This document shows, one piece after another, positions 1-64,000 of a DNA stretch of 64,000 bases. Position numbers and translations under genes: made by a program. The notes beneath the pieces are model-generated. The model was given only the letters and a program-made list of their open reading frames with translations. It had not been told where the DNA came from and searched no databases. Location of the stretch: the NCBI GenBank assembly GCA_014138095.1, contig JACGXE010000012.1, positions 1 through 64,000 on the forward strand, in the 5' to 3' direction. How positions within the stretch are numbered: position 1 is the stretch's first letter; the number at the start of each line of letters is the position of its first letter. Source of the DNA: Ochrobactrum sp. RH2CCR150 (GTDB lineage Bacteria > Pseudomonadota > Alphaproteobacteria > Rhizobiales > Rhizobiaceae).

Positions 1-468
1 TACTTTGTGCTGGCTGTGTTCGTGCTTGGGGTCTTCGCCATCTGGCGCATCACCAACTCGCCCTTCGGCATGATCCTGAAATCGGTGCGCGAGAACGAAA
101 GCCGCGCCATATCGCTCGGCTATTCCGTCAATCAGTATAAGCTGGCCGCATTCGTGATGTCGGCAGGCCTTGCGGGCCTTGCAGGTGGCATGAAGGCGCT
201 TGTCTTCCAGTTTGCGACACTCACCGATGTCGGCTGGCAGATGTCGGGCGAGGTCATCCTGATGACCCTGCTTGGCGGCATCGGCACGCTGATCGGACCC
301 ATCGTCGGCGCCGCCTTCGTCGTCGCCCTCCAGAACTATCTCGCAACGTCCGACTTCCCCGTCACAATCGTCACGGGCCTCATCTTCATGGCATGCGTCA
401 TACTCTTCCGTAAAGGCATCGTCGGAGAGTTCTATGCCTCACGTCTAGGAAAGAAACTGTTCGGGTAA
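1..468 (+). CDS. Branched-chain amino acid ABC transporter permease, LivM type (5' end missing)
   Basis: The reading frame is open from the first base, so the gene starts upstream of the window; 155 residues remain. This is the C-terminal part of an inner-membrane LivM-type permease, with several hydrophobic helices. The family's cytoplasmic loop is visible (SPFGMILKSVRENESRA), followed by the helix LGGIGTLIGPIVGAAF. LivM works with LivH, two ATPases and a periplasmic binding protein to import branched-chain amino acids or related amides. The partners are presumably upstream. The next gene starts 63 bp downstream on the same strand, so co-transcription is possible. The substrate cannot be told from this part. 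Confidence 0.92.
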   Translation, partial: YFVLAVFVLGVFAIWRITNSPFGMILKSVRENESRAISLGYSVNQYKLAAFVMSAGLAGLAGGMKALVFQFATLTDVGWQMSGEVILMTLLGGIGTLIGPIVGAAFVVALQNYLATSDFPVTIVTGLIFMACVILFRKGIVGEFYASRLGKKLFG

Positions 469-531
469 TCACCCATCAATGAGCCGCTGTATCGGCTGAT
501 CGCGGCTCCGCATTTTACTGGATATACAATC

Positions 532-2130
532 ATGACCGACACCTACGATTACATCGTGGTTGGCGCGGGCACGGCAGGTTGCGCCCTCGCGAACCGACTG
601 TCCGAGAATCCCGACCGTTCCGTCCTGCTGCTGGAAGCGGGCGGCAAGGACAATTATGCGTGGATCCACATCCCGGTCGGCTATCTCTATTGTATCGGCA
701 ATCCGCGCACCGACTGGTGCTTCACCACGGAAGCCGAACCCGGCCTGAACGGCCGCGCGCTCGGCTATCCGCGCGGCAAGGTGCTTGGCGGCTGCTCGTC
801 GATCAACGGCATGATCTATATGCGCGGTCAGGCCCGCGATTACGATCTCTGGCGGCAGGCCGGTTGCGAAGGCTGGGGCTGGGACGATGTGCTGCCGCTG
901 TTCAAGAAATCGGAAGATTATTATGCGGGCGCGAGCGCCCTGCACGGTACCGGCGGCGAATGGCGCGTCGAGAATGCCCGCCTGCATTGGGATATTCTTG
1001 ATGCTTTCCGCGATGCCGCCGTTGCCGCTGGCATCCCCGCCACCGACGACTTCAATCGCGGCGACAATGAAGGTGTGTCCTATTTCAAGGTCAACCAGAA
1101 GCGCGGGATTCGCTGGAATACTGCCAAGGCCTTTTTGCGCCCGGCGCTGGAACGCCAGAACCTGCGCGTTGAAACCGGCGCGCATGTACGCCGCATCGAG
1201 ATTGCAGAATTGCGCGCCAATGGTGTGACCTTCGACCAGAACGGTACGACCCGCATCGTCAAGGCAAGGCGCGAGGTCATTCTTGCCGCCGGTTCCGTCG
1301 GCTCGCCGCATGTGCTCGAACTGTCGGGCATCGGGCGCGGTGACGTGCTGCAACAGGCAGGCATTCCGGTCACGCTGGAACGCAGCCAAGTTGGCGAGAA
1401 CCTTCAGGATCATTTGCAACTGCGTTGCGCCTATAAGGTAACGGGTATTCCGACCCTCAATGAGAAGGCCAACAAGCTTTTCGGCAAGGCGATGATCGGG
1501 CTGGAATATCTGCTGCGCCAGTCCGGCCCCATGTCGATGGCGCCGAGCCAGCTTGGCGTCTTCACCCGTTCGGACCCGTCCTATGAAACTGCCAATCTGC
1601 AATATCATGTGCAGCCGCTGAGCCTCGAGAAGTTCGGCGAAAACGTTCACCCCTTCCCCGCTTTCACGGCCAGCGTATGCAATCTGCGCCCGGACAGTCG
1701 CGGCTCGATCCACGTCAAATCGCCGGATCACCGCACCCAACCGGCCATCCGGCCGAACTATCTTTCCGCAGAAAGCGACCGCCGTGTTGCAGCCGACTCC
1801 ATCCGCCTCACCCGCCATATCGTTGCGCAGGCGCCCTTGCAGCAATACCGCCCGGAAGAATTCAAACCCGGTCCGAGCTATGAAACGCAGGAACAGCTGG
1901 AAAAAGCCGCAGGCGATATCGGCACGACCATTTTCCACCCGGTCGGCACCTGCCGCATGGGACAGGATGCGGAAGCGGTTGTCGATCCGCGCCTGCGGGT
2001 CAACGGTATTGCGGGTCTCCGCATTGCCGATGCGTCCATCATGCCGACCATCACGTCCGGCAACACCAATTCGCCGACGCTGATGATCGCCGAGAAGGCT
2101 GCACAGATGATTATCGCGGATAATCGGTAA
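532..2130 (+). CDS. GMC-family FAD-dependent oxidoreductase (choline/alcohol dehydrogenase-like)
   Basis: 532 residues, typical for the GMC family. The FAD dinucleotide fold is at residues 11-16 (GAGTAG). GMC signature 1 lies near residue 82 (GKVLGGCSSINGMIYMRG) and signature 2 near 252 (AAGSVGSPHVLELSGIG). The active-site His is in FHPVGTCRMG near 467, and the conserved Asn segment SGNTNSPT is near 509. Such enzymes oxidise primary alcohols or choline to aldehydes with FAD. It lies 63 bp behind a LivM-type permease gene, which suggests that the transporter could bring in its substrate or an amino-acid-like relative. That link is inference. It is not clearly BetA, because no betaine genes are next to it. 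Confidence 0.93.
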   Translation: MTDTYDYIVVGAGTAGCALANRLSENPDRSVLLLEAGGKDNYAWIHIPVGYLYCIGNPRTDWCFTTEAEPGLNGRALGYPRGKVLGGCSSINGMIYMRGQARDYDLWRQAGCEGWGWDDVLPLFKKSEDYYAGASALHGTGGEWRVENARLHWDILDAFRDAAVAAGIPATDDFNRGDNEGVSYFKVNQKRGIRWNTAKAFLRPALERQNLRVETGAHVRRIEIAELRANGVTFDQNGTTRIVKARREVILAAGSVGSPHVLELSGIGRGDVLQQAGIPVTLERSQVGENLQDHLQLRCAYKVTGIPTLNEKANKLFGKAMIGLEYLLRQSGPMSMAPSQLGVFTRSDPSYETANLQYHVQPLSLEKFGENVHPFPAFTASVCNLRPDSRGSIHVKSPDHRTQPAIRPNYLSAESDRRVAADSIRLTRHIVAQAPLQQYRPEEFKPGPSYETQEQLEKAAGDIGTTIFHPVGTCRMGQDAEAVVDPRLRVNGIAGLRIADASIMPTITSGNTNSPTLMIAEKAAQMIIADNR

Positions 2131-2170
2131 GGCAGTGCCTATGCGGGTGGAGAATACTTAAACAAATAAC

Positions 2171-2211
2171 TAGAGCGGCTCCGACGATTCAGCTTTTACG
2201 GAGCCACTCTA
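2171..2211. repeat. Inverted repeat between the oxidoreductase and metQ
   Basis: Two 13-base arms, TAGAGCGGCTCCG (2171-2183) and CGGAGCCACTCTA (2199-2211), match at 12 of 13 positions around a 15-base spacer. It lies 40 bp after the oxidoreductase stop. It could act as a terminator hairpin, although no T-run follows, or be a member of a dispersed palindrome family. The rest of 2131-2433 holds no gene I can support; the metQ promoter and leader must lie there. Confidence 0.55.
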
Positions 2212-2433
2212 GAACCAGATTCCTGAGAGAACAGTGAGCGGAAATGGCAATCCGCTCACGCGTCTGTGAACGCAATTTCAGATTTGCTGCTGCTCAATTT
2301 TCAGAAAAAATTTTCCTTGTTTAATTCCATGCAAACGGGAATTATCGGCATCAGGGAGGGCTGGGGAGAATGATCATCTAATGATCGCAATCCGGGACCG
2401 GCTTTCCAAAATGTTCAGCTAAGGAAAACAAAA

Positions 2434-3270
2434 ATGTCGTCAGCCCTTTCCCGTTACGCTTTGAGCCGTCGCGCCGGTCTGAAAGCCCTTCTCTTCACCG
2501 CTGCAGCGCTGACCGTTGGCTTTGCCTCGGCCCCGAGCCATGCAGAAGACAAGACCATCAAGGTCGGCATCATGGGCGGCGAAGACGAAGACGTCTGGAA
2601 AGTCGTTGCCGAAGAAGGCAAAAAGCACGGCCTCAACATCGAGCGCGTGACCTTCAACGACTATAACCAGCCGAATGAAGCGCTGGAGCGCAAGGAAATC
2701 GACGCCAACGCTTTCCAGCACAAGCCTTATCTCGATGAGCAGATCAAGCAACACGGCTACAAGATCAGCGTTGCCGGTTATACGGCTGTCTGGCCGATCG
2801 GCATCTATTCGCGCAAGCACAAGAGCCTCGACGAAGTGAAGGAAGGCGGCGTCATCGGCGTGCCGAACGATCCGTCGAACGAAGGCCGCGCGCTTCGCGT
2901 TCTCGAAGAAAAGGGCCTGATCAAGCTGAAGCCGGATGCAGGCATTCTCGCAACGCCGATCGACATCGTCGAAAACCCGAAGAAGCTTGAAATCAAGGAA
3001 CTCGACGCCGGTGTGGTTGGTCGTTCCATCGACGATCTCGATGCAGCCATCGTCAACAATGACTGGGCTGCCAAGGCAGGTCTGAAGAAGGAAGAAGCCA
3101 TCGGTTGGGAATCGAAGGAAAACAATCCTTACAACAACTTCATCGCGGTCCGCAGCGAAGACGAAAACGCCGAATGGGTGAAGAATCTGGTCGCTTCGTT
3201 CCAGAACGACGCCGTGAAGGCCGAGCTCGACCGCGCCTATAAGGGCACCGGAATTCCGGCCTGGAAATAG
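2434..3270 (+). CDS. metQ: MetQ/NlpA-family substrate-binding protein of a D-methionine ABC transporter
   Basis: 278 residues. An N-terminal export signal ending near SAPSHA is followed by a mature NlpA-family domain (VGIMGGEDEDVWKVVAEEGKK, then FNDYNQPNEALERKEIDANAFQH). It captures methionine in the periplasm for the MetNI importer encoded just downstream. There is no lipobox cysteine, so unlike many MetQ proteins it should be a soluble periplasmic protein. The signal contains SRRAGLK, which weakly resembles a twin-arginine motif. An AAGGA ribosome site stands before the ATG at 2434. A strong terminator follows, separating it from metNI. Confidence 0.93.
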   Translation: MSSALSRYALSRRAGLKALLFTAAALTVGFASAPSHAEDKTIKVGIMGGEDEDVWKVVAEEGKKHGLNIERVTFNDYNQPNEALERKEIDANAFQHKPYLDEQIKQHGYKISVAGYTAVWPIGIYSRKHKSLDEVKEGGVIGVPNDPSNEGRALRVLEEKGLIKLKPDAGILATPIDIVENPKKLEIKELDAGVVGRSIDDLDAAIVNNDWAAKAGLKKEEAIGWESKENNPYNNFIAVRSEDENAEWVKNLVASFQNDAVKAELDRAYKGTGIPAWK

Positions 3271-3289
3271 GCTTTTCATCCGCAAAACA

Positions 3290-3321
3290 CCGCGCCGGAA
3301 AGTGTTTCCGGCGCGGCTTTT
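3290..3321 (+). terminator. Rho-independent terminator after metQ
   Basis: A perfect 10-bp stem (CCGCGCCGGA at 3290-3299 with TCCGGCGCGG at 3307-3316) around a 7-base loop is followed by CTTTTATT. It lies 20 bp after the metQ stop and before metN. It should either end metQ transcription or lower the level reaching metNI. Confidence 0.85.
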
Positions 3322-3419
3322 ATTGACGTATGAAAAAAAATTGCCCAAAAGCATCGGCGTTGAGCATTAGCTCCATGGCTTAGCCAGGCCTCATTATTCC
3401 TGAAGCCTCATCCGATTGC

Positions 3420-3452
3420 AGTTTGCCGCTGTGCGCAGCGGTGCTTCAAACT
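3420..3452 (+). promoter_or_regulatory. Leader hairpin just upstream of metN
   Basis: AGTTTG (3420-3425) pairs with CAAACT (3447-3452), and inside it CCGCTG (3426-3431) pairs with CAGCGG (3436-3441) around a TGCG loop, with one bulge (TGCTT). This 12-bp stem stands 16 bp before the GTG I prefer as metN start. No T-run follows, so it is not a simple terminator. I could not match it to the SAM-II or SAH riboswitches as I know them. A role in translation control of metNI is inference. Confidence 0.5.
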
Positions 3453-3467
3453 ATAGAAGAAACGACC

Positions 3468-4547
3468 GTGACCCCCGTGACCCCCGCGATCATTGAACCG
3501 CCATCCACCGCAACAGCGCCCATCGTCGAGATGAAAGACGTGCGCCGAATGTTCGGGAACACGGCAGCCATCAATGGCGTGTCGCTCTCCGTATCACGCG
3601 GCGAAATCCTTGGTATTATCGGTCGCAGCGGCGCGGGCAAGTCCACGCTGATCCGCTGCGTCAACGGCCTCGAAAAGCCCGACGCAGGCTCGATCCAAAT
3701 CGAAGGTCGCGAAATCAGCGGCCTCGGTGAAACCGAGCTGCGCCCTTTGCGCCGCCGCATCGGCATGGTGTTCCAGCATTTCAATCTGCTCTCGGCCAAG
3801 ACCGTTACGGATAACATCGCCCTGCCGCTCAAGATTGCAGGCAAATCCAGGACCGAGCGTGCACGCCGTGTCGCCGAGCTGCTCGAACTGGTGGGCCTGT
3901 CCGACAAGGCAAACCATTATCCGGCCCAGCTTTCCGGTGGCCAGAAACAGCGTGTCGGCATCGCACGCGCGCTTGCCGCCGAGCCCGCGCTGCTGCTGTC
4001 CGACGAGGCGACATCGGCGCTCGACCCGGAAACCACCCAGTCCATTCTGGCCCTGCTGAAAGACATCAACACCAAGCTTGGCCTGACCATCCTGCTCATC
4101 ACCCATGAGATGGATGTCATCCGCCGCATCGCAGACCGCGTTATCGTGCTTGATCATGGGGCAATTGCCGAAGAAGGCCCCGTCTGGAAGGTCTTCGCCA
4201 ATCCGCAATCGCCGGTCACGCAGAGCATGTTGCAGGTGCTGACACCGGAACTGCCCGCCTCGTGGCGTGCGCGCCTGACGGACAAGGCAGGTGATCGCGC
4301 CATCCTCCGCGTCAAGCTTTCAGGTGAAGCCGCGCGAGGCGCTTTCTTCAACGATGTGGCAACGGCAACCGGCCTCGTGCCGCAGTTGATCCATGGCGGC
4401 ATGGACACGATCCAGGGCGAGCCGGTCGGCACGCTCTTCATCAGCCTACCCGCTGAGGACAAAGTGAAATTCGAAGCCGCCATCTTCTATCTCAACACCC
4501 ATGCAGACGCCACGGAGGTACTCGGCTATGTCTCAGGCAATGCTTGA
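3468..4547 (+). CDS. metN: D-methionine ABC transporter ATP-binding protein
   Basis: 359 residues from the GTG at 3468; a longer TTG start at 3423 would lie inside the leader hairpin and is less likely. Walker A is GRSGAGKST near residue 52, the Q-loop is FQHFNLLSAKT, the ABC signature is LSGGQKQR near 155, Walker B ends LLSDEAT, and the switch His is in LLITHEMD. A C-terminal NIL domain (from about residue 260) is the methionine-sensing regulatory domain of this family. MetN powers MetI-mediated methionine import at the inner membrane. Its last 20 bp overlap metI, indicating translational coupling. MetQ is encoded upstream behind a terminator. Confidence 0.94.
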   Translation: MTPVTPAIIEPPSTATAPIVEMKDVRRMFGNTAAINGVSLSVSRGEILGIIGRSGAGKSTLIRCVNGLEKPDAGSIQIEGREISGLGETELRPLRRRIGMVFQHFNLLSAKTVTDNIALPLKIAGKSRTERARRVAELLELVGLSDKANHYPAQLSGGQKQRVGIARALAAEPALLLSDEATSALDPETTQSILALLKDINTKLGLTILLITHEMDVIRRIADRVIVLDHGAIAEEGPVWKVFANPQSPVTQSMLQVLTPELPASWRARLTDKAGDRAILRVKLSGEAARGAFFNDVATATGLVPQLIHGGMDTIQGEPVGTLFISLPAEDKVKFEAAIFYLNTHADATEVLGYVSGNA

Positions 4548-5193
4548 TCTTCTCTGGCGCTCCTTCTGGGAGACCATCATCATGACCGGCTTTTCGAGCC
4601 TGATTTCGCTCGTGGTCGGTCTGCCGCTCGCCCTCATCATGATCCTGACCGAACGCGGCGGCCTTGCGCAGAACCTGACGGTCAACACCCTTTTGGGCGC
4701 GATCATCAACGGCTTCCGTTCGGTGCCGTTCATCATTCTTCTGGTGGCGCTTATCCCCGTAACCCGCTTCATCGTCGGCACGTCGATCGGCACATGGGCC
4801 TCCATCGTCCCGCTCTCGATTGCGGCCATCCCCTATTATGCGCGCATCGCGGAAGTATCGCTGCGCGAGGTCGATTACGGTCTGGTCGAAGCGGCGCGCT
4901 CGATGGGCGCAAGCCGCTGGACAATCGTGCGCGAAGTGCTGGTGCCGGAAGCCCTGCCCGGCATCATTGCCGGTTTCACCGTGACGATCATCACGCTTGT
5001 GGGCGCTTCGGCCATGGCAGGCGCCATCGGCGCAGGCGGTCTTGGCGATCTCGCCATCCGCTACGGCTATCAGCGCTTTGAAACACAGATCATGATCGCC
5101 GTCGTGATCATCCTGATCATCATGGTCTGCGGCATTCAGTGGATCGGCGACCGTCTGGTCAGCCGCCTCGACAAGCGCAACCTGCGCGCCTGA
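4528..5193 (+). CDS. metI: D-methionine ABC transporter permease
   Basis: 221 residues from the ATG at 4528, which has a GGAGG site about 10 bases upstream; an in-frame ATG at 4501 lacks one. The protein has about five membrane helices and the ABC permease EAA loop (VEAARSMGASRWTIVREVLVPEALPGI, contacting MetN). It forms the transmembrane channel of the MetNIQ methionine importer. The start overlaps metN by 20 bp. No terminator is evident before the convergent VOC gene that begins 10 bp beyond its stop. Confidence 0.95.
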   Translation: MSQAMLDLLWRSFWETIIMTGFSSLISLVVGLPLALIMILTERGGLAQNLTVNTLLGAIINGFRSVPFIILLVALIPVTRFIVGTSIGTWASIVPLSIAAIPYYARIAEVSLREVDYGLVEAARSMGASRWTIVREVLVPEALPGIIAGFTVTIITLVGASAMAGAIGAGGLGDLAIRYGYQRFETQIMIAVVIILIIMVCGIQWIGDRLVSRLDKRNLRA

Positions 5194-5203
5194 TCACGCT
5201 CGC

Positions 5204-5626
5204 TTACCGCTTCCTCTCACGGAAACCCGCTTCCAGCGTGTTTCCGTCGGGATCGAAGACCAGCGCCGCGTAATAGCCCATCTCTTCCGGCCCCTGATAA
5301 GCGGGACTGCCACTGTCGCTGCCACCGGCGCTCAATGCCACGCGGTGAAAGGCTTCCACCGCATCGCGGCTTCCAGCTGTGAACATGAGATGCAGATGTT
5401 CGCCCGGCTTCGCCTCGGCTGCATCCATAGCCACGCCGTCTGCAGGACCTCCAGAACCATGAATCCAGAGGAAAGGCACTGGCGCCCTCTCCCCGCCGCT
5501 GACGAAGAAGCCACTGCCCGAACGCGCAATAACTTCCAGTCCAAGCTCAGGCATACAGCTTTCATAGAATGAAAGGCTGCGGCGAATATCTTTGGCTTTG
5601 AAGCCAATATGATCGAAGAGCGACAT
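5204..5626 (-). CDS. VOC-family (glyoxalase/bleomycin-resistance fold) protein
   Basis: 140 residues from MSLFDHIGF; an upstream in-frame ATG at 5674 would add an unlikely extension. Features of the vicinal oxygen chelate fold are visible: an N-terminal DHIGFKAKDIRRSLSFYE with a metal-site His, a middle strand HLHLMFTA, and a C-terminal FDPDGNTLEAGF with a metal-site Glu. The family includes glyoxalase I, dioxygenases and resistance proteins, so the substrate is unknown. It is convergent with metI, the two stops being 10 bp apart, and it is not obviously part of an operon. Confidence 0.85.
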   Translation of the reverse strand: MSLFDHIGFKAKDIRRSLSFYESCMPELGLEVIARSGSGFFVSGGERAPVPFLWIHGSGGPADGVAMDAAEAKPGEHLHLMFTAGSRDAVEAFHRVALSAGGSDSGSPAYQGPEEMGYYAALVFDPDGNTLEAGFRERKR

Positions 5627-5657
5627 AGATACCAATATATCGCAGGCCAGAATAAAG

Positions 5658-5693
5658 AAAAGCGGCGCGCCCAAATTTGGGCGCGCCGCTTTT
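5658..5693. terminator. Strong hairpin terminator after the TPR lipoprotein gene
   Basis: A perfect palindrome (AAAAGCGGCGCGCCC, then a central AAATTT, then the reverse complement ending CTTTT) lies 23 bp past the stop of the minus-strand TPR gene. It has A and T runs on both sides, so it could work in either direction. Confidence 0.9.
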
Positions 5694-5715
5694 CATTTGG
5701 AAATGTTTTCGCAAA

Positions 5716-6588
5716 TTATCCGCGGGTGCGCGAAAGTCCGTCCTTCGCAGGTTGGTATCGCGGATCGAGCTGCACAGCCTTCGAATAGGAGCTGGCAGCT
5801 TTCGCCTTTTCACCGCGATGCTCGTAAACCAGCGCCTGATTGGCCCAGCTTTCCGCAACGCCCTGATCCAGCGTGATGGCCGTGTTGAAATCGTCGAAGG
5901 CGTTGTCGTAGTCGTTCAGCGCCACATAGGAAAGGCCGCGGCCGTTATAAGGCTCCGGCGCTGTGGAGTTGAGCGAAATCGCCTTGGAGAAATCCTCGAT
6001 GGCCTGCTTGTGCTGGCCCTTGGCCTGATAGATCAGGCCGCGATTGTGATAGGCGCGACCATCAGTGGTCTGCAAGGCGATAGCCTGATTGAAATCGTTC
6101 AGAGCCTGATCGAGACGGCCCGCCTGACGGTAGACATTACCGCGACCGATATAGGCGGCGTCATACTGTCCATTGAGCTGGATGGCCTTGCTGTAGTCCT
6201 GTGCAGCCTTGTTGGTATCGCCCATATAGCGATAGACCAGCGCGCGGTTGGAATAGGCCTGATAGAAATTCGGATTGAGCGCAATTGCCTGATCGAAATC
6301 GCGGATCGCTTCCTTGTAGCGCCCGGCCTTGCCATAGGCAGAGCCGCGAACATTGTAGCCTTCCGGATCACGCGGATTGGACTGGATCACGCTGGTGAGC
6401 GAGCTGATATTCTCGCTCGAACCCTGCGCCCGATCAACAGTGCTCAGCGCAGTCGTGGTCGAGCTTTGGCAGCCAGCCACAGTCAGAGCCAACAGCGTGG
6501 CAGCAATCAAAAAACCGTGACGACCGATTCCAGCCCGGTTTCCACCGAATGTCTCAACTCCCGAAATCCTGGTTTCGGACGATTGCAT
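5716..6588 (-). CDS. Tetratricopeptide-repeat lipoprotein
   Basis: 290 residues from MQSSETRISG; the longer in-frame start at 6738 is less likely because it would put 50 charged residues before the signal peptide. The signal LLALTVAGC is a lipobox, so the mature protein should be lipid-anchored at the envelope. About six TPR units follow, with typical signatures such as AYSNRALVYRYMGDTNKAAQDYSKAI and AYHNRGLIYQAKGQHKQAIEDFSKAI. TPRs bind partner proteins. Close relatives resemble NlpI-type lipoproteins, but no partner is indicated here. It ends 23 bp before a strong terminator. Confidence 0.88.
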   Translation of the reverse strand: MQSSETRISGVETFGGNRAGIGRHGFLIAATLLALTVAGCQSSTTTALSTVDRAQGSSENISSLTSVIQSNPRDPEGYNVRGSAYGKAGRYKEAIRDFDQAIALNPNFYQAYSNRALVYRYMGDTNKAAQDYSKAIQLNGQYDAAYIGRGNVYRQAGRLDQALNDFNQAIALQTTDGRAYHNRGLIYQAKGQHKQAIEDFSKAISLNSTAPEPYNGRGLSYVALNDYDNAFDDFNTAITLDQGVAESWANQALVYEHRGEKAKAASSYSKAVQLDPRYQPAKDGLSRTRG

Positions 6589-7015
6589 CACCTTGAAGCG
6601 TGTTGGCAACGACAGTGTTCCTTTTAGTTCCATCGAAACCGGGCAGTTACGGCCCGTTTCTTCTCCACCCCGCCCCGGCTTTCGTTCAACGCACGGGCGC
6701 TTCACAGCCGAAGAGTCTTGCGGGACCGCCTTGTTCATTTCAGTCCGCGCCAGCCCGGCAAGGGCTCACTGGAACTGTCAGATAAAAACAGCGAAAAGGC
6801 GGCAGCAAAAAACCTGTATCGCCTTCCAATATCCGGCCCGAAAGCTGAATATCCTAATCATTTGTTTTTACACATAACTCGCCCGGCAAAGTCTAGAAAC
6901 TTTTTTAGAGCCAACGCTAAACTTTAATAAAAAGATGAAACCGAGCTGTTTCGGCAACAAAAACTCTGAAATCAGGACATGCAAAAACCGGCGCAACCGA
7001 AGGAAGCACCGGAAA

Positions 7016-7046
7016 GCAAAAAGGCGCCACAAAAGCGGCGCCTGTT
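7016..7046 (-). terminator. Terminator after rpsU
   Basis: AGGCGCC (7022-7028) pairs with GGCGCCT (7037-7043). On the minus strand the hairpin is followed by TTTTTGC. It lies 13 bp beyond the rpsU stop. Between it and the TPR gene (6589-7015) I see no gene, only AT-rich promoter-like sequence. Confidence 0.85.
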
Positions 7047-7056
7047 TTGAGGTCGA

Positions 7057-7284
7057 TCAGCGAGCGCCGCGGGCGCCGCCAACGAGGCCTTCACGCTGTG
7101 CACGCTTGCGAGCGAGCTTACGGGCGCGACGAACGGCTTCTGCCTTTTCGCGAGCGCGCTTTTCAGATGGCTTTTCGTAGTGGCCGCGCATCTTCATTTC
7201 GCGGAAGATACCTTCGCGCTGCATCTTTTTCTTGAGAGCGCGGAGAGCCTGATCAACATTATTATCGCGGACGAGTACCTGCAC
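7057..7284 (-). CDS. rpsU: 30S ribosomal protein S21
   Basis: 75 residues from a GTG start ([20 protein letters not shown]), as expected for alphaproteobacterial S21. The frame is open further upstream but has no S21-like sequence there. The basic C-terminal tail ([20 protein letters not shown]) is typical of rhizobial S21. S21 joins the 30S platform near the anti-Shine-Dalgarno region and helps initiation. It appears monocistronic, with its own terminator. The 383 bp between it and the divergent membrane gene at 7668 should carry both promoters; I see no gene in it. Confidence 0.95.
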
Positions 7285-7667
7285 GTGTATTCCCGTATCG
7301 GTTAGAATTTCGGTTAAGCCTGAGGCCGTTCGGGGGTCTTTTAACGATTTCAGCCGGACTGACCGGCCGAGCAACGCCCTAAGGCTCCCAAGCTTCGCAA
7401 CGGAAACGCTGCAAATTGGTGCTGGCTATTACCAGATCGAGCCCAGGCTGTCCACCTCAACATGCAAATTTGGCCATCTCCCCCTGTGAAATACCGTCTT
7501 TACACCAATTGACTATAGTTCCGGCCAGACAAATGCGTTAATGAGCCGCTCGTTTCCCGCATAATTCGGCCTCAATAGTCGTCCAATGGGGATGCCCCAC
7601 CCCGCTTCCGGCCTTCTACAGAGTTAACCGGCGCGTTTCCTGTTTTTTGATTCCATTTGTTTGTTTC

Positions 7668-8864
7668 ATGCCCCTCCGCAAGCGACTCGTTATCCAGTTC
7701 ACAGGCTATGAAGGCCTGCACCCCAAAGCCGTCCGCGTGCGCCACGCGCAAGTCCTGAAAGACTTCGACAAGCTCTGGAACGCCAAGACCAAGCTGCCGC
7801 CCATGACGGACGAGCCGGACAATAGCGGCACGACGTTGGCTGTCACTGAGGGCAATGGCTGGCGAACGGAGACCGAGTTTTGCCAGTTCGGCACTGCGGA
7901 TATTTTTGACGACTACGCCGCGCGCTCGACGCCCAGGCGGATGCTGACCGGCTTCTTCGCCTTCATGAACATCCTGTTTACCGGCACGCTGTGGCGCTAT
8001 CTCACGACGAGTTGGCGCTTCGTGCTGTTCTTCCTGTGGCCATTCCTGCTGTCGCTCGCCATTTTGGGCGTTGCAGCCCTTATCGCCACAGCGCCGATGC
8101 TGGCCGGTTTTTCAGCGCTGCATCTTCTCTGGTCCGCGCCGCTCGCAGCCTTCCTTGCAACGCTTCTCGTGCGCAGGCCCGGCGACAAGTTCTTCATGTC
8201 CTATCTGCTCGACGACTGGTCGGCAGCCTATGACCGCATTCATGACCGCAACGCGAAGCTGAACCAGCGCCGGACGGCCTTTGCCGAGACGCTGATGCGC
8301 AAGATCGAAGAAAGCCATGCGGATGAAGTCATCATTGTTGCGCATAGTCTCGGCACTGTGCCCGCTATCGAGGCGCTTGCCACCGTTCAGCGTCAGCGCC
8401 CCGACCTTCTGAAGCTGCAGCCGGTATCGCTGCTGGCCGTCGGCTCCTGCCTGATGATGATCGCCCTGCATCCACGAGCGAAAGCGCTCCGCGAGGATGT
8501 GCGTGTGGTGCTTGAGGATAGCCCGGTCCTATGGTCGGAATTCCAGGTGCTGACAGATATCATCCATTTCTACGGTTCCGACCCAGCCAGCGCCCTTAAG
8601 ATCAAGGCGGTCAATCCGCCACTCATTCATCGCATCCGTTTCAAGAACGTCCACAGCGAAAACCGCTACAAGCGCTCCAAGGGCAACTTCTTTCTGATGC
8701 ACCTTCTCTATGTGCGCGGGGCCGAGAAAAAGAACTTCTACGATTTCGGCATGTTCCTGCATGGCCCGTTTTTCTTCCGCGAGCTGATGACCACGCATAA
8801 AGGAAAAGCCGCCCCTCTCGATGAAGAAGGGCGGCTTCCGGTATCCTATCGCGAAGCGGCTTGA
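7668..8864 (+). CDS. Uncharacterised membrane protein with a lipase-type serine motif
   Basis: 398 residues from MPLRKRLVIQFTGYEGL; a TTG seven codons upstream is the alternative. The first 90 residues look soluble, then two or three hydrophobic helices lie at about 92-165 (WRFVLFFLWPFLLSLAILGVAALIA and following). The C-terminal half carries VIIVAHSLGTVPAIEAL near 222-238. AHSLG is the nucleophile elbow of alpha/beta hydrolases, so Ser227 could be catalytic. I do not recognise the family. A membrane-bound esterase or lipase is plausible but not shown. It ends 16 bp before a Bru-RS-like element. Confidence 0.8.
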   Translation: MPLRKRLVIQFTGYEGLHPKAVRVRHAQVLKDFDKLWNAKTKLPPMTDEPDNSGTTLAVTEGNGWRTETEFCQFGTADIFDDYAARSTPRRMLTGFFAFMNILFTGTLWRYLTTSWRFVLFFLWPFLLSLAILGVAALIATAPMLAGFSALHLLWSAPLAAFLATLLVRRPGDKFFMSYLLDDWSAAYDRIHDRNAKLNQRRTAFAETLMRKIEESHADEVIIVAHSLGTVPAIEALATVQRQRPDLLKLQPVSLLAVGSCLMMIALHPRAKALREDVRVVLEDSPVLWSEFQVLTDIIHFYGSDPASALKIKAVNPPLIHRIRFKNVHSENRYKRSKGNFFLMHLLYVRGAEKKNFYDFGMFLHGPFFFRELMTTHKGKAAPLDEEGRLPVSYREAA

Positions 8865-8880
8865 TGCCGTTCAGCCTTAG

Positions 8881-9020
8881 AGCCTGAATCAAAAAGCGAC
8901 ATGTGTGTGCGAAAATGGTGATTTTCGAGTACCGGAGCGGAGCGTACTTTTGGGTCCGTGAGCACCGGAATGAAGGAAATTGCCATTTGCAGCCACACAG
9001 GGCGACTTTTGGAACAGGCT
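8881..9020. mobile_element. Bru-RS-like palindromic element, copy 1
   Basis: A 140-bp imperfect palindrome with ends AGCCTG and CAGGCT. The 5-bp sequence CTTAG flanks it directly on both sides (8876-8880 and 9021-9025), as expected of a target-site duplication. Internally it shares GCGAAAATGGTGATTTTCGAG and CGTGAGCACCGGAATGAAG with the copy at 38.1 kb. It contains no gene. It resembles the Bru-RS palindromes known from Brucella, a name I assign from memory. The right-hand duplication contains the stop codon of the MaoC gene. Confidence 0.8.
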
Positions 9021-9021
9021 C

Positions 9022-9498
9022 TTAGTCTTTTGGCGGCTCTACAACGGCAATCGTCAGCCAGGTGGCCGTCAAGGCGGGTTTCAGCGAGTTCTCGATTTCG
9101 AGCGTCACATCGTAATAGTTCACGACTCGTCCCGATGGGCGAATATCGGCATCGGCCAGCTTGAAGCGCGCACGCACCCGCGCGCCGGTCTTGACCGGTG
9201 ACTGGAAGCGCAGCTTGTCGAAGCCGTAATTGATGCCCATCGTTGCGCCTTCCAGCATGGGCAGCGCTTCATAGGCCAGCGTGGACAAAAGCGACAGCGT
9301 CAGAAAGCCATGCGCAATGGTGCCGCCAAAGGGCGTTTCCTTGGCAGCGCGTTCCGGATCGACATGGATGAACTGGTGATCGTCGGTCGCATCCGCGAAC
9401 TGGTTGATCATTTCCTGTGTGACTTCGCGCCACTCGGAACATCCGATTTCCGTGCCGATTGCGTCGCGCAACTGATCGAGCGTGATTGCGTCTTTCAT
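9022..9498 (-). CDS. MaoC-like (R)-specific enoyl-CoA hydratase-type hot-dog protein
   Basis: 158 residues from MKDAITLDQLRDAIG; the upstream extension of the frame runs into a repeat and is not coding. The hydratase motif is clear: DATDDHQFIHVDPERA with the catalytic Asp and His, then PFGGTIAHGFLTLSLL. Such enzymes hydrate trans-2-enoyl-CoA to (R)-3-hydroxyacyl-CoA, in fatty acid or polyhydroxyalkanoate metabolism; the acyl chain is unknown. It lies between two Bru-RS-like elements. Its TAA stop falls in the CTTAG duplication of copy 1. Only about 57 bp remain upstream before copy 2, so the promoter must be within that stretch or in the repeat itself. Confidence 0.9.
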   Translation of the reverse strand: MKDAITLDQLRDAIGTEIGCSEWREVTQEMINQFADATDDHQFIHVDPERAAKETPFGGTIAHGFLTLSLLSTLAYEALPMLEGATMGINYGFDKLRFQSPVKTGARVRARFKLADADIRPSGRVVNYYDVTLEIENSLKPALTATWLTIAVVEPPKD

Positions 9499-9555
9499 TC
9501 GCTGGCCATTCCTGCTGAACTGATTTGCCCTTTGTTTAACCCATAGCGCGCTTAG

Positions 9556-9694
9556 TGTCTGAATCAAAAAGCGGCAGGCCGTGGCGAAAATGGTGATTTC
9601 GAGAACCGGAGCGCAGCGTACATTTGGGTACGTGAGCACCGGAAGCGCAGAAATTGCCATTTGCAGCCCGGCATGGCGACTTTTGGATCAGACA
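9556..9694. mobile_element. Bru-RS-like palindromic element, copy 2
   Basis: A 139-bp imperfect palindrome with ends TGTCTGA and TCAGACA, flanked by direct CTTAG repeats (9551-9555 and 9695-9699). It is more diverged from copies 1 and 3 than they are from each other, for example GGCAGGCCGTGGCGAAAAT and GCAGCCCGGCATGGCGAC. The right duplication contains the TAA stop of the HAD gene. The element lies between the HAD stop and the MaoC start, so it may shape MaoC transcription. Confidence 0.8.
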
Positions 9695-9695
9695 C

Positions 9696-10367
9696 TTAGG
9701 CGGCAACCAGAATTTCCCGCGCAATGTCATCCCAATGCGTGAAAACCTGATGCGCGCCCTTGGACGAAAGGCGCTCGGCATGGCCGTCATAGGTATGTGC
9801 GCCGCCGGTATAACCAAAAGCGGTCATACCCGCAGCAATCGCGCCTTCGACACCGAAGGGTGAATCCTCGATCACCACGCAGCGCGACGGATCGACGCCC
9901 ATCTTGTCGGCGGCGAACAGAAACAGATCCGGCGCAGGCTTGCCGCGCTTCACCATGGTGGACGAATAAACCGCATCGCCGAAATAATGGTTGATGCCTG
10001 TCTTTTCCAGACTGAAGGCAATGCGCTCGGGATGCGAGGACGAGGCCACGCAACGCTTCTGCGGCAGTTCACGCAGGAAGCTGGCGATACCAACGGTCGG
10101 CTCCAGCGCTTCCGCGAACAAGGTCCGGGTGGCAGGCCAGAATTCGCCATCGACGCCATCCGGCAGGCGATGGCCGGTCATATCCTCGATCATCTTCATT
10201 ATATCGGCCTGTTTCATGCCGATTCCCTTGGCCACCGTGCCCTGCGGCAGTTCCATGCCGTGATTGGCATAGACGCGCTCGAAAGCGAGGCAGGACAGAA
10301 CTTCGCTATCGACGAGAACGCCGTCACAATCGAAGATCACAAGATCAAAGGGGGATACACTGCTCAT
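9696..10367 (-). CDS. HAD-superfamily phosphatase (beta-phosphoglucomutase-like subfamily)
   Basis: 223 residues. Motif I is FDCDGVLVDSE, with the nucleophile Asp13 and the general acid Asp15. Motif II Ser is in CVASSSHPERIAF, the motif III Lys is in MVKRGKPAPDLFLFAADKMG, and motif IV is CVVIEDSPFGVEGAIAAG. The helical cap after motif I places it with phosphoglycolate phosphatase, beta-phosphoglucomutase and sugar-phosphate phosphatases. The substrate is unknown. It is divergent from the Rossmann-SAF oxidoreductase gene (229 bp apart) and upstream of the MaoC gene, from which a Bru-RS element separates it. The stop codon lies in that element's target duplication. Confidence 0.9.
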   Translation of the reverse strand: MSSVSPFDLVIFDCDGVLVDSEVLSCLAFERVYANHGMELPQGTVAKGIGMKQADIMKMIEDMTGHRLPDGVDGEFWPATRTLFAEALEPTVGIASFLRELPQKRCVASSSHPERIAFSLEKTGINHYFGDAVYSSTMVKRGKPAPDLFLFAADKMGVDPSRCVVIEDSPFGVEGAIAAGMTAFGYTGGAHTYDGHAERLSSKGAHQVFTHWDDIAREILVAA

Positions 10368-10511
10368 TTTGGCTCCAGTGGCCCTATAAAGGGATGCATA
10401 TTTTGTCGCGCAGATTGGGGATGCGCGCCTGTCGGTGTTGATATAGAGACTGTTGGTCTATTACGCACGTAATTCAACACGAACGTGACAATATTACCGA
10501 TTACCGGCCAG

Positions 10512-10555
10512 GCATTCCCAGCAAAAGTGTGAAGCGATTTTGCGTTTGGGAATGC
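10512..10555. repeat. Palindromic repeat upstream of the Rossmann-SAF gene
   Basis: GCATTCCCA (10512-10520) pairs with TGGGAATGC (10547-10555), and the interior GCAAAAGTGTGAAGCGATTTTGC is itself partly symmetric. The same family occurs at 22406-22446 and 22595-22639. Related GCATCCCGAAAA palindromes are common in Rhizobiales. It lies 41 bp before the start of the downstream gene. Confidence 0.65.
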
Positions 10556-10596
10556 ATAGATACAAAATTGCGGCCATTAGCTTTGCGGAGAGTTTC

Positions 10597-11913
10597 ATGA
10601 CGACAAATGTGGCATTGGTTGGACTGGCACGCGATCTTGCAGCGCGAGCTGAAACCGGCAAGCCGATCCGCATCGGTCTCATTGGCGCTGGCGAGATGGG
10701 CACGGACATCGTCACGCAGGTGGCGCGGATGCAGGGCATCGAAGTCGGCGCACTTTCCGCCCGCAGGCTTCCAAACACGTTCAAAGCTGTGCGCACCGCC
10801 TATGGCGACGAAGAAAATGCGCAGGAAGCCAACAGCGAAGCGGCGATGACCCGCGCCATCGAGAATGGCAAGATCGCCGTCACCGGCGACAATGACCTGA
10901 TCCTCTCCAACCCGCTGATCGATGTCGTGATCGACGCCACCGGCATTCCGGAAGTGGGCGCGGAAACCGGCATCAAGGCGATCCGCAATGGTAAGCATCT
11001 CGTGATGATGAATGTCGAAGCCGACGTCACCATCGGCCCCTATCTCAAAGCCGAGGCCGACAAGCGGGGCGTGATTTATTCGCTTGGCGCCGGCGATGAG
11101 CCATCATCCTGCATGGAGCTGATCGAATTCGTGTCCGCCATGGGCCACAAGGTTGTGGCCGCCGGCAAAGGCAAGAACAATCCGCTCAATTTCGATGCGA
11201 TCCCCGACGATTATCAGGAAGAGGCGGACCGCCGGAACATGAATGTCCGCCTGCTTGTGGAATTCATCGACGGCTCCAAGACCATGGTCGAAATGGCGGC
11301 CATCGCCAACGCCACCGGGCTTGTCCCCGACATTGCAGGCATGCATGGCCCCAGAGCCGCGATCGACGAGCTGAACCGCACCCTGATCCCGAAAGAAGAC
11401 GGCGGCGTTCTCAACAAATCGGGCGTGGTCGATTATTCCATCGGGCGCGGCGTATCGCCGGGCGTCTTCGTCATCGCCAAGATGGAACATCCCCGCCTTG
11501 TCGAGCGGCTGGAAGACCTGAAGATGGGCAAAGGCCCCTATTTCACCTTCCACCGCCCTTTCCACCTCACCTCGCTGGAAGTGCCGCTGACCGTGGCGCG
11601 CGTGGTGCTGCACGGCAAGACCGATATGGTGCCGCTGCCGAAACCCGTGGCGGAAGTCTGCGCGGTTGCCAAGAAGGATTTGCAGCCGGGCGACCGTCTC
11701 GATGCCATCGGCCAATATTGCTATCGCTCCTGGATCATGACGACGCCGGAAGCCCGTGCAGCCAAGGCCATTCCCTGCGGCCTGCTCCAGAACGGCTCGG
11801 TCATCGCGCCGATCAAGAAGGGTGAACTCATCACCTACGCCAATGCTGCGCCGCAGCCCGGCTCGAAGATCGCCGAACTGCGCGCTTTGCAGGACAAGAT
11901 GATTTACGGCTGA
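10597..11913 (+). CDS. NAD(P)-dependent oxidoreductase, Rossmann domain plus C-terminal SAF domain
   Basis: 438 residues from MTTNVALVGL with a GGAGAG site; an ATG at 10540 lies in a repeat. The N-terminal part has a dinucleotide-binding motif (IGLIGAGEMGTDIV) and resembles homoserine-dehydrogenase-type folds (VVIDATGIPEVGAETGIKA). The catalytic middle part is followed by a C-terminal SAF-like module (AIPCGLLQNGSVIAPIKKGELITYANA), found in sialic acid synthase and altronate dehydratase. Such proteins are thought to act on sugar acids or polyols, but I cannot name the substrate. No pathway genes are adjacent except a divergent HAD phosphatase. Confidence 0.85.
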   Translation: MTTNVALVGLARDLAARAETGKPIRIGLIGAGEMGTDIVTQVARMQGIEVGALSARRLPNTFKAVRTAYGDEENAQEANSEAAMTRAIENGKIAVTGDNDLILSNPLIDVVIDATGIPEVGAETGIKAIRNGKHLVMMNVEADVTIGPYLKAEADKRGVIYSLGAGDEPSSCMELIEFVSAMGHKVVAAGKGKNNPLNFDAIPDDYQEEADRRNMNVRLLVEFIDGSKTMVEMAAIANATGLVPDIAGMHGPRAAIDELNRTLIPKEDGGVLNKSGVVDYSIGRGVSPGVFVIAKMEHPRLVERLEDLKMGKGPYFTFHRPFHLTSLEVPLTVARVVLHGKTDMVPLPKPVAEVCAVAKKDLQPGDRLDAIGQYCYRSWIMTTPEARAAKAIPCGLLQNGSVIAPIKKGELITYANAAPQPGSKIAELRALQDKMIYG

Positions 11914-12002
11914 TCCGGCCTCATGATGTCAGAAATATACCGGCAACTGAACAAACGAGGGTACCATCGAGCAAAATGCAATTCTGGTTCCGAGGCATCA
12001 GA

Positions 12003-12668
12003 CTAGTCGCTTGTTTCCTTGTCGAGAATGAAAATGGAAATGTCTGGCTGCGGGATCGCTTCCACCGTTTGATTGCTGAGCTTGATATCCGACGCCTGTT
12101 GGTCATCCAGAAATTTGGCAAAATATTCGGTTTTAAATATTGTTTCTATCTCATCATCACTCATAGACGTGCATTTACTATACACATCCTTCCCAAATTT
12201 ATGAAGATGCTCCAACGTTGCCAGCACTCGCATTATCTCGTCAGGCTTGCCTCCCATTGCATCGGAGGCTGCAGCATGTAGCAGAAACAAAGAACCCGGC
12301 AAGGCTTGACGCTCTCCTGCGGCACAATAGATAAACGTTGCGGCTGAAGCTGTCATACCACCGTTGATGGCCCTGACGGGAACAGATGAACCCTTCACAA
12401 TCGTATAAGCCAGCAATCCGTCAAAAGCACTTCCACCCGGGCTGTTGATGACGAGATTTATGCCTTTCAATGAAGGATATTTTATACTGAGCTGATTGAA
12501 CGTATCCCCCAGTTCTGCAACACTCTTTTGCGTCACTGTAGCAGTAAAATAAACATTAGCCGTAACCGCATTTTTACCGTCGTCCTGAGGGAAAGTAGCG
12601 ATAACTTCGGCTTGCGCATAAGAAAAATTAAAAATATAGATCATAATAAAAATAATGAAGTTTTTCAT
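12003..12668 (-). CDS. Exported ClpP/crotonase-fold serine protease-like protein
   Basis: 221 residues. A short hydrophobic signal (MKNFIIFIMIYIFNFSYAQA) directs it out of the cytoplasm. The body resembles ClpP: the oxyanion strand INSPGGS at 74-80, a candidate nucleophile Ser108 in GGMTASAATF, and a candidate His131 in LFLLHAAAS. It matches the kind of protein called a periplasmic ClpP-like protein (COG3904 as I recall it). No Clp ATPase can act in the periplasm, so substrate selection must differ from ClpP. The gene is much more AT-rich than its neighbours, suggesting horizontal transfer. Its substrate is unknown. Confidence 0.82.
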   Translation of the reverse strand: MKNFIIFIMIYIFNFSYAQAEVIATFPQDDGKNAVTANVYFTATVTQKSVAELGDTFNQLSIKYPSLKGINLVINSPGGSAFDGLLAYTIVKGSSVPVRAINGGMTASAATFIYCAAGERQALPGSLFLLHAAASDAMGGKPDEIMRVLATLEHLHKFGKDVYSKCTSMSDDEIETIFKTEYFAKFLDDQQASDIKLSNQTVEAIPQPDISIFILDKETSD

Positions 12669-12689
12669 AAAACCTCCAAAGAAATAAAT

Positions 12690-12723
12690 AAATAAAGGGC
12701 GGGAATTTCCCGCCCTTTATTTC
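12690..12723 (-). terminator. Terminator of the pnt operon
   Basis: A near-perfect 15-bp stem (AAATAAAGGGCGGGA with TCCCGCCCTTTATTT) with A/T-rich ends lies 15 bp past the pntB stop and 22 bp before the start of the ClpP-like gene. It should isolate the two transcription units and could act in both directions. Confidence 0.92.
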
Positions 12724-12737
12724 AATCAGAAATCAAT

Positions 12738-14138
12738 TTAGTGATCAAGCGCCTTCACAATACTCTCCACCATCTTCTTCGCATCGGCGAAGAGCATCAT
12801 GGTGTTGTCGCGGAAGAACAGTTCGTTTTCCACGCCCGCATAGCCGGAGCCCATGCCGCGCTTGATGAACAGAACCGTGCCGGCCTTGTCGACATCGAGG
12901 ATCGGCATGCCGAAGATGGGTGACTTCGGATCGGTCTTCGCGGCTGGATTGGTGACGTCATTTGCGCCGATAACGAAAGCCACATCGGCCTGCGCGAATT
13001 CCGAATTGATGTCTTCCAGCTCGAACACTTCATCGTAAGGCACATTGGCCTCGGCCAGCAGCACGTTCATATGGCCCGGCATGCGACCGGCCACCGGATG
13101 GATGGCGTATTTGACTTCCACGCCTTCCGCCTTGAGCTTGTCGGCCATTTCACGCAGTGCGTGCTGGGCCTGCGCCACCGCCATGCCGTAGCCCGGCACA
13201 ATGATGACCTTGGAAGCGTTCTTCATGATGAAGGCAGCGTCGTCGGCAGAACCCTGCTTGACCGGACGCTGTTCAACCTCGCCAGCCGGACCGCCAGACG
13301 TATCGCCGCCAAAGCCGCCGAGAATGACCGAGATGAACGAACGGTTCATGCCCTTACACATGATGTAGGACAGGATCGCGCCCGATGAGCCGACCAGCGC
13401 GCCGGTGATGATCAGCGCCAGATTGCCAAGCGTGAAGCCGATGCCTGCCGCTGCCCAGCCCGAATAGGAGTTGAGCATGGAAACCACGACCGGCATATCC
13501 GCGCCGCCGATTGGCACGATGATCAGCACGCCGAATACCAGCGACAGCAGCACGATCAGCCAGAACACGAAATGGCTTTCGGTGTTCACCAGCACAACAA
13601 CCAGCACCACGATGGCTGCAGCCAGCGCGGCATTGATGACATGACGTCCCGGCAGCATGATCGGCTTGCCCGACATGCGACCGTCAAGCTTGAGGAAGGC
13701 GATGATCGAACCGGTGAAGGTGATCGCGCCGATGGCGACGCCCAGCGACATTTCGATCAGCGCCTGACCGTGGATCTGGCCTACTTCGCCGATACCGAAG
13801 GAATGCGGCGAGTAGATTGCGGCAGCGGCCACCAGAACGGCAGCAAGACCGATCAGCGAGTGGAACGCGGCGACGAGCTGCGGCATAGCCGTCATAGCGA
13901 TGCGGCGTGCGATGACCGCACCGATACCGCCACCGATGGCGATGCCGATGACGATCAGCGACAGGCCGCCGAAGCTTGGACGCGCCAGCAGAAGCGTGGT
14001 GACGATGGAAATCGCCATACCGATCATGCCGTACATATTGCCCTGACGGCTGGTCGTCGGATGCGACAGGCCGCGCAGCGCCAGAATGAACAGCACGCCG
14101 GAGACGAGGTAAAGGAAGGCTGCGAGATTAACGCTCAT
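12738..14138 (-). CDS. pntB: NAD(P) transhydrogenase subunit beta
   Basis: 466 residues, the usual PntB length. The N-terminal half is a multi-helix membrane domain (dII). The C-terminal dIII domain binds NADP(H), with the motif VPGYGMAVAQAQHALREMADKL and the downstream GANDVTNPAAKTDPKSPI. With PntAA and PntAB it couples proton entry to hydride transfer from NADH to NADP+, supplying NADPH. It is the last gene of pntAA-pntAB-pntB, starting 12 bp after pntAB, and a strong terminator follows. Confidence 0.97.
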   Translation of the reverse strand: MSVNLAAFLYLVSGVLFILALRGLSHPTTSRQGNMYGMIGMAISIVTTLLLARPSFGGLSLIVIGIAIGGGIGAVIARRIAMTAMPQLVAAFHSLIGLAAVLVAAAAIYSPHSFGIGEVGQIHGQALIEMSLGVAIGAITFTGSIIAFLKLDGRMSGKPIMLPGRHVINAALAAAIVVLVVVLVNTESHFVFWLIVLLSLVFGVLIIVPIGGADMPVVVSMLNSYSGWAAAGIGFTLGNLALIITGALVGSSGAILSYIMCKGMNRSFISVILGGFGGDTSGGPAGEVEQRPVKQGSADDAAFIMKNASKVIIVPGYGMAVAQAQHALREMADKLKAEGVEVKYAIHPVAGRMPGHMNVLLAEANVPYDEVFELEDINSEFAQADVAFVIGANDVTNPAAKTDPKSPIFGMPILDVDKAGTVLFIKRGMGSGYAGVENELFFRDNTMMLFADAKKMVESIVKALDH

Positions 14139-14150
14139 AATGGTTCAGCC

Positions 14151-14570
14151 TCACTTTTCTTTTTTCTTGTACATGGCGAGCATGCGCTGGGTGACCAGAA
14201 AGCCGCCGAAAATGTTGACGCTCGCGAGAATGAGCGCAATGAAACCGAAGCCGGTTGCCCAGCCCGAAAGCGAAAGGCCGACGGCCAGAAGCGCACCCAC
14301 CACGATCACCGATGAAATGGCGTTGGTAACGGCCATCAACGGGGTGTGCAGCGCAGGCGTGACCGACCACACGACGTAATAGCCGACGAAAATCGCCAGA
14401 ATGAAAATCGCAAAGCGGAACACGAACGGATCAATCACGCCACCCGATGCGGCATGCGCGGCAGCCGCCGCAGCATCACCCAGACCACCTGCGTTTTCCG
14501 CAGCCTGACGGACAGCATCTGCGGCCTGGTTCAAGCTCTCAAGAGCTTTATCGAGACTAGTTTCGGCCAT
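14151..14570 (-). CDS. pntAB: NAD(P) transhydrogenase subunit alpha, membrane part
   Basis: 139 residues. The first 45 are Ala-rich and soluble ([22 protein letters not shown]). Then come about three to four membrane helices ([48 protein letters not shown]), matching the membrane part of E. coli PntA as a separate polypeptide, which is the split form common in alphaproteobacteria. It helps form the proton channel with PntB. Its first base is also the last base of the pntAA stop codon, so the two overlap by one base and are probably translationally coupled. Confidence 0.96.
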
Positions 14571-15919
14571 TATGCCTCTCCTCCATCAACAGGAGACTTG
14601 GGGGAAGACGAAGACTTAGCAGCAGTCTTCGGTGCTTTTGCAGGCGCTTTTTTCGCTGCTTTCGGTGCTGGTTTGGCATCGCCGACTACCTCCGCCTTCG
14701 CCACTTTCGGCTTAGGTGCCGCTTTCGGCTTGGCAGCAGGCTTCGCTGGCTTTTCAACAGCAGGCGCGGCTGCGGCAGGCGTAGCATCAGCCTTGGCGAA
14801 AGCCGGATGCAGGATCGCACCCTGATGCGTCAGGAGCGTTGCCTTGACCAGTTCTTCCTGCGGATCGATCTTGAGAAGCTTGGTTTCCTTGTCGACGAGC
14901 GTTTCAAGGAAAGCAATCAGGTTGCGGGCATAAAGCTGCGACGCGCTCGCAGCAATACGGCCCGACATGTTGAGATGGCCGACAATCCTAACGCCATTTA
15001 CTTCAGCAACTTGACCAGGCACAGCGCCTTCCACATTGCCGCCGCGCTCGACCGCAAGATCGACCAGAACGGAACCCGGACGCATGGAAGCGACCATTTC
15101 CTTGGACACCAGACGCGGGGCCGGACGGCCCGGAATGAGCGCCGTGGTAATGACGATATCCTGCTTGGCAATATGGTCGGCAACGAGTGCGGCCTGCTTC
15201 GCCTGATATTCCTTCGACATTTCCTTGGCGTAACCGCCGGAGGTTTCCGCGGCCTTGAACTCATCATCCTCAACGGCGATGAACTTCGCACCGAGCGAGG
15301 CGACCTGTTCCTTTGCAGCAGGGCGAACGTCGGTTGCCGTCACGACAGCACCGAGACGACGCGCCGTTGCAATGGCCTGAAGACCCGCAACGCCTGCCCC
15401 CATAACGAAGACCTTGGCGGCAGGAACCGTACCGGCTGCCGTCATCATCATCGGCATGGCGCGGTCATAGACTTCCGCCGCGTCGATCACAGCCTGATAA
15501 CCGGCAAGGTTTGCCTGCGACGACAGCACATCCATCACCTGCGCACGGGTGATGCGCGGCATGAATTCCATGGTGAAAGCCGAAATTCCGGCCTTTGCGA
15601 GCGCCGCCACCGAATCTTCATGACCATAGGGATCAAGCATGGCAAACAGTGCTGCGCCCGATTTATACCCTTTGAGTTCCGTTTCCGTGGGACGGCGCAC
15701 TTTCAAAATAACGTCTGCCGTTTTGGCGTCAGCCGTTGTGCCTATGCGGGCACCGGCGGCAGCAAAATCGGCATCGGGAATGCGCGATTTCTCACCGGCG
15801 TTTTTTTCCACGACGACATCGAAGCCGAGCGCGATGAATTTCTTCACCGTCTCCGCCGATGCCGCAACGCGTGTCTCGTTGGGGTCACTCTCTAGCGGGA
15901 TAAATAACGTCTGGGCCAA
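14570..15919 (-). CDS. pntAA: NAD(P) transhydrogenase subunit alpha, NAD-binding part, with a long basic tail
   Basis: 449 residues from a TTG at 15919 preceded by AAAGGGAAA; the frame continues upstream to 16060 without family similarity. The dI domain binds NAD(H), with [31 protein letters not shown] and the RQD-loop equivalent region. The family part ends near residue 375. The remaining 70 or so residues are a Lys/Ala/Pro-rich tail (for example [20 protein letters not shown]) that looks like histone H1 and is unusual for PntA. It begins the pnt operon, one base overlapping pntAB. Confidence 0.95.
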
Positions 15920-16159
15920 GCTGGTTTCCCTTTCATGGTCGTAATCCGGGCTTGATCCGGCCTTGCGGTCGGGCAGAATTGCGAGCCTCTCAAATGAGAC
16001 CCTTTGAAATAAACTGAGATACAGACATGCATAAAACCTCGGCACGGTAACCCATGCCAAGGCATTCGATCAAATCATGCGGGGTTAATCCCGGTTCGCT
16101 CTCTGAGCTTGCAGCATTTTTGCAAGACCGGATGACGCCATCCGGCCTGCGTCAATGCG

Positions 16160-16381
16160 CTAGAGGATGAACCAGGCAGCGACGCAGACTAGGACAAAAA
16201 GAATGGTCGCGGAAAAGAAACCACCAGCGAAAAAGCCGAACGCCATGGCAATCATAAGGGCGACAACCGCCACCGTGCCCCATTTAAACAGGCCCGTGAA
16301 ACCGGCATAAGTTTTCTCATGCTCAGCATAGTCCATCGGTGCGCCAAGTTCAGCCGGAGCCGTCGTATGATGTTCTGCCAT
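16160..16381 (-). CDS. aa3-type cytochrome c oxidase subunit IV (small bacterial form)
   Basis: 73 residues from MAEHHTTAPAELGAPMDYAEHE with GGTGG upstream; an ATG five codons earlier is possible. A soluble N-terminus is followed by a long hydrophobic region with one or two membrane helices (WGTVAVVALMIAMAFGFFAGGFFSATILFVLVCVAAWFIL). The MDYAEHEKTYAGF segment is typical of the small alphaproteobacterial subunit IV, which sits beside the aa3 oxidase. In Rhizobiales this gene is often next to pnt, as here (240 bp upstream of pntAA on the same strand). Its role in the oxidase is poorly known. Confidence 0.85.
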   Translation of the reverse strand: MAEHHTTAPAELGAPMDYAEHEKTYAGFTGLFKWGTVAVVALMIAMAFGFFAGGFFSATILFVLVCVAAWFIL

Positions 16382-16610
16382 TTTCGTTCCACCCATTCAG
16401 ATTTTCCACCCAACATCGATGATGTTAAGCGAAAACACCTGCAATCTTCAATCTGCACACAACAAAAGCCCGGCATGAACGCCAAGTCTTTTCGTCGCAG
16501 CAACCCTCTCACTCCGCGTAAAGCGGTTCCGCAGTCTTCGTAAATCGGATTCGCGCGATGCGCTACATCTAATTATTTAGAACACTGCCTATAGAACGCA
16601 TAGTAATCGC

Positions 16611-17357
16611 TTATACGCCCAGTCCCGTATATTTCGCAGTCGGCAATATCGTCAGCGGCACAACAGTGCTGCGGCTATCAGCAAACATCGCCTGCCGCTC
16701 GCGCGGCAATGACTTGAAGAACGGAAAACGCACCGCGACCGCATCGCGAATATTGCGGATCGGCGCGGCCCCCAGCCCAACCTTGATGCCATAGCCCGCA
16801 TGTTCACGCGCATCGGCCATCATCGACGTGCCGAAAATACGTTTGTAAAACGCCATATGCTCCGGCTTGACCGAAGCAAGGCATTGATCGGCCACGAAAA
16901 ATTCCGATGCCATCGCGGCAATGCGCAACGTGATATAGGGTATGGCCGGATATTCGCTCAAAAGTTCCGGATCGGCGGCAAAGCGGGTCGGATCGACGAA
17001 ATGCATGCCGCTATTGAGCAACGGATCGAGGATATCGGGAAACAGCGCATAGCTTGTTCCCTTGCGATGATCTGGCGTGATGTGATGAATGCGCAATGTG
17101 CTGACGAGCTGCCCGTCAACATGCACCCCATAGACGAAAGCGTGGCTGTCCCGATCGATATCGTCGACAATGGACGGCACTTCGGCCTCATCCATCACAT
17201 TGCGGGTACGATAGGAGCGGTAGCGAAGCCGACCGATCTCTTCCAGATCTTCCGCATGGACGATCCGTCGATATTCGACACGATCCAGAAAATGCAGCAG
17301 CTGTCGCGCAAAATTGGATAGCGGCGGTTTCTCCCCCGAGACAGCTGAATCAGTCAT
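16611..17357 (-). CDS. Candidate N-acyl amino acid / acyl-homoserine lactone synthase-fold protein (FeeM-like)
   Basis: 248 residues. The order of motifs fits the acyl-ACP-dependent synthase fold shared by LuxI and FeeM: an early helix RLRYRSYRTR, an acidic strand DDIDRDSHAFVYGVHVDGQLVSTLRIHHI, then a catalytic-type region with FADPELLSEYPAIPYITLRIAAM and a late FYKRIFGTSMM. FeeM-like enzymes transfer an acyl chain from acyl carrier protein to an amino acid, giving signalling or surfactant lipids. No LuxR partner is adjacent. The exact substrate, and whether it makes a signal at all, are not shown by the sequence. It is monocistronic in appearance. Confidence 0.72.
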   Translation of the reverse strand: MTDSAVSGEKPPLSNFARQLLHFLDRVEYRRIVHAEDLEEIGRLRYRSYRTRNVMDEAEVPSIVDDIDRDSHAFVYGVHVDGQLVSTLRIHHITPDHRKGTSYALFPDILDPLLNSGMHFVDPTRFAADPELLSEYPAIPYITLRIAAMASEFFVADQCLASVKPEHMAFYKRIFGTSMMADAREHAGYGIKVGLGAAPIRNIRDAVAVRFPFFKSLPRERQAMFADSRSTVVPLTILPTAKYTGLGV

Positions 17358-17650
17358 ATAAGCGATTTCCGCACCACCAAATCATGCAAATCATGCACTT
17401 CAATTTAGCGCGCAGAATAAGCAGGTTTACCTTCATGTAAAGGTATAAGTTCAATTGTTTATTTCATCCGCTATCCGCCTTTTTGGTGTCACCTGCCCTC
17501 CCGTCTGCCGAGACGCTGAATTCCATTCACAAACGTGAAAAGAAGTGCGCAAAAATTCGCTTCAAAAAAAACACAACGCGCTCATCTGACCTCCAGATCG
17601 GAACGCGCTTATGTTCTAAAATCCGACTTAACGAGACCAGCCGGAAGCCC

Positions 17651-18868
17651 TTATAAAGCGTTGGCGATGGCCTGAAAGGCATGCATGGACTCATTCTCCA
17701 GTTCCTGCCCATCAACATTATAATTATCGTAAGCCGATGTCTTTGCGATCACGACCTTCTTGGCTGGGTTCACGTAAATGAACTGACCATATATCCCGAT
17801 CGCAGCGTAATCTCCTTGATGATCAACCGGCAACCACCACTGATAACCGTAGCCAAACGGGACATCGCGTAACGCTCCGGGACGTCCCGGCAGAAGGTAA
17901 GGTGCATCCGGGGTTACCGAATCATGCACCCATTGCGCAGGGACCAGCTGTTCGTCGCGATAGTTCTTTCCCTCGTTCAGATAAAGGAGACCAAAACGGG
18001 CATAATCACGCAAAACTCCGTTGAGCCCGCCTGCGGCCGCGACCTCCCCGGTCGGGTCTGTCAGCCAATACGCATCGGCCTCGGCACCCAGTTTGGTCCA
18101 GAGTTTGTCAGCAAAATATTTTTGCAACGGAACGCCGGTCGCCCCTTCCAGCACCATAGCCAGCACCTGCGTATCCGAAGATACATAGTGGTTGACCGTT
18201 CCCTGCGGACGCTCACTCACCAGCCCGGCTGTAAACCGGTTAATCGATCCGCGCTTCATCTCCACGGCATAACGGACAATATCCGAGTTCGGATGACCAT
18301 ATTCTTCGCTGAACTTGATACCGGAAGCCATTTGCAGCACGTTCTTGACCGTGACCCCTTTATAGCCGCCGCCCGCCAGAATTGGCGCGTAGTAATCAAC
18401 TGCCTGCTCCAGCTTGATTTGGCCATCGTGCACCGCATTTCCGACAAGGAATGAAACGAACGACTTGGACACCGAAAACGCGATGGCCTGCGTCTTCTCC
18501 GAATTGCCACGTCTGTATTCCTCATGAACGACGACACCGTCTTTTAGCACGATGAAACCGGTGGTTTTGCTGCGTTCCAGCCATTCAGATAGTTCCCGCA
18601 TCACGTCTTTATAGAAGAAACTATTCGGCAATGGACGCTCCGCCCTCAACAGCGGACTGACTTCGCCTTCACGCGCAACTCGAACCGACGGATACTGCTT
18701 GTAAAGACTACGAAAATTCGCGTCTATGTTCTCGGGCTTGAAGGTCTGGGCATATTGATAAACAACCCAGGCCGTTTGAATTCGACCCCAAAATACAGCG
18801 ACAATGGCACAAAGAACCAACAAGAAAGCAATAAAAATAAAAAACTTATTGCGAGATACAAACTTCAT
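17651..18868 (-). CDS. Membrane-anchored serine hydrolase of the beta-lactamase class C family
   Basis: 405 residues. A single N-terminal membrane anchor (FFIFIAFLLVLCAIVAVFWG) suggests the body is periplasmic. The SxxK active site is Ser132-Val-Ser-Lys135 in AIAFSVSKSFVSFLVG. A YxS/N-type second motif is HYVSSDT, and late Gly-rich segments (YGYQWWLP) resemble EstB- or FmtA-type family members. Substrates in this family are peptides, esters or cell-wall stems; few are true beta-lactamases. The gene and its flanks are more AT-rich than the surroundings. The 17358-17650 stretch after it has no gene I can support. Confidence 0.87.
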   Translation of the reverse strand: MKFVSRNKFFIFIAFLLVLCAIVAVFWGRIQTAWVVYQYAQTFKPENIDANFRSLYKQYPSVRVAREGEVSPLLRAERPLPNSFFYKDVMRELSEWLERSKTTGFIVLKDGVVVHEEYRRGNSEKTQAIAFSVSKSFVSFLVGNAVHDGQIKLEQAVDYYAPILAGGGYKGVTVKNVLQMASGIKFSEEYGHPNSDIVRYAVEMKRGSINRFTAGLVSERPQGTVNHYVSSDTQVLAMVLEGATGVPLQKYFADKLWTKLGAEADAYWLTDPTGEVAAAGGLNGVLRDYARFGLLYLNEGKNYRDEQLVPAQWVHDSVTPDAPYLLPGRPGALRDVPFGYGYQWWLPVDHQGDYAAIGIYGQFIYVNPAKKVVIAKTSAYDNYNVDGQELENESMHAFQAIANAL

Positions 18869-18948
18869 CCGGACCCCCTATAATATAATTATATCAGTAT
18901 AATTTAAATATAAATGAAACAAATATCAGTATAGCAGACGACCCTGCT

Positions 18949-21246
18949 TCAGGCAACCGTACGACCGCCTTCGCGCCATGTGACGGATTTTGTCGTCATG
19001 GAGCCGATTGTGTCCGCAGGCAGCGGCATGCCGAGAAGATAGCCCTGCACAAGATCGGCGCCAGCGGCAACGCGAATGAGCGCCAGTTGCTCTTCGGTCT
19101 CCACACCTTCGACGGTGACGCCAAGACCCAGCTCATGCGAGAGCTGCGTCACACCGCGCAACAGCATCAGCGACCGGCGGTCGGTGGTGATATCGCGGAC
19201 AAAGGAACGGTCGACCTTCACCTTGGTTAGCGGCAGCGTGTTGAGATAGCTGAGGCTGGAATAGCCCGTACCGAAATCGTCGAGCGCGATATTGATGCCG
19301 GCATTTTTCAGCCGTTGCAGAACCATGGATGTCTTGTTGCGGTCGGCAATGATCGCGCTTTCTGTCACTTCGACTTCCAGACGATGCGCCGGAAGACCGG
19401 ACTTCTGCAAGGCAGAGGCGATATCGCGGGCAATCTCGCTGCTCTTCAGATCGATGGCCGACAGATTGACGGAAACGCCGATACGATCACCCCAGGTCAG
19501 GCAGTCCATGCAGGCCTGTTCCAGCATGAAACGGGTGATATCGGTGATAATGCCCATTTCCTCGGCCAGCGGAATGAATTCGGCTGGCGGCACGTTGCCC
19601 AATTCTGGATGCACCCAGCGCGCCAACGCTTCACAGGCAACAATGCGCAGAGACTGCGCACTGACGATTGGCTGGTAGACAACCTTGATTTCATTGTTGC
19701 CAATGGCCTGCCGAAGATCAGCCTTGAGCTTCTGGCGGCTGCGATATTTGGTATCCATCGCGCCGACGAAAACCGCCCATTGCCGGTCTTCATGGCCCTT
19801 CGCTTCATAAAGCGCCAGATCCGCATTGATATGCATATTGCCGACATCGCAATTGGCAATGTTTTCAATCGCAATACCGGCGCTGATGTCGATATGGACG
19901 TGATCACCATCGAGATCATAAACGCCAGACACGACCGACGTGATGTGATCCATGACACCGGTAATTTCCGCCTGCGTCTGGAGATTGAAAACAAACACGA
20001 CGAATTCGTCGCCGCCAAACCGTGAGACCACAAAGCGCTGCTGGTCGAGCGAATAGAGCCGCTGCGCAAACAGCCGCAACAACACGTCGCCCGTATGGTG
20101 GCCGAGCGTATCGTTGACATGCTTGAAGTGGTTGATATCGATGACCACCAAAGCAGCAAGGCTTTCCGGCGACTGTTGAGCGCGCAGCGTGCGCACCATG
20201 GTCTCGAAATAGTTACGATTGGGAAGACTGGTCAGACCGTCGAACCGCGCCATGTGCTGAATGCGGGCTTCCGCCTCGACGCGCTGCGTCACATCCTCAA
20301 ACATGAGAACCGCGCCGTCGCCGACTGTCTGGTTACCGATACATTCTATATAGCGTTCACCGGAAAGCTGGAAAATGTCGCGCGTCTTGCGTCCGGCGAC
20401 AAGGTCGGTCATGCGGGCGCGGACATTCGCCATATCATTATGCGGAAACAGCCCTTCCCGTGCGCAATAGCGCAGCAGCACTTCCAGCCTGCGCCCATGC
20501 AGCTTGGTGTGTTCGGCGATCCGCAGCATCGCCTTGGCCTTGTTGTTGATCACCGCAATCCGCTGCTGGCCGTCGAGCATAAGAAGGCCCTGCGGCATGT
20601 TATTGAGCGCGGCATCGAACCGGCCCGCCACAATCGACAAACGCCGCTTGCCCATGACGGCTGCAAAGAGAAACTCACGCAGTCCGTTGGCCATCTCGAT
20701 ATTGGACAGGAAATACGGGATCAGCAGCAGGCCGATGATGATGTGAAAGGGAGTCCCCGCAAGCACAAGCCCGGCCAGCACCGGGATAAGCGTGCAAATC
20801 GACATCAAGACGACAGCCTTCGCCGAGGCATAATTGCGCCCGACGATGGAAACGACCGAAGCCAGCAGAATGGTCAGGCTGGCCAGTTCGGCAAAGGGAT
20901 CCCGCAGCACGAAGATCGAGAAGAAGCACAACATGCCAAGCGTCGCACAAACCAGCGAAGCGCCGATGAGATAGCGCAGTTCCCAGCGGTCGAGATCGGC
21001 GGATGTGAGATGGGTGAGCCTGGCGCGATCGAACTGCCGCATGTCGTAGAGACGACCGAGAGCGACAACGGCAAAAAGCCCGGCAAAGCCGATGAAATGC
21101 CAGTCGACAGTTTTCACATAGATGACAACACAGGCCACGACATGGGCCAACAAGCCAAACCAGAGCGTGGTGCGATTACCATACAGTGATCGCATGAAAG
21201 AAAGCCGCACGTCTGCAGGTATGTCAGGTTTACGGCTCCGCCACAT
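18949..21246 (-). CDS. Membrane GGDEF-EAL protein, cyclic-di-GMP synthesis/turnover
   Basis: 765 residues. About five to six membrane helices occupy 30-185, a PAS-like domain spans about 205-320, the GGDEF domain has an intact GGDEF at 411-415, and the EAL domain begins at about 515 with EAL at 539-541, DDFGTGYSSL and EGVETEEQ. Both catalytic motif sets look intact, so it may make and break cyclic-di-GMP. No RxxD inhibitory site stands at the usual five-residue spacing before GGDEF, so product inhibition may be absent. In Brucella such enzymes affect motility and virulence; I cannot say which named member this is. No operon partner is seen. Confidence 0.93.
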   Translation of the reverse strand: MWRSRKPDIPADVRLSFMRSLYGNRTTLWFGLLAHVVACVVIYVKTVDWHFIGFAGLFAVVALGRLYDMRQFDRARLTHLTSADLDRWELRYLIGASLVCATLGMLCFFSIFVLRDPFAELASLTILLASVVSIVGRNYASAKAVVLMSICTLIPVLAGLVLAGTPFHIIIGLLLIPYFLSNIEMANGLREFLFAAVMGKRRLSIVAGRFDAALNNMPQGLLMLDGQQRIAVINNKAKAMLRIAEHTKLHGRRLEVLLRYCAREGLFPHNDMANVRARMTDLVAGRKTRDIFQLSGERYIECIGNQTVGDGAVLMFEDVTQRVEAEARIQHMARFDGLTSLPNRNYFETMVRTLRAQQSPESLAALVVIDINHFKHVNDTLGHHTGDVLLRLFAQRLYSLDQQRFVVSRFGGDEFVVFVFNLQTQAEITGVMDHITSVVSGVYDLDGDHVHIDISAGIAIENIANCDVGNMHINADLALYEAKGHEDRQWAVFVGAMDTKYRSRQKLKADLRQAIGNNEIKVVYQPIVSAQSLRIVACEALARWVHPELGNVPPAEFIPLAEEMGIITDITRFMLEQACMDCLTWGDRIGVSVNLSAIDLKSSEIARDIASALQKSGLPAHRLEVEVTESAIIADRNKTSMVLQRLKNAGINIALDDFGTGYSSLSYLNTLPLTKVKVDRSFVRDITTDRRSLMLLRGVTQLSHELGLGVTVEGVETEEQLALIRVAAGADLVQGYLLGMPLPADTIGSMTTKSVTWREGGRTVA

Positions 21247-21617
21247 GTCCTTGCTTGTATCCCTATCGTGGGGGCAATTATTGCACTAATGACTTAAAAA
21301 TATCTTTCGCGAAATGAAACCACAAGCTGTTACCCCCGCCACCATAAGATGTATCCCAATTATTCTCACGGGAACAACTTAACTGCAACCTAGAAAACAG
21401 CAATACAACCATAGGCTTTCGTGGCGAAGGCCCTTGAACAATTTAGCTATGAAAGCAGAGTGGAAAAACGAGCTGTATTACGCCTCCCGGCGCGCTGGCT
21501 GTTCGCAGGTATTCTACAACAAAACTAGAGAATATCCCCGAATAATAACAGCCGACGGGGAAAACCCGGAGGAAACCACGCTAGTGCGGAATAAATCCCC
21601 ATCCCGCACTGACGCCC

Positions 21618-22367
21618 TCAGAGGCTGTGACCACCGTCCACATTGACGATGGTGCCGGTCATGTAGCGGCTAGCATTGGATGCCAGCATCAGCACCACAC
21701 CGTCCAGATCCTGCGGTTCACCGAGACGGCGCAGCGGATTACGTCCTTTGAAGTAGCCCGCAGCCGGTCCATTGAGCTGTTCTTCATTGATTCGGGTCGG
21801 AAACCAGCCCGGCGAGATCGCATTGACGCGAATATCATGTGCGGCCCATTCGAGTGCAAGCGCACGCGTCATCTGGGTGATGCAGGCCTTCGACATGGAA
21901 TAGGCGGCAGCGCCTTTCTGCGGTCTGTCGCCCAGAATACTGGTCGTATTGATGATGGAACCGCCTGCGCCTTGCGCGATCATGCGGCGTGCAGCTTCCT
22001 GCGCCACGAAGAAAGCACCCGCGACATTGACCTCGAAAATATGTTCGAGCATGTCGCGCGTCGTGTCGAGCGCCCGCGCCATATGGGCGACACCAGCATT
22101 GTTGAACAGGGTCGAGATCGGCCCGAAACGCTGCTCGGCTTCATCGAAGGCGCGCATGATTTCATCCGGATGGGTGACATCCGCCATGATTTCAAGAACT
22201 TCACCGCCCGATGGGCACAGGCTTTCACCTGCATGCGTGCGTGAAATAGAGATCACCCGCGCCCCGTGCCCTGCCAGCACATGCACCATGCGCAAGCCCA
22301 GACCCGAGGAGCCTCCCGTCACGGCAATGACCTTGCCCCGGACGGAGAAAAGCTGATCGTCAGTCAT
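21618..22367 (-). CDS. Short-chain dehydrogenase/reductase (SDR)
   Basis: 249 residues from MTDDQLFSVRGK; eight upstream codons lack a good start. The classical SDR pattern is clear: cofactor loop VTGGSSGLGLRM, structural NNAGVA, catalytic Ser in IINTTSILG, and YSMSK with Tyr and Lys. The C-terminal AISPGWFPTRI and GTIVNVDGG are typical of NAD(P)-dependent 3-oxoacyl or sugar/alcohol SDRs. The substrate is unknown. Downstream, 371 bp between its stop and the GGDEF-EAL gene hold a possible weak hairpin at 21584-21609 but no gene I can support. Confidence 0.92.
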   Translation of the reverse strand: MTDDQLFSVRGKVIAVTGGSSGLGLRMVHVLAGHGARVISISRTHAGESLCPSGGEVLEIMADVTHPDEIMRAFDEAEQRFGPISTLFNNAGVAHMARALDTTRDMLEHIFEVNVAGAFFVAQEAARRMIAQGAGGSIINTTSILGDRPQKGAAAYSMSKACITQMTRALALEWAAHDIRVNAISPGWFPTRINEEQLNGPAAGYFKGRNPLRRLGEPQDLDGVVLMLASNASRYMTGTIVNVDGGHSL

Positions 22368-22405
22368 ACATCCCCTCAACTGCCAATCCATCTTTGCCCC
22401 TGGTA

Positions 22406-22446
22406 GAGCGCATCCCGAAAAGAGTGAAACAATTTTCAGGATGCGC
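22406..22446. repeat. Palindromic repeat, left copy of an inverted pair
   Basis: GCGCATCC (22408-22415) and GGATGCGC (22439-22446) form a perfect 8-bp stem around a CGAAAAGAGTGAAACAATTTTCA interior. It belongs to the same family as 10512-10555. An inverted copy lies about 150 bp to the right. Confidence 0.7.
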
Positions 22447-22594
22447 CTCGCTGCAAAATTCTAGAGCACATTCATAGCGGCATTTGAACCGCGCGCAGAC
22501 GCAAATTTAGCCTTAAATCGGGACAATACACAAAAGGCGCGCGAGCGTGATGAAAAGACGACACTTCCCGCCAATCGCGTGAGGTTATGCTGAT

Positions 22595-22639
22595 GCACAT
22601 CTTGCCTGAAAACTGTTTCACTCTTTTCGGGATGTGTTC
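22595..22639. repeat. Palindromic repeat, right copy of an inverted pair
   Basis: It contains AAACTGTTTCACTCTTTTCG, which is nearly the reverse complement of the interior of the copy at 22406-22446, so the two face each other. The 148 bp between them hold no gene I can support. The pair sits between the divergent SDR and glutamine-amidotransferase genes and so in the promoter region of both. Confidence 0.7.
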
Positions 22640-22697
22640 TATTGCAGAAGGCTGAATGCCGCTCCAGATAAGAGCCAAATCAACGGATCCGAGTGCT

Positions 22698-23453
22698 ATG
22701 TCGAAGTCCCGCCCCCTGATTGCTGTCCCAACTGACGTCAAACCTTTCGAGAACTACACCTGGCATGCGGCACCGGATCAATATCTGGCTGCAGCAATCG
22801 ATGTCGCGCAAGTGACACCGCTTCTCGTGCCAAGCTTTGGCGACAAGATGGATCTCGACGCCATTCTCGACGCAGTGGACGGCGTGTTGATCACCGGCTC
22901 GAAATCGAACGTCAATCCGTCGCTTTATGGCGTGGAACCGAGTGCCGCTTTCGAACCCTATGACAATGCCCGCGACGCGACCTCGCTGCCGCTGATCCGC
23001 GCAGCCATTGAAAAAGGCGTGCCAGTGCTGGCGATCTGCCGCGGCATTCAGGAGTTGAATGTGGCGCTTGGCGGCACACTCGCCACCGAAATTCAGGAAT
23101 TGCAGGGTCGCATGGACCACCGCGCGCCGGAATCTGAAAGTCAGGCAGAGCGTTTCGCTATCCAGCACCCGATCCGGATCAAGCCGGATTCATGCCTCGG
23201 CGCAATTTTGAAAGAAGACAGCGTGCGCGTGAACTCCGTTCACCGTCAGGCTATCGACCGGCTTGCGCCACGCCTTGAAGTGGAAGCTGTGGCTGAAGAC
23301 GGCACCGTGGAAGCCGTTTCCGTCAAGGACGCAAAGGGCTTTGTTGTCGGCGTCCAGTGGCACCCGGAATATTGGGTCCAGTCCGACGCCCCCTCGCGGA
23401 AGATATTCGAAGCCTTTGGCGATGCGGTGCGCGAGCACAAGGGTGGGGAATAG
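22698..23453 (+). CDS. Class I glutamine amidotransferase-like hydrolase (PuuD type)
   Basis: 251 residues from MSKSRPLIAVPTDVKPFENYTWH. The catalytic Cys is in AICRGIQELNVALGG, and the His-Glu pair is in VQWHPEYW. Gamma-glutamyl-GABA hydrolases such as PuuD have this arrangement and act in putrescine breakdown, but the exact substrate here is not known. The last four codons and the TAG stop are read from the edge of an octamer repeat array: the protein ends KGGE, where GGE and the stop come from GGGTGGGGAATAG. Copy number could change past the stop without altering the protein. Confidence 0.88.
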   Translation: MSKSRPLIAVPTDVKPFENYTWHAAPDQYLAAAIDVAQVTPLLVPSFGDKMDLDAILDAVDGVLITGSKSNVNPSLYGVEPSAAFEPYDNARDATSLPLIRAAIEKGVPVLAICRGIQELNVALGGTLATEIQELQGRMDHRAPESESQAERFAIQHPIRIKPDSCLGAILKEDSVRVNSVHRQAIDRLAPRLEVEAVAEDGTVEAVSVKDAKGFVVGVQWHPEYWVQSDAPSRKIFEAFGDAVREHKGGE

Positions 23454-23592
23454 GGGAATAGGGGAATAGGGGAATAGGGGAATAGGGGAATAGGGGAATA
23501 GGGGAATAGGGGAATAGGGTGATTGACGCAGAGGCGTCTATCAAGCTCCTTCTTCACTTACTCCCCTACTGCCTTACTCCCCTACTCCCTTA
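23445..23592. repeat. Octamer-repeat element A between two convergent genes
   Basis: The left arm is nine perfect tandem copies of GGGGAATA (23445-23516) plus three bases. The right arm (23556-23592) reads, on the minus strand, as degenerate octamers (GGGAGTAAGGCAGTAGGGG). The arms are oppositely oriented around about 36 bp. The unit resembles the AGGGCAGT octamer of Brucella typing loci. Both convergent genes stop inside the arms, so this is probably a variable-number locus. Confidence 0.9.
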
Positions 23593-24548
23593 ACATGCAC
23601 CGTTTCCGGCACCGGCGTGATCGCCTTGCCGGTATCAAACCATGAGATGAGATTGTCGATCACCAGATCCGCCATGGCCTGACGGGTCTTATGCGAGGCC
23701 GATGCGATATGCGGCAGCAAAACCGTGTTTGGCGCATCGAGCAGGCCTTGCGGCACTGACGGTTCATTCGAGAAAACGTCCAGACCCGCAGCGGCGATGG
23801 TGCCATTGTTCAGCGCCGCAGCCAGCGCGTCCTCATCGACCAGCGAGCCGCGACCGACATTGATCAGCACGCCATCGGGCCCGAGCGCTTGCAGCACTTC
23901 GGCATTGACCGCCTTGGCAGTTTCCGCACCGCCCGGAGCAACTAGAATAAGCGTGTCTACCGCCTTGGCCAGCTCAAGCAGGCTCGGATGATAATCGTAA
24001 GCGACACCCTCAGCCTTGGTGCGATTGTGATAGGAAACCGGCAGGCCGAAAGCCTCCACACGATGGGCGACCGCCTTGCCGATACGGCCAAGGCCGAAAA
24101 TGCCGACCTTGCGTCCACGCAGCGACAGCTTTGACAGCGGATAACGGCCTTCCTTTTCCCAACGGCCCGCACGCAGGAATTCTTGCGACTTCGACAATTC
24201 GCGCACGGTGTCGATCAGGAGACCAAGCGCCGTATCCGCCACTTCGTCGGTCAGTACGTCTGGCGTGTTGGTGACCATCACATTTCGGGCAGCGGCATAT
24301 TTGGCGTCAACCGCATCATAACCAACGCCGAAATTGCCGATGATTTTCAGGTTGGGCAAAGCGTCGATCAGCGCCGCATCGACGGTGGACATGCTGGCAA
24401 TGCCCTGCACGTCGCCCGCCCAGGCCGCATCGACCAGCGCCGCATCACCGCGCGGAATACGGCGGACGGAAAACTCCCCGGACAGACGGTCGACGGCATA
24501 ATCGTTGAAGTTTCCGAGCACCAGAACGGTTGCGTCGCGCTTGGTCAT
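23574..24548 (-). CDS. D-isomer 2-hydroxyacid dehydrogenase (hydroxypyruvate/glyoxylate reductase-like)
   Basis: 324 residues. The NAD(P) fold has GIFGLGRIGKAVAHR; the substrate and catalytic segments include VGYDAVD, NVGRGSLVDEDAL (with the catalytic Arg in GRGS) and LLPHIASASHKT (with the catalytic His). It reduces small 2-oxo acids such as glyoxylate or hydroxypyruvate, the exact one not determined. The C-terminal four residues, GVGE, and the TAA stop come from the right arm of octamer element A. The LacI-family regulator encoded 85 bp upstream on the same strand may control it. Confidence 0.92.
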   Translation of the reverse strand: MTKRDATVLVLGNFNDYAVDRLSGEFSVRRIPRGDAALVDAAWAGDVQGIASMSTVDAALIDALPNLKIIGNFGVGYDAVDAKYAAARNVMVTNTPDVLTDEVADTALGLLIDTVRELSKSQEFLRAGRWEKEGRYPLSKLSLRGRKVGIFGLGRIGKAVAHRVEAFGLPVSYHNRTKAEGVAYDYHPSLLELAKAVDTLILVAPGGAETAKAVNAEVLQALGPDGVLINVGRGSLVDEDALAAALNNGTIAAAGLDVFSNEPSVPQGLLDAPNTVLLPHIASASHKTRQAMADLVIDNLISWFDTGKAITPVPETVHVKGVGE

Positions 24549-24632
24549 GACAATATTCCTCTGGGAAGCATTTCGCAGTTCACGGGGAGACCGGCGACCG
24601 GTCTGGGTGAACCGGACCCGGAGCGGGGGAAA

Positions 24633-25652
24633 TCAGGGATGTTTGGGCTTGGACGTCGATTGCCTTATATGCAGTTCCGGCTTGATGAGTTCCTGCGTCG
24701 AGGCAACCTCGACACCGTTCAACTGATCGAGCAGAGCGCGGGCGGCGCGGCGGCCAACTTCGCGCTGGCCGTTCCAGACGGTTGTAAGCGCAGGCGTGGC
24801 AATGGCCGCCTCTTCCAGATCGTCATAGCCGGTGACGGAAATATCGTCGCCCGGCACCAGTCCGGCGCGCGCGATCCCGTTCATCAGGCCGATTGCGGTC
24901 AAATCATTCCAGCAGACGGCGGCGGTCGGCTTGTCCTTCAAGGCGAGGAACTGCGGCGCGACTTCGAACCCGCCCTGCTTGGTACGCGGACCCGCAATGC
25001 GCCAGTCGTCGCGAATTTCCAGCCCGGCTTTGTCCATCGCCTGCACATAGCCGCGATAACGGTCACGGCCGGTCGAGGTCTGGTCGGTACCGCCAATCAT
25101 CGCAATGCGCTTGTGACCAAGTGAAATCAGATGGTTGGTGGCAAGGCCGACGCCATAGGCATCGTCGCCGCGAAACACCGGCGCGTGAACGCCTTCGACA
25201 CTGCGCGCGATGAACACGACCGGCAGGCCGTTATCCTCGGCAATCTGGATATCTTCCGGTGGCGTGCCGATGGCGGGCGACATGATCACGCCGTCAGCGC
25301 CAAGCTGCAAAAGCGTATCCATGAAGGTGCGCTGCTTTTCCAGCTGATCGTAATGATTGGAAAGAATGAAGGTCTGGCGCGACCGGTCGAGTTCCGATTC
25401 GATGGATTTCAGAATTTCCGCGAAGAACGGGTTCATGATGTCATGCACCACGACACCGACGATCCCTGACCGTGATGTACGCAGGCTCGCTGCCCGACGA
25501 TTATAGATATAACCGATGGCGCGGGCATGTTCCTTGATCTTCTCACGGGTCTGGTCGGCGACAAGCGGACTGTCGCGCAGCGCAAGCGAAACGGTAGCTG
25601 TCGAAACACCCAGCGCATCAGCGATGGTCGAAAGCTTGATTTTCTGGGCCAA
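24633..25652 (-). CDS. LacI-family transcriptional regulator
   Basis: 339 residues from a TTG at 25652 preceded by GGGAGG; the frame is open to 25685. The helix-turn-helix is KLSTIADALGVSTATVSLAL, followed by the hinge YNRRAASLRTSRSGIVGV and a periplasmic-binding-like effector domain (FFAEILKSIESEL, AAVCWNDLTAIGLMNGI, ISVTGYDDLEEAAIATPALTTV). It represses or activates sugar- or acid-related genes in response to a small effector. The likely target is the hydroxyacid dehydrogenase gene downstream. A weak, partly symmetric TTAAAACGGTTAT lies upstream (about 25717), which could be an operator. Confidence 0.93.
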   Translation of the reverse strand: MAQKIKLSTIADALGVSTATVSLALRDSPLVADQTREKIKEHARAIGYIYNRRAASLRTSRSGIVGVVVHDIMNPFFAEILKSIESELDRSRQTFILSNHYDQLEKQRTFMDTLLQLGADGVIMSPAIGTPPEDIQIAEDNGLPVVFIARSVEGVHAPVFRGDDAYGVGLATNHLISLGHKRIAMIGGTDQTSTGRDRYRGYVQAMDKAGLEIRDDWRIAGPRTKQGGFEVAPQFLALKDKPTAAVCWNDLTAIGLMNGIARAGLVPGDDISVTGYDDLEEAAIATPALTTVWNGQREVGRRAARALLDQLNGVEVASTQELIKPELHIRQSTSKPKHP

Positions 25653-25786
25653 GTCGCCTCCCCCAACGGTCCATGCCACGAACACCCCTATGTCTCACGT
25701 CACACGGGCGTCATCATTAAAACGGTTATGCCATTGCAATTATTGAATTGGAAGTTTTTTTGGCAGTAACCCGTAGCCGGATTTGC

Positions 25787-26278
25787 TTATTCGGCTTCGT
25801 CGTCGTCGCTGGCATCGGACGATGGTTCTTCAACCACACGCGAGAGACCACGCAGCGCAAGATTGCCTTCCATACGGCCAAGCATTTTCAGGAAAGTCTT
25901 GCGTTCCTTCTTGTCGAGACCCTTCAGCATGTCCTTGTCGGTCTTGCGGATGGATTTCTCGATCGCCTTGATCGTCTCAAGCCCGGCCTGGGTGAGATAG
26001 ACATGCGACTGGCGCTGATCGGTTTCGGACGCACGCTTGGCGACAAAGCCCTGCCCTTGCAGGCGCGCAATCGTCTTGGTGATGGTCGGCGGGCGCACAC
26101 CGAGGCGCTGCGCAAGCACGCCGGGCGTCAGTCCGTCTTCAGCAGCGAGTTGCAGCATGACTGCGTCCTGCCCGGCATAAAGTCCCTGTTCCAGAAGCCG
26201 TGTGGCCAGAACTGTTCTTGAAAGACGCGCGACGGATTGTAACCGGTAAAGTACAACCGCTTTATTGTCCTTGTTCAT
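25787..26278 (-). CDS. MarR-family transcriptional regulator
   Basis: 163 residues from MNKDNKAVVLYRLQSVARLSRTV with a GGTGAGGTG site; a longer ATG start at 26326 is less likely. The winged helix includes LTPGVLAQRLGVRPPTITKTIARLQGQGFVAKR and the wing ETDQRQSHVYLTQAG. A C-terminal dimerisation helix and an acidic tail (SSDASDDDEAE) follow. MarR regulators bind palindromes and respond to small aromatic or acidic ligands. It is divergent from the creatininase-family gene (205 bp apart), which is the obvious candidate target. The target and the ligand are not shown. Confidence 0.92.
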   Translation of the reverse strand: MNKDNKAVVLYRLQSVARLSRTVLATRLLEQGLYAGQDAVMLQLAAEDGLTPGVLAQRLGVRPPTITKTIARLQGQGFVAKRASETDQRQSHVYLTQAGLETIKAIEKSIRKTDKDMLKGLDKKERKTFLKMLGRMEGNLALRGLSRVVEEPSSDASDDDEAE

Positions 26279-26483
26279 TGCCACCTCACCCTTTGTTGCG
26301 ACTTCATTTTGTCGCTCGATCGACATTGCCCGAGATGTTTATAGCGTAAAATATTGTCCGACTTATGAAACAACAAGGTTAAAAACGTTCCGCTAAATCA
26401 AAAGCCAGTCTTGTCGCCGCTCGGCTTGCCCCTCCGGCGAACCGAGTTTAGGTTCAGGGCCCGATAAACAAAGTGAGGAAAAC

Positions 26484-27242
26484 ATGACGGAACTGCGCGA
26501 TCAGAACAGCGATATGATTGTCGTCCTGCCCCTTGGCGCACACGAACAGCATGGCCCTCATCTGCCATTCGAGACGGATACGATTATCGCGGAAGGTATT
26601 GTCGCGCGGGTTGGCGAGGCGATTCCGGCTGGTCTGAACGTCAACTTCCTGCCGGTACAGCCTGTCGGCTATTCCATCGAACATATGGATACGGAAGGCA
26701 CCCAGAGCCTTGCCTTTTCGGAAGCGGTCAACCAGTGGATCGGCATCGGCGAAAATCTGCACGCGGGCGGCATCCGCAAGCTGGTCATGCTCAACGCCCA
26801 TGGTGGCAATTCGCCTTTGATGACCATCGTTGCCACTGAATTGCGTGTCCGCCTTGGCATGCTTGCGGTCGCAACCAGTTGGACTCGCTTCGGCCTTCCC
26901 GAAGGCCTGATCACTCCGGAAGAGAAGGCGCTCGACATCCATGGCGGTTTTATCGAAACCTCGGTGATGCTGGCCCTGCGACCCGACCTCGTGGACATGT
27001 CGAAAGCTCGTAATTTCAGCAATGCGCAGTCCGGCTTTGCTCAGGAGTTCAAATATCTGCGCGCCTATGGCCCGCATGCGTTTGGCTGGAAAATGCATGA
27101 CCTGAATGCCGACGGCGTTGCAGGCAATGCTGCTGCCGCGACGGCAGACGCAGGCGAAAAGCTGATCGCCAATGCCGTGTCCGGCTTTGTCGATCTGCTG
27201 CGCGACGTCGACCGCTTCGATCTGGCGCGGTTCAAATCCTGA
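26484..27242 (+). CDS. Creatininase-family amidohydrolase
   Basis: 252 residues, ATG with GTGAGG upstream. The metal-binding and catalytic pattern is clear: LPLGAHEQHGPHLPFETDT (Glu, His, Asp), NAHGGNSPL, and DIHGGFIETSVML. Creatininases are zinc or manganese enzymes that open cyclic amides; in other members the substrate is mycofactocin precursor or a pyrimidine-type precursor. No mycofactocin genes are here. The divergent MarR gene may regulate it. The substrate is unknown. Confidence 0.92.
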   Translation: MTELRDQNSDMIVVLPLGAHEQHGPHLPFETDTIIAEGIVARVGEAIPAGLNVNFLPVQPVGYSIEHMDTEGTQSLAFSEAVNQWIGIGENLHAGGIRKLVMLNAHGGNSPLMTIVATELRVRLGMLAVATSWTRFGLPEGLITPEEKALDIHGGFIETSVMLALRPDLVDMSKARNFSNAQSGFAQEFKYLRAYGPHAFGWKMHDLNADGVAGNAAAATADAGEKLIANAVSGFVDLLRDVDRFDLARFKS

Positions 27243-27311
27243 AGCGGGAAACCGCGCGTTTCCGGTCAATCCGACCAGCGGTTCATCAATGGCGGGAATG
27301 TGATGCGGCAG

Positions 27312-27329
27312 ATGTAATAATATAGCGTT
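27312..27329 (+). promoter_or_regulatory. Candidate Zur box upstream of cobW
   Basis: ATGTAATAATATAGCGTT matches, at about 14 of 17 informative positions, the Rhizobiales Zur consensus ATGTTATANTATAACATT as I recall it. It stands 111 bp before the CobW start. A second imperfect symmetry (GTAATA with TATTAC, 27315-27344) overlaps. Zur represses zinc-uptake and zinc-sparing genes when zinc is plentiful, which suits a CobW-family metallochaperone. This is my own alignment and is not tested. Confidence 0.6.
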
Positions 27330-27440
27330 GCATATGGTATTACTGTCGTCGTTCCCTTATATGAATTGTCCGATCTGAAGCCCCGTTATGCGCCTTTGTG
27401 CGCCGACCGATCCGGGGCCGTAACTTCAAGAGGCAAGACC

Positions 27441-28622
27441 ATGAGCCAGGCTGAAGCCCAAACCACAGCAGAGGCGACCACTGAAGCTGGCCGCATTCCC
27501 GTTACCGTTCTGACCGGTTATCTGGGCTCGGGCAAGACCACCCTTCTCAACCGCATTCTGACCGAGAATCACGGCAAGCGTTATGCCGTGATCGTCAATG
27601 AATTCGGCGAGATCGGCATCGACAACGACCTGATCGTCGAGTCGGATGAAGAAATCTACGAAATGAACAATGGCTGCATCTGCTGCACCGTGCGTGGCGA
27701 CCTGATCCGCGTGGTTGAAGGTCTGATGCGCCGCCCGGGCCGCTTCGACGCCATCGTCGTGGAAACCACCGGCCTTGCCGATCCGGTTCCTGTCGCACAG
27801 ACCTTCTTCATGGATGACGACGTGCGCGCCAAGACCGGCCTCGACGCTGTTGTCGCGCTGGTCGATGCCAAGCATCTGCCGCTGCGCCTCAAGGACAGCC
27901 GCGAAGCCGAAGACCAGATTGCCTTTGCCGATGTGGTGCTGATCAACAAGACCGATCTGGTAACGCCGCAGGAACTGGCCACCATTGAAGCGACCGTGCG
28001 CGCCATCAATCCGCATGCCGTGATTCACCGCACCGAGCGCGCTTCGATCCCGCTTGAGCGCGTTCTCGACCGTGGCGCCTTCGACCTGAAGCGCGTTTTG
28101 GAAAACGATCCGCATTTCCTCGACCATGATCACCCGGATCATGTTTGCGGACCGGATTGCGATCACGATCACGGGCATGACCACCATCATCATGATCATC
28201 ACGGGCACGACCACCACGCGCATGATCACGACCATGATCATCATCACCATGACCACGATCATGTCTGCGGCCCGGACTGTGACCACGATCATCACCATCA
28301 TGACCACGCCTCGCCGATCCATGATGTCACCGTAAAGTCCGTTTCGTTGCGGGCCGGTGACATCGATCCGGCGAAATTCTTCCCGTGGATTCAGAACATC
28401 ACCCAGACCCAAGGGCCGAATATTCTGCGCCTCAAGGGCATCATCGCTTTCAAGGACGATCCGGACCGCTATGTGGTTCAAGGCGTTCACATGATCATCG
28501 AAGGCGATCACCAGCGCGCATGGAAGCCGGAAGAAAAGCGGGAAAGCCGCCTTGTCTTCATCGGACGCGAACTCGACCCGGCTGAATTGAAAGCCGGTTT
28601 CGAAAACTGCCAAGTTAAATAA
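27441..28622 (+). CDS. CobW/COG0523-family GTP-dependent zinc metallochaperone with a His-rich loop
   Basis: 393 residues from [12 protein letters not shown]; an upstream in-frame start at 27366 is less likely. The G1 loop is [15 protein letters not shown], then [12 protein letters not shown], the CxCC metal site in [11 protein letters not shown], and NKTD. A loop at about 226-292 is rich in His and Asp and contains two copies of [13 protein letters not shown]-terminal CobW_C domain follows. COG0523 proteins load or store metal; the loop and the candidate Zur box favour zinc over cobalt. The WD40 gene begins 16 bp downstream, probably in one operon. Confidence 0.9.
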
Positions 28623-28638
28623 GAAATACTGGACACTG

Positions 28639-29613
28639 ATGCCTACAGTTGCCCCGCTTGACCTCGAAGGTCATTGCCTCCATGCACGCTTCATTGGCGG
28701 CGTTCCATTTTTTGCCATGGCCGATGGGACGATCCACCGGCTCGATAACGGCAACCAGAGTTCAACGGCCCATGACGGGCTGTTGAGCGCTGCGGTTTCC
28801 GTTGACGGCAAATCACTCATCACCGGCGGCGAAGACGGTCGCGTCTGCCGCACCGATGCCAACGGCACGGTGACCGAACTTGCCAAAGTTCCGCGCAAGT
28901 GGATGACGGCGGTTGCTGCCGGTCCCGGCGGCACGGTCGGCTTTGCATCGGGCCGCTCGGCCTGGGTGCGCAGTTCTGATGGCAAAGTGCAGGAATTCCC
29001 GCAGGAACGTAGCGTTGAAGGCATTGCCTTTGCGCCAAAGGGCCAGCGGCTTGCGATTGCTCGTTACAACGGCGCAACGCTGATCTGGACTGGCACGGCA
29101 GCCAAGCCTGCCGAACTGGAATGGAAAGGCGCGCATATCGGCGTCATTTTCTCGCCCGATGGCCGCTTTCTCATCACCTCGATGCAGGAAAATGCCTTGC
29201 ATGGCTGGCGTCTCGAAGACACCAAACACATGCGCATGACCGGCTATCCGGCAAAGGTGAAGGACTGGTCATGGAGCGTGAAGGCCAAGTGGCTTGCAAC
29301 GTCCGGTGCACCTGCGGCCATTGTCTGGCCTTTTGCAGGCAAGGACGGCCCGATGGGCAAGGCCCCGCTTGAGCTTGGCCTGCGCGGCGACAGCATGGTG
29401 ACGGCGGTTGCCTGCCATCCCGTCGAGGACATCGTCGCCATCGGTTATAATGACGGCATGATCATGCTGGTTCGTTTTGCTGATCAGAAGGAAGTTCTGC
29501 TGCGCCGCCCCGGCAAGGGCGCGGTCTCCAGCATGGGCTGGGACGATCAGGGCCACCGCCTCGCCTTCGGTTCGGAAGCGGGGGATTGTGGAATCGTGGA
29601 TATTACGAGCTGA
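28639..29613 (+). CDS. WD40-repeat protein, cobW operon
   Basis: 324 residues. Seven or so WD40-like blades are suggested by repeated signatures, for example SVDGKSLITGGEDGRVCRTD, FSPDGRFLITSMQENALHGW and HPVEDIVAIGYNDGMIMLV. Such propellers bind proteins or peptides and have no enzymatic motif here. Its start is 16 bp after the CobW-family gene. CobW-WD40 pairs occur in other Rhizobiales, and a function as a scaffold for zinc delivery is inference. The stop lies 4 bp before an octamer-repeat element. Confidence 0.88.
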   Translation: MPTVAPLDLEGHCLHARFIGGVPFFAMADGTIHRLDNGNQSSTAHDGLLSAAVSVDGKSLITGGEDGRVCRTDANGTVTELAKVPRKWMTAVAAGPGGTVGFASGRSAWVRSSDGKVQEFPQERSVEGIAFAPKGQRLAIARYNGATLIWTGTAAKPAELEWKGAHIGVIFSPDGRFLITSMQENALHGWRLEDTKHMRMTGYPAKVKDWSWSVKAKWLATSGAPAAIVWPFAGKDGPMGKAPLELGLRGDSMVTAVACHPVEDIVAIGYNDGMIMLVRFADQKEVLLRRPGKGAVSSMGWDDQGHRLAFGSEAGDCGIVDITS

Positions 29614-29617
29614 GATA

Positions 29618-29720
29618 TAGGGGAATAAGGGAGTAAGGCAGTAGGGGAATAGGTTTTAAGAGAGTGTCAGGCACTTCTCGCCCAACATACTCCCCTATTC
29701 CCTTATTCCCCTACTCACCT
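29618..29720. repeat. Octamer-repeat element B between two convergent genes
   Basis: The left arm TAGGGGAATAAGGGAGTA with following octamers (29618-29653) and the right arm TACTCCCCTATTCCCTTATT and on (29688-29720) are nearly reverse complements: 17 of 18 positions match in the best stretch. A 34-bp spacer lies between them. Element A's right arm shares a 23-bp string with its left arm at 22 of 23 positions. The element starts 4 bp after the WD40 stop and ends 5 bp before the esterase stop. Confidence 0.88.
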
Positions 29721-29725
29721 AAAAC

Positions 29726-30607
29726 TCAGGGTCTCTTCATCGAAACCGCAGGTGCACCGTCCGGTCCGAGCGATGCGACCCACTGGCTGATCGCGGCGGC
29801 ATCCTTGTCACCAAGCATGTGATCGGCATCAATCGTGCGCGAATCGACGCGTGCGCCGCTGGAGCGCAGAAGCGCTGAGAGTGCTGGCGCAAACGGCGAA
29901 TAGAGCTTATCTTCGTCACCGGTGATCGTCAGCACGCGCGTCTTGCTCAGATTGGCGACCGGCGTATTGTCCAGCACCGGCATCGAGCGCATCAGCACAG
30001 CGCGTTTCACCAGATCGGGATGCAACATCATGGTTGCCGCCAGCAGATTGGCGCCGTTCGAATAACCCACAAAGGTCGCATGGGTGAGGTCGAGGTCCTT
30101 GTCGTCGGCAAGACGCGTCAGGAACGTCACGAAAGCATTGGCTTCGAGCTTGATATCCTTCTGGTCGAACTTGACCGGCGTGATGCGCTTGTACCAGCGC
30201 GTACCGCCGTCCTGCATGACGCGACCGCGAATGCCGAGCAGCGTCGCGCGCGGCCAGATCTTGGATGCCAGCGGAATGAGGCTGGTTTCATTACCACCCG
30301 AACCGTGCAGCAGGATAACCAGCTCGTTGGACGCCTTTTCCGGCGTATAGAAGCGGTGAATGAACTGCTTGCTGCGGGAAAAATTCTGTTCCGGCGTGAT
30401 TTCCGTATCCATCTTCTTCTCGCGCATGGTGACGCCTTCACCGAGCTTCGGGGCGCCTTCTTCTTCTTTCATCGAAGCGGCGATGCCGCTCAGTGCCTTG
30501 CCCTGACCTTTCGTGGAAACAGCCACAGGCTGCCCCTCAGCAAAAGCCGAGCCGGTCGATACCATAAGCGCAGCCGCCAAAGCGGCAATAAACATCTTCT
30601 TTACCAT
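29726..30607 (-). CDS. Exported phospholipase/carboxylesterase-family hydrolase
   Basis: 293 residues. A signal peptide (MVKKMFIAALAAALMVSTGSAFA) sends it to the periplasm. About 75 residues of unclear structure precede an alpha/beta hydrolase domain with LVILLHGSGGNETS (oxyanion region), the nucleophile Ser in FVGYSNGANLLAA, Asp in ITGDEDKLYSPFAP, and His in IDADHMLGDKD. The family hydrolyses carboxylic esters or lysophospholipids; substrate not known. It is convergent with the WD40 gene, with octamer element B between their stops. Confidence 0.87.
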   Translation of the reverse strand: MVKKMFIAALAAALMVSTGSAFAEGQPVAVSTKGQGKALSGIAASMKEEEGAPKLGEGVTMREKKMDTEITPEQNFSRSKQFIHRFYTPEKASNELVILLHGSGGNETSLIPLASKIWPRATLLGIRGRVMQDGGTRWYKRITPVKFDQKDIKLEANAFVTFLTRLADDKDLDLTHATFVGYSNGANLLAATMMLHPDLVKRAVLMRSMPVLDNTPVANLSKTRVLTITGDEDKLYSPFAPALSALLRSSGARVDSRTIDADHMLGDKDAAAISQWVASLGPDGAPAVSMKRP

Positions 30608-30885
30608 GATCTCTACATAGCCAACGAGACGTTAACGAAGGTTTGAAAGCAGCACGAGGAAAGAGGCCATACGTGCCAGCCTTCGCGGCGAATGCAACTC
30701 CCTTAACAGCAGAGATTGAGCGAGAATATGGCAGAATAACGAAAAATTTCGACGTGTTACAATTCTGTTACAAGTTGGGAAAAGCATCAACAATGCGTGA
30801 GCCACAAACTAGTGGTGAAAACACCATGTTTCTGACGCGTTCAGCGTCAAAATAGGATATTATTCCAGGAGGATGGATAACGGAC

Positions 30886-31857
30886 ATGAGCAGCTTCAAA
30901 CCCGGTCGTCTTTCGCATGCCCGTCTCACACATGATGTGGTGACACCGAAAAACATCTATCTGCATCGCCGCCAGTTTATGGCCGGTCTCGGCGCGCTTG
31001 CCACAATAGGCGCCATTGGGGGCTTCGCATCCTCGGCATTTGCAGATCCGCTCAAAGCCGCCGCCTCTGCCTACAAGGTCGATGAAAAGCTGACGCCGAA
31101 GGAAGACGTCACCACCTATAATAATTTTTACGAGTTCGGCACCGACAAGAGCGATCCTTCCGCCAATTCCGCGGATTACAAACCGCTGCCCTGGAAGCTG
31201 ACCGTCGACGGGCTGGTGAAACAGTCGAAAGAGTTCGACATGCGCGACCTGATCGCCAAAATGCCGCTTGAGGAACGCATCTACCGTATGCGCTGCGTCG
31301 AGGCGTGGTCGATGGTGATCCCATGGATCGGCTTTCCGCTTGCAAGCCTGCTGTCGCAGGTCGAGCCGCTCGGTTCCGCCAAATATATCGCCTTCACCGG
31401 TGTCGTGCGCCCCGAGGAAATGCCCGGCCAAAAAGGGCTGTTTCAGGTGCTGGACTGGCCCTATGTCGAAGGGCTGCGGCTTGATGAAGCCCGGCATCCG
31501 CTGACCATTCTCGCCGTCGGGCTTTATGGCGAGACGCTACCCAATGCCAATGGCGCGCCGATCCGCCTTGTTGTGCCGTGGAAATACGGCTTCAAAGGCA
31601 TCAAGGCCATTACCCGCATCTCCTTTGTCGAAAAGCAGCCGCCCACCTCCTGGCAGCAGCAAGCTGCCAATGAATATGGCTTCTATGCCAATGTGAACCC
31701 GGCGGTCGATCATCCGCGCTGGAGCCAGGCAAGCGAACGACGCATCGGCGAAGACAGTTTCTTCGCCTCAAGCCGCCGCCCGACCTTGCCCTTCAACGGC
31801 TATGCGGACGAGGTCGCATCACTCTATGCCGACATGGACCTGAAGGCGAATTACTGA
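30886..31857 (+). CDS. msrP: Protein-methionine-sulfoxide reductase, molybdenum catalytic subunit
   Basis: 323 residues. A Tat signal ([20 protein letters not shown]) exports it folded with its molybdopterin cofactor. The Mo-ligand Cys is in [20 protein letters not shown], and the downstream [13 protein letters not shown] is typical of the SUOX fold. It repairs methionine sulfoxide in periplasmic proteins with electrons from MsrQ. msrQ starts one base after its stop. The 278 bp before it, back to the esterase gene, hold no gene I can support. Confidence 0.96.
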
Positions 31858-31858
31858 C

Positions 31859-32542
31859 ATGACGGCTGAGAGGGCAGCGACAAGCGAAACGCGCAGGAAA
31901 AAGCCGACGGGTCGCAAATCCGATGGCTGGAAGGTCTGGCTTCTCTATGCGGTCGGGTTCGTTCCGGCAGTCTGGACCTTCTATCTCGGCGCGACTGGCG
32001 GTCTTGGCGCTGATCCGGTCAAGACATTCGAACATACGCTTGGTCTCTGGACGCTGCGCTTCCTGATCCTGACACTGCTCGTGACTCCGATCCGCGATCT
32101 GAGCGGTATCAGCCTGCTGCGCTATCGCCGGGCGCTCGGTCTTCTCGCCTTCTATTATGCGCTCATGCATTTCGCGACCTATATGGTGCTCGATCAGGCG
32201 CTGAATTTCCCGGTGATCCTAGCCGATATTCTCCGCCGCCCCTTCATCACCATCGGCATGGTCAGCCTCGCTTTGCTGGTGCCGCTGGCGCTGACATCCA
32301 ACAACTGGTCGATCCGACGGCTCGGACGCCGCTGGACCAGCCTGCACAGACTGGTCTATGTCGCCATCGCAGGCGGTGCGATCCATTTCATCATGTCGGT
32401 AAAAAGCTGGCCTGCGGAGCCGATCATCTACGCCGCTATTGTCGCAACGCTGCTTCTGTGGCGCGTGGTGCGTCCCTACAGAAGTAGCCGCAAGACCATC
32501 GCGCCGCGTCCGCGCGGAGAGGCCGTCGCCGTCAAGAAGTAA
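31859..32542 (+). CDS. msrQ: Protein-methionine-sulfoxide reductase heme-binding subunit
   Basis: 227 residues. About six membrane helices form a ferric-reductase-like heme domain, with His in ALMHFATYMV and in SLHRLVYVAIAGGAIHFIMSV. It passes electrons from the quinone pool to periplasmic MsrP. A basic N-terminal tail (SETRRKKPTGRKSDGW) precedes the first helix. The ATG lies one base after the msrP stop, so the two are translated together. Confidence 0.95.
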   Translation: MTAERAATSETRRKKPTGRKSDGWKVWLLYAVGFVPAVWTFYLGATGGLGADPVKTFEHTLGLWTLRFLILTLLVTPIRDLSGISLLRYRRALGLLAFYYALMHFATYMVLDQALNFPVILADILRRPFITIGMVSLALLVPLALTSNNWSIRRLGRRWTSLHRLVYVAIAGGAIHFIMSVKSWPAEPIIYAAIVATLLLWRVVRPYRSSRKTIAPRPRGEAVAVKK

Positions 32543-32692
32543 CAGCTTATAGAAGCTTCAGTTTTTAAAGCTTCCAGTCTATCGAGATAAATTTCTCCAT
32601 TTTCTGGATAGGCACTGACATAGTGCCGCAAATCATGTCAGTATCGCCGCAGATTCCTCATTTATTACTGCAACCGGCGAGCACTGAGGCAC

Positions 32693-33688
32693 ATGACGTC
32701 TATTTTGAGATCGGCGCCCGTTCGCATCGCAGGCAAGTTTATCTTCGTCGTTTTTGCTCTTATCTTTGCGATCTGGGCAAGTTTTGCGATGTGGTATCAG
32801 TTGCCATTTGGCAGCGTTGTTCGCCAGGCGGTCATCGCGCTTTGGCTGCTCATCACGCTTTGGATTGTCGCCGGAGAACGGCAATTCTCATGCTGGCGCA
32901 AACGACTGTTCTTCTGCCTTCTCGCCCTCATCATTCTCGGCTGGTGGACGACAATCCGCCCTTCCCTCGACCGGATATGGGCTCCCGATGTTGCACGCAC
33001 CGTCACCGGCAAGGTGGATGGCGACATGGTCACTTTGTTCAATGTCCGCGATTTCGAATGGCGCACGACCGAAGACTTTACGGAAAACTGGAAAGACGAA
33101 ACCTACGATCTGAGCACGATCACGTCGGTGGATATCTACCTGTCCTATTGGTCGAGCCCGGCCATCGCCCACACGCTGCTTTCCTTCGGCTTTGCTGACG
33201 GACGTCATGTGGTCTTTTCCGGCGAAATCCGCCGCGAGCATCATGAGGTTTTTTCGTCCATTGGCGGCTTTTTCCGCGAATTCGAGCTGGCGATGATCGC
33301 CGCCGAGGAACGGGATATCATCTATCTGCGCACCAATGTCCGCAAGGAAGACGTCTATCGCTATCAGGTCAAACTGCCGCCCGGACCGGCCAGGCAATTG
33401 TTCCTGTCCTATGTAGAACGCGGCAACCAGCTGGCCGCCAAGGCAGAGTTCTATAATACGGTGACCACAAACTGCACAACCATGATCTTCGGCATGGCGC
33501 GCCTGCTCGACCCGACATTCCCGTTCGACTACCGTATTCTGCTGTCAGGCTATCTGCCGGGTTATCTCTATGACAATCACTGGATCGAGAATGGCGGCTC
33601 TCTGGAAGAAGTACGCCAGCGCGCATCCATCGATGCAAAGGCACAGGCAGGCGGACGCGACGGCTTTTCGCAACGCATCCGCGAATAA
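32693..33688 (+). CDS. DUF4105 (Lnb-type N-terminal domain) membrane-associated protein
   Basis: 331 residues. Three hydrophobic helices lie near the N-terminus (to about residue 90), then a periplasmic-type domain with DVARTVTGKVDGDMVTLFNVRDFEWRT, YWSSPAIAHTLLSFGF, and NTVTTNCTTMIFGMARLL. The last contains the conserved Asn-Cys stretch of DUF4105. The family relates to lipid or lipoprotein handling, with Lnb as the best known member, but the role here is not established. The ATG is at 32693; the 150 bp before it hold no gene. A convergent terminator follows. Confidence 0.85.
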   Translation: MTSILRSAPVRIAGKFIFVVFALIFAIWASFAMWYQLPFGSVVRQAVIALWLLITLWIVAGERQFSCWRKRLFFCLLALIILGWWTTIRPSLDRIWAPDVARTVTGKVDGDMVTLFNVRDFEWRTTEDFTENWKDETYDLSTITSVDIYLSYWSSPAIAHTLLSFGFADGRHVVFSGEIRREHHEVFSSIGGFFREFELAMIAAEERDIIYLRTNVRKEDVYRYQVKLPPGPARQLFLSYVERGNQLAAKAEFYNTVTTNCTTMIFGMARLLDPTFPFDYRILLSGYLPGYLYDNHWIENGGSLEEVRQRASIDAKAQAGGRDGFSQRIRE

Positions 33689-33714
33689 AAAGCCCCGCAA
33701 AAGCGGGGCTTTCT
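33686..33714. terminator. Bidirectional terminator between DUF4105 and ridA
   Basis: AGCCCCGC (33691-33698) pairs with GCGGGGCT (33703-33710) with an A-rich 5' side and TTCTC on the 3' side. It lies between the convergent DUF4105 and RidA-family genes. Confidence 0.9.
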
Positions 33715-33732
33715 CATGCATTCGCGCTGAAA

Positions 33733-34077
33733 TCAGATCGCAGCGGTGATGATGATCTCGACCTTGTACTCCGGCGTTGCAAGCGCTGCTTCACCGGTTG
33801 CGCGGGCTGGCGTGTTGGCCGGATCGACCCAGGCGTCCCAGACAGCGTTCATTTCGGCGAAATCCTTCATATCGGCCATCCAGATGATCGCCTGGAGGAT
33901 CTTGGACTTGTCCGAACCGGCTTCCTCGAGCAGGCGATCCACTTCAGCCAGAACGGCCTTGGTCTGATCGGTCACGCTGGCGCCCGGCTTGCCTACCTGA
34001 CCGGCGAGGTAAACAGTATTGCCGTGAACCACGGCCTGGCTCATGCGCGGACCAACTCCGATGCGACGGATGCTCAT
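33733..34077 (-). CDS. RidA-family protein (Rid/YER057c/UK114)
   Basis: 114 residues. RidA features include VYLAGQVGKPGASVTDQTKAVL and NAVWDAWVDPANTPARATGEA, with the Arg of the active site in PARATGEA. RidA-type enzymes hydrolyse reactive enamine or imine intermediates. This member has MSQAVVHGNTV near the start and sits in the Rid6/7-like group by eye, so it may not be a true 2-aminoacrylate deaminase. Start ATG at 34077. It is monocistronic. Confidence 0.9.
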   Translation of the reverse strand: MSIRRIGVGPRMSQAVVHGNTVYLAGQVGKPGASVTDQTKAVLAEVDRLLEEAGSDKSKILQAIIWMADMKDFAEMNAVWDAWVDPANTPARATGEAALATPEYKVEIIITAAI

Positions 34078-34215
34078 GGTGAACTCCTCTGAATGCTGCT
34101 GCGGAAAGTGCTCCGCATTGGAAAAAATGTGCGCTCTCTTATGGAAGCCCGGGCGCTGTTTGGCAATGGCATTGCCATGCGCAATCGCTTAATTTCAAAA
34201 ACAGGAGGAACGACT

Positions 34216-34599
34216 ATGGAGAAGCCGCTTGCCGACATTTACCGGGATTATATTGCCTGCCTGAACCGACAGGATTGGGGTAATCTCGGGCGCTTCGTCC
34301 ATCAGGCGGTCGCGCATAATAACAGGCCTTTCGGACTGGCTGGCTATCGCGCCATGCTGGAGCAGGATTTCAAGGCGATCCCCGACCTCCAATTCAATAT
34401 AGAACTGCTCGTCAGCGAACCGCCGACTGTCGCCGCGCGCCTGGCATTCGACTGCACACCCATTGGCGTCTTGTTCGGCCTGCCGGTCAACGGCCGTAAG
34501 ATCCGGTTTGCGGAAAACGTCTTTTACACCTTTGAGAATGGCCTTATAAAAGCGGTCTGGTCGATTATCGACAGAGCAGCCATCGAAGCGCAGCTTTGA
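34216..34599 (+). CDS. SnoaL-like ester cyclase / polyketide-cyclase-fold protein
   Basis: 127 residues from MEKPLADIYRDYIACLNRQDW, with a strong AGGAGG site; an upstream in-frame ATG at 34093 is ignored because it lacks a site. The cone-like fold signatures LGRFVHQAVAHNNRPFGLAGYRAML, DLQFNIELLVSEPPTVAARLAFDCT and NGRKIRFAENVFYTFENGLI match SnoaL/NTF2-like proteins. Such proteins have diverse or no catalysis. No cofactor site is evident. The neighbours are unrelated (RidA, then rpmH). Confidence 0.87.
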   Translation: MEKPLADIYRDYIACLNRQDWGNLGRFVHQAVAHNNRPFGLAGYRAMLEQDFKAIPDLQFNIELLVSEPPTVAARLAFDCTPIGVLFGLPVNGRKIRFAENVFYTFENGLIKAVWSIIDRAAIEAQL

Positions 34600-34723
34600 T
34601 CGCATCTGCGGATTGACTCTTGAGGCCCCTCCCCCTATAAGCCGCGTCACGTTCGCCCGCGCGGGTTAACGGATGGTTTGCGCTGTCCGCCGCAAGGGAA
34701 AAGAACCAGCTCCTGTTCATGCG

Positions 34724-34770
34724 AGCATGATCCCGGAAACGGGAAACCGGCTTCGGGCCAGATCATGTTC
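34724..34770. repeat. Palindromic repeat upstream of rpmH
   Basis: AGCATGATCCCGGAAACGGG and GGCCAGATCATGTTC form an imperfect palindrome of the GCATGATCC type common in Rhizobiales. It stands 49 bp before the rpmH start, between it and the SnoaL-like gene, and may overlap the rpmH promoter region. Confidence 0.6.
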
Positions 34771-34818
34771 AACTGAAAAACAGAATTAAGAAGGGCCGCA
34801 CACCGCGGTATTAAAAAA

Positions 34819-34953
34819 ATGAAGCGCACTTATCAGCCATCCAAGATCGTCCGCAAGCGTCGTCACGGTTTCCGTGCACGCATGGCTACCACCGGCGGCC
34901 GCAAGGTTCTCGCCGCTCGCCGTTCGCGCGGCCGTAAGCGGCTTTCCGCTTAA
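34819..34953 (+). CDS. rpmH: 50S ribosomal protein L34
   Basis: 44 residues: [20 protein letters not shown] at the start and RGRKRLSA at the end, a full L34. It is too short to appear as a long open frame, but the match and position are clear. L34 is a small basic 50S protein. It begins the rpmH-rnpA-yidC-engB cluster, with rnpA 34 bp downstream. The ATG follows an A-run rather than a strong ribosome site. Confidence 0.97.
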
Positions 34954-34987
34954 TCTTTTCCCGCGCAGCTGCGCGGTGAACAAAGAT

Positions 34988-35413
34988 ATGAAAAAGCCGA
35001 AACAAATACTCCGCCTTCGCAAGAGAGCGGAGTTTTTGGCTTTGAGGAACGGTGAAAAGCGGCGTGGACCGCTGTTTCTTCTCGAAGTTCGCGAGCGGAC
35101 GGAAGAGGAATCGGCAGTGGCCAAAATTGGCGACAAGCCCCGCGCCGGCTTCACCGTCACCAAGAAGAACGGTAACGCCGTGATACGAAATCGCATCCGC
35201 CGCAGGCTGAGAGAAGCGGTACGTTGTCACGCGGGACGTGACATGGCGCCTTCGACCGACTATGTGATCGTAGCGCGCGAGCAAGCTCTCACTGCGCCCT
35301 TTTCGCGACTGACCGAGGAACTCACCCGCCGCATCACGGCCAGGGCTGAGCGGAAGGGCGAAGGGAAACGCCGAACGGAAAGACCGGAATCAGGACCCGT
35401 CAATGGAAAATAA
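34988..35413 (+). CDS. rnpA: Ribonuclease P protein component
   Basis: 141 residues from [20 protein letters not shown]; the frame is open further upstream through rpmH but that is not coding. The RNR motif is [16 protein letters not shown], the RNA-binding signature of this family. It assists the RNase P RNA in cutting the 5' leader of tRNA precursors. The C-terminal 25 residues are an extra basic tail ([21 protein letters not shown]). It lies 34 bp after rpmH and overlaps yidC by 11 bp, so the genes are probably coupled. Confidence 0.95.
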
Positions 35414-37235
35414 ACGCAATTTCTTCATCACCATTGCCCTGTCCATCCTCATACTGACGCTGTGGCAAGTGTTTTATCTGGGTCCGAAAACGGAAGCCCA
35501 GCGGGAGCAGGCACGCATTGAGGAGCAGCAGCGGCAGGCCCAACAGGCAGCCCAAACTAGCCAGGCAGGCAATGGTGCAGGCGATACGCCGCAGACGCCA
35601 GCCGCCTCAGGCACAATTCCCGGCCATGGTGATGTGGCAGCCGCTGGCGGCGCACTGACCCGCGAAGCCGCAATCGCCCAGACGCAGCGCGTCCAGATCG
35701 ATACGCCTTCGCTGCGCGGTTCGATCAATCTGACCGGCGCGCGTCTTGATGACCTCTTCCTCAAGAACTATCACGAGACCGTCGACGACAATTCTCCGAA
35801 TATCGAACTGCTCGCGCCTTCCGCGCTGAAGCAGGGCTATTTCGTCGAACTCGGCTTTACCGGCAATGACACGACCGGCCCGGTTCCGGGTCCGAACACC
35901 GTCTGGTCCGTGGAAGGCAACGACAAGCTGACCCAGACCACGCCGGTCACGCTGACCTATACCAACGAAAAGAACATCACCTTCAAGCGCGTCATCTCGG
36001 TTGACGACGCCTATATGTTCTCCGTTGACGACACGATCACCAACAATACCGGTGCGCCGATTTCGCTGGCCTCCTATGGCCGCGTTACCCGCTTCAACCA
36101 GCCGGAACACGCCAGCGCTACCTATGTTCTGCATGAAGGCCTGATCGGCGTCATGGGTCAGGACGGCCTGCAGGAAATCAAGTATTCCAAGGTCGAAGAC
36201 GACAAGGACATTTCGTTCAAGGACGTCATGGGCGGCTGGCTCGGCATTACCGACAAGTACTGGGCCGCAACGCTCGTACCGCCGCAGGACGAAAAGTTCA
36301 CCGGCCGCTTCTCGCACTTCACCAATGATCGCCCGCGCTACCAGACCGATTTCCTCGGCGCGCCGATGACCATTGAGGCTGGCCAGTCGCAGACGCTGAA
36401 GAACCACGTCTTTGCCGGTGCAAAGGTCGTGACCCAGATTCAGGCTTATGAAAAGCAGCTCGGCATCAAGCAGTTCGAACTGCTGATCGACTGGGGCTGG
36501 TTCTACTTCATCACCAAGCCGATGTTCTACCTCATCGACTGGATCTACAAGTTCTCCGGCAATTTCGGCGTCGCCATTCTGGTTGTCACCGTTCTGCTCA
36601 AGGGCCTGTTCTTCCCGCTCGCCAACAAGTCGTACAAGTCGATGGCGCGCATGAAGCTGGTTCAGCCGAAGATGACGGAAATCCGCGAAAAGTACGCGGA
36701 CGACAAGATGAAGCAGCAGCAGGCCATGATGCAGCTGTACAAGGAAGAGAAGATCAATCCGCTCGCAGGCTGCTGGCCGGTGCTGGTGCAGATTCCGGTG
36801 TTCTTCGCGCTCTATAAGGTTCTCTACGTCACCATCGAAATGCGCCATGCGCCGTTCTTTGGCTGGATTCAAGATCTTGCAGCGCCCGATCCAACCTCGC
36901 TCTTCAACCTGTTCGGCCTCCTGCCTTTCGCCGTGCCGCACTTCCTGATGATCGGCGTCTGGCCGCTCCTGATGGGTATCACGATGTTCCTGCAGATGCG
37001 CATGAACCCGACCCCGCCGGATCCGACGCAGGCTGCGATCTTCACCTGGATGCCAATCATCTTCACCTTCATGCTGGCTTCGTTCCCGGCTGGTCTGGTG
37101 ATCTACTGGGCATGGAACAACCTGCTCTCGATCACCCAGCAGGGCATCATCATGAAGCGTCAGGGCGTCAAGATCGAGCTCTTCGATAATCTGAAGAGCC
37201 TCTTCAAGCGAAAGCCCAACGAGGCGAAGAAATAG
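35403..37235 (+). CDS. yidC: Membrane protein insertase YidC
   Basis: 610 residues, typical of alphaproteobacterial YidC. An N-terminal helix ([20 protein letters not shown]) is followed by a Gln/Ala-rich linker, a large periplasmic domain (about 90-340), and the conserved helices with [41 protein letters not shown] and the late [14 protein letters not shown] and [19 protein letters not shown]. It inserts and folds inner-membrane proteins, alone or with SecYEG. It overlaps rnpA by 11 bp and is followed by a strong terminator. Confidence 0.97.
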
Positions 37236-37240
37236 AACTG

Positions 37241-37268
37241 AAAGAACCCCGCTTAGGCGGGGTTTTTC
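37241..37268 (+). terminator. Terminator after yidC
   Basis: CCCCGC (37247-37252) pairs with GCGGGG (37257-37262) around TTAG, with flanking AA/TT, then TTTTTC. It stands 9 bp after the yidC stop, before engB. Confidence 0.92.
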
Positions 37269-37344
37269 ATGCCGTCATGTTGACAATGCGGCCCATACCA
37301 TTGATGCGTGTGTTCTACAGAATAAAGCGACCAGGATAAAAACA

Positions 37345-38070
37345 TTGAGCGAGCAGGATAAGAAGCAGGCGGCAATCAATGCGGCTCAGGCGGCGGCAGA
37401 TGCAACCCGCGCGGCGCAGGCAGCACTGGTCGAGCAAGGCCGTGCGCTTTTCAAGAAGTCGTGGATCTTCATCCGCGGCGTGCCGTCGATGCAGTTCCTG
37501 CCGCCGGAAGGTCCGGTGGAGATCGCCTTTGCCGGCCGCTCCAATGTCGGCAAGTCATCGCTGATCAATGCTCTGGTCAACAAGAAGGGCCTTGCGCGCA
37601 CGTCCAATACGCCGGGCCGCACGCAGGAACTGAACTATTTCGTGCCGGACGGTTATTCCGGCGAAAACGGCGACCTGCCGCCGCTGGCCCTCGTGGACAT
37701 GCCCGGCTATGGCTTCGCCGAAGCGCCGAAGGCCCATGTCGATGCCTGGACGCGGCTTGTTTTCGACTATTTGCGCGGACGCACCACGCTGAAGCGCGTC
37801 TATGTGCTGATCGACGCCCGCCACGGCATCAAGAAGAACGACGCCGAAGTGCTCGACCTTCTCGACAAGGCAGCTGTCTCCTACCAGATCGTGCTGACCA
37901 AGATCGACAAGATCAAACCGGCGGGCGTGCCGCGCCTGATGGCGGATACGCACAAGCTCACCTTCCGCCGCGCAGCCTGCTTCCCCGGCATTATCGCCAC
38001 CTCGTCGGAAAAAGGCCTTGGCCTCGACGATTTGCGCGCCGCTATTGCTCTGGTGATCAAAGAATCCTGA
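37345..38070 (+). CDS. engB: Ribosome biogenesis GTPase EngB (YihA/YsxC)
   Basis: 241 residues from a TTG at 37345; a weak site lies upstream. An Ala/Gln-rich N-terminal extension of about 40 residues precedes the GTPase domain. G1 is [15 protein letters not shown]2/G3 include [14 protein letters not shown] and [14 protein letters not shown]4 is LTKIDKIK, and G5 is [10 protein letters not shown]. It is a small GTPase needed for late 50S assembly. It lies downstream of yidC as in other Rhizobiales. A Bru-RS-like element lies 22 bp past its stop. Confidence 0.95.
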
Positions 38071-38092
38071 TTTCAGCCTGACCTGTCCTCAA

Positions 38093-38231
38093 AGCCTGAC
38101 TCAAAAAGCGGCCTGTGTGTGCGAAAATGGTGATTTTCGAGTACCGGAGCGGAGCGTACTCAAAGTACGTGAGCACCGGAATGAAGAAAACTGCCATTTG
38201 CAGCCACACAGGGCGACTTTTGGAACAGGCT
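38093..38231. mobile_element. Bru-RS-like palindromic element, copy 3, inserted in a hairpin
   Basis: A 139-bp imperfect palindrome with ends AGCCTG and CAGGCT, direct repeats CTCAA on each side (38088-38092, 38232-38236), and close identity to copy 1. The outer flanks ACCTGTCCTC (38081-38090) and GAGGACAGGT (38238-38247) are reverse complements. Removing the element and one duplication rebuilds a single hairpin, ACCTGTCCTC AAA GAGGACAGGT. The right duplication holds part of the histidine-phosphatase stop codon. Confidence 0.85.
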
Positions 38232-38232
38232 C

Positions 38233-38847
38233 TCAAAGAGGACAGGTTTCCGGCAGGTGGTTCAGCCCCTGATTGCGGCGCTCGAACTGCACGTCGGTCT
38301 TTTCCCCGTCGCGGGTGATGCGCAGCACATAGATGCTGTCGAAATCGTCGCCTGACCATTTGGGCACGTCATGCTTGTCGCCGCCATTCTCTTTGACGAT
38401 ATTGCGCACCAGCTTGACGATCTGCTTGTGCTCCCAACCGACCAGAACGGTCGCATTGCGATAGGCGGGTGCTTCCAGCGCTTCTTCCAGCTTGTCGATA
38501 TCTTCGAAACCAAAACGCGTATCGACCGGCAGGCCGAGCGCAATCGCGGTTGGCTCGACAGTCGCCAGCGGACGCACATAGGCATAGGTCTCGCCCTTGT
38601 CGTCCTTCTCTTCGGACGGATTGGGCGCGAAAATCGCCGACGGTTTGCCGAACTGTTTGGCGATGACCGCTGGCAGTTTCAGCGAGCGGTTCAGGCCGCG
38701 GCAGCTCAGCTGCCCCAATCCTGCTTCCGGCTTTTCGCCATGGCGGACAAAGATCACGGTTTGTGTGGAGGATGCCGCAGCAGCAGTGCTTTGGGCGGCG
38801 TTGAGGGCAAAGAGCGAAACCAGAGCGGTCAAAATCAACCGACGCAT
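38233..38847 (-). CDS. Exported histidine-phosphatase-family protein
   Basis: 204 residues from MRRLILTALVSLFALNAAQS; an ATG seven codons earlier is possible. A signal peptide is followed by VIFVRHGEKPEAGLGQLSCRG, where RHGE is the phosphatase motif I with the catalytic His. Motif-like ATVLVGWEHKQIVKLV is a later His candidate, though the usual second His context is diverged. The fold suits small phosphatases; substrate unknown. The TGA stop lies in the target duplication of Bru-RS copy 3, convergent with engB. Confidence 0.82.
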   Translation of the reverse strand: MRRLILTALVSLFALNAAQSTAAAASSTQTVIFVRHGEKPEAGLGQLSCRGLNRSLKLPAVIAKQFGKPSAIFAPNPSEEKDDKGETYAYVRPLATVEPTAIALGLPVDTRFGFEDIDKLEEALEAPAYRNATVLVGWEHKQIVKLVRNIVKENGGDKHDVPKWSGDDFDSIYVLRITRDGEKTDVQFERRNQGLNHLPETCPL

Positions 38848-39046
38848 TGAAACAACTTTCTTCATCATACAGTGAAACTATAAAACCACATTTACATAGA
38901 ACATTGGCGTGAGCATGCGAAGCATGTGTCCAGCCAACTATTCGTGAAAAATAAGTCGCGAGACCGTTTTCGCGGATTCCATTTGAATCAAAACCGGTCT
39001 AGAAAAGCCTGCCTCTTCTGCCCTGTCGCCAGCCATGGAGCCCGCG

Positions 39047-39937
39047 ATGACGACTCTTGAAAATTCCGAAAAGCAAGCGCAACTCCTCTCCGCCGCCCTG
39101 CCCTATATGCAGCGCTACGAGAACAAGCACGTCGTCGTGAAATATGGCGGCCACGCCATGGGTAATCCGGAGCTTGGCAAGGCTTTTGCCCGTGATATCG
39201 CGCTTTTGAAGCAATCCGGCATCAACCCGATTGTTGTGCATGGCGGCGGACCGCAGATTCAGGCCATGCTGACCAAGCTGGGCATCGAATCCCGCTTTGA
39301 AGGCGGATTGCGCGTCACCGACGAAAAGACCGTCGAAGTGGTGGAAATGGTTCTGGCCGGTTCCATCAATAAGGAAATCGTCGCCCTCATCAATGCCGAA
39401 GGCGAATGGGCCATCGGCCTGTGCGGCAAGGACGGCAACATGGTTTTCGCGCAGAAAGCGCACAAGACCGTCATCGACCCCGATTCCAATATCGAAAAAG
39501 TGCTCGATCTCGGCTTCGTCGGCGAACCGGCGGAAGTCGACCGTACCCTACTCGATCTTCTGGCGCGTTCCGAGATGATCCCGGTCATCGCACCGGTCGC
39601 TCCCGGCCGCGACGGCCACACCTACAACATCAATGCAGACACCTTTGCGGGCGCCATCGCAGGCGCGCTTGCCGCAACCCGCCTTCTGTTCCTGACCGAT
39701 GTTCCGGGCGTGCTGGACAAGGACAAGAAGCTGATCAAGGAACTCTCCGTGTCCGATGCGCAGGCGCTCATCAAGGACGGCACGATTTCCGGCGGCATGA
39801 TCCCCAAGGTCGAAACCTGCATCGAAGCAATCCGCCGTGGCGTGGAAGGCGTTGTCATTCTCAATGGCAAGACGCCACATTCCGTTCTGCTGGAACTCTT
39901 CACCGAACATGGTGCCGGCACGCTGATCGTGCCATAA
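39047..39937 (+). CDS. argB: Acetylglutamate kinase
   Basis: 296 residues from [10 protein letters not shown], with GGAG 7 bases before; an ATG 4 codons upstream lacks a site. The kinase shows [29 protein letters not shown], the late TLIVP end and [15 protein letters not shown]. It phosphorylates N-acetylglutamate, the second step of arginine synthesis. It is followed 6 bp later by a HAD nucleotidase gene, with which it is probably co-transcribed. The arginine-inhibited form is usual in this group. Confidence 0.97.
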
Positions 39938-39943
39938 AGACCC

Positions 39944-40660
39944 ATGACCAACAGTTCTGATCCTTCGGCCTTCACTCCAGCTTTTGCACACGTCACTGAC
40001 TGGGTGTTCGATCTCGACAACACGCTTTATCCCCACGCCGCCAATCTGTTTTCGCAGATCGACGTGAAGATGACGAGCTATGTCGAAAACCTGCTGCAAT
40101 TGCCGCGTGAGGAAGCCCGGCGCATCCAGAAGCAGTTCTATCTCGACTATGGCACCACGCTGAAAGGCCTGATGGAATGCCACCAGATCGATCCGGACGA
40201 CTTTCTGCAAAAGGTGCACGATATTGACTATAGCTGGCTGAAGCCCGATCCGGCGCTCGGCGAAGCAATCAAGTCTCTGCCAGGTCGCCGTTTCATTTTC
40301 ACCAATGGCGATCGCGGCCATGCCGAACGTGCGGCACGCCAGCTCGGTATTCTGGATAATTTCGACGACATTTTTGACATCGTCGCTGCCGGGCTGATGC
40401 CAAAGCCGGAACGTGTCACCTATGACCGTTTTCTCGGCGCTTTCGGCGTCGATGCCAGCAAGGCGGTGATGTTCGAGGATCTGGCGCGCAACCTCGTGGT
40501 ACCCAAGGCGCTCGGCATGAAAACCGTTCTGGTGGTGCCGAATAATTTCGAGCCGACCTTCTCGGAAATCTGGGAAAGCGATCCGGAATTTACCGATCAG
40601 GTGGACTATGTGACGGATAATCTGACCCAGTTTCTGGAACAGATCATTGCAGGCAGATAG
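39944..40660 (+). CDS. HAD-family pyrimidine 5'-nucleotidase
   Basis: 238 residues. Motif I is FDLDNTLYPHAANLFSQID with the nucleophile Asp and general acid Asp, motif II is FTNGDRGHAERAARQLG, and a Lys follows in PKPERVTYDRFLGAFGV. The Tyr-Pro-His of motif I matches the SDT1-like pyrimidine 5'-nucleotidases. It dephosphorylates pyrimidine mononucleotides in relatives, which is inference here. The gene lies 6 bp after argB and overlaps the DUF817 gene by 14 bp. Confidence 0.92.
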   Translation: MTNSSDPSAFTPAFAHVTDWVFDLDNTLYPHAANLFSQIDVKMTSYVENLLQLPREEARRIQKQFYLDYGTTLKGLMECHQIDPDDFLQKVHDIDYSWLKPDPALGEAIKSLPGRRFIFTNGDRGHAERAARQLGILDNFDDIFDIVAAGLMPKPERVTYDRFLGAFGVDASKAVMFEDLARNLVVPKALGMKTVLVVPNNFEPTFSEIWESDPEFTDQVDYVTDNLTQFLEQIIAGR

Positions 40661-41567
40661 GCATTTCACCGGCCTCGAACAATCGATTGATGCGGCGGCC
40701 CATCGTATTCTCGACCGGCTGCCGCGCAGCCGCCTGAGCGACGGGCTGATTGAATTTCTGGTCTTCGGCCTGAAACAGGCTTGGGCCTGCCTGTTTGGCG
40801 GCGCCATGCTGGGTCTCATCATCCTGACCGGCTGGCTTTGGCCGGAAAGCGGCGTTGGAGGTATCGCCAGTGTCGTTACCCGCTATGATTTCCTGTTCCT
40901 TTCCGCCATTGCCATCCAGCTTGCTATGCTGGTCTTCAAGCTGGAAGCATGGGAGGAAGCCAAGGTCATCCTGATTTTCCATGTTGTCGGCACGGCCATG
41001 GAAGTGTTCAAGACCCATGCCGGTTCGTGGGTCTATCCTGAAGAGAACTTCTTCCGTATTGGCGGCGTGCCGCTGTTTTCAGGCTTCATGTATGCGGCGG
41101 TCGGCTCCTATATGGCGCGCATCAACCGGATCTTCGATATCCGGCTGAACCATTATCCGCCGCTCTGGACAACACTTGTGCTGGCGGCTGCGATCTACGT
41201 CAATTTCTTCGCCCATCATTTCATCTGGGACATTCGCTGGCCGCTCTTTGCGCTGACATTTGCCTTGTTCTGGCGCACCAGCATGCATTATCGCGTGTTC
41301 CGTTTTCGGCACAAAATGCCCCTGCTCGTCGCCTTCCTGCTGACCTCGTTCTTCATCTGGTTTGCAGAAAATATCGGTACTTGGTCGAAAGCCTGGCTTT
41401 ACCCCAACCAGCATAATGGCTGGGTGCCGGTTTCGCTCGGCAAGCTCGGCTCATGGTATCTTCTGATGATCATTTCCGTCGTGCTGGTCACGCTGGTTCA
41501 CCGTCCCCGCCCCTATCAGGGCGAGGAAGACGCCGAAGCGCTTACTCCTGAAAAGGCAAAAACATAA
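40647..41567 (+). CDS. DUF817-family integral membrane protein
   Basis: 306 residues from a TTG at 40647; no better start follows soon. The protein has about eight membrane helices, such as YDFLFLSAIAIQLAMLVFKLE and WDIRWPLFALTFALFW, with conserved charged segments such as THAGSWVYPEENFFRIGGVPLF and FIWFAENIGTWSKAWLYPNQ. These match DUF817 (YoaT-like) proteins, whose role is not known. It overlaps the nucleotidase gene by 14 bp and so is probably in the argB operon. Confidence 0.88.
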   Translation: MQADRHFTGLEQSIDAAAHRILDRLPRSRLSDGLIEFLVFGLKQAWACLFGGAMLGLIILTGWLWPESGVGGIASVVTRYDFLFLSAIAIQLAMLVFKLEAWEEAKVILIFHVVGTAMEVFKTHAGSWVYPEENFFRIGGVPLFSGFMYAAVGSYMARINRIFDIRLNHYPPLWTTLVLAAAIYVNFFAHHFIWDIRWPLFALTFALFWRTSMHYRVFRFRHKMPLLVAFLLTSFFIWFAENIGTWSKAWLYPNQHNGWVPVSLGKLGSWYLLMIISVVLVTLVHRPRPYQGEEDAEALTPEKAKT

Positions 41568-41582
41568 GCCTCCAACGCTCGG

Positions 41583-44018
41583 TCAAAACCTGCCCGTGAC
41601 GTCGATGCCCGCACCATAGGCCATATCTCTGTTCACGGTGCGCGCCAGATAAGGCGTGATGCCAACACTCAACACCTCACTAAATGCGTAGGACAAAGTG
41701 GTCGACAGGCTGCCGCGTGTATGCGCTGCATCGACATCGAAGCTGAGCGCGCCGATATATTCGGCACTCGCCGTCACGCTCGGGTCATCATGCAATATGT
41801 CTTGCTCGATCTCCGCATTGATCAACCAACGCACCCGGTCGCTCAACGGCATGGCATAATTCGCCCCGAGATAGACGCCCAGACGCCGCGACTTCACATC
41901 CGAATAGGTGAACGGGAAATAAGCGTCGGTTTCCGTGTAACCATCCATTTTCAGATTACTGTAGCGCAGCCCGGCATAATAGCCGATGACAGCATTGTCG
42001 GAGAGATCGTGCGATCGCCCAGCCTCCAGAGACGCGCCCCAGCCTTTTACCGCGCTCTCGCCTGTGCCTGCTTCCGTGTAATCGAGAACCTGCCGCGTCC
42101 GCTCTATATCGTAGCGATTGGCGGCGACCGAGCCTTGCAGATACCAGTGACCCGTTGCCGTTGGCGCGCGCCAACGGGCATAGAAGCCGCCGCCGATATT
42201 GTCATTATCCCGGTCGAAACTGTCCGGCATGTCGCGCCAGAAAGAATGCGCAACGGTGACCCCCGCCAGAAAGTTATCGGTGAAGGCATGCGCCATGGAA
42301 ATCCAGCCAAGCGCATCGGTCGTCCCGCCCGCGCGCCCGACATCGGCTGAAAGCGAGTAGCAACTTTCGCCCGCCTTCGCGACATCGCACGAGCGCTGCA
42401 AGCGCCCCAATGTTCCACGCTGCGACTCCATGACGGAGAATGTGTCCCCGGCCAGAGCCGCAACTGTTTTCGCAGTATTGGTCACATCAATGCCAACCGA
42501 TTGCGTAGGTTGGGTTGATCCTGTGCCAGCTTGCGACGATCCAGACGATTGCGTACCAGATGTCTGCTGCCCGGTTCCGCCTGCGCCGGGGCCCGTTGTG
42601 GACGTTCCGGTAACCGGTGGCGTCGAACCGTTGCCCGCTGCAGGTGGTTCCGAAGTTTCCCCACCCGAAGACGATCCCGGTTGAGCGCCAGAACCAGCCC
42701 CCGCCCCCGGTGTCTGCGGTTCTGTACCGCCCGAGCCAGTTCCCGGTGCAGGCGTTCCGGTAACAGGTGGCGTTTCCGTCTCCCCCGGATCGGGTTTCGG
42801 CGTGGGCGTGCCTGTGACCGGCGGAGACGAAATCAAGAGCTTCCAGATGGTTGCATGCGAAGCGCCGGATGCCAGCGTCGATGTTCCAACCACAACTGTC
42901 CCATCTGCCGACATGGCATTGGCTGTTGAAGACACACCTCCGAGTGTGCCCAGATCGGTTGGCACGGTCGCGCCATTCGCCCAATAGACAGCATGCAGAT
43001 TGCCGTCCGTTCCCGACGACGAGCCGGCAATGATCGAACCATCAGCTGAAATGGAGGCGACGTCAGAATAATAGCCGCCAAGTGTGCCGAGATCGGTTGG
43101 CGTCGTCGCGCCTGACTTCCACGATACGGCGTGAGTTTCGCCAAGCTCAGTATAAGATATGCCTGCCAGAACGGAGCCGTCCGCCGACAGCGTGAACACA
43201 TCGGAATAGAACCCGCCGAGTGTGCCAAGATCGACCGGCGATGTTGCGCCATCGGTCCACGATGCGGCATGGATTTCGCCACCGCTCGTTTCCGACTGCC
43301 CGGCAATGACGCGCCCATTGGCAGATACGACATTAGCTGCGGAATTTGAGCCACCAAGCGTGCCGAGGTCCGCTGGCGTCAGTGCACCGTTTGTCCATGA
43401 AACCGCGTGAGCAGCGCTAGACGAAAAGTCTGCGTAACCGACAATCACACTGCCATCAGCGGAAACCGCCTTGGCATAAGAGGTACTGCCGTTGAGCGTG
43501 CCGAGATCAGTCGGCGATGCAGCACCATCCGTCCACTTGACCGCCCGGTTCTTGCCGCCCGATGTGGTGGAGTTGCCGACAATGACACTGCCATCGGCAG
43601 ACAAAGCAACAGCGTCAGAAAAATTACCGCCCAGTGTTCCGAGATCGGTTGCCAGCATCGCGCCACCCGCCCATGAAACAGCGTGTTGCTCGTTGTCAAA
43701 TGTCGCCTGACCGACGATGAATGTGCCATCCGCCGAGACGGCATTGACGCCGGAACTACCGCCGCCCGACACCGACAGAACTGTTGGTGTCGCATTTCCC
43801 TGAGACCAGGAAACCGCCGATAATCCGCCGCCAGCCATATAGGCCCTGCCCGCTATGATGGATCCATCAGCCGACACCGCCGTCGCAGTGGCGTCGCCGG
43901 CAAGTGCTCCGAAATCCAGCGGCGGACCGGACTGCGTCACATCCGCTGCATACGCAGGATACAAAGCAGACGCCATCCCGAGTAGAAGCCCGGGAATACT
44001 TTTGAGAATCGCTTTCAT
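41583..44018 (-). CDS. HAF-repeat autotransporter, first of a tandem pair
   Basis: 811 residues. A signal peptide (residues 1-25) is followed by about nine HAF-type repeats of about 45 residues with cores such as DLGTLGG and SADGSVIVG. A long Pro/Gly/Ser/Thr-rich linker with PVTGT units lies before a C-terminal autotransporter beta-barrel of about 280 residues, ending with Phe (IDVTGRF). The repeats should be on the cell surface. Its barrel closely resembles that of the next gene (44469-46760), so the two arose by duplication. The function, perhaps adhesion, is not shown. Confidence 0.9.
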   Translation of the reverse strand: MKAILKSIPGLLLGMASALYPAYAADVTQSGPPLDFGALAGDATATAVSADGSIIAGRAYMAGGGLSAVSWSQGNATPTVLSVSGGGSSGVNAVSADGTFIVGQATFDNEQHAVSWAGGAMLATDLGTLGGNFSDAVALSADGSVIVGNSTTSGGKNRAVKWTDGAASPTDLGTLNGSTSYAKAVSADGSVIVGYADFSSSAAHAVSWTNGALTPADLGTLGGSNSAANVVSANGRVIAGQSETSGGEIHAASWTDGATSPVDLGTLGGFYSDVFTLSADGSVLAGISYTELGETHAVSWKSGATTPTDLGTLGGYYSDVASISADGSIIAGSSSGTDGNLHAVYWANGATVPTDLGTLGGVSSTANAMSADGTVVVGTSTLASGASHATIWKLLISSPPVTGTPTPKPDPGETETPPVTGTPAPGTGSGGTEPQTPGAGAGSGAQPGSSSGGETSEPPAAGNGSTPPVTGTSTTGPGAGGTGQQTSGTQSSGSSQAGTGSTQPTQSVGIDVTNTAKTVAALAGDTFSVMESQRGTLGRLQRSCDVAKAGESCYSLSADVGRAGGTTDALGWISMAHAFTDNFLAGVTVAHSFWRDMPDSFDRDNDNIGGGFYARWRAPTATGHWYLQGSVAANRYDIERTRQVLDYTEAGTGESAVKGWGASLEAGRSHDLSDNAVIGYYAGLRYSNLKMDGYTETDAYFPFTYSDVKSRRLGVYLGANYAMPLSDRVRWLINAEIEQDILHDDPSVTASAEYIGALSFDVDAAHTRGSLSTTLSYAFSEVLSVGITPYLARTVNRDMAYGAGIDVTGRF

Positions 44019-44161
44019 AGCGACCTCTTAATTAATAAGATGAGAGAATGCGGGAATATATTTATTATTTAAGAAAATATAATACATGATACCCTCACAC
44101 AAACATGTGGTTTTATCATATATTTAATTTTAATTACGACAATATCTATTGTTTCATATTA

Positions 44162-44176
44162 GAACACATTGTGTTC
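44162..44176. promoter_or_regulatory. Palindrome upstream of the first autotransporter
   Basis: GAACACA-T-TGTGTTC is a perfect 7-bp inverted repeat with a 1-base centre. It lies 144 bp before the start of the autotransporter gene, in the AT-rich stretch 44019-44468, which otherwise holds no gene. It could be an operator. I cannot link it to a known regulator. Confidence 0.45.
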
Positions 44177-44468
44177 ATTTATAATTACTTTTAAATAATA
44201 CACGCATGTAAACTCAGCGCGTTTCAAAAGGCATTTTAATTCAGATGAACGGAAGCTGCGGGCCCAGCATCTAAGCTTTCAAGCCTCTCCTCCTCACCCC
44301 GCTCAATCAGTTTGGAGAGTTCCTTAAATGGCGCAGGCGGGAGAGGTCACCCTCGCCCGCCTGCCTATTCTTATTCGATCAGCTTCCACCGAACGGAACG
44401 CCTGAGCTAAAGATCAACGGCTCTGGCTTTTCCATTCATGCGGAACCCTGCGCCTATCGTGGCAAGCC

Positions 44469-46760
44469 CTAGAACTTACCGGAAAGACCGATGATGGCCC
44501 CGAACGCAGTATCCTTGTTGACCGTACGGTTGACATAAGGCGTGACACCGACACTGACAGCATCGCTGAATGCATAAGACACTGTCGTTGACAGGCTGCC
44601 GCGTGTATGTGCGGCATCGGAATCGAACTTGTAAGAACCGACATAATCGGCACTGGCGATCACGCTCGGGTCTTTATGCGAAAGATCCTGCTCGATTTCC
44701 GCATTAACAGACCAGCGCACCTTGTCGGTCAGCGCCATGCCGTAATTGGCACCGAGATAGGCGGTCGAACGCTGTGACTTCACATCCGAATAGGTGAACG
44801 GGAAATAAGCATTGGTTTCCGTATAACCGTCCATCTTCAGATCGTCGTAGCGTAGCCCGCCGTAATAGCCAACGGTTGCCTGATTGGCGAGATCGAAGGA
44901 TTGACCTGCTTCCAGCTGCACGCCCCAGCCATTGATGGTGCTGTCGCCCGTACCCGGCTCCGTATAGCCCAGAACCCGTCGCGTCCGCTTGACGTCATAG
45001 CGATTGACCGCAGCAGAACCCTGCACATACCAGCTGCCATTGGCCGTCTGGTCTCTCCAGCGCGCATAAAGACCACCGCCGATGTTGTTATGGTCGTGAT
45101 CGAAATCACCTGGAAGATCGCGCCACAGAGAATGCGCAATGGAAACGCCCGCCGAGAAATTATCGGTAAAGGCATGACCCAGTGTCATCCAGCCGAGCAT
45201 ATCCTTGGAATTGCCTGACTTGCCGATATCGGTCGAGATCGAATAGCAGCTCTCGCCCGCCTTCCAGACATCGCAGGATGTTTGGAGACGACCGAGCGTC
45301 GCCCGCTGCGATTCCATGACAGAAAAAGTGTCGTGAGCGAGCGCCGCCACTGTTTGCACCGTGTTGGTGACATCAATACCCACTGGTTTGGGGTCAGGAT
45401 TGGGAGGCGTGGGCTTTTGATCTGGATCCGGGTTTGGCGGTGTCGGCTTGGGATCCGGATCTGGGGTGGGCGGGGGAACGAGCTTCCAAAGAGCCACATG
45501 ATCGGGGCCATATTCGGGCGTTGCATATCCGACAATTACCGTGCCATCGTCGGAAACTGCATCGGCCCGACTGCTGAGGCCACCCAGTGTGCCAAGATCC
45601 ATCGCTTGGGTCGATCCGTTCACCCATGCCGCCGCGTGCAGATTGCCGTCAGTGTAATCCGCCCCTCCAACGATGACCACGCCATTGTTGGAAACTGCCT
45701 TTGCAATACTCGTGCCCCCACCAAGGGTGCCGAGATCGGTCGCGTCCGCAGATCCGTTTATCCATGATACCGCGTGGTATGTTGCAGTAGTTCTATTCGA
45801 AGCCTCAAAAATCTCCGACTCTCCAATAATCACCTTACCGTCGCCAGAAACTGCAACTGCACTGCTGGAGTGTCCATCCCCAACGGGGTTGAGCACTGTC
45901 GGCGTGCTCGCGCCATTCACCCATGAAAGCCCGCGTTCACGATAGGAACCGAGATCTTCATTTCCAATAATCACCGCACCGTCGTTGGAGACTGCGATTG
46001 CCTGGCTACTGATCGCCTCAGTAGGTGCGTCGAGTTGTGTCGGAGTCGTTGCTTCGTCCCTCCATGACGCCGCGAACTGTTTTCCTGCACTATTCTGCGC
46101 CCAGCCAACGATGACGTTGCCGTTCCTCGAAATTGCAAGTGCGGCGCTGTTATCACCGCCGAGAGTGTCTAAATCCGTGGCCAAATTGAAAACATTATCC
46201 GCAGACACCCCCACCCATTTTGCCGCGTGACTATGATCGTTTTCGTCCATAAAGTGACCAACGATCACACTTCCGTCACCGGAAACTGCTGTAGCTGTGG
46301 TCTTGGATACGACATCGAGAAAACCCTCCCCATAGTCCTCATAGCCGTCGAGCATCACGCCCGCAGACGAACCGTTCAGCCACACTGTAGCGAAGTTGCC
46401 TGAAGCCCCATAACTATCGCCGCTCCACCCAACGATCACCTTGCCGTTCGCGGAAACAGTAACTGCACCGCCCGCGTTACCCTTATAGTCGAGTTCTGTC
46501 GCTACACCGTTCACCCAAGATACCGCATGCAGGGTAGTCTTGGACTGCCCGAATGGGTTGGTTTTCTCTACAAACTCCGACCCAACAATCACCTTACCAT
46601 CGGCTGAAACTGCAGCTGCATCACTCTGATCATTACCGAGACCATCAAGCAAGCCAGACTGCCCTAGCGTCCAGTCATCCGCCATCGCCATGTTTACACA
46701 TCCCACCAGCGCGGACGTGCCAAGCAATAATGCAGCTGCCCTTTTCAAAACCGTGTTCAT
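44469..46760 (-). CDS. HAF-repeat autotransporter, second of a tandem pair
   Basis: 763 residues. A signal peptide (MNTVLKRAAALLLGTSALVG) precedes about eight HAF-type repeats, more varied than in the neighbouring gene but with the same DLGTLGG and VSADGKVIVG cores. The linker is short and Pro/Asp/Lys-rich (PPTPDPDPKPTPPNPDPDQK). The beta-barrel of about 280 residues shares long identical stretches with the first copy (for example TVAALAHDTFSVMESQRATL against TVAALAGDTFSVMESQRGTL) and ends with Phe (GLSGKF). It should be an outer-membrane autotransporter with a surface passenger. The 46761-47390 stretch upstream of it holds no gene I can support. Confidence 0.9.
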   Translation of the reverse strand: MNTVLKRAAALLLGTSALVGCVNMAMADDWTLGQSGLLDGLGNDQSDAAAVSADGKVIVGSEFVEKTNPFGQSKTTLHAVSWVNGVATELDYKGNAGGAVTVSANGKVIVGWSGDSYGASGNFATVWLNGSSAGVMLDGYEDYGEGFLDVVSKTTATAVSGDGSVIVGHFMDENDHSHAAKWVGVSADNVFNLATDLDTLGGDNSAALAISRNGNVIVGWAQNSAGKQFAASWRDEATTPTQLDAPTEAISSQAIAVSNDGAVIIGNEDLGSYRERGLSWVNGASTPTVLNPVGDGHSSSAVAVSGDGKVIIGESEIFEASNRTTATYHAVSWINGSADATDLGTLGGGTSIAKAVSNNGVVIVGGADYTDGNLHAAAWVNGSTQAMDLGTLGGLSSRADAVSDDGTVIVGYATPEYGPDHVALWKLVPPPTPDPDPKPTPPNPDPDQKPTPPNPDPKPVGIDVTNTVQTVAALAHDTFSVMESQRATLGRLQTSCDVWKAGESCYSISTDIGKSGNSKDMLGWMTLGHAFTDNFSAGVSIAHSLWRDLPGDFDHDHNNIGGGLYARWRDQTANGSWYVQGSAAVNRYDVKRTRRVLGYTEPGTGDSTINGWGVQLEAGQSFDLANQATVGYYGGLRYDDLKMDGYTETNAYFPFTYSDVKSQRSTAYLGANYGMALTDKVRWSVNAEIEQDLSHKDPSVIASADYVGSYKFDSDAAHTRGSLSTTVSYAFSDAVSVGVTPYVNRTVNKDTAFGAIIGLSGKF

Positions 46761-47390
46761 CGAAACCCTTTAAAATAAGCTTTGCAGTATTTCGCCCCAC
46801 GCACTGCAAAAGAGACATGAGGAGAGCCCAAGAGGCGGGAGGAGCCCTCCCCACCACATTGGCGCGACCGGCGCGCAAATGTGGAAACAACCGAGATTTC
46901 TGGAAAGATGACAATGATTAAGCTGAAATGAACACAGAATCCGACAGGCCCGCCGCTCCCAAGAATAAGCTTGAGACCAACACGCGCACGACAACTCGTG
47001 CCGGACAAAGGCACGAATATCGCATATTCTATATTCGATTTAGCTTTATATTACCTATCTTTACATAGAAAAATTCAAGTTGAAGGATATATTGAAATCG
47101 AAATCGAACAATACATAAGAATCCCAAATGTATTTTCAGATTATTTCATTCTAAATTTCTAATTAAATACATTGTGAACAAAATCAAAACGTGCACCACC
47201 ATCTGTTGAAGGGGTGAGGAATTGTGGAATACATTGAAGGAGACACCCAATCTGCGCGCAAGTCGGGTGCATTGAACTGTCTATCGATTGCAGGTTCGAG
47301 ACGGAATCCAAAAAGAGGGCGCACAGAGATTTGGCCCGTCCGATGGAATCGGAAGGGGCGCTACATGCCCGGTTAGCCGTGCTTGGCAGC

Positions 47391-48230
47391 CTACAGCTTA
47401 TAAAAATCCTTGATCTGATCCCAGGCTTCGTCCGCGGTTTCGACGAAGTTCAGAAGCTCGATGTCGGCAGGCGAAATCGTGCCCTGCTCGGCCAGAAATT
47501 CGATATTGATCGCCTTGGTCCAGAACTCCTTGCCGAACAGGATTAGCGGCATGCGTTCCATACGGTTGGTCTGGATCAGCGTCATCGCCTCAAACAATTC
47601 ATCCATCGTGCCGAAGCCGCCCGGAAACACGCAGATCGCCTTGGCGCGCATCAGGAAGTGCATTTTGCGGATCGCGAAATAATGGAAGTTGAAGCAGAGC
47701 TCCGGCGTCACATAGGGGTTCGGCGCTTGCTCATGCGGCAACACGATATTGAGGCCAATGGTCGGCGCACCGACGTCTGCAGCACCGCGATTTCCCGCTT
47801 CCATCACGCCCGGACCACCGCCCGTCACCACGATAAACTCGCGATAATAGGTCGTGGCGGAATATTCCGAGCACAGGCGGGCGAATTTGCGCGCTTCCTC
47901 GTAATAATGCGAATTGGCTTCGAGATTCTTTTTCTGAACCTCGTTCTTCGCCGCCCAGGCTTCGCCGCCCGGCTCCGGAATGCGCGCGCCGCCAAACATC
48001 ACGACCGTTGATTTGATGCCGCGGTCCGCAAGGATCAGCTCTGGCTTGAGAAGCTCGAGTTGCAGGCGCACGGGGCGCAGGTCGCGGCGCGTCAGGAAGT
48101 CGTCATCCGTAAAGGCAAGGCGATAGGCAGGCGCTTCCGTCTGGGGTGTCTGCGGTACGGTTTTTGCCTGCTTGATCGCTTCCTCGGAATTCGGGAACGG
48201 CGTCCAGCCGGACTTCTCCATCGGGTTCAT
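47391..48230 (-). CDS. LOG-family Rossmann-fold protein (TIGR00730-like)
   Basis: 279 residues from MNPMEKSGWTPFPNSEEA, with a GGTGAG site; an ATG 13 codons upstream lacks one. The LOG motif is PGGFGTMDELFE, with VTGGGPGVMEAGNRGA and the PEPGGEAW segment. LOG proteins remove the ribose phosphate from nucleotides or cytokinin nucleotides, acting as phosphoribohydrolases. Bacterial members can act on AMP or other nucleotides; the substrate here is unknown. It is divergent from dapD (227 bp apart). Confidence 0.93.
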   Translation of the reverse strand: MNPMEKSGWTPFPNSEEAIKQAKTVPQTPQTEAPAYRLAFTDDDFLTRRDLRPVRLQLELLKPELILADRGIKSTVVMFGGARIPEPGGEAWAAKNEVQKKNLEANSHYYEEARKFARLCSEYSATTYYREFIVVTGGGPGVMEAGNRGAADVGAPTIGLNIVLPHEQAPNPYVTPELCFNFHYFAIRKMHFLMRAKAICVFPGGFGTMDELFEAMTLIQTNRMERMPLILFGKEFWTKAINIEFLAEQGTISPADIELLNFVETADEAWDQIKDFYKL

Positions 48231-48457
48231 GCTTCTCACCTGCTCCTTACAACCTGTTACCAAATCCATTTTGGCGCTAAATGCTTAATCTGTCTCAAAC
48301 ATGACAGACATTGTTCGAGAATGGAGATCAAGAGAGCGCAATTGCGCCCCGATCATGATTGACCCATATGGCGCCTTCGCTTAATCACTTTCATGACAAT
48401 CGGCCGGACCAAGCGCCCGGCCTGCCATCCGCCGCCCATTCACGGAGACTGCACCCC

Positions 48458-49312
48458 ATGACCAAGCCAGACCTCGCCTCCCTTGAAAAGACCATCGACA
48501 AGGCTTTTGACGAGCGCGACGGTGTCAACACGGCAACCCGCGGCGAAATCCGCGATGCCGTTGAACAGTCGCTTATCCTGCTCGATCGCGGCGAGGCCCG
48601 TGTCGCAGAAAAACAGGCGGACGGCAACTGGCAAGTCAACCAATGGCTGAAGAAAGCCGTGCTGCTCTCCTTCCGTCTCAACCCGATGGAAGTCATCAAG
48701 GGCGGCCCGGGCCAGTCCTCCTGGTGGGACAAGGTGCCGTCCAAGTTCGACGGCTGGACTGCCAATGAGTTCGAAAAGGCCGGCTTCCGCGCCGTACCGA
48801 ACTGCGTCGTGCGTCATTCGGCCTATATTGCGCCCAACGCTATCCTGATGCCGTCTTTCGTCAATCTCGGCGCTTATGTCGATGAAGGCACCATGGTCGA
48901 CACCTGGGCGACCGTCGGCTCCTGCGCACAGATCGGCAAGCATGTGCATCTTTCCGGCGGCGTCGGCATTGGCGGCGTTCTGGAACCGATGCAGGCCGGA
49001 CCGACCATCATCGAAGACAATTGTTTCATTGGCGCGCGTTCGGAGGTCGTCGAAGGCTGCATCGTGCGTGAAGGTTCGGTGCTCGGCATGGGTGTCTTCA
49101 TCGGCAAGTCGACCAAGATTGTCGACCGCGCAACCGGCGAAGTCTTCTATGGCGAAGTTCCGCCCTACTCGGTGGTCGTCGCAGGCACCATGCCCGGCAA
49201 GAACGTACCCGGCGAAAACTGGGGCCCGAGCCTCTATTGCGCCGTGATCGTCAAGCGCGTCGATGAAAAGACCCGCTCGAAGACCTCGATCAACGAATTG
49301 CTCCGCGACTGA
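48458..49312 (+). CDS. dapD: 2,3,4,5-tetrahydropyridine-2,6-dicarboxylate N-succinyltransferase
   Basis: 284 residues from [21 protein letters not shown]; a longer in-frame start at 48359 is unlikely. The left-handed parallel beta-helix of the DapD family includes [40 protein letters not shown] and [14 protein letters not shown]-like turns. It succinylates the tetrahydropyridine dicarboxylate in the lysine and diaminopimelate pathway, feeding cell-wall synthesis. The later pathway enzyme dapE lies about 2.5 kb downstream. A terminator follows. Confidence 0.97.
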
Positions 49313-49337
49313 CGCGTTGCAGAGCTGACAGACAAAG

Positions 49338-49367
49338 AAAAGGCGAAGCTTGTGCTTCGCCTTTTTC
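49338..49367 (+). terminator. Terminator after dapD (first of two similar hairpins)
   Basis: AAGGCGAAGC (49340-49349) pairs with GCTTCGCCTT around a TTGT loop and is followed by a T-run. A nearly identical hairpin lies at 50141-50169. Both are followed by CCCTTCGGATGGCAC-like sequence, so they are part of a duplicated segment. Confidence 0.88.
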
Positions 49368-49515
49368 ATTTGAGGCATTCGTGCTTCACGATGGACTGCC
49401 CTTCGGATGGCACAATGCCTTCAGTCCGGGACTTCGTCCAAGAGCTCCATCCTGAAGCGTCGGCATTTTAGTAGTCTGACCGCAACACTTCAGGACCAAC
49501 ATCCAATGGAACGCA

Positions 49516-49782
49516 CTATTTTCTATGGCTGGACGGAGAAGCGTCTCCGAACCGATTGGCCGAACCGTCCCTTTGAGCCGACGATTCACGACGGATTGTT
49601 GCGGGCGCAGTGTAATCGATATTCTGTCGGGTCCCCAAGAACGGGCCCGAACCAGTCATTCTGAAAGCCTTTTCCTGAGCAACCTGATCTTCGGGCATTC
49701 CCACATAAGGATTTTCTGCATGAGCAGCACCCGCACTGGAAACGACAGCGACGGTGACGGCAGCAAGAGCTAATTTCTTCAT
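49516..49782 (-). CDS. Small secreted protein, DUF680-like, paralogue 1
   Basis: 88 residues from MKKLALAAVTVAVVSSAG; an upstream in-frame ATG is unlikely. A signal peptide ending at AHA is followed by ENPYVGMPEDQVAQEKAF, a short body and a C-terminal GSANRFGDASPSS. The same protein layout occurs in the second paralogue at 50303-50563. The family, often called DUF680, is found in Rhizobiales and has no known role. It carries no catalytic motif. It lies downstream of a terminator copy, as does its paralogue. Confidence 0.8.
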   Translation of the reverse strand: MKKLALAAVTVAVVSSAGAAHAENPYVGMPEDQVAQEKAFRMTGSGPFLGTRQNIDYTAPATIRRESSAQRDGSANRFGDASPSSHRK

Positions 49783-50140
49783 GTTCGTACTCCTAACAAT
49801 ATGTCCCTTTATCGGCATTCAGCCGCAGCCTTTCACCAGGCCGTTGGGGACAGTTCAAAAGAGCGCAGCGCTTCCCGCAATCACTCCGCTGTCGCTCAAA
49901 TGAGATACAATTAGAAGAAATTCCAGTCACGAAAATGCGATATTGACCACGGATATATACCTATAACTTCTTAGAAAAACTCTGCGCTGAAAATATTATT
50001 GAGTTATTTTAATTAGTTAGAGAAAGTTTATGCGATCACACCCGCGTGATGTGGCTCCAATACCCCAGACAATGCACATCGAACATTGTATTTCAAATAT
50101 GAACAATGAGAAGCTTCTTATAATCCCTCGTGCCAAATGA

Positions 50141-50169
50141 AGAAGGCGAAGCTTGTGCTTCGCCTTCTT
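50141..50169 (+). terminator. Duplicated hairpin upstream of the second DUF680 gene region
   Basis: AAGGCGAAGC (50143-50152) pairs with GCTTCGCCTT (50157-50166) around TTGT, identical in stem and loop to the dapD terminator copy at 49338-49367. The 49783-50140 stretch before it holds no gene I can support and is AT-rich in places. Confidence 0.85.
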
Positions 50170-50302
50170 CATTTTGGACTACCGGTTGCGATCGATCCCT
50201 GGATCGATCGCTCCCTTCGGATGGCACGAAGCCTCTGGTCCGGGCATGTGTCCGGGGAGGCTTCGCAGCCATCCTCCGGGGAGATTCTATTCGGTCAGGC
50301 CA

Positions 50303-50563
50303 TTAGTTATCAAAGCTTGAAGGCGAGGCATCGCCGAAGCGATGGGCCGAACCATCCTGATAAACCGGGGCCGACTGACGAATGGTTGCCGTTGCGGTAT
50401 AATCGACATTGCCCTTCGTGCTGAAGAGCGGGCCGGAATTCGGCTGCTGGAACGCCTTCTCCTGAGCAACCTGAGATTCAGGCATGCCGACATAAGGATT
50501 TTCGGCATAGGCAGCACCGGCGCTAAGAGCGACGGCAAGGGCGGCAAGGGCGAGCTTTTTCAT
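50303..50563 (-). CDS. Small secreted protein, DUF680-like, paralogue 2
   Basis: 86 residues with a signal peptide (MKKLALAALAVALSAGAAYA) and the shared cores ENPYVGMPESQVAQEKAF and FGDASPSS. It differs from paralogue 1 mainly in the middle part (QQPNSGPLFSTKGNVDYTA). The gene sits in the same place behind a duplicated hairpin, so a tandem duplication of about 430 bp is likely. Function unknown. Confidence 0.82.
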   Translation of the reverse strand: MKKLALAALAVALSAGAAYAENPYVGMPESQVAQEKAFQQPNSGPLFSTKGNVDYTATATIRQSAPVYQDGSAHRFGDASPSSFDN

Positions 50564-50922
50564 TTTCGATCTCCTAGTAAAATGGAGCGGCGTATGAATT
50601 CGTCGTTCCGATACATCCTAAATGGGTGACAGTGGCGGAAAGTTCCATTCACGAAAATGTGGAGATCATCACAGCTTCGTGCGCATTCGTTGATCAAAAC
50701 GTTGCAATCGATTTAAAAAAACATATTAAAAACAATATTTATAACTATGAGAATATGATCACATACGCATTACAGCCTTTAATCTGTCCATTGCCAGTGA
50801 ACAGTCTGTTCGACTTTATTGTATAATAAAAGTGAACAATTAGGGGACTATCGGCAGCTCCGCATACGACGATAGCAACCTGACCAATCAGGCGTACATT
50901 CCGCCGCAACAAGCCAGTGCAA

Positions 50923-50954
50923 CAAAAAAGCCGCATCAAGGATGCGGCCTTTCA
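50923..50954 (-). terminator. Terminator after the transglutaminase-like gene
   Basis: CCGCATC (50931-50937) pairs with GATGCGG (50941-50947). On the minus strand a T-run follows. It lies 35 bp past the stop of the minus-strand gene. The 50564-50922 stretch beyond it holds no gene I can support and is AT-rich around 50690-50860. Confidence 0.87.
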
Positions 50955-50988
50955 TAAACAGTTTCGGGCCCGAACTTACAGTTCGCTA

Positions 50989-51573
50989 TCAGTTATTCGC
51001 AACGGCAACCGAACGCCCGGCAATGGAAACCCACTGGCCAGAATTGGCAGACGACTGCATCTTGATATAGCGGTAGGACGTCTTCTCGACGGGAAGAACC
51101 TCGTCACGCATATTGTCGAGAATATAATCGCCATGATCGGTACGGGCGGTGAGCACGATATGCGCTTCGCTGCCCTGCACCATGGTGATGAGAAGTTGAG
51201 ACGGGCTCATGCCGCGCGCCATCAACTGCGCACGCTTCATCAGAACGTAGTCCTCGCAATCACCCTTGCCATTGACCGGAATGGTCCAGTAATCGCGCTT
51301 GCCATAGTTATCCATATCGGAAACCGGCTTGATACGGTGATTGATGGAGCTGCTGACGCTCTGCAGGAGCTTCATACGCTGCGGAGTAAGCTGCATCGGC
51401 GGCAACACGCTATGGCCACGGCAATCGCGTGGATTGCGCCCGCAATAGTCCTTGTGTCCGTAAGGGATGCTTGTCACTCCGCCCGCTTCACTCCACTGTG
51501 CAGCCTTGGCTGGTACCATCGTTGCTCCGAAGAGCGTCATCATGCCTGCTACAGTTGTGGTGATTAAACGCAT
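50989..51573 (-). CDS. Transglutaminase-like cysteine protease (BTLCP, DUF920-type), exported
   Basis: 194 residues. A signal peptide (MRLITTTVAGMMTLFGATMVPAKA) is followed by a domain with catalytic Cys in GKGDCEDYVLMKRAQLMARG, His in EAHIVLTARTD, and Asp in YILDNMRDEVL, the order of the bacterial transglutaminase-like cysteine proteinases that includes LapG. LapG-type enzymes cut surface adhesins in the periplasm. No LapD or LapA-like partner is adjacent, so that role is only a possibility. The 258 bp between it and dapE should carry both promoters. Confidence 0.88.
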   Translation of the reverse strand: MRLITTTVAGMMTLFGATMVPAKAAQWSEAGGVTSIPYGHKDYCGRNPRDCRGHSVLPPMQLTPQRMKLLQSVSSSINHRIKPVSDMDNYGKRDYWTIPVNGKGDCEDYVLMKRAQLMARGMSPSQLLITMVQGSEAHIVLTARTDHGDYILDNMRDEVLPVEKTSYRYIKMQSSANSGQWVSIAGRSVAVANN

Positions 51574-51831
51574 GCACAGTTTCCCATTAATTTAGAAAGG
51601 TTCCCGCTGACCGGCCCGTTTCCCGGGTCTCGTTATCAACTCTTTTTTAACTAACGATGACAGAGGCCCTCCGGTCAAGAAAATTTCGTTCTCAAATTGC
51701 AACCAAGTTGGAAAAGCGCGTGAAGAGGGAATTTTCAGACATGGTTACGGCCAACGGTTTGTGGTTCCATCCGGACGCATCCCGATCTAGTCTCACTCTC
51801 CAGACGATTCTTGAGTGAAGAAACCGACATC

Positions 51832-53019
51832 ATGAGCCTACCAGTCAATCCCGCCGATAATCTCGCCGCCCTTATCCACTGCCCATCTGTTACGCCCGCC
51901 GAAGGCGGCGCGCTGACGGCGCTGGAAGCAATGCTGAAACCAATGGGCTTTTCCGTCGAACGCCCCGTCTTCAGCGAAGAGGGCACGCCCGACATCGAAA
52001 ACCTCTATGCGCGTAAATCCGGCAACGGGCCGCATCTGATGTTTGCCGGTCATACGGATGTCGTGCCGCCCGGCGATGAAAACGACTGGAAGCATCCGCC
52101 CTTCTCCGCCGCCATTGAAGATGGCGTGATGTATGGGCGCGGCGCGGTGGACATGAAGGGTGGCGTCGCCTGTTTTGTCGCCGCTGTGGCCCGCCATGTG
52201 GAAAAGCACGGCAGCCTGAAGGGCAGCGTCTCCTTCCTCATCACCGGTGACGAAGAAGGTCCTGCGGTCAACGGCACCGTAAAACTGCTCGACTGGGCAA
52301 AGCAGCGCGGCGAAAGCTGGGACGCTTCGATTGTGGGTGAGCCGACCAATCCCAATGCGCTGGGCGATATGATCAAGATCGGTCGTCGCGGTTCGCTTTC
52401 CGGCACGATTACCGTTCATGGTGTGCAGGGCCATGCAGCTTATCCGCATCTGGCGGAAAATCCGGTGCGCGGCATCACCACGCTGGTGGATAGCCTGCTT
52501 TATCCGGCGTTCGATCAGGGCACTGACGATTTTCAGGCCAGCAATCTGGAAGTCACCACCATCGACGTTGGCAACAAGGCCACCAATGTCATCCCGAACA
52601 AGGCGACGGCCTCGTTCAATATTCGCTTCAACGACACCTGGACGGCGGAAAGCCTGCAAGCTGAGATCCGCACGCGACTGGAAAAGGCCGCCCGCGACAA
52701 CCGCCTGCGCCCCGGTCGCGAAACGCCGATCAGCTATGAGCTGACGTGGCGCGAAAGCCCAAGCCATGTCTTCCTGACCCGCGACGAGAAACTGATTGGC
52801 ACGCTGACGGCCTCTGTAGAGGCGGTGACCGGCAAGCGGCCAGAGCTGTCGACCTCCGGCGGCACGTCGGATGCGCGTTTCATCAAGGATTATTGCCCGG
52901 TGGTGGAATTCGGCCTCGTGGGCCAGACCATGCACATGGTCGATGAGCGTGTGGCCCTTGCCGACCTTGAAGGGCTGACACAGATTTATGAGCGCTTCAT
53001 CGCTGATTTCTTTGGGTAA
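51832..53019 (+). CDS. dapE: Succinyl-diaminopimelate desuccinylase
   Basis: 395 residues from [19 protein letters not shown]; a TTG start 7 codons upstream is possible but the length of the family favours this one. It is an M20 metallopeptidase: the metal ligands include His in [14 protein letters not shown], Asp in [11 protein letters not shown] and Glu in TGDEEGPA. It removes succinate from N-succinyl-L,L-diaminopimelate, a step of lysine and cell-wall synthesis. dapD, an earlier step, lies 2.5 kb upstream. The following gene is 62 bp on. Confidence 0.97.
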
Positions 53020-53081
53020 CGCAAAGGCCCGGAAAGCTGCATGACTTTTCGGACTGGATAATGCGAAACATTGGGGAGCCC

Positions 53082-53687
53082 ATGCCGAGCCTGGACGATA
53101 TTTACCGATATTTCCTGGGTGTCTGGAAAATGATGCTCGGTCGCCGCGACGGTCTCGATTATCTCGACATATCCGCCGAGGGTTTTTGGTCTTCCTTTTT
53201 CGCGATAGCGGTAGCCCTGCCACCGCTTTTTGCCAGCTGGGTAGCCTATGCCGCCGACCTCACCGCCGGGCGCGAGGAAGCGGGTATCCGCTTTGCCATC
53301 GTCATGAGGGCGGCCTTCGTCGATATTGCAGCATGGGTGGTGCCGCTTGCCCTCATCGGCATGCTGGCCAAACGGATCGGCATCGTCAAACGCTATGCAG
53401 CCTATGTGATCGCCACCAACTGGGGCAGCGCACTCCTGGCCTGGGTCTTTGCGCCGATCACCTTGCTACAGCTGTTTTTTCCGGGGCGTTTTGATGTCGC
53501 GACGCTTTTCGCGTTCATCATGTTCGGCGCTTCGATTGTGCTGAGCTACCGGCTGACCTTTGTGGCGTTGCAACGCCCGCACGCTTTCGCGGCACCGTTC
53601 TTCGCCTGCGTCTTCTTCGGCTCGCTGTTCCTCACCGTACTGCTTCAGCAGATCTTCGGCATTGGCTTCGACCCGCACGCTTATTAA
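53082..53687 (+). CDS. Multi-pass membrane protein (uncharacterised, Yip1-like)
   Basis: 201 residues from [19 protein letters not shown]; the frame also allows an ATG at 53061, and neither site is strong. Five or so hydrophobic helices follow, for example [31 protein letters not shown] nearby, and [21 protein letters not shown]. It resembles the uncharacterised membrane protein often found downstream of dapE in Brucella-group genomes. No enzymatic motif is visible. It is convergent with truA, their last four bases overlapping. Confidence 0.75.
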
Positions 53688-54439
53688 AACGGAAAAGCGT
53701 AGTCGACGCCGATCAGATAAAGACCGTAAGGCGGTGCGACTTGTCCGCAGGCCTTGCGGTCGCGCGCTTCAAGCGCCGCCTGCAAATCATCCGCCGTCCA
53801 GCGGCCCACGCCCACTTCCATCAGGCTGCCCGCGAAGGAGCGCACCTGATTGTGCAGGAAAGAGCGCGCCGAAACACGCATCTCGATGATCTCGCCATGG
53901 CGCGTGATATCGAGCCGGTCGAGCGTCTTGACCGGACTTTTAGCCTGGCACTGCGTGGCGCGAAAGGTCGTGAAATCATGCTCGCCCAGAAGAAGCTGCG
54001 CCGCTTCGTGCATCGCCTCGTGATCGAGGCGCTTTTGCACCCACCATGCGCGCTGATAATCCACCGCCAGCGGCGCACGGCGATTGTGGAAGCGATAGAG
54101 ATAATGCCGTCCCTGCGCCGAAAAACGCGCATCGAAACTGTCGGTCGTCTTCTCGACATTGAGGATGCTCACGCGCTCATTGGCCATAACCAGATGCGCA
54201 TTGACCGCATCGCGCACCTTGCCCGCACCCCAATCCTTGCTGAGATCCACATGCGCAACCTGCGCCGTCGCGTGAACGCCTGCATCAGTACGGCCCGCAG
54301 CGCTTAGCGCCAGATCCTCGCCGCAGAATTTCTTGAACGCCTGCTCGATAGCGCCCTGCACGGTATGGCCGTTTTCCTGACGCTGCCAACCCGCATAGGG
54401 GGTGCCGTCATATTCGACCAGAAGTCTGTAGCGCGGCAC
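53684..54439 (-). CDS. truA: tRNA pseudouridine synthase A
   Basis: 251 residues from a GTG ([21 protein letters not shown]), the family length in Brucella. The catalytic Asp lies in [17 protein letters not shown]. It converts uridines at tRNA positions 38, 39 and 40 to pseudouridine. Its start lies 4 bp after the fmt stop, so fmt and truA are adjacent in one direction. It stops overlapping the end of the convergent membrane gene. Confidence 0.97.
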
Positions 54440-54443
54440 GGGC

Positions 54444-55364
54444 CTACAAAACCTTCGTAACCGTTGCGCCGCGCAGAAATTCCTGCGCTGGCAAAGACTT
54501 GCCGCCCGAACGCTGCAAGGTAACAAGCCGCACGGCGCCCTCACTACAGGCAACCGTCAGCCGGTCGTCCAGCACGGTACCAGCCGCACCTGAACCTTCG
54601 CCCAGCGTCGAACGCTGAAGCTTGACACGTTCGACAACGCCGTTGATTTCCATTTCGCACCAGGCACCTGGAAAAGGCGCAAGGCCGCGAATGGCATTGT
54701 GCACATCGCGCGCAGGTTTCGACCAGTCAATGCGCGCTTCGGCCTTGTCGATCTTGGCGGCATAGGTGACGCCCTCTTCGGCCTGCGGCTGCAATGTCAG
54801 GCTTTCGCGCTCAAGCGCACCCAGCGCCCGCACCATCAGGTCCGCGCCGATCATGCTCAAACGATCATGCAACTCGCCCGCCGTCATATCCGGCGTGATC
54901 GCCACTTTTTCAGCCATGGCGACAGGGCCTGTATCGAGCCCCTCGTCCATTTTCATGATCATCATGCCGGTTTCGCTATCGCCCGACATGATGGCGCGCT
55001 GGATAGGCGCGGCACCGCGCCAGCGCGGCAGAAGCGAGGCATGGCCGTTATAGCAGCCAAGCCGCGGCGCATCGAGAATGGCCTTGGGCAGAAGCAAACC
55101 ATAGGCGACGACGATGGCGACATCGGCCTCCAGGCTCGCAAAAACTTCCTGCTCTTCCGTACCCTTCAGGCTTTTCGGCGTGAAGACGGGAATACCGAAC
55201 TGCTCGGCCTTTTCATGGACAGGCGACTTGGTCAGCTCCAGCCCTCTGCGCCCTGCCGGACGCGGCGGCTGCGAATAGACGGCCACCACATCATAGCCCT
55301 GCCCGATAATGGCGGTCAGGATCGGCACCGAAAAATCCGGTGTGCCCATGAAGACGATACGCAT
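54444..55364 (-). CDS. fmt: Methionyl-tRNA formyltransferase
   Basis: 306 residues. The formyltetrahydrofolate-binding and catalytic parts are [19 protein letters not shown], the signature [23 protein letters not shown] and a C-terminal tRNA-binding domain (from about 205). It formylates methionyl-initiator tRNA, and Def removes the formyl group from new proteins. The ATG directly follows the def stop codon, so def-fmt-truA form one operon. Confidence 0.97.
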
Positions 55365-55892
55365 CTAAAGCACTCTCTTCGACGCCCGTTGGCTGGCGAG
55401 CTTCTTGAACTTCTTGATGACCATATCGCGCTTCAGCTTGGAAATATGATCGATGAAGAGCACGCCATTGAGATGATCGATCTCGTGCTGCAGGCAGGTG
55501 GCCATCAGGCCATCGGCTTCCATTGCATGCGGCTTGCCATCGGCATCGAAATATTTGACCTGAATGGCAGCTGGCCGTTCCACTTCCGCATAATAATCGG
55601 GGATGGACAGGCAACCTTCTTCATAAGCGCTGACTTCATCCGTCACCCCGACAATCTCGGGATTGATGAAGACATGCGGCGCTTTTTCCTCGCCTTCCTT
55701 GGCAAGGTCGATGACGAGCATGCGGATCGGCTCGCCCACCTGAATGGCGGCAAGGCCAATGCCCGGCGCGTCATACATGGTGTCGAACATGTCGCCGGCA
55801 AATTTGCGCAGCTGATCGTCAAAGCGCTCCACTGGCTTGGAAACCAGGCGCAACACAGGATCGGGAAGGATGACAAGCGGTTTTACTGACAT
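55365..55892 (-). CDS. def: Peptide deformylase
   Basis: 175 residues from [20 protein letters not shown]; the ORF opens 16 codons earlier but without a strong start. The three motifs are [24 protein letters not shown] (metal Cys) and [14 protein letters not shown] (HExxH metal site). It removes the N-formyl group from nascent proteins with an iron or zinc ion. It is followed without a gap by fmt and is divergent from rmuC (101 bp between starts). Confidence 0.97.
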
Positions 55893-55993
55893 GCGCTTCA
55901 CGTAATCGCTTGTGACAGAATCGTCAATTGTGCTTTGCAAAATGTTCTTGTTTTGATCTCATCAAGCCCATACGAATCAGCTAAGCTTGGCGC

Positions 55994-57223
55994 ATGGAAA
56001 ACCAGAACCTCTTGAATGAGCCGCTTTTGCAGCTCGGTGCTACATCGCTCACGCTGGGAGATATTCTTCTGGCTGGCATTGTGGTGGTGGTGCTTTGCCT
56101 CGTCATTTTCCTGATCGCCGCAACGCGCTCTGCGCGCCTGCGCGCTGTTGCCGAAGCACAGGCCGAGGACCGCGCCCGCGATGCAGAATATCGCATGGCG
56201 GAAATCCTGAAAGCACAGGCAGAGATGCAGGGCCGCATGCAGACCATGGCGGAGGTTTTCGGTTCGCGACAGGCGGAGTTGAACCAGTCGATCCGCGAAC
56301 GGCTCGATGGCATGACGCATCGCATCGGCCAGACCATGACCGAGCAGACCCGCTCGACCCATGAAAATCTTGCCAAATTGCAGGAGCGGCTGGCCGTCAT
56401 CGACACGGCACAGAACAATATCCAGTCGCTCGCCGGACAGGTGGTGCAGTTGCAGGCGATCCTCGCCAACAAGCAGACGCGCGGCGCTTTCGGCCAGTCA
56501 CGCATGGAAGCGATCATTGCCGACGGTTTGCCACAAGGCGCTTATGAATTTCAGGCAACACTGTCCAACGGCACCCGCCCCGACTGCCTCGTGCGCATGC
56601 CCAATAAAGCACCCTCACTGGTAATCGACGCCAAGTTTCCGCTCGAAGCTTGGAACGCCATGCGTGAGAAGGAGCATCCGGACGCCCGCAAAGCTGCCGT
56701 TGTGCAGTTCCGTCGCGATATGGAAATCCATATCAAGGATGTTTCCGACAAATATCTGATCCCCGGCGAAACGCAGGATACGGCTTTTCTGTTCGTGCCC
56801 TCGGAGTCGATCTTTGCCGATATTCACGAGCATTTCGAAGCGCTGATCCAGCGCGCGCACCGGGCGCGGATTGTGATCGTTTCACCATCGCTGCTGATGC
56901 TGTCGATACAGGTCATTCAGGCGATCCTGAAAGACGCCCGCATGCGCGAACAGGCGCATGTCATTCAGGGCGAAGTGATCCGTCTGATGGAAGATGTGGG
57001 CCGCCTCGACGAGCGCGTGCGCAAGCTGCAAACGCACTTTGTGCAGGCCAACAAGGATATTGACGATATTCTGGTGTCGTCCAACAAGGTCACCCGGCGC
57101 GGCGCGAAAATCGAAGCGCTGGAATTTGGCGAAAAGCCCGCCGAGGAAACGCCGCCTCAACAAGCAAGGCCGGCGGAAAGCACCCCCACCCAAATGCGTC
57201 TGCGCGTGGTGGATGAGGACTAA
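55994..57223 (+). CDS. rmuC: DNA recombination protein RmuC
   Basis: 409 residues. One membrane helix near the N-terminus (ILLAGIVVVVLCLVIFLIAA) is followed by a long coiled coil (about 40-165) and the PD-(D/E)xK-like core, with LPNGTRPD-like LSNGTRPDCLVRMP, SLVIDAKFPLEAW and DTAFLFVPSESIFADIHE. RmuC proteins limit inversions at short repeats and have structural similarity to nucleases. The C-terminus is variable and rich in Pro/Glu. REP-like palindromes follow it. Confidence 0.93.
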   Translation: MENQNLLNEPLLQLGATSLTLGDILLAGIVVVVLCLVIFLIAATRSARLRAVAEAQAEDRARDAEYRMAEILKAQAEMQGRMQTMAEVFGSRQAELNQSIRERLDGMTHRIGQTMTEQTRSTHENLAKLQERLAVIDTAQNNIQSLAGQVVQLQAILANKQTRGAFGQSRMEAIIADGLPQGAYEFQATLSNGTRPDCLVRMPNKAPSLVIDAKFPLEAWNAMREKEHPDARKAAVVQFRRDMEIHIKDVSDKYLIPGETQDTAFLFVPSESIFADIHEHFEALIQRAHRARIVIVSPSLLMLSIQVIQAILKDARMREQAHVIQGEVIRLMEDVGRLDERVRKLQTHFVQANKDIDDILVSSNKVTRRGAKIEALEFGEKPAEETPPQQARPAESTPTQMRLRVVDED

Positions 57224-57249
57224 TGGAGCCTTTTCCCTTTTCCCTTGTC

Positions 57250-57365
57250 CTTCGATCCTTCGATGAACTCAGGATGAGGGCGGCGGCAGCGCCTCTATTG
57301 TAAGCTTCCCTCATCCTGAGGAGGTGCGAAGCGGCACCTCAGGATGAGTTCATCGAAGGATGGGA
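57250..57365. repeat. REP-like palindromic element, left of the SelW/GIY-YIG pair
   Basis: A 116-bp element with 16-base arms ATCCTTCGATGAACTC (57255-57270) and GAGTTCATCGAAGGAT (57346-57361), and an inner hairpin built on CTCATCCTGAG and CTCAGGATGAG around GGTGC...GCACC. The core CCCTCATCCTGAG recurs at 58096-58108 and (inverted) 58221-58233. It lies between the rmuC stop and the SelW-like gene's stop. Confidence 0.85.
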
Positions 57366-57376
57366 GTAAGAACCCT

Positions 57377-57682
57377 TCATGAATTGGCTGGACGATCTGA
57401 ATGACCGAGATCGCGTTCCGGCCAGACTAGATCGCGCACGCGCTGTTTCAGAACCTTGGCTTCCGGGAAACCGCCGTCACGTTTGCGCTCCCAGATAAGT
57501 TCTTCATTGCCATCTGGCATCAGCACGCGGATCTCAAAAACCCCGCCAGTCCCCGGACGCAATGCGACCTCCGCCAGATCCTGCCCGAAAGTCTGCAACA
57601 ATTCCTGCGCCATCCACGCTGCGCGTAACAGCCAATTGCATTGAGTGCAGTAGGTGATGGAGATGCGGGGATTTGCTGACAC
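57377..57682 (-). CDS. SelT/SelW/SelH-family thioredoxin-like protein
   Basis: 101 residues from a GTG (VSANPRISITYCTQCNW); an ATG at 57724 would add 14 residues without similarity. The CxxC motif is CTQC in ITYCTQCNWLLRAAWMAQELL, and PGTGGVFEIRV is the usual second strand. Rdx-family proteins have a thioredoxin-like fold and are thought to act in redox reactions; the bacterial role is unknown. Here the position often taken by selenocysteine is Cys. It is divergent from the GIY-YIG gene (107 bp), and the pair is bracketed by palindromes. Confidence 0.85.
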   Translation of the reverse strand: MSANPRISITYCTQCNWLLRAAWMAQELLQTFGQDLAEVALRPGTGGVFEIRVLMPDGNEELIWERKRDGGFPEAKVLKQRVRDLVWPERDLGHSDRPANS

Positions 57683-57789
57683 GGTTTTCAACTTTCTGAA
57701 CGTAGACGATTTCAAGATGATCATCGCGACTTGTTAGACAATCGAGCTTGACGCAACATCTAGCTTCCAAAGACGCGCGGGGGCAAGTC

Positions 57790-58071
57790 ATGGAAGTAAC
57801 AGTCTACATTCTGCGTTGTGCGGACGGGTCCTATTATGCCGGGCTCACCAAGCAGAATATCGAAGCCCGGTTATGGGAGCATAATGAGGGCATTTATGAC
57901 GGGTACACAAAGAAGCGGAGGCCCGTCGAACTCGTTTTCACAGAGACCTATGACCGGATCGTGGATGCCATTGCACGCGAACGCCAGATCAAAGGTTGGT
58001 CACGGGCGAAGAAAGAAGCATTGATTGCGCTGAACTATGAAGGCCTGCCGGAACTTGCGAAACGAAAATAG
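57790..58071 (+). CDS. Small GIY-YIG nuclease-domain protein
   Basis: 93 residues from MEVTVYILRCADGSYYAGLTKQNIEARLWEHNEG; a frame start 14 codons upstream is less likely. The GIY-YIG signature is here as VYILRCADGSYYAGL with the catalytic Arg in IEARLWEHNEG and a later Glu in FTETYDRIVDAIARERQIKGW. It resembles the short YhbQ-type family that has no added domain. The pair of palindromes around it belongs to one family; see findings. Catalysis and target are unknown. Confidence 0.9.
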   Translation: MEVTVYILRCADGSYYAGLTKQNIEARLWEHNEGIYDGYTKKRRPVELVFTETYDRIVDAIARERQIKGWSRAKKEALIALNYEGLPELAKRK

Positions 58072-58095
58072 TTTTCTGTCACGCACTACGCCTCT

Positions 58096-58233
58096 CCCTC
58101 ATCCTGAGGTGCGGAGCGAAGCGTAGCCTCGAAGGACGAGGGGGAGGCAGCGCATACAGTACGCTGCTTACAGCTTCAATGACTTTCCCTCGCCCTTCGA
58201 GACGCCGTTTTCAACGGCTCCTCAGGATGAGGG
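58096..58233. repeat. REP-like palindromic elements, right of the SelW/GIY-YIG pair
   Basis: Two hairpin units: the first starts CCCTCATCCTGAG (58096-58108) and ends AGGACGAGG; the second begins CCCTCGCCCTTCGAG and ends CTCAGGATGAGGG (58221-58233), with inner GCCGTT/AACGGC. The units face each other around about 45 bp. They share the core with the element at 57250-57365 and lie between the GIY-YIG stop and the lepA terminator. Confidence 0.85.
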
Positions 58234-58274
58234 AAAGCGCGTAGCGCCCTCTTCCAACACCTCAAGAAAAGATT

Positions 58275-58298
58275 AAGGGCACCGAAGTGCCCTTTTCC
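58275..58298 (-). terminator. Terminator after lepA
   Basis: AAGGGCAC (58275-58282) pairs with GTGCCCTT (58287-58294) around CGAA. On the minus strand the loop is UUCG, a very stable tetraloop, followed by an AT-rich TTAATCTTTT. It lies 71 bp past the lepA stop. Confidence 0.85.
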
Positions 58299-58368
58299 AG
58301 AATGCCGTAATGTCGGCTGAGGATAACGTGTCTAACTCAAACACCGTTTCCTTCAGCCGAACGAAGGA

Positions 58369-60177
58369 TCAATCATCGCCCATCTTGAGCGCCTGAATGA
58401 AGGCCTCCTGCGGGATTTCGACCTTGCCGAACTGGCGCATGCGCTTCTTGCCTTCCTTCTGCTTTTCCAGAAGTTTGCGCTTACGCGTCACGTCGCCGCC
58501 GTAGCACTTGGCCGTCACGTCCTTGCGCAGCGCCGAGATGGTTTCGCGCGCCACGATACGGCCTCCGATAGCAGCCTGAATCGGAATCTTGAACATATGC
58601 TGCGGGATCAGCTCTTTCAGCTTCTCGCAAAGCGCACGACCGCGCTTTTCCGCAGCCGTTCGGTGAACCAGCATCGACAGCGCATCGACCGGCTCTTCGT
58701 TCACGAGGATCGACATCTTGACCAGATCGCCCTCGCGATATTCCGAGAGGTTGTAGTCGAACGAGGCATAGCCCTTCGAGATCGACTTCAGGCGGTCGTA
58801 GAAATCGAACACCACTTCGTTGAGCGGCAGTTCATAAGTGATCATGGCGCGCGGGCCGACATAGGTGAGGTCCACCTGAATGCCGCGGCGGTCCTGACAC
58901 AGTTTCATGATTGCGCCGAGATAATCATCCGGCGTCATGATGGTTGCCTTGATCCAAGGCTCTTCGATGGCCGAAATCTTCACCACATCCGGCATATCAG
59001 CCGGGTTGTGCAGCTCCTTCTGTGTGCCGTCGATCATGTTCAGACGATAAACAACCGAAGGCGCCGTCGTGATGAGGTCGAGATTGAACTCGCGCTCAAG
59101 ACGTTCCTGAATGATTTCCAGATGCAGCAAGCCGAGGAAGCCGCAACGGAAACCGAAACCGAGCGCTGCGGAGGTTTCCATTTCGAACGAGAACGAAGCG
59201 TCGTTGAGGCGCAGCTTGCCCATGGCGCCGCGCAGATCTTCAAAATCCGCCGCATCGACCGGGAACAGGCCGCAGAACACCACCGGCTGCGCAGGCTTGA
59301 AGCCGGCCAGCATCTTGCTCGTCGGGCGGCGATCATCGGTGATCGTATCGCCGACGCGCGTATCGGCCACTTCCTTGATGGAAGCGGTGATAAAGCCAAG
59401 CTCGCCCGGGCCGAGTTCGTCCATCTGAACCATTTTCGGCGTGAAGACACCGGTGCGTTCCACCGGATATTTCGCGCCCGTGCCCATCATGCGGATAGTC
59501 TGGCCCTTCTTGAGCACGCCGTCGATGACGCGCACCAGAACGATAACGCCGAGATAGGAATCATACCAGCTGTCGACCAGCATGGCCTTGAGCGGCGCAT
59601 TGCGGTCGCCTTCCTTTGGCGCGGGCAGCTGGGTGACGATGGCTTCCAGCACGTCTTCGATGCCGATGCCGGTCTTGGCAGAAATATGCACGGCCTGCGA
59701 CGCATCGATGCCGATGACTTCCTCGATCTGCTGCTTGACGCGCTCAGGCTCGGCAGCGGGCAGATCGATCTTGTTCAGCACGACCACGATTTCATGGTTG
59801 TTGTCGATGGCCTGATAGACATTGGCCAGCGTCTGCGCTTCCACGCCCTGGGAAGCATCCACCACGAGAAGCGAACCCTCGCAAGCCGCCAGCGAACGCG
59901 AGACTTCATAGGCGAAGTCGACATGTCCGGGGGTGTCGATCAGGTTCAGCACATAATCTTCGCCGTTCTTCGCCTTATAGGTGAGACGGACGGTCTGCGC
60001 CTTGATGGTGATGCCGCGCTCGCGCTCGATATCCATCGAGTCGAGAACCTGATCCTTCATCTCGCGCGTATCCAGACCGCCGGTCAATTGAATGAGGCGG
60101 TCGGCCAGCGTCGATTTGCCATGATCGATATGGGCGACGATCGAAAAATTGCGAATATGGTCAAGTGGTGTGCTCAT
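58369..60177 (-). CDS. lepA: Elongation factor 4 (LepA), ribosomal back-translocase
   Basis: 602 residues, full family length. G1 is [16 protein letters not shown]3 is [13 protein letters not shown]4 is [12 protein letters not shown]-like domains and the LepA C-terminal domain follow, with [24 protein letters not shown] near the end. It is a GTPase that binds the ribosome, with a role in initiation or in stress translation. It is divergent from the NDUFA9-like gene (196 bp apart), and a terminator follows. Confidence 0.98.
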
Positions 60178-60373
60178 GCGCGCGATTTAACAGCAAGCAG
60201 CGGAATCTCAAAGCTCTATTGCGCTTTAAATACGGGAAAAAGCCCTGCTATCATGATCGTGACAACAAGTCCCCTTTGCCTTGTGGCAAAAAGGCGATAA
60301 ATCACCGGCAATACAGACGCATTGCGGCGGCTGCTCGCAAGCGGCGCAACTGGCTTTCATGCAGGAGTTTAGG

Positions 60374-61360
60374 ATGAAGACCGAACCGAACGAAGTCCAC
60401 AACAGGCCGAAACTGGTCACCGTTTTCGGCGGCTCCGGCTTTGTCGGGCGCGCGGTCGTAGCAAGTCTCACCAAGCGTGGCTATCGTGTGCGCGTTGCCG
60501 TGCGCAAGCCCGAAGTGGCTTATTATATGGCGCCGCTCGGCAATGTCGGGCAGATCCAGATGGTGCAGGCCAATGTCCGCAATCGCGCTTCGGTCGAGTT
60601 GGTCGTCAAGGGTTCCGACCATGTCGTGAACCTCGTCGGCATTCTCGCAGAAGGCGGCCGCCAGCGTTTCAACACGGTTCAGGTGCTGGGCGCGAAGAAC
60701 ATTGCCGAGGCCGCCAAGGCCGCCGGCATTCCGATGACCCACATTTCGTCGCTCGCCGCCGATGTAAACTCGGCTTCGGATTATGCCCGCACCAAGGCTG
60801 AAGGCGAAAATGCCGTTCTCGCCGTGCTGCCGGAAACCGTTATCCTGCGTCCGTCGATCATTTTCGGCCATGAAGACCGCTTCTTCAACCGCTTTGCCAA
60901 TATGGCGCGCTTCTCGCCCTTCCTGCCGGTCATCGGCGGCGGCGAAACGAAGCTTCAGCCGGTCTATGTCGGCGATGTTGCGGAAGCTGTTGCCCGCGCC
61001 GTCGATGGCAAGCTGATGCCGGGCGGCGTCTATGAACTCGGCGGTCCGGATGTGCAGCCGTTCAAGAACTGGATGAAGGACATGCTGCGCGTCGTCGACC
61101 GCAAGCGCGTCCTCATTTCGCTGCCATGGTGGGTTGCCCGCCTGCAGGCTTCGGTTCTCAGCCTGCTGCCTAACCCGCCGATCACCAACGATCAGGTAAC
61201 GCTCCTGAAATCCGACAATGTCGTTTCGGAAGCCGCCATCAAGGAAGGCCGCACATTGCAGGGCATGGGCATTACGCCGGAAGGCGTCGACGCCGTTCTG
61301 CCAGCCTATCTCTGGCGCTACCGCGTGGCCGGTCAGTACACCAAGACCGGCTTTGCGTGA
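60374..61360 (+). CDS. Complex I NDUFA9-like NAD(P)-binding protein
   Basis: 328 residues from MKTEPNEVHNRPKLVTVFGG with an AGGAG site; the frame opens 31 codons earlier. The Rossmann motif is VFGGSGFVGRAVVASL. HISSLAADVNSASDYARTKAEGENAV has a Tyr-x3-Lys. ILRPSIIFGHEDRFFNRFA and LQPVYVGDVAEAVARAV are typical of the atypical SDR family that includes mitochondrial NDUFA9, an accessory subunit of complex I. In alphaproteobacteria it may assist complex I; this is family knowledge, not shown here. Confidence 0.9.
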   Translation: MKTEPNEVHNRPKLVTVFGGSGFVGRAVVASLTKRGYRVRVAVRKPEVAYYMAPLGNVGQIQMVQANVRNRASVELVVKGSDHVVNLVGILAEGGRQRFNTVQVLGAKNIAEAAKAAGIPMTHISSLAADVNSASDYARTKAEGENAVLAVLPETVILRPSIIFGHEDRFFNRFANMARFSPFLPVIGGGETKLQPVYVGDVAEAVARAVDGKLMPGGVYELGGPDVQPFKNWMKDMLRVVDRKRVLISLPWWVARLQASVLSLLPNPPITNDQVTLLKSDNVVSEAAIKEGRTLQGMGITPEGVDAVLPAYLWRYRVAGQYTKTGFA

Positions 61361-61381
61361 GATATCGATAGTCGGAAATGA

Positions 61382-61408
61382 ATAAGGGGCCTCGCGGCCC
61401 CTTTTCTT
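61382..61408. terminator. Bidirectional terminator between the NDUFA9-like gene and uppP
   Basis: AAGGGGCC (61384-61391) pairs with GGCCCCTT (61396-61403) around TCGC, with TTCTTTT following on the plus strand. It separates the two convergent genes. Confidence 0.92.
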
Positions 61409-61412
61409 TTGC

Positions 61413-62219
61413 TCATCCCCAAATCAACAAAGCGGCTAGGCCAGCGGAGCCGACGATCAGACGCCACCAGGCAAAGAGCTTGAAGCCATGGCGCGAGACA
61501 TAGTCGAGCAGATAGCGCACAACGAACACACCCGAGATGAAAGCCATCACGAAGCCGACGGCGATCAGCGCGCCATCATTCATCGTGAGCATGTCGCGGC
61601 TCTTGTAGAGATCGTAGGCGAAGGCTCCAGCCATGGTCGGCATGGCGAGGAAGAACGAGAATTCAGCAGCCGACCGCTTGTCGGCACCCAGTAGCAGCGA
61701 ACCGACAATCGTCGAACCCGAACGCGACACGCCGGGGATCATGGCGAGGCACTGGATGAAGCCGATGGCAAGGCACATCGGCAGCGGATAATCCATCACA
61801 TCCTGATAGCGCGGCTTCAGATTGAGCTGGTCGACCCAGAGCAGGATCAGACCGCCGACAATCAGCATGATGCAGACGAGGATCGGCGTTTCGAAAAGCA
61901 CGGTCTTGATGAAGCCATGCGCAGCCGCACCGATGAAAGCGGCGGGCAGGAAGGCGACCAGAATACCAAAGACAAAATGACGCGTGCGTGCATCGCGTGG
62001 AAAATCTGTCAGAAGCTTCAGCAGTTTCGCCGAATAAACGGTCAGAATGGCCAGAATAGCGCCGAGCTGGATCAGCACCTCGAATGTCTTTCCTGTGGAT
62101 TCAAATCCCAGAAAATGCCCGACCAGCAACAAATGCCCGGTGGAAGAAACCGGGATAAACTCGGTCAAACCTTCGATGAGACCGAGAAACGCGGCTTCCA
62201 GCAGATTAAAAATATCCAT
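61413..62219 (-). CDS. uppP: Undecaprenyl-diphosphatase
   Basis: 268 residues. About eight membrane helices. The conserved motifs are [19 protein letters not shown] near residue 14 and [19 protein letters not shown] near 160. It dephosphorylates undecaprenyl diphosphate to recycle the lipid carrier of peptidoglycan and other envelope polymers, and its overproduction gives bacitracin resistance in other bacteria. Monocistronic. The gap 62220-62475 to the GST gene holds no gene. Confidence 0.96.
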
Positions 62220-62475
62220 GAAGTCAGTACCTTAGAATGGTTGGCACGATGATGGCATCTGAACCGGCTCGCATTAGCGGCTAGGGCGACTAAAACGGGC
62301 ACTTCCAGCGATTGCTTGTCTCCCGCAAACATAGGTCTTATAGACTTTATATTCCGTTGAGGCGGCGTCGAATCGCTTGGCAGCAGAAATAGCCTGCTGC
62401 ATGGGCAAACGCCAGCCGCCGTACCAATCTCCGGATGTTCAATTCAAGCTGTTAGTCGAGAGTACCGCGTCGATC

Positions 62476-63168
62476 ATGCTTACGCTGTTTCATCATCCCA
62501 TGTCTTCAGGCTCACGTTATGTGCGGCTTATCCTCGGCGAATATGGCGTGGAAGCGGAACTGATCGAGGAAAGGCCATGGTCGCGCCGCAAGGAATTTCT
62601 GGCGCTGAACCCCGCGGCCACCTTGCCCGTGCTGCTGGCTGAAAACGACCTGCCGGTCGTGGGTGCAACCGTGATCGCCGAATATCTCGACGAAACGCGC
62701 GGCGCATTGAAGCGCAACCGTCGCCTCTTGCCGGAAAGCCCGATGGAGCGCGCCGAAGTGCGCCGCCTCGTGGACTGGTTCCTGCTGAAATTCGAAAACG
62801 AAGTCACGCGCCACATCACGCGCGAGCGCGTTTATAAGTTGCAGATGGCGGCTGAAATGGGCGGCAGCGCGCCGGATTCGACCGCAATCCGCGCAGCCCG
62901 CACCAATATTCGCCAGCATATGAAATATATCGACTGGCTGGCCGCCACCCGCGACTGGCTGGCGGGCGCGCATCCAAGCTATGCCGATATGGCGGCCGCT
63001 GCTGCTGTTTCCGCACTCGATTATCTCGGTGAAATCGAATGGGGCGAAACCCGTGCCGCGCGCGACTGGTATGCGCGCATGAAGTCGCGTCCCGCTTTCC
63101 GCCCGCTTCTGTCCGATCGTGTGCGCGGGCTTGCCCCGGTGGCCCATTATGGCGACCTCGACTTCTGA
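62476..63168 (+). CDS. Glutathione S-transferase family protein
   Basis: 230 residues from [20 protein letters not shown]; the frame opens 33 codons upstream. A thioredoxin-like N-terminal domain ([33 protein letters not shown], with the cis-Pro) precedes an all-helical C-terminal domain ([33 protein letters not shown]). The catalytic residue at the N-terminus may be a Ser (SSGSR), so catalysis is not certain. It overlaps the queG start by 20 bp, indicating coupling. Confidence 0.93.
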
Positions 63169-64000
63169 GACAAAGGCAGACAGGCTGAAGCGCTTCCTCG
63201 TCGAAGAAGCCAAAGCCGTGGGCTTCGACGCTGTCGCCTTCACCACACCGGATGCTATTCCGCGAGCACCCGAACGCCTGCGGCAATATCTTGCCGACGG
63301 TCATCACGCCGATATGCTCTGGATGGAAGAAACCGAAGAACGCCGGGCCAATCCCGGTGTACTTTGGCCGGAAGTTCGTTCCATCATGATGCTGGCCATG
63401 AATTACGGGCCGGACACCAACCCGCTGGCGATACTTGATCAGAAGGATCGTGCGGCCATATCGATCTATGCGCAGAACCGCGATTATCACGACATCATCA
63501 AGGGCAAGCTGAAGCATGTGGCGAGCCGCTTTGCCGCGCGCGCCGGGCAGGACGTCAAGGTATTCGTCGATACCGCGCCCGTCATGGAAAAGCCGCTGGC
63601 GGAAGCTGCCGGACTAGGCTGGCAAGGCAAGCACACCAATCTGGTCAGCCGCGAGCTTGGTTCATGGCTGTTTCTCGGCTCGATCTTCACCACGGCGGAA
63701 ATCGCACCGGATGAGCCAGATCACGATCATTGCGGCTCCTGCCGCGCCTGTCTCGACGCCTGTCCCACCAAGGCCTTTCCAGCGCCCTACCGCATCGATG
63801 CGGGCCGCTGTATTTCCTATCTCACCATTGAGAACAAGGGCCCCATTCCGGCGGAATTTCGCAAGGCCATGGGCAACCGCATCTATGGCTGCGATGACTG
63901 TCTTTCGGTCTGCCCGTGGAACAAATTCGCGCAGGCGACCAGCGAAATGAAGCTGAAGGCGCGTGACGATCTAAAAGCACCGCGTCTGAGCGACCTGCTG
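63149..64000 (+). CDS. queG: Epoxyqueuosine reductase (3' end missing)
   Basis: 284 codons are present from an ATG at 63149 and the frame remains open at the window end. The start overlaps the GST gene. The catalytic Asp is in [14 protein letters not shown]; two iron-sulfur clusters are signalled by [16 protein letters not shown] and [12 protein letters not shown]. QueG reduces epoxyqueuosine to queuosine in tRNA with a cobalamin and two [4Fe-4S] clusters. The family is about 350-380 residues, so about 70-90 are missing. Confidence 0.95.

What the first reader, a model, noticed from the sequence alone, without database searches (positions are those of the whole stretch)
8876..9699. Bru-RS-like elements with 5-bp target duplications that contain neighbouring stop codons
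Copy 1 (8881-9020) and copy 2 (9556-9694) each have direct CTTAG repeats at their ends, which look like target duplications. In both cases the right-hand CTTAG holds, on the minus strand, the TAA stop of a gene (MaoC at 9022-9024, HAD at 9696-9698). Copy 3 at 38.1 kb does the same with CTCAA and a TGA stop. Three of three suggests these elements favour a short sequence that includes a stop codon, so genes are spared and their 3' ends re-formed by the duplication. Brucella Bru-RS elements are known as palindromes and IS711 targets; I do not recall a stop-codon preference being described.
Basis: partly seen in the sequence, partly recalled or inferred. Interest (0 to 1): 0.72.

Follow-up and report, generated by a model that had tools for sequence, protein, structure and literature searches.

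The report
Hairpin transposons inserted at stop codons
These are small non-coding hairpin transposons, probably moved by an IS5-type transposase that inserts at TNA, a three-letter site that always reads as a stop codon on one strand, and in the pool studied they sit on gene stop codons more often than expected and nearly always in one orientation.

Summary
The three repeats are real MITEs (141-142 bp hairpins). The duplication is 3 bp, TNA, not 5 bp: the outer C and G of CTTAG are target preference plus the element's own end bases. Relatives carry uninterrupted sites at all three places. Family A's ends match an intact IS5-family element of the same genus with TNA flanks; family B's partner was not found. 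TNA (TAA, TGA, TTA, TCA) is always a stop trinucleotide on one strand, so part of the pattern is built in. In a pool of 207 copies at 151 sites the duplication is a real gene stop at 42 sites. At 67 testable exact-duplication sites, 26 are stops against 13-14 expected (P about 1e-7); close to gene ends the excess is small. The unexpected part is polarity: at 38 of 42 stop sites the element's right end faces the gene (P 6e-8), against 12 of 29 when the nearest gene end is 1-60 bp away; eight of eight later stop sites agree. So the 'stop preference' is mostly TNA chemistry and gene sparing, plus an unexplained orientation rule not met in five targeted paper searches.

The parts
8880..9021 (+). 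copy 1, family A MITE, 142 bp, GAGCCTGAATC...GGAACAGGCTC
   Evidence: hairpin MFE -64 kcal/mol, z -7.1
8877..8879 (+). left target duplication TTA of copy 1
   Evidence: single copy in G006 and G027
9022..9024 (-). right target duplication TTA of copy 1 = TAA stop of the MaoC gene
9555..9695 (+). copy 2, family B MITE, 141 bp, GTGTCTGAATC...GGATCAGACAC
   Evidence: hairpin MFE -72.4, z -7.5
9552..9554 (+). left target duplication TTA of copy 2
   Evidence: no insertion in 9 of 13 relatives read
9696..9698 (-). right target duplication TTA of copy 2 = TAA stop of the HAD gene
38092..38232 (+). copy 3, family A MITE, 141 bp
38089..38091 (+). left target duplication TCA of copy 3
   Evidence: single in G006 and G027
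38233..38235 (-). right target duplication TCA of copy 3 = TGA stop of a minus-strand gene
38082..38090 (+). left stem CCTGTCCTC of a terminator-like hairpin split by copy 3
   Evidence: sequence; uninterrupted in G006 and G027
38238..38246 (+). right stem GAGGACAGG of the same hairpin
   Evidence: sequence
9022..9498 (-). MaoC-like gene ending in copy 1's right duplication
   Evidence: PF01575 E 1.7e-27
9696..10367 (-). HAD hydrolase gene ending in copy 2's right duplication
   Evidence: PF00702 E 2.1e-25
38233..38868 (-). 211-aa ORF ending in copy 3's right duplication
   Evidence: no Pfam or NCBIfam hit with the 174-aa form

Best explanation
The repeats are MITEs: non-coding palindromes with 7-bp ends (A: GAGCCTG, B: GTGTCTG) moved in trans by an IS5-family transposase that inserts at C-TNA-G-like sites and duplicates TNA. 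Family A is moved by a ~930-bp IS whose two ends match its two ends crosswise; family B probably by an unseen relative. TNA is the set TAA, TGA, TTA, TCA, so any gene stop that is TAA or TGA is itself a target, and insertion there leaves the gene whole with its stop duplicated. Where the stop is TAG inside TTAG, the element's terminal G re-forms it. Survivors pile up at stops because the stop is a legal target, spacers are short with few TNA sites, and insertions in genes or before promoters are lost. The orientation rule (right end facing the gene whose stop is hit) I ascribe, with low confidence, to selection: in the other orientation the gene's mRNA would carry the more stable plus-strand hairpin directly behind the stop. 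Shown: duplication, empty sites, IS ends, stop excess, orientation bias, strand difference in predicted folding. Inferred: that this transposase moves them, and the cause of the orientation bias.
For: 3-bp TNA: 103 of 207 copies have TNA on both sides and 93 have the same TNA; in the first 88 copies N agrees in 50 of 53 both-TNA copies against 28% with shuffled partners. Empty sites at all three window copies. IS partner: left end GAGCCTGTTCCAAAA = family A right end, right end GAGCCTGAATCA = family A left end; TNA flanks; a 287-aa ORF of one copy is IS5-family transposase NF033580 with DDE_Tnp_1 and DUF4096. IS1031 group: TNA and 3-bp repeat in a passage of PMC12016507. Stop excess: 26 of 67 sites, expected 13.1 or 13.8. 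Orientation: 38R:4L at exact stops, later set 8R:0L; in convergent pairs 17R:2L, in tandem pairs 20R:2L, one neighbour only 1R; nearest gene end at 0/-1 bp 50R:5L against 1-60 bp 12R:17L, Fisher 2e-6; by ORF length alone 45R:10L. Hairpin: 16 of 36 pairs have two-sided changes among 18 copies; plus strand more stable in 78 of 80 sampled sites, G-U pairs 5.0 against 1.3.
Against: 112 of 207 copies have unequal 3-mers, read as decay. Family B's IS was not found: among 499 held sequences seven pairs of B-like ends lie 600-1700 bp apart and only one matches well, a 713-bp element in L390 without a recognisable transposase; the end pattern gave 1 match in 297 order genomes and many MITE ends in 35 genus genomes, each of those not opened one by one. 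The autonomous IS shows no stop overlap: 0 of 27 insertion sites, though a facing gene end was called at only 9 of them; 16 had both ends, 9 of those equal flanks. Near gene ends the stop excess is weak (within 15 bp 26 versus 21.3). The selection reading of orientation predicts loss of left-facing copies, but right-facing ones are also about three times half the null (my division numbers), and copies 1-15 bp from a stop show only 8R:5L.
Confidence: 0.8

Rival explanations
1. Target recognition itself is polar: the transpososome prefers stop codons, or a feature of gene 3' ends such as translation termination or the coding/non-coding border, and docks with its right end toward the gene.
For: The bias is sharp: 50R:5L at 0/-1 bp but 12R:17L at 1-60 bp, and right-facing stop insertions exceed the null, not only left-facing ones lacking. 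Present in both families (A 19:1, B 19:3) and in later data (8:0).
Against: No clear asymmetric motif: flanks of non-stop sites are near-symmetric and AT content is equal left and right; stop sites fold like other gene ends. The IS itself showed 0 of 27 stop sites.
Confidence: 0.3
2. Nothing beyond TNA chemistry and purifying selection: stops are hit because TNA includes TAA/TGA, and polarity comes from base preference at N (TCA over TGA in element orientation).
For: Non-stop exact sites have TCA 7, TGA 4; stop sites at TGA are all in the TCA orientation (15:0) while TAA stops are 8R:3L.
Against: A 7:4 preference hardly gives 15:0, and the TAG class needs TAA in element orientation yet is also right-facing 13:3.
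Confidence: 0.25
3. Positive selection for use as a 3' end: right-facing copies give the gene a terminator or mRNA-protecting hairpin.
For: Right-facing transcripts have the stem then TTTTTGATTC, the other strand TTTTGGAAC (sequence); copy 3 splits a terminator-like hairpin.
Against: The simple terminator scan found none in 8800-9800 (it is blind to stems this long), and copies 1-60 bp downstream show no right bias (12R:17L), where a terminator would serve as well.
Confidence: 0.15
4. They are Bru-RS1/Bru-RS2 copies.
For: Intergenic palindromes of the same genus; Bru-RS is listed as a stem-loop family of B. melitensis.
Against: Length mostly 141-142 bp against 103-106 bp. No Bru-RS sequence was available to compare.
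Confidence: 0.1

Closest known systems
MITEs of the IS5 family, IS1031 group
   Same: short non-coding element, ends shared with an IS5-family IS, TNA target with 3-bp repeat
   Different: almost entirely one covarying hairpin; strong polarity at stop codons; several end types on one core
Bru-RS1/Bru-RS2 of Brucella (Halling and Bricker 1994, seen only as a citation)
   Same: intergenic palindrome in the same genus
   Different: 103-106 bp in the papers seen, known as IS711 (YTAR) targets; sequence identity not tested
RUP of S. pneumoniae with IS630-Spn1 (PMC2229807 passages)
   Same: intergenic MITE thought to be mobilised in trans by an IS with matching ends
   Different: TA target, other IS family, no rule about neighbouring gene stops in the passages seen
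MITEAba12 / ISAba12 (PMC6382973 passages)
   Same: MITE with IS-matched ends and target duplications; one copy fused to a gene 3' end
   Different: 9-bp duplication, AT-rich; that copy makes a premature stop rather than sitting on one

Membership tests
MITE of an IS5-family (IS1031-group) element | 3-bp TNA target duplication | tested here: met
   93 of 207 copies equal TNA, 103 TNA on both sides; group rule from PMC12016507 passage
MITE of an IS5-family (IS1031-group) element | terminal inverted repeats shared with an autonomous IS | tested here: met
   family A: 15 and 12 terminal bases identical to the two ends of the IS; family B: partner not found
MITE of an IS5-family (IS1031-group) element | partner encodes IS5-family DDE transposase | tested here: met
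   NF033580 E 3.4e-70, DDE_Tnp_1 E 3.9e-33
MITE of an IS5-family (IS1031-group) element | partner belongs to the IS1031 group | tested here: inconclusive
   TNA flanks and a two-ORF form in L058 fit; no group tree was made
MITE of an IS5-family (IS1031-group) element | observed transposition in trans | not testable with these tools
   only filled and empty sites compared
Bru-RS1/Bru-RS2 | length 103-106 bp | tested here: not met
   97 of 207 are 141 bp, 51 are 142 bp; two are 107-109 bp
Bru-RS1/Bru-RS2 | sequence identity to published elements | not testable with these tools
   no passage seen gave the sequence
Bru-RS1/Bru-RS2 | IS711 insertion target | not tested
   no search for IS711 was made

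The most novel reading that the evidence does not exclude
The insertion machinery recognises translation stop codons (or the exact coding border) with polarity, so the element lands behind genes in a fixed direction, re-forming the stop by duplication or with its own terminal G: a gene-sparing, 3'-end-directed transposition.
Probability: 0.2. Interest if true: 0.85.

Novelty: new variant of a known kind. Interest (0 to 1): 0.55.

Why it matters
It turns a curious stop-codon coincidence into a testable rule. A TNA-type transposase makes stop codons natural safe harbours, which could help explain how bacterial MITEs reach many copies with little damage. The 9:1 polarity at stops is not predicted by TNA chemistry: either it shows how a strong hairpin next to a stop harms a gene, or it is an orientation-sensing target choice that I did not meet for IS5-type elements in the searches made here.

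Tried and rejected
5-bp CTTAG duplication: rejected by the pool (17 of 73 exact-duplication sites have C..G). Own-genome DUF4096 transposases as partner: in eight loci I recognised no matching end pair in the motif list. Family B partner: no match in 15 transposase loci; L369, the one match, was checked only by the end-pair script. Sequence or composition asymmetry as cause of polarity: the excess of C at +3 at stop sites is near the gene background (18 against 14 expected; one search stopped on an error after printing part and was rerun); AT content is symmetric at non-stop sites. Special hairpins at the empty stop: MFE as background. Terminator scan: none. Stop-free frames on the right-facing strand: frame 0 is open in 79 of 207 (38%, against 17% in shuffles) but all three frames in only 6, and 1 of 207 copies lies inside a called gene, so I did not build on it. 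The left bias at 21-60 bp (19L:4R) is partly the far side of convergent pairs; in tandem pairs it is 8L:4R. Rfam: no match at gathering score in the window.

Limits of the counts. Rows dropped: 155 duplicate places, 93 partial matches, 5 at locus edges; orthologous copies merged (207 copies to 151 sites). Stretches were chosen from the listed, best-scoring matches to the window copies, so the pool leans to close relatives. The later set is 29 sites absent from the first 122 but from the same group of genomes. Gene calls come from my own codon-score finder, not a standard program; one search repeats the polarity test by ORF length.

Papers: passages only of PMC2267715, PMC2266754, PMC10800456, PMC3163539, PMC2229807, PMC6382973, PMC3281130, PMC12016507; all others as search listings, among them PMC3189936 and PMC2516522, which I did not open. 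'Not met in print' rests; one search lists six papers with Bru-RS, of which I opened four.

Full report
What is there. The window lies in a 5.54-Mb genome of 40 contigs. Three near-palindromes of 141-142 bp sit at 8880-9021 (family A), 9555-9695 (family B) and 38092-38232 (family A). Each folds into one long hairpin far more stable than shuffles (both strands of copies 1 and 2, minus strand of copy 3). Among 18 copies of families A, B and C, 16 of 36 predicted pairs have changes on both sides that keep the pair, so the hairpin is conserved as a structure. In 80 sampled sites the plus strand folds more stably in 78, with 5.0 G-U pairs against 1.3.

Duplication. Of these, 103 have TNA on both sides and 93 have the same TNA. 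Equal 3-mers occur in 95 of 207, against 6 of 207 for 3-mers 20 bp further out. C before and G after the TNA are preferred but both occur in only 17 of 73 exact sites. Relatives show single sites: CTTAG in G006 and G027 for copy 1; one HAD stop in nine of the 13 genomes read for copy 2 (CTTAG in G033); an intact CCTGTCCTC-AAA-GAGGACAGG hairpin in G006 and G027 for copy 3.

What moves it. Own contigs C14, C18, C29 and C33 break inside an element starting GAGCCTGTTCCAAAAAGG. Relatives hold it whole at about 930 bp, with the other end GAGCCTGAATCATAATG. These two ends match the two ends of family A crosswise. A 287-aa ORF of one copy is an IS5-family transposase. Sixteen copies had both ends; nine have equal 3-bp flanks, one has TTGA on both sides, and six differ, five of those being TNA on both sides. 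TNA with 3-bp repeats is the published rule of the IS1031 group (PMC12016507 passage). No transposase gene with family B ends was found; the best pair of B-like ends, 713 bp apart in L390 with TGA on both sides, encloses no recognisable transposase.

Stop codons. Whether it is the real stop of a gene is not. The duplication is an exact gene stop at 42 of 151 distinct sites, and in the own genome at 5 of 11 pooled copies. At 67 sites with exact duplication and both neighbours called, 26 are stops; placing each insertion at random among the TNA sites of its spacer, stops included, gives 13.1, or 13.8 when weighted by context (P about 1e-7). Restricted to TNA within 30 bp of a stop it is 26 against 18.1 (P 0.0013), within 15 bp 26 against 21.3 (P 0.02). 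So much of the excess is nearness to gene ends, with a modest local residue. Without the three window copies the first-set test still gave 20 of 55 against 10.1-10.5. Family B carries most of it (15 of 23, 7.3-8.2 expected; A 11 of 44, 5.6-5.8 expected).

Polarity. At exact stops the element's right end (GGAACAGGCTC or GGATCAGACAC) faces the gene at 38 sites and the left end at 4 (P 5.7e-8); all three window copies follow this. It holds in convergent (17R:2L) and tandem pairs (20R:2L; one further site has one neighbour). Where the stop is TAG made from TA of the duplication and the element's first G, it is 13 to 3. When the nearest gene end is 1-60 bp away it is 12R:17L, beyond 60 bp 11R:12L. 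The rule was seen in the first 122 sites (30R:4L) and then held in 29 later sites (8R:0L). It does not depend on my gene finder: by ORF length alone (60 codons) it is 45R:10L. Neither flank composition, codon-border bases nor local folding explains it; a preference for TCA over TGA could explain part.

Explanation. I hold that these are MITEs moved by a TNA-type IS5 transposase; stops are legal, harmless targets, and selection does most of the rest. Polarity may come from counter-selection of the stronger plus-strand hairpin right behind a stop, but right-facing copies are in excess and not only left-facing ones missing, so polar targeting stays open. The cause is not shown.

Limits. The pool is heavy in a few species and is not a census. 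No Bru-RS sequence was available, so identity with Bru-RS is open; length speaks against it.

Noticed in passing
L012-L018, L020 (family C) and L019, L023, L024, L028, L029 (family D), own genome: The same hairpin core occurs with at least two further end types (GCACTACAG.. and variable, self-complementary arms; L015 in that range is family B), as if one chassis had taken ends suited to different transposases.
   Followed up: partly
L390 805-1517: A 713-bp element with family-B-like ends (14 of 16 matching) and TGA on both sides encloses a 92-aa ORF without a Pfam hit; its left TGA is the last codon of the ORF at 331-804, with the B right-type end facing it.
   Followed up: partly
L491 1501-1641: A 141-bp family A copy with TGA on both sides lies in frame inside a tRNA-synthetase-like gene: 141 + 3 bp adds 48 codons and the frame stays open.
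   Followed up: partly
L030; L011/L022; L015/L027: Copies interrupted inside by another short repeat; at L030 it is a palindrome beginning GCATAGTCCCGAAAAG.
   Followed up: no
window 9022-9660 minus: The minus strand of copy 2 opens a 212-aa frame running into the MaoC gene, so annotation may fuse element and gene.
   Followed up: no
window 38082-38246: Copy 3 lies in the loop of a terminator-like hairpin between convergent genes; one stem also encodes the last codons of the minus-strand gene.
   Followed up: partly
L199, L212, L214, L349, L356: Intact IS copies with TNA on both sides but a different middle base, perhaps from recombination between IS copies.
   Followed up: no
80 sampled family A/B sites: G-U pairs are kept mainly on one strand (5.0 against 1.3 per fold), hinting that the plus-strand RNA hairpin is under selection.
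   Followed up: partly
L100, L128 (Mesorhizobium albiziae), L130 (Aquibium), L146 (Nitratireductor), L136 (Pseudochrobactrum): Family B copies with exact TNA duplications occur outside Brucella/Ochrobactrum; L100, L130, L136 and L146 are right-facing at stop codons, and L128 has a gene stop at each flank.
   Followed up: partly
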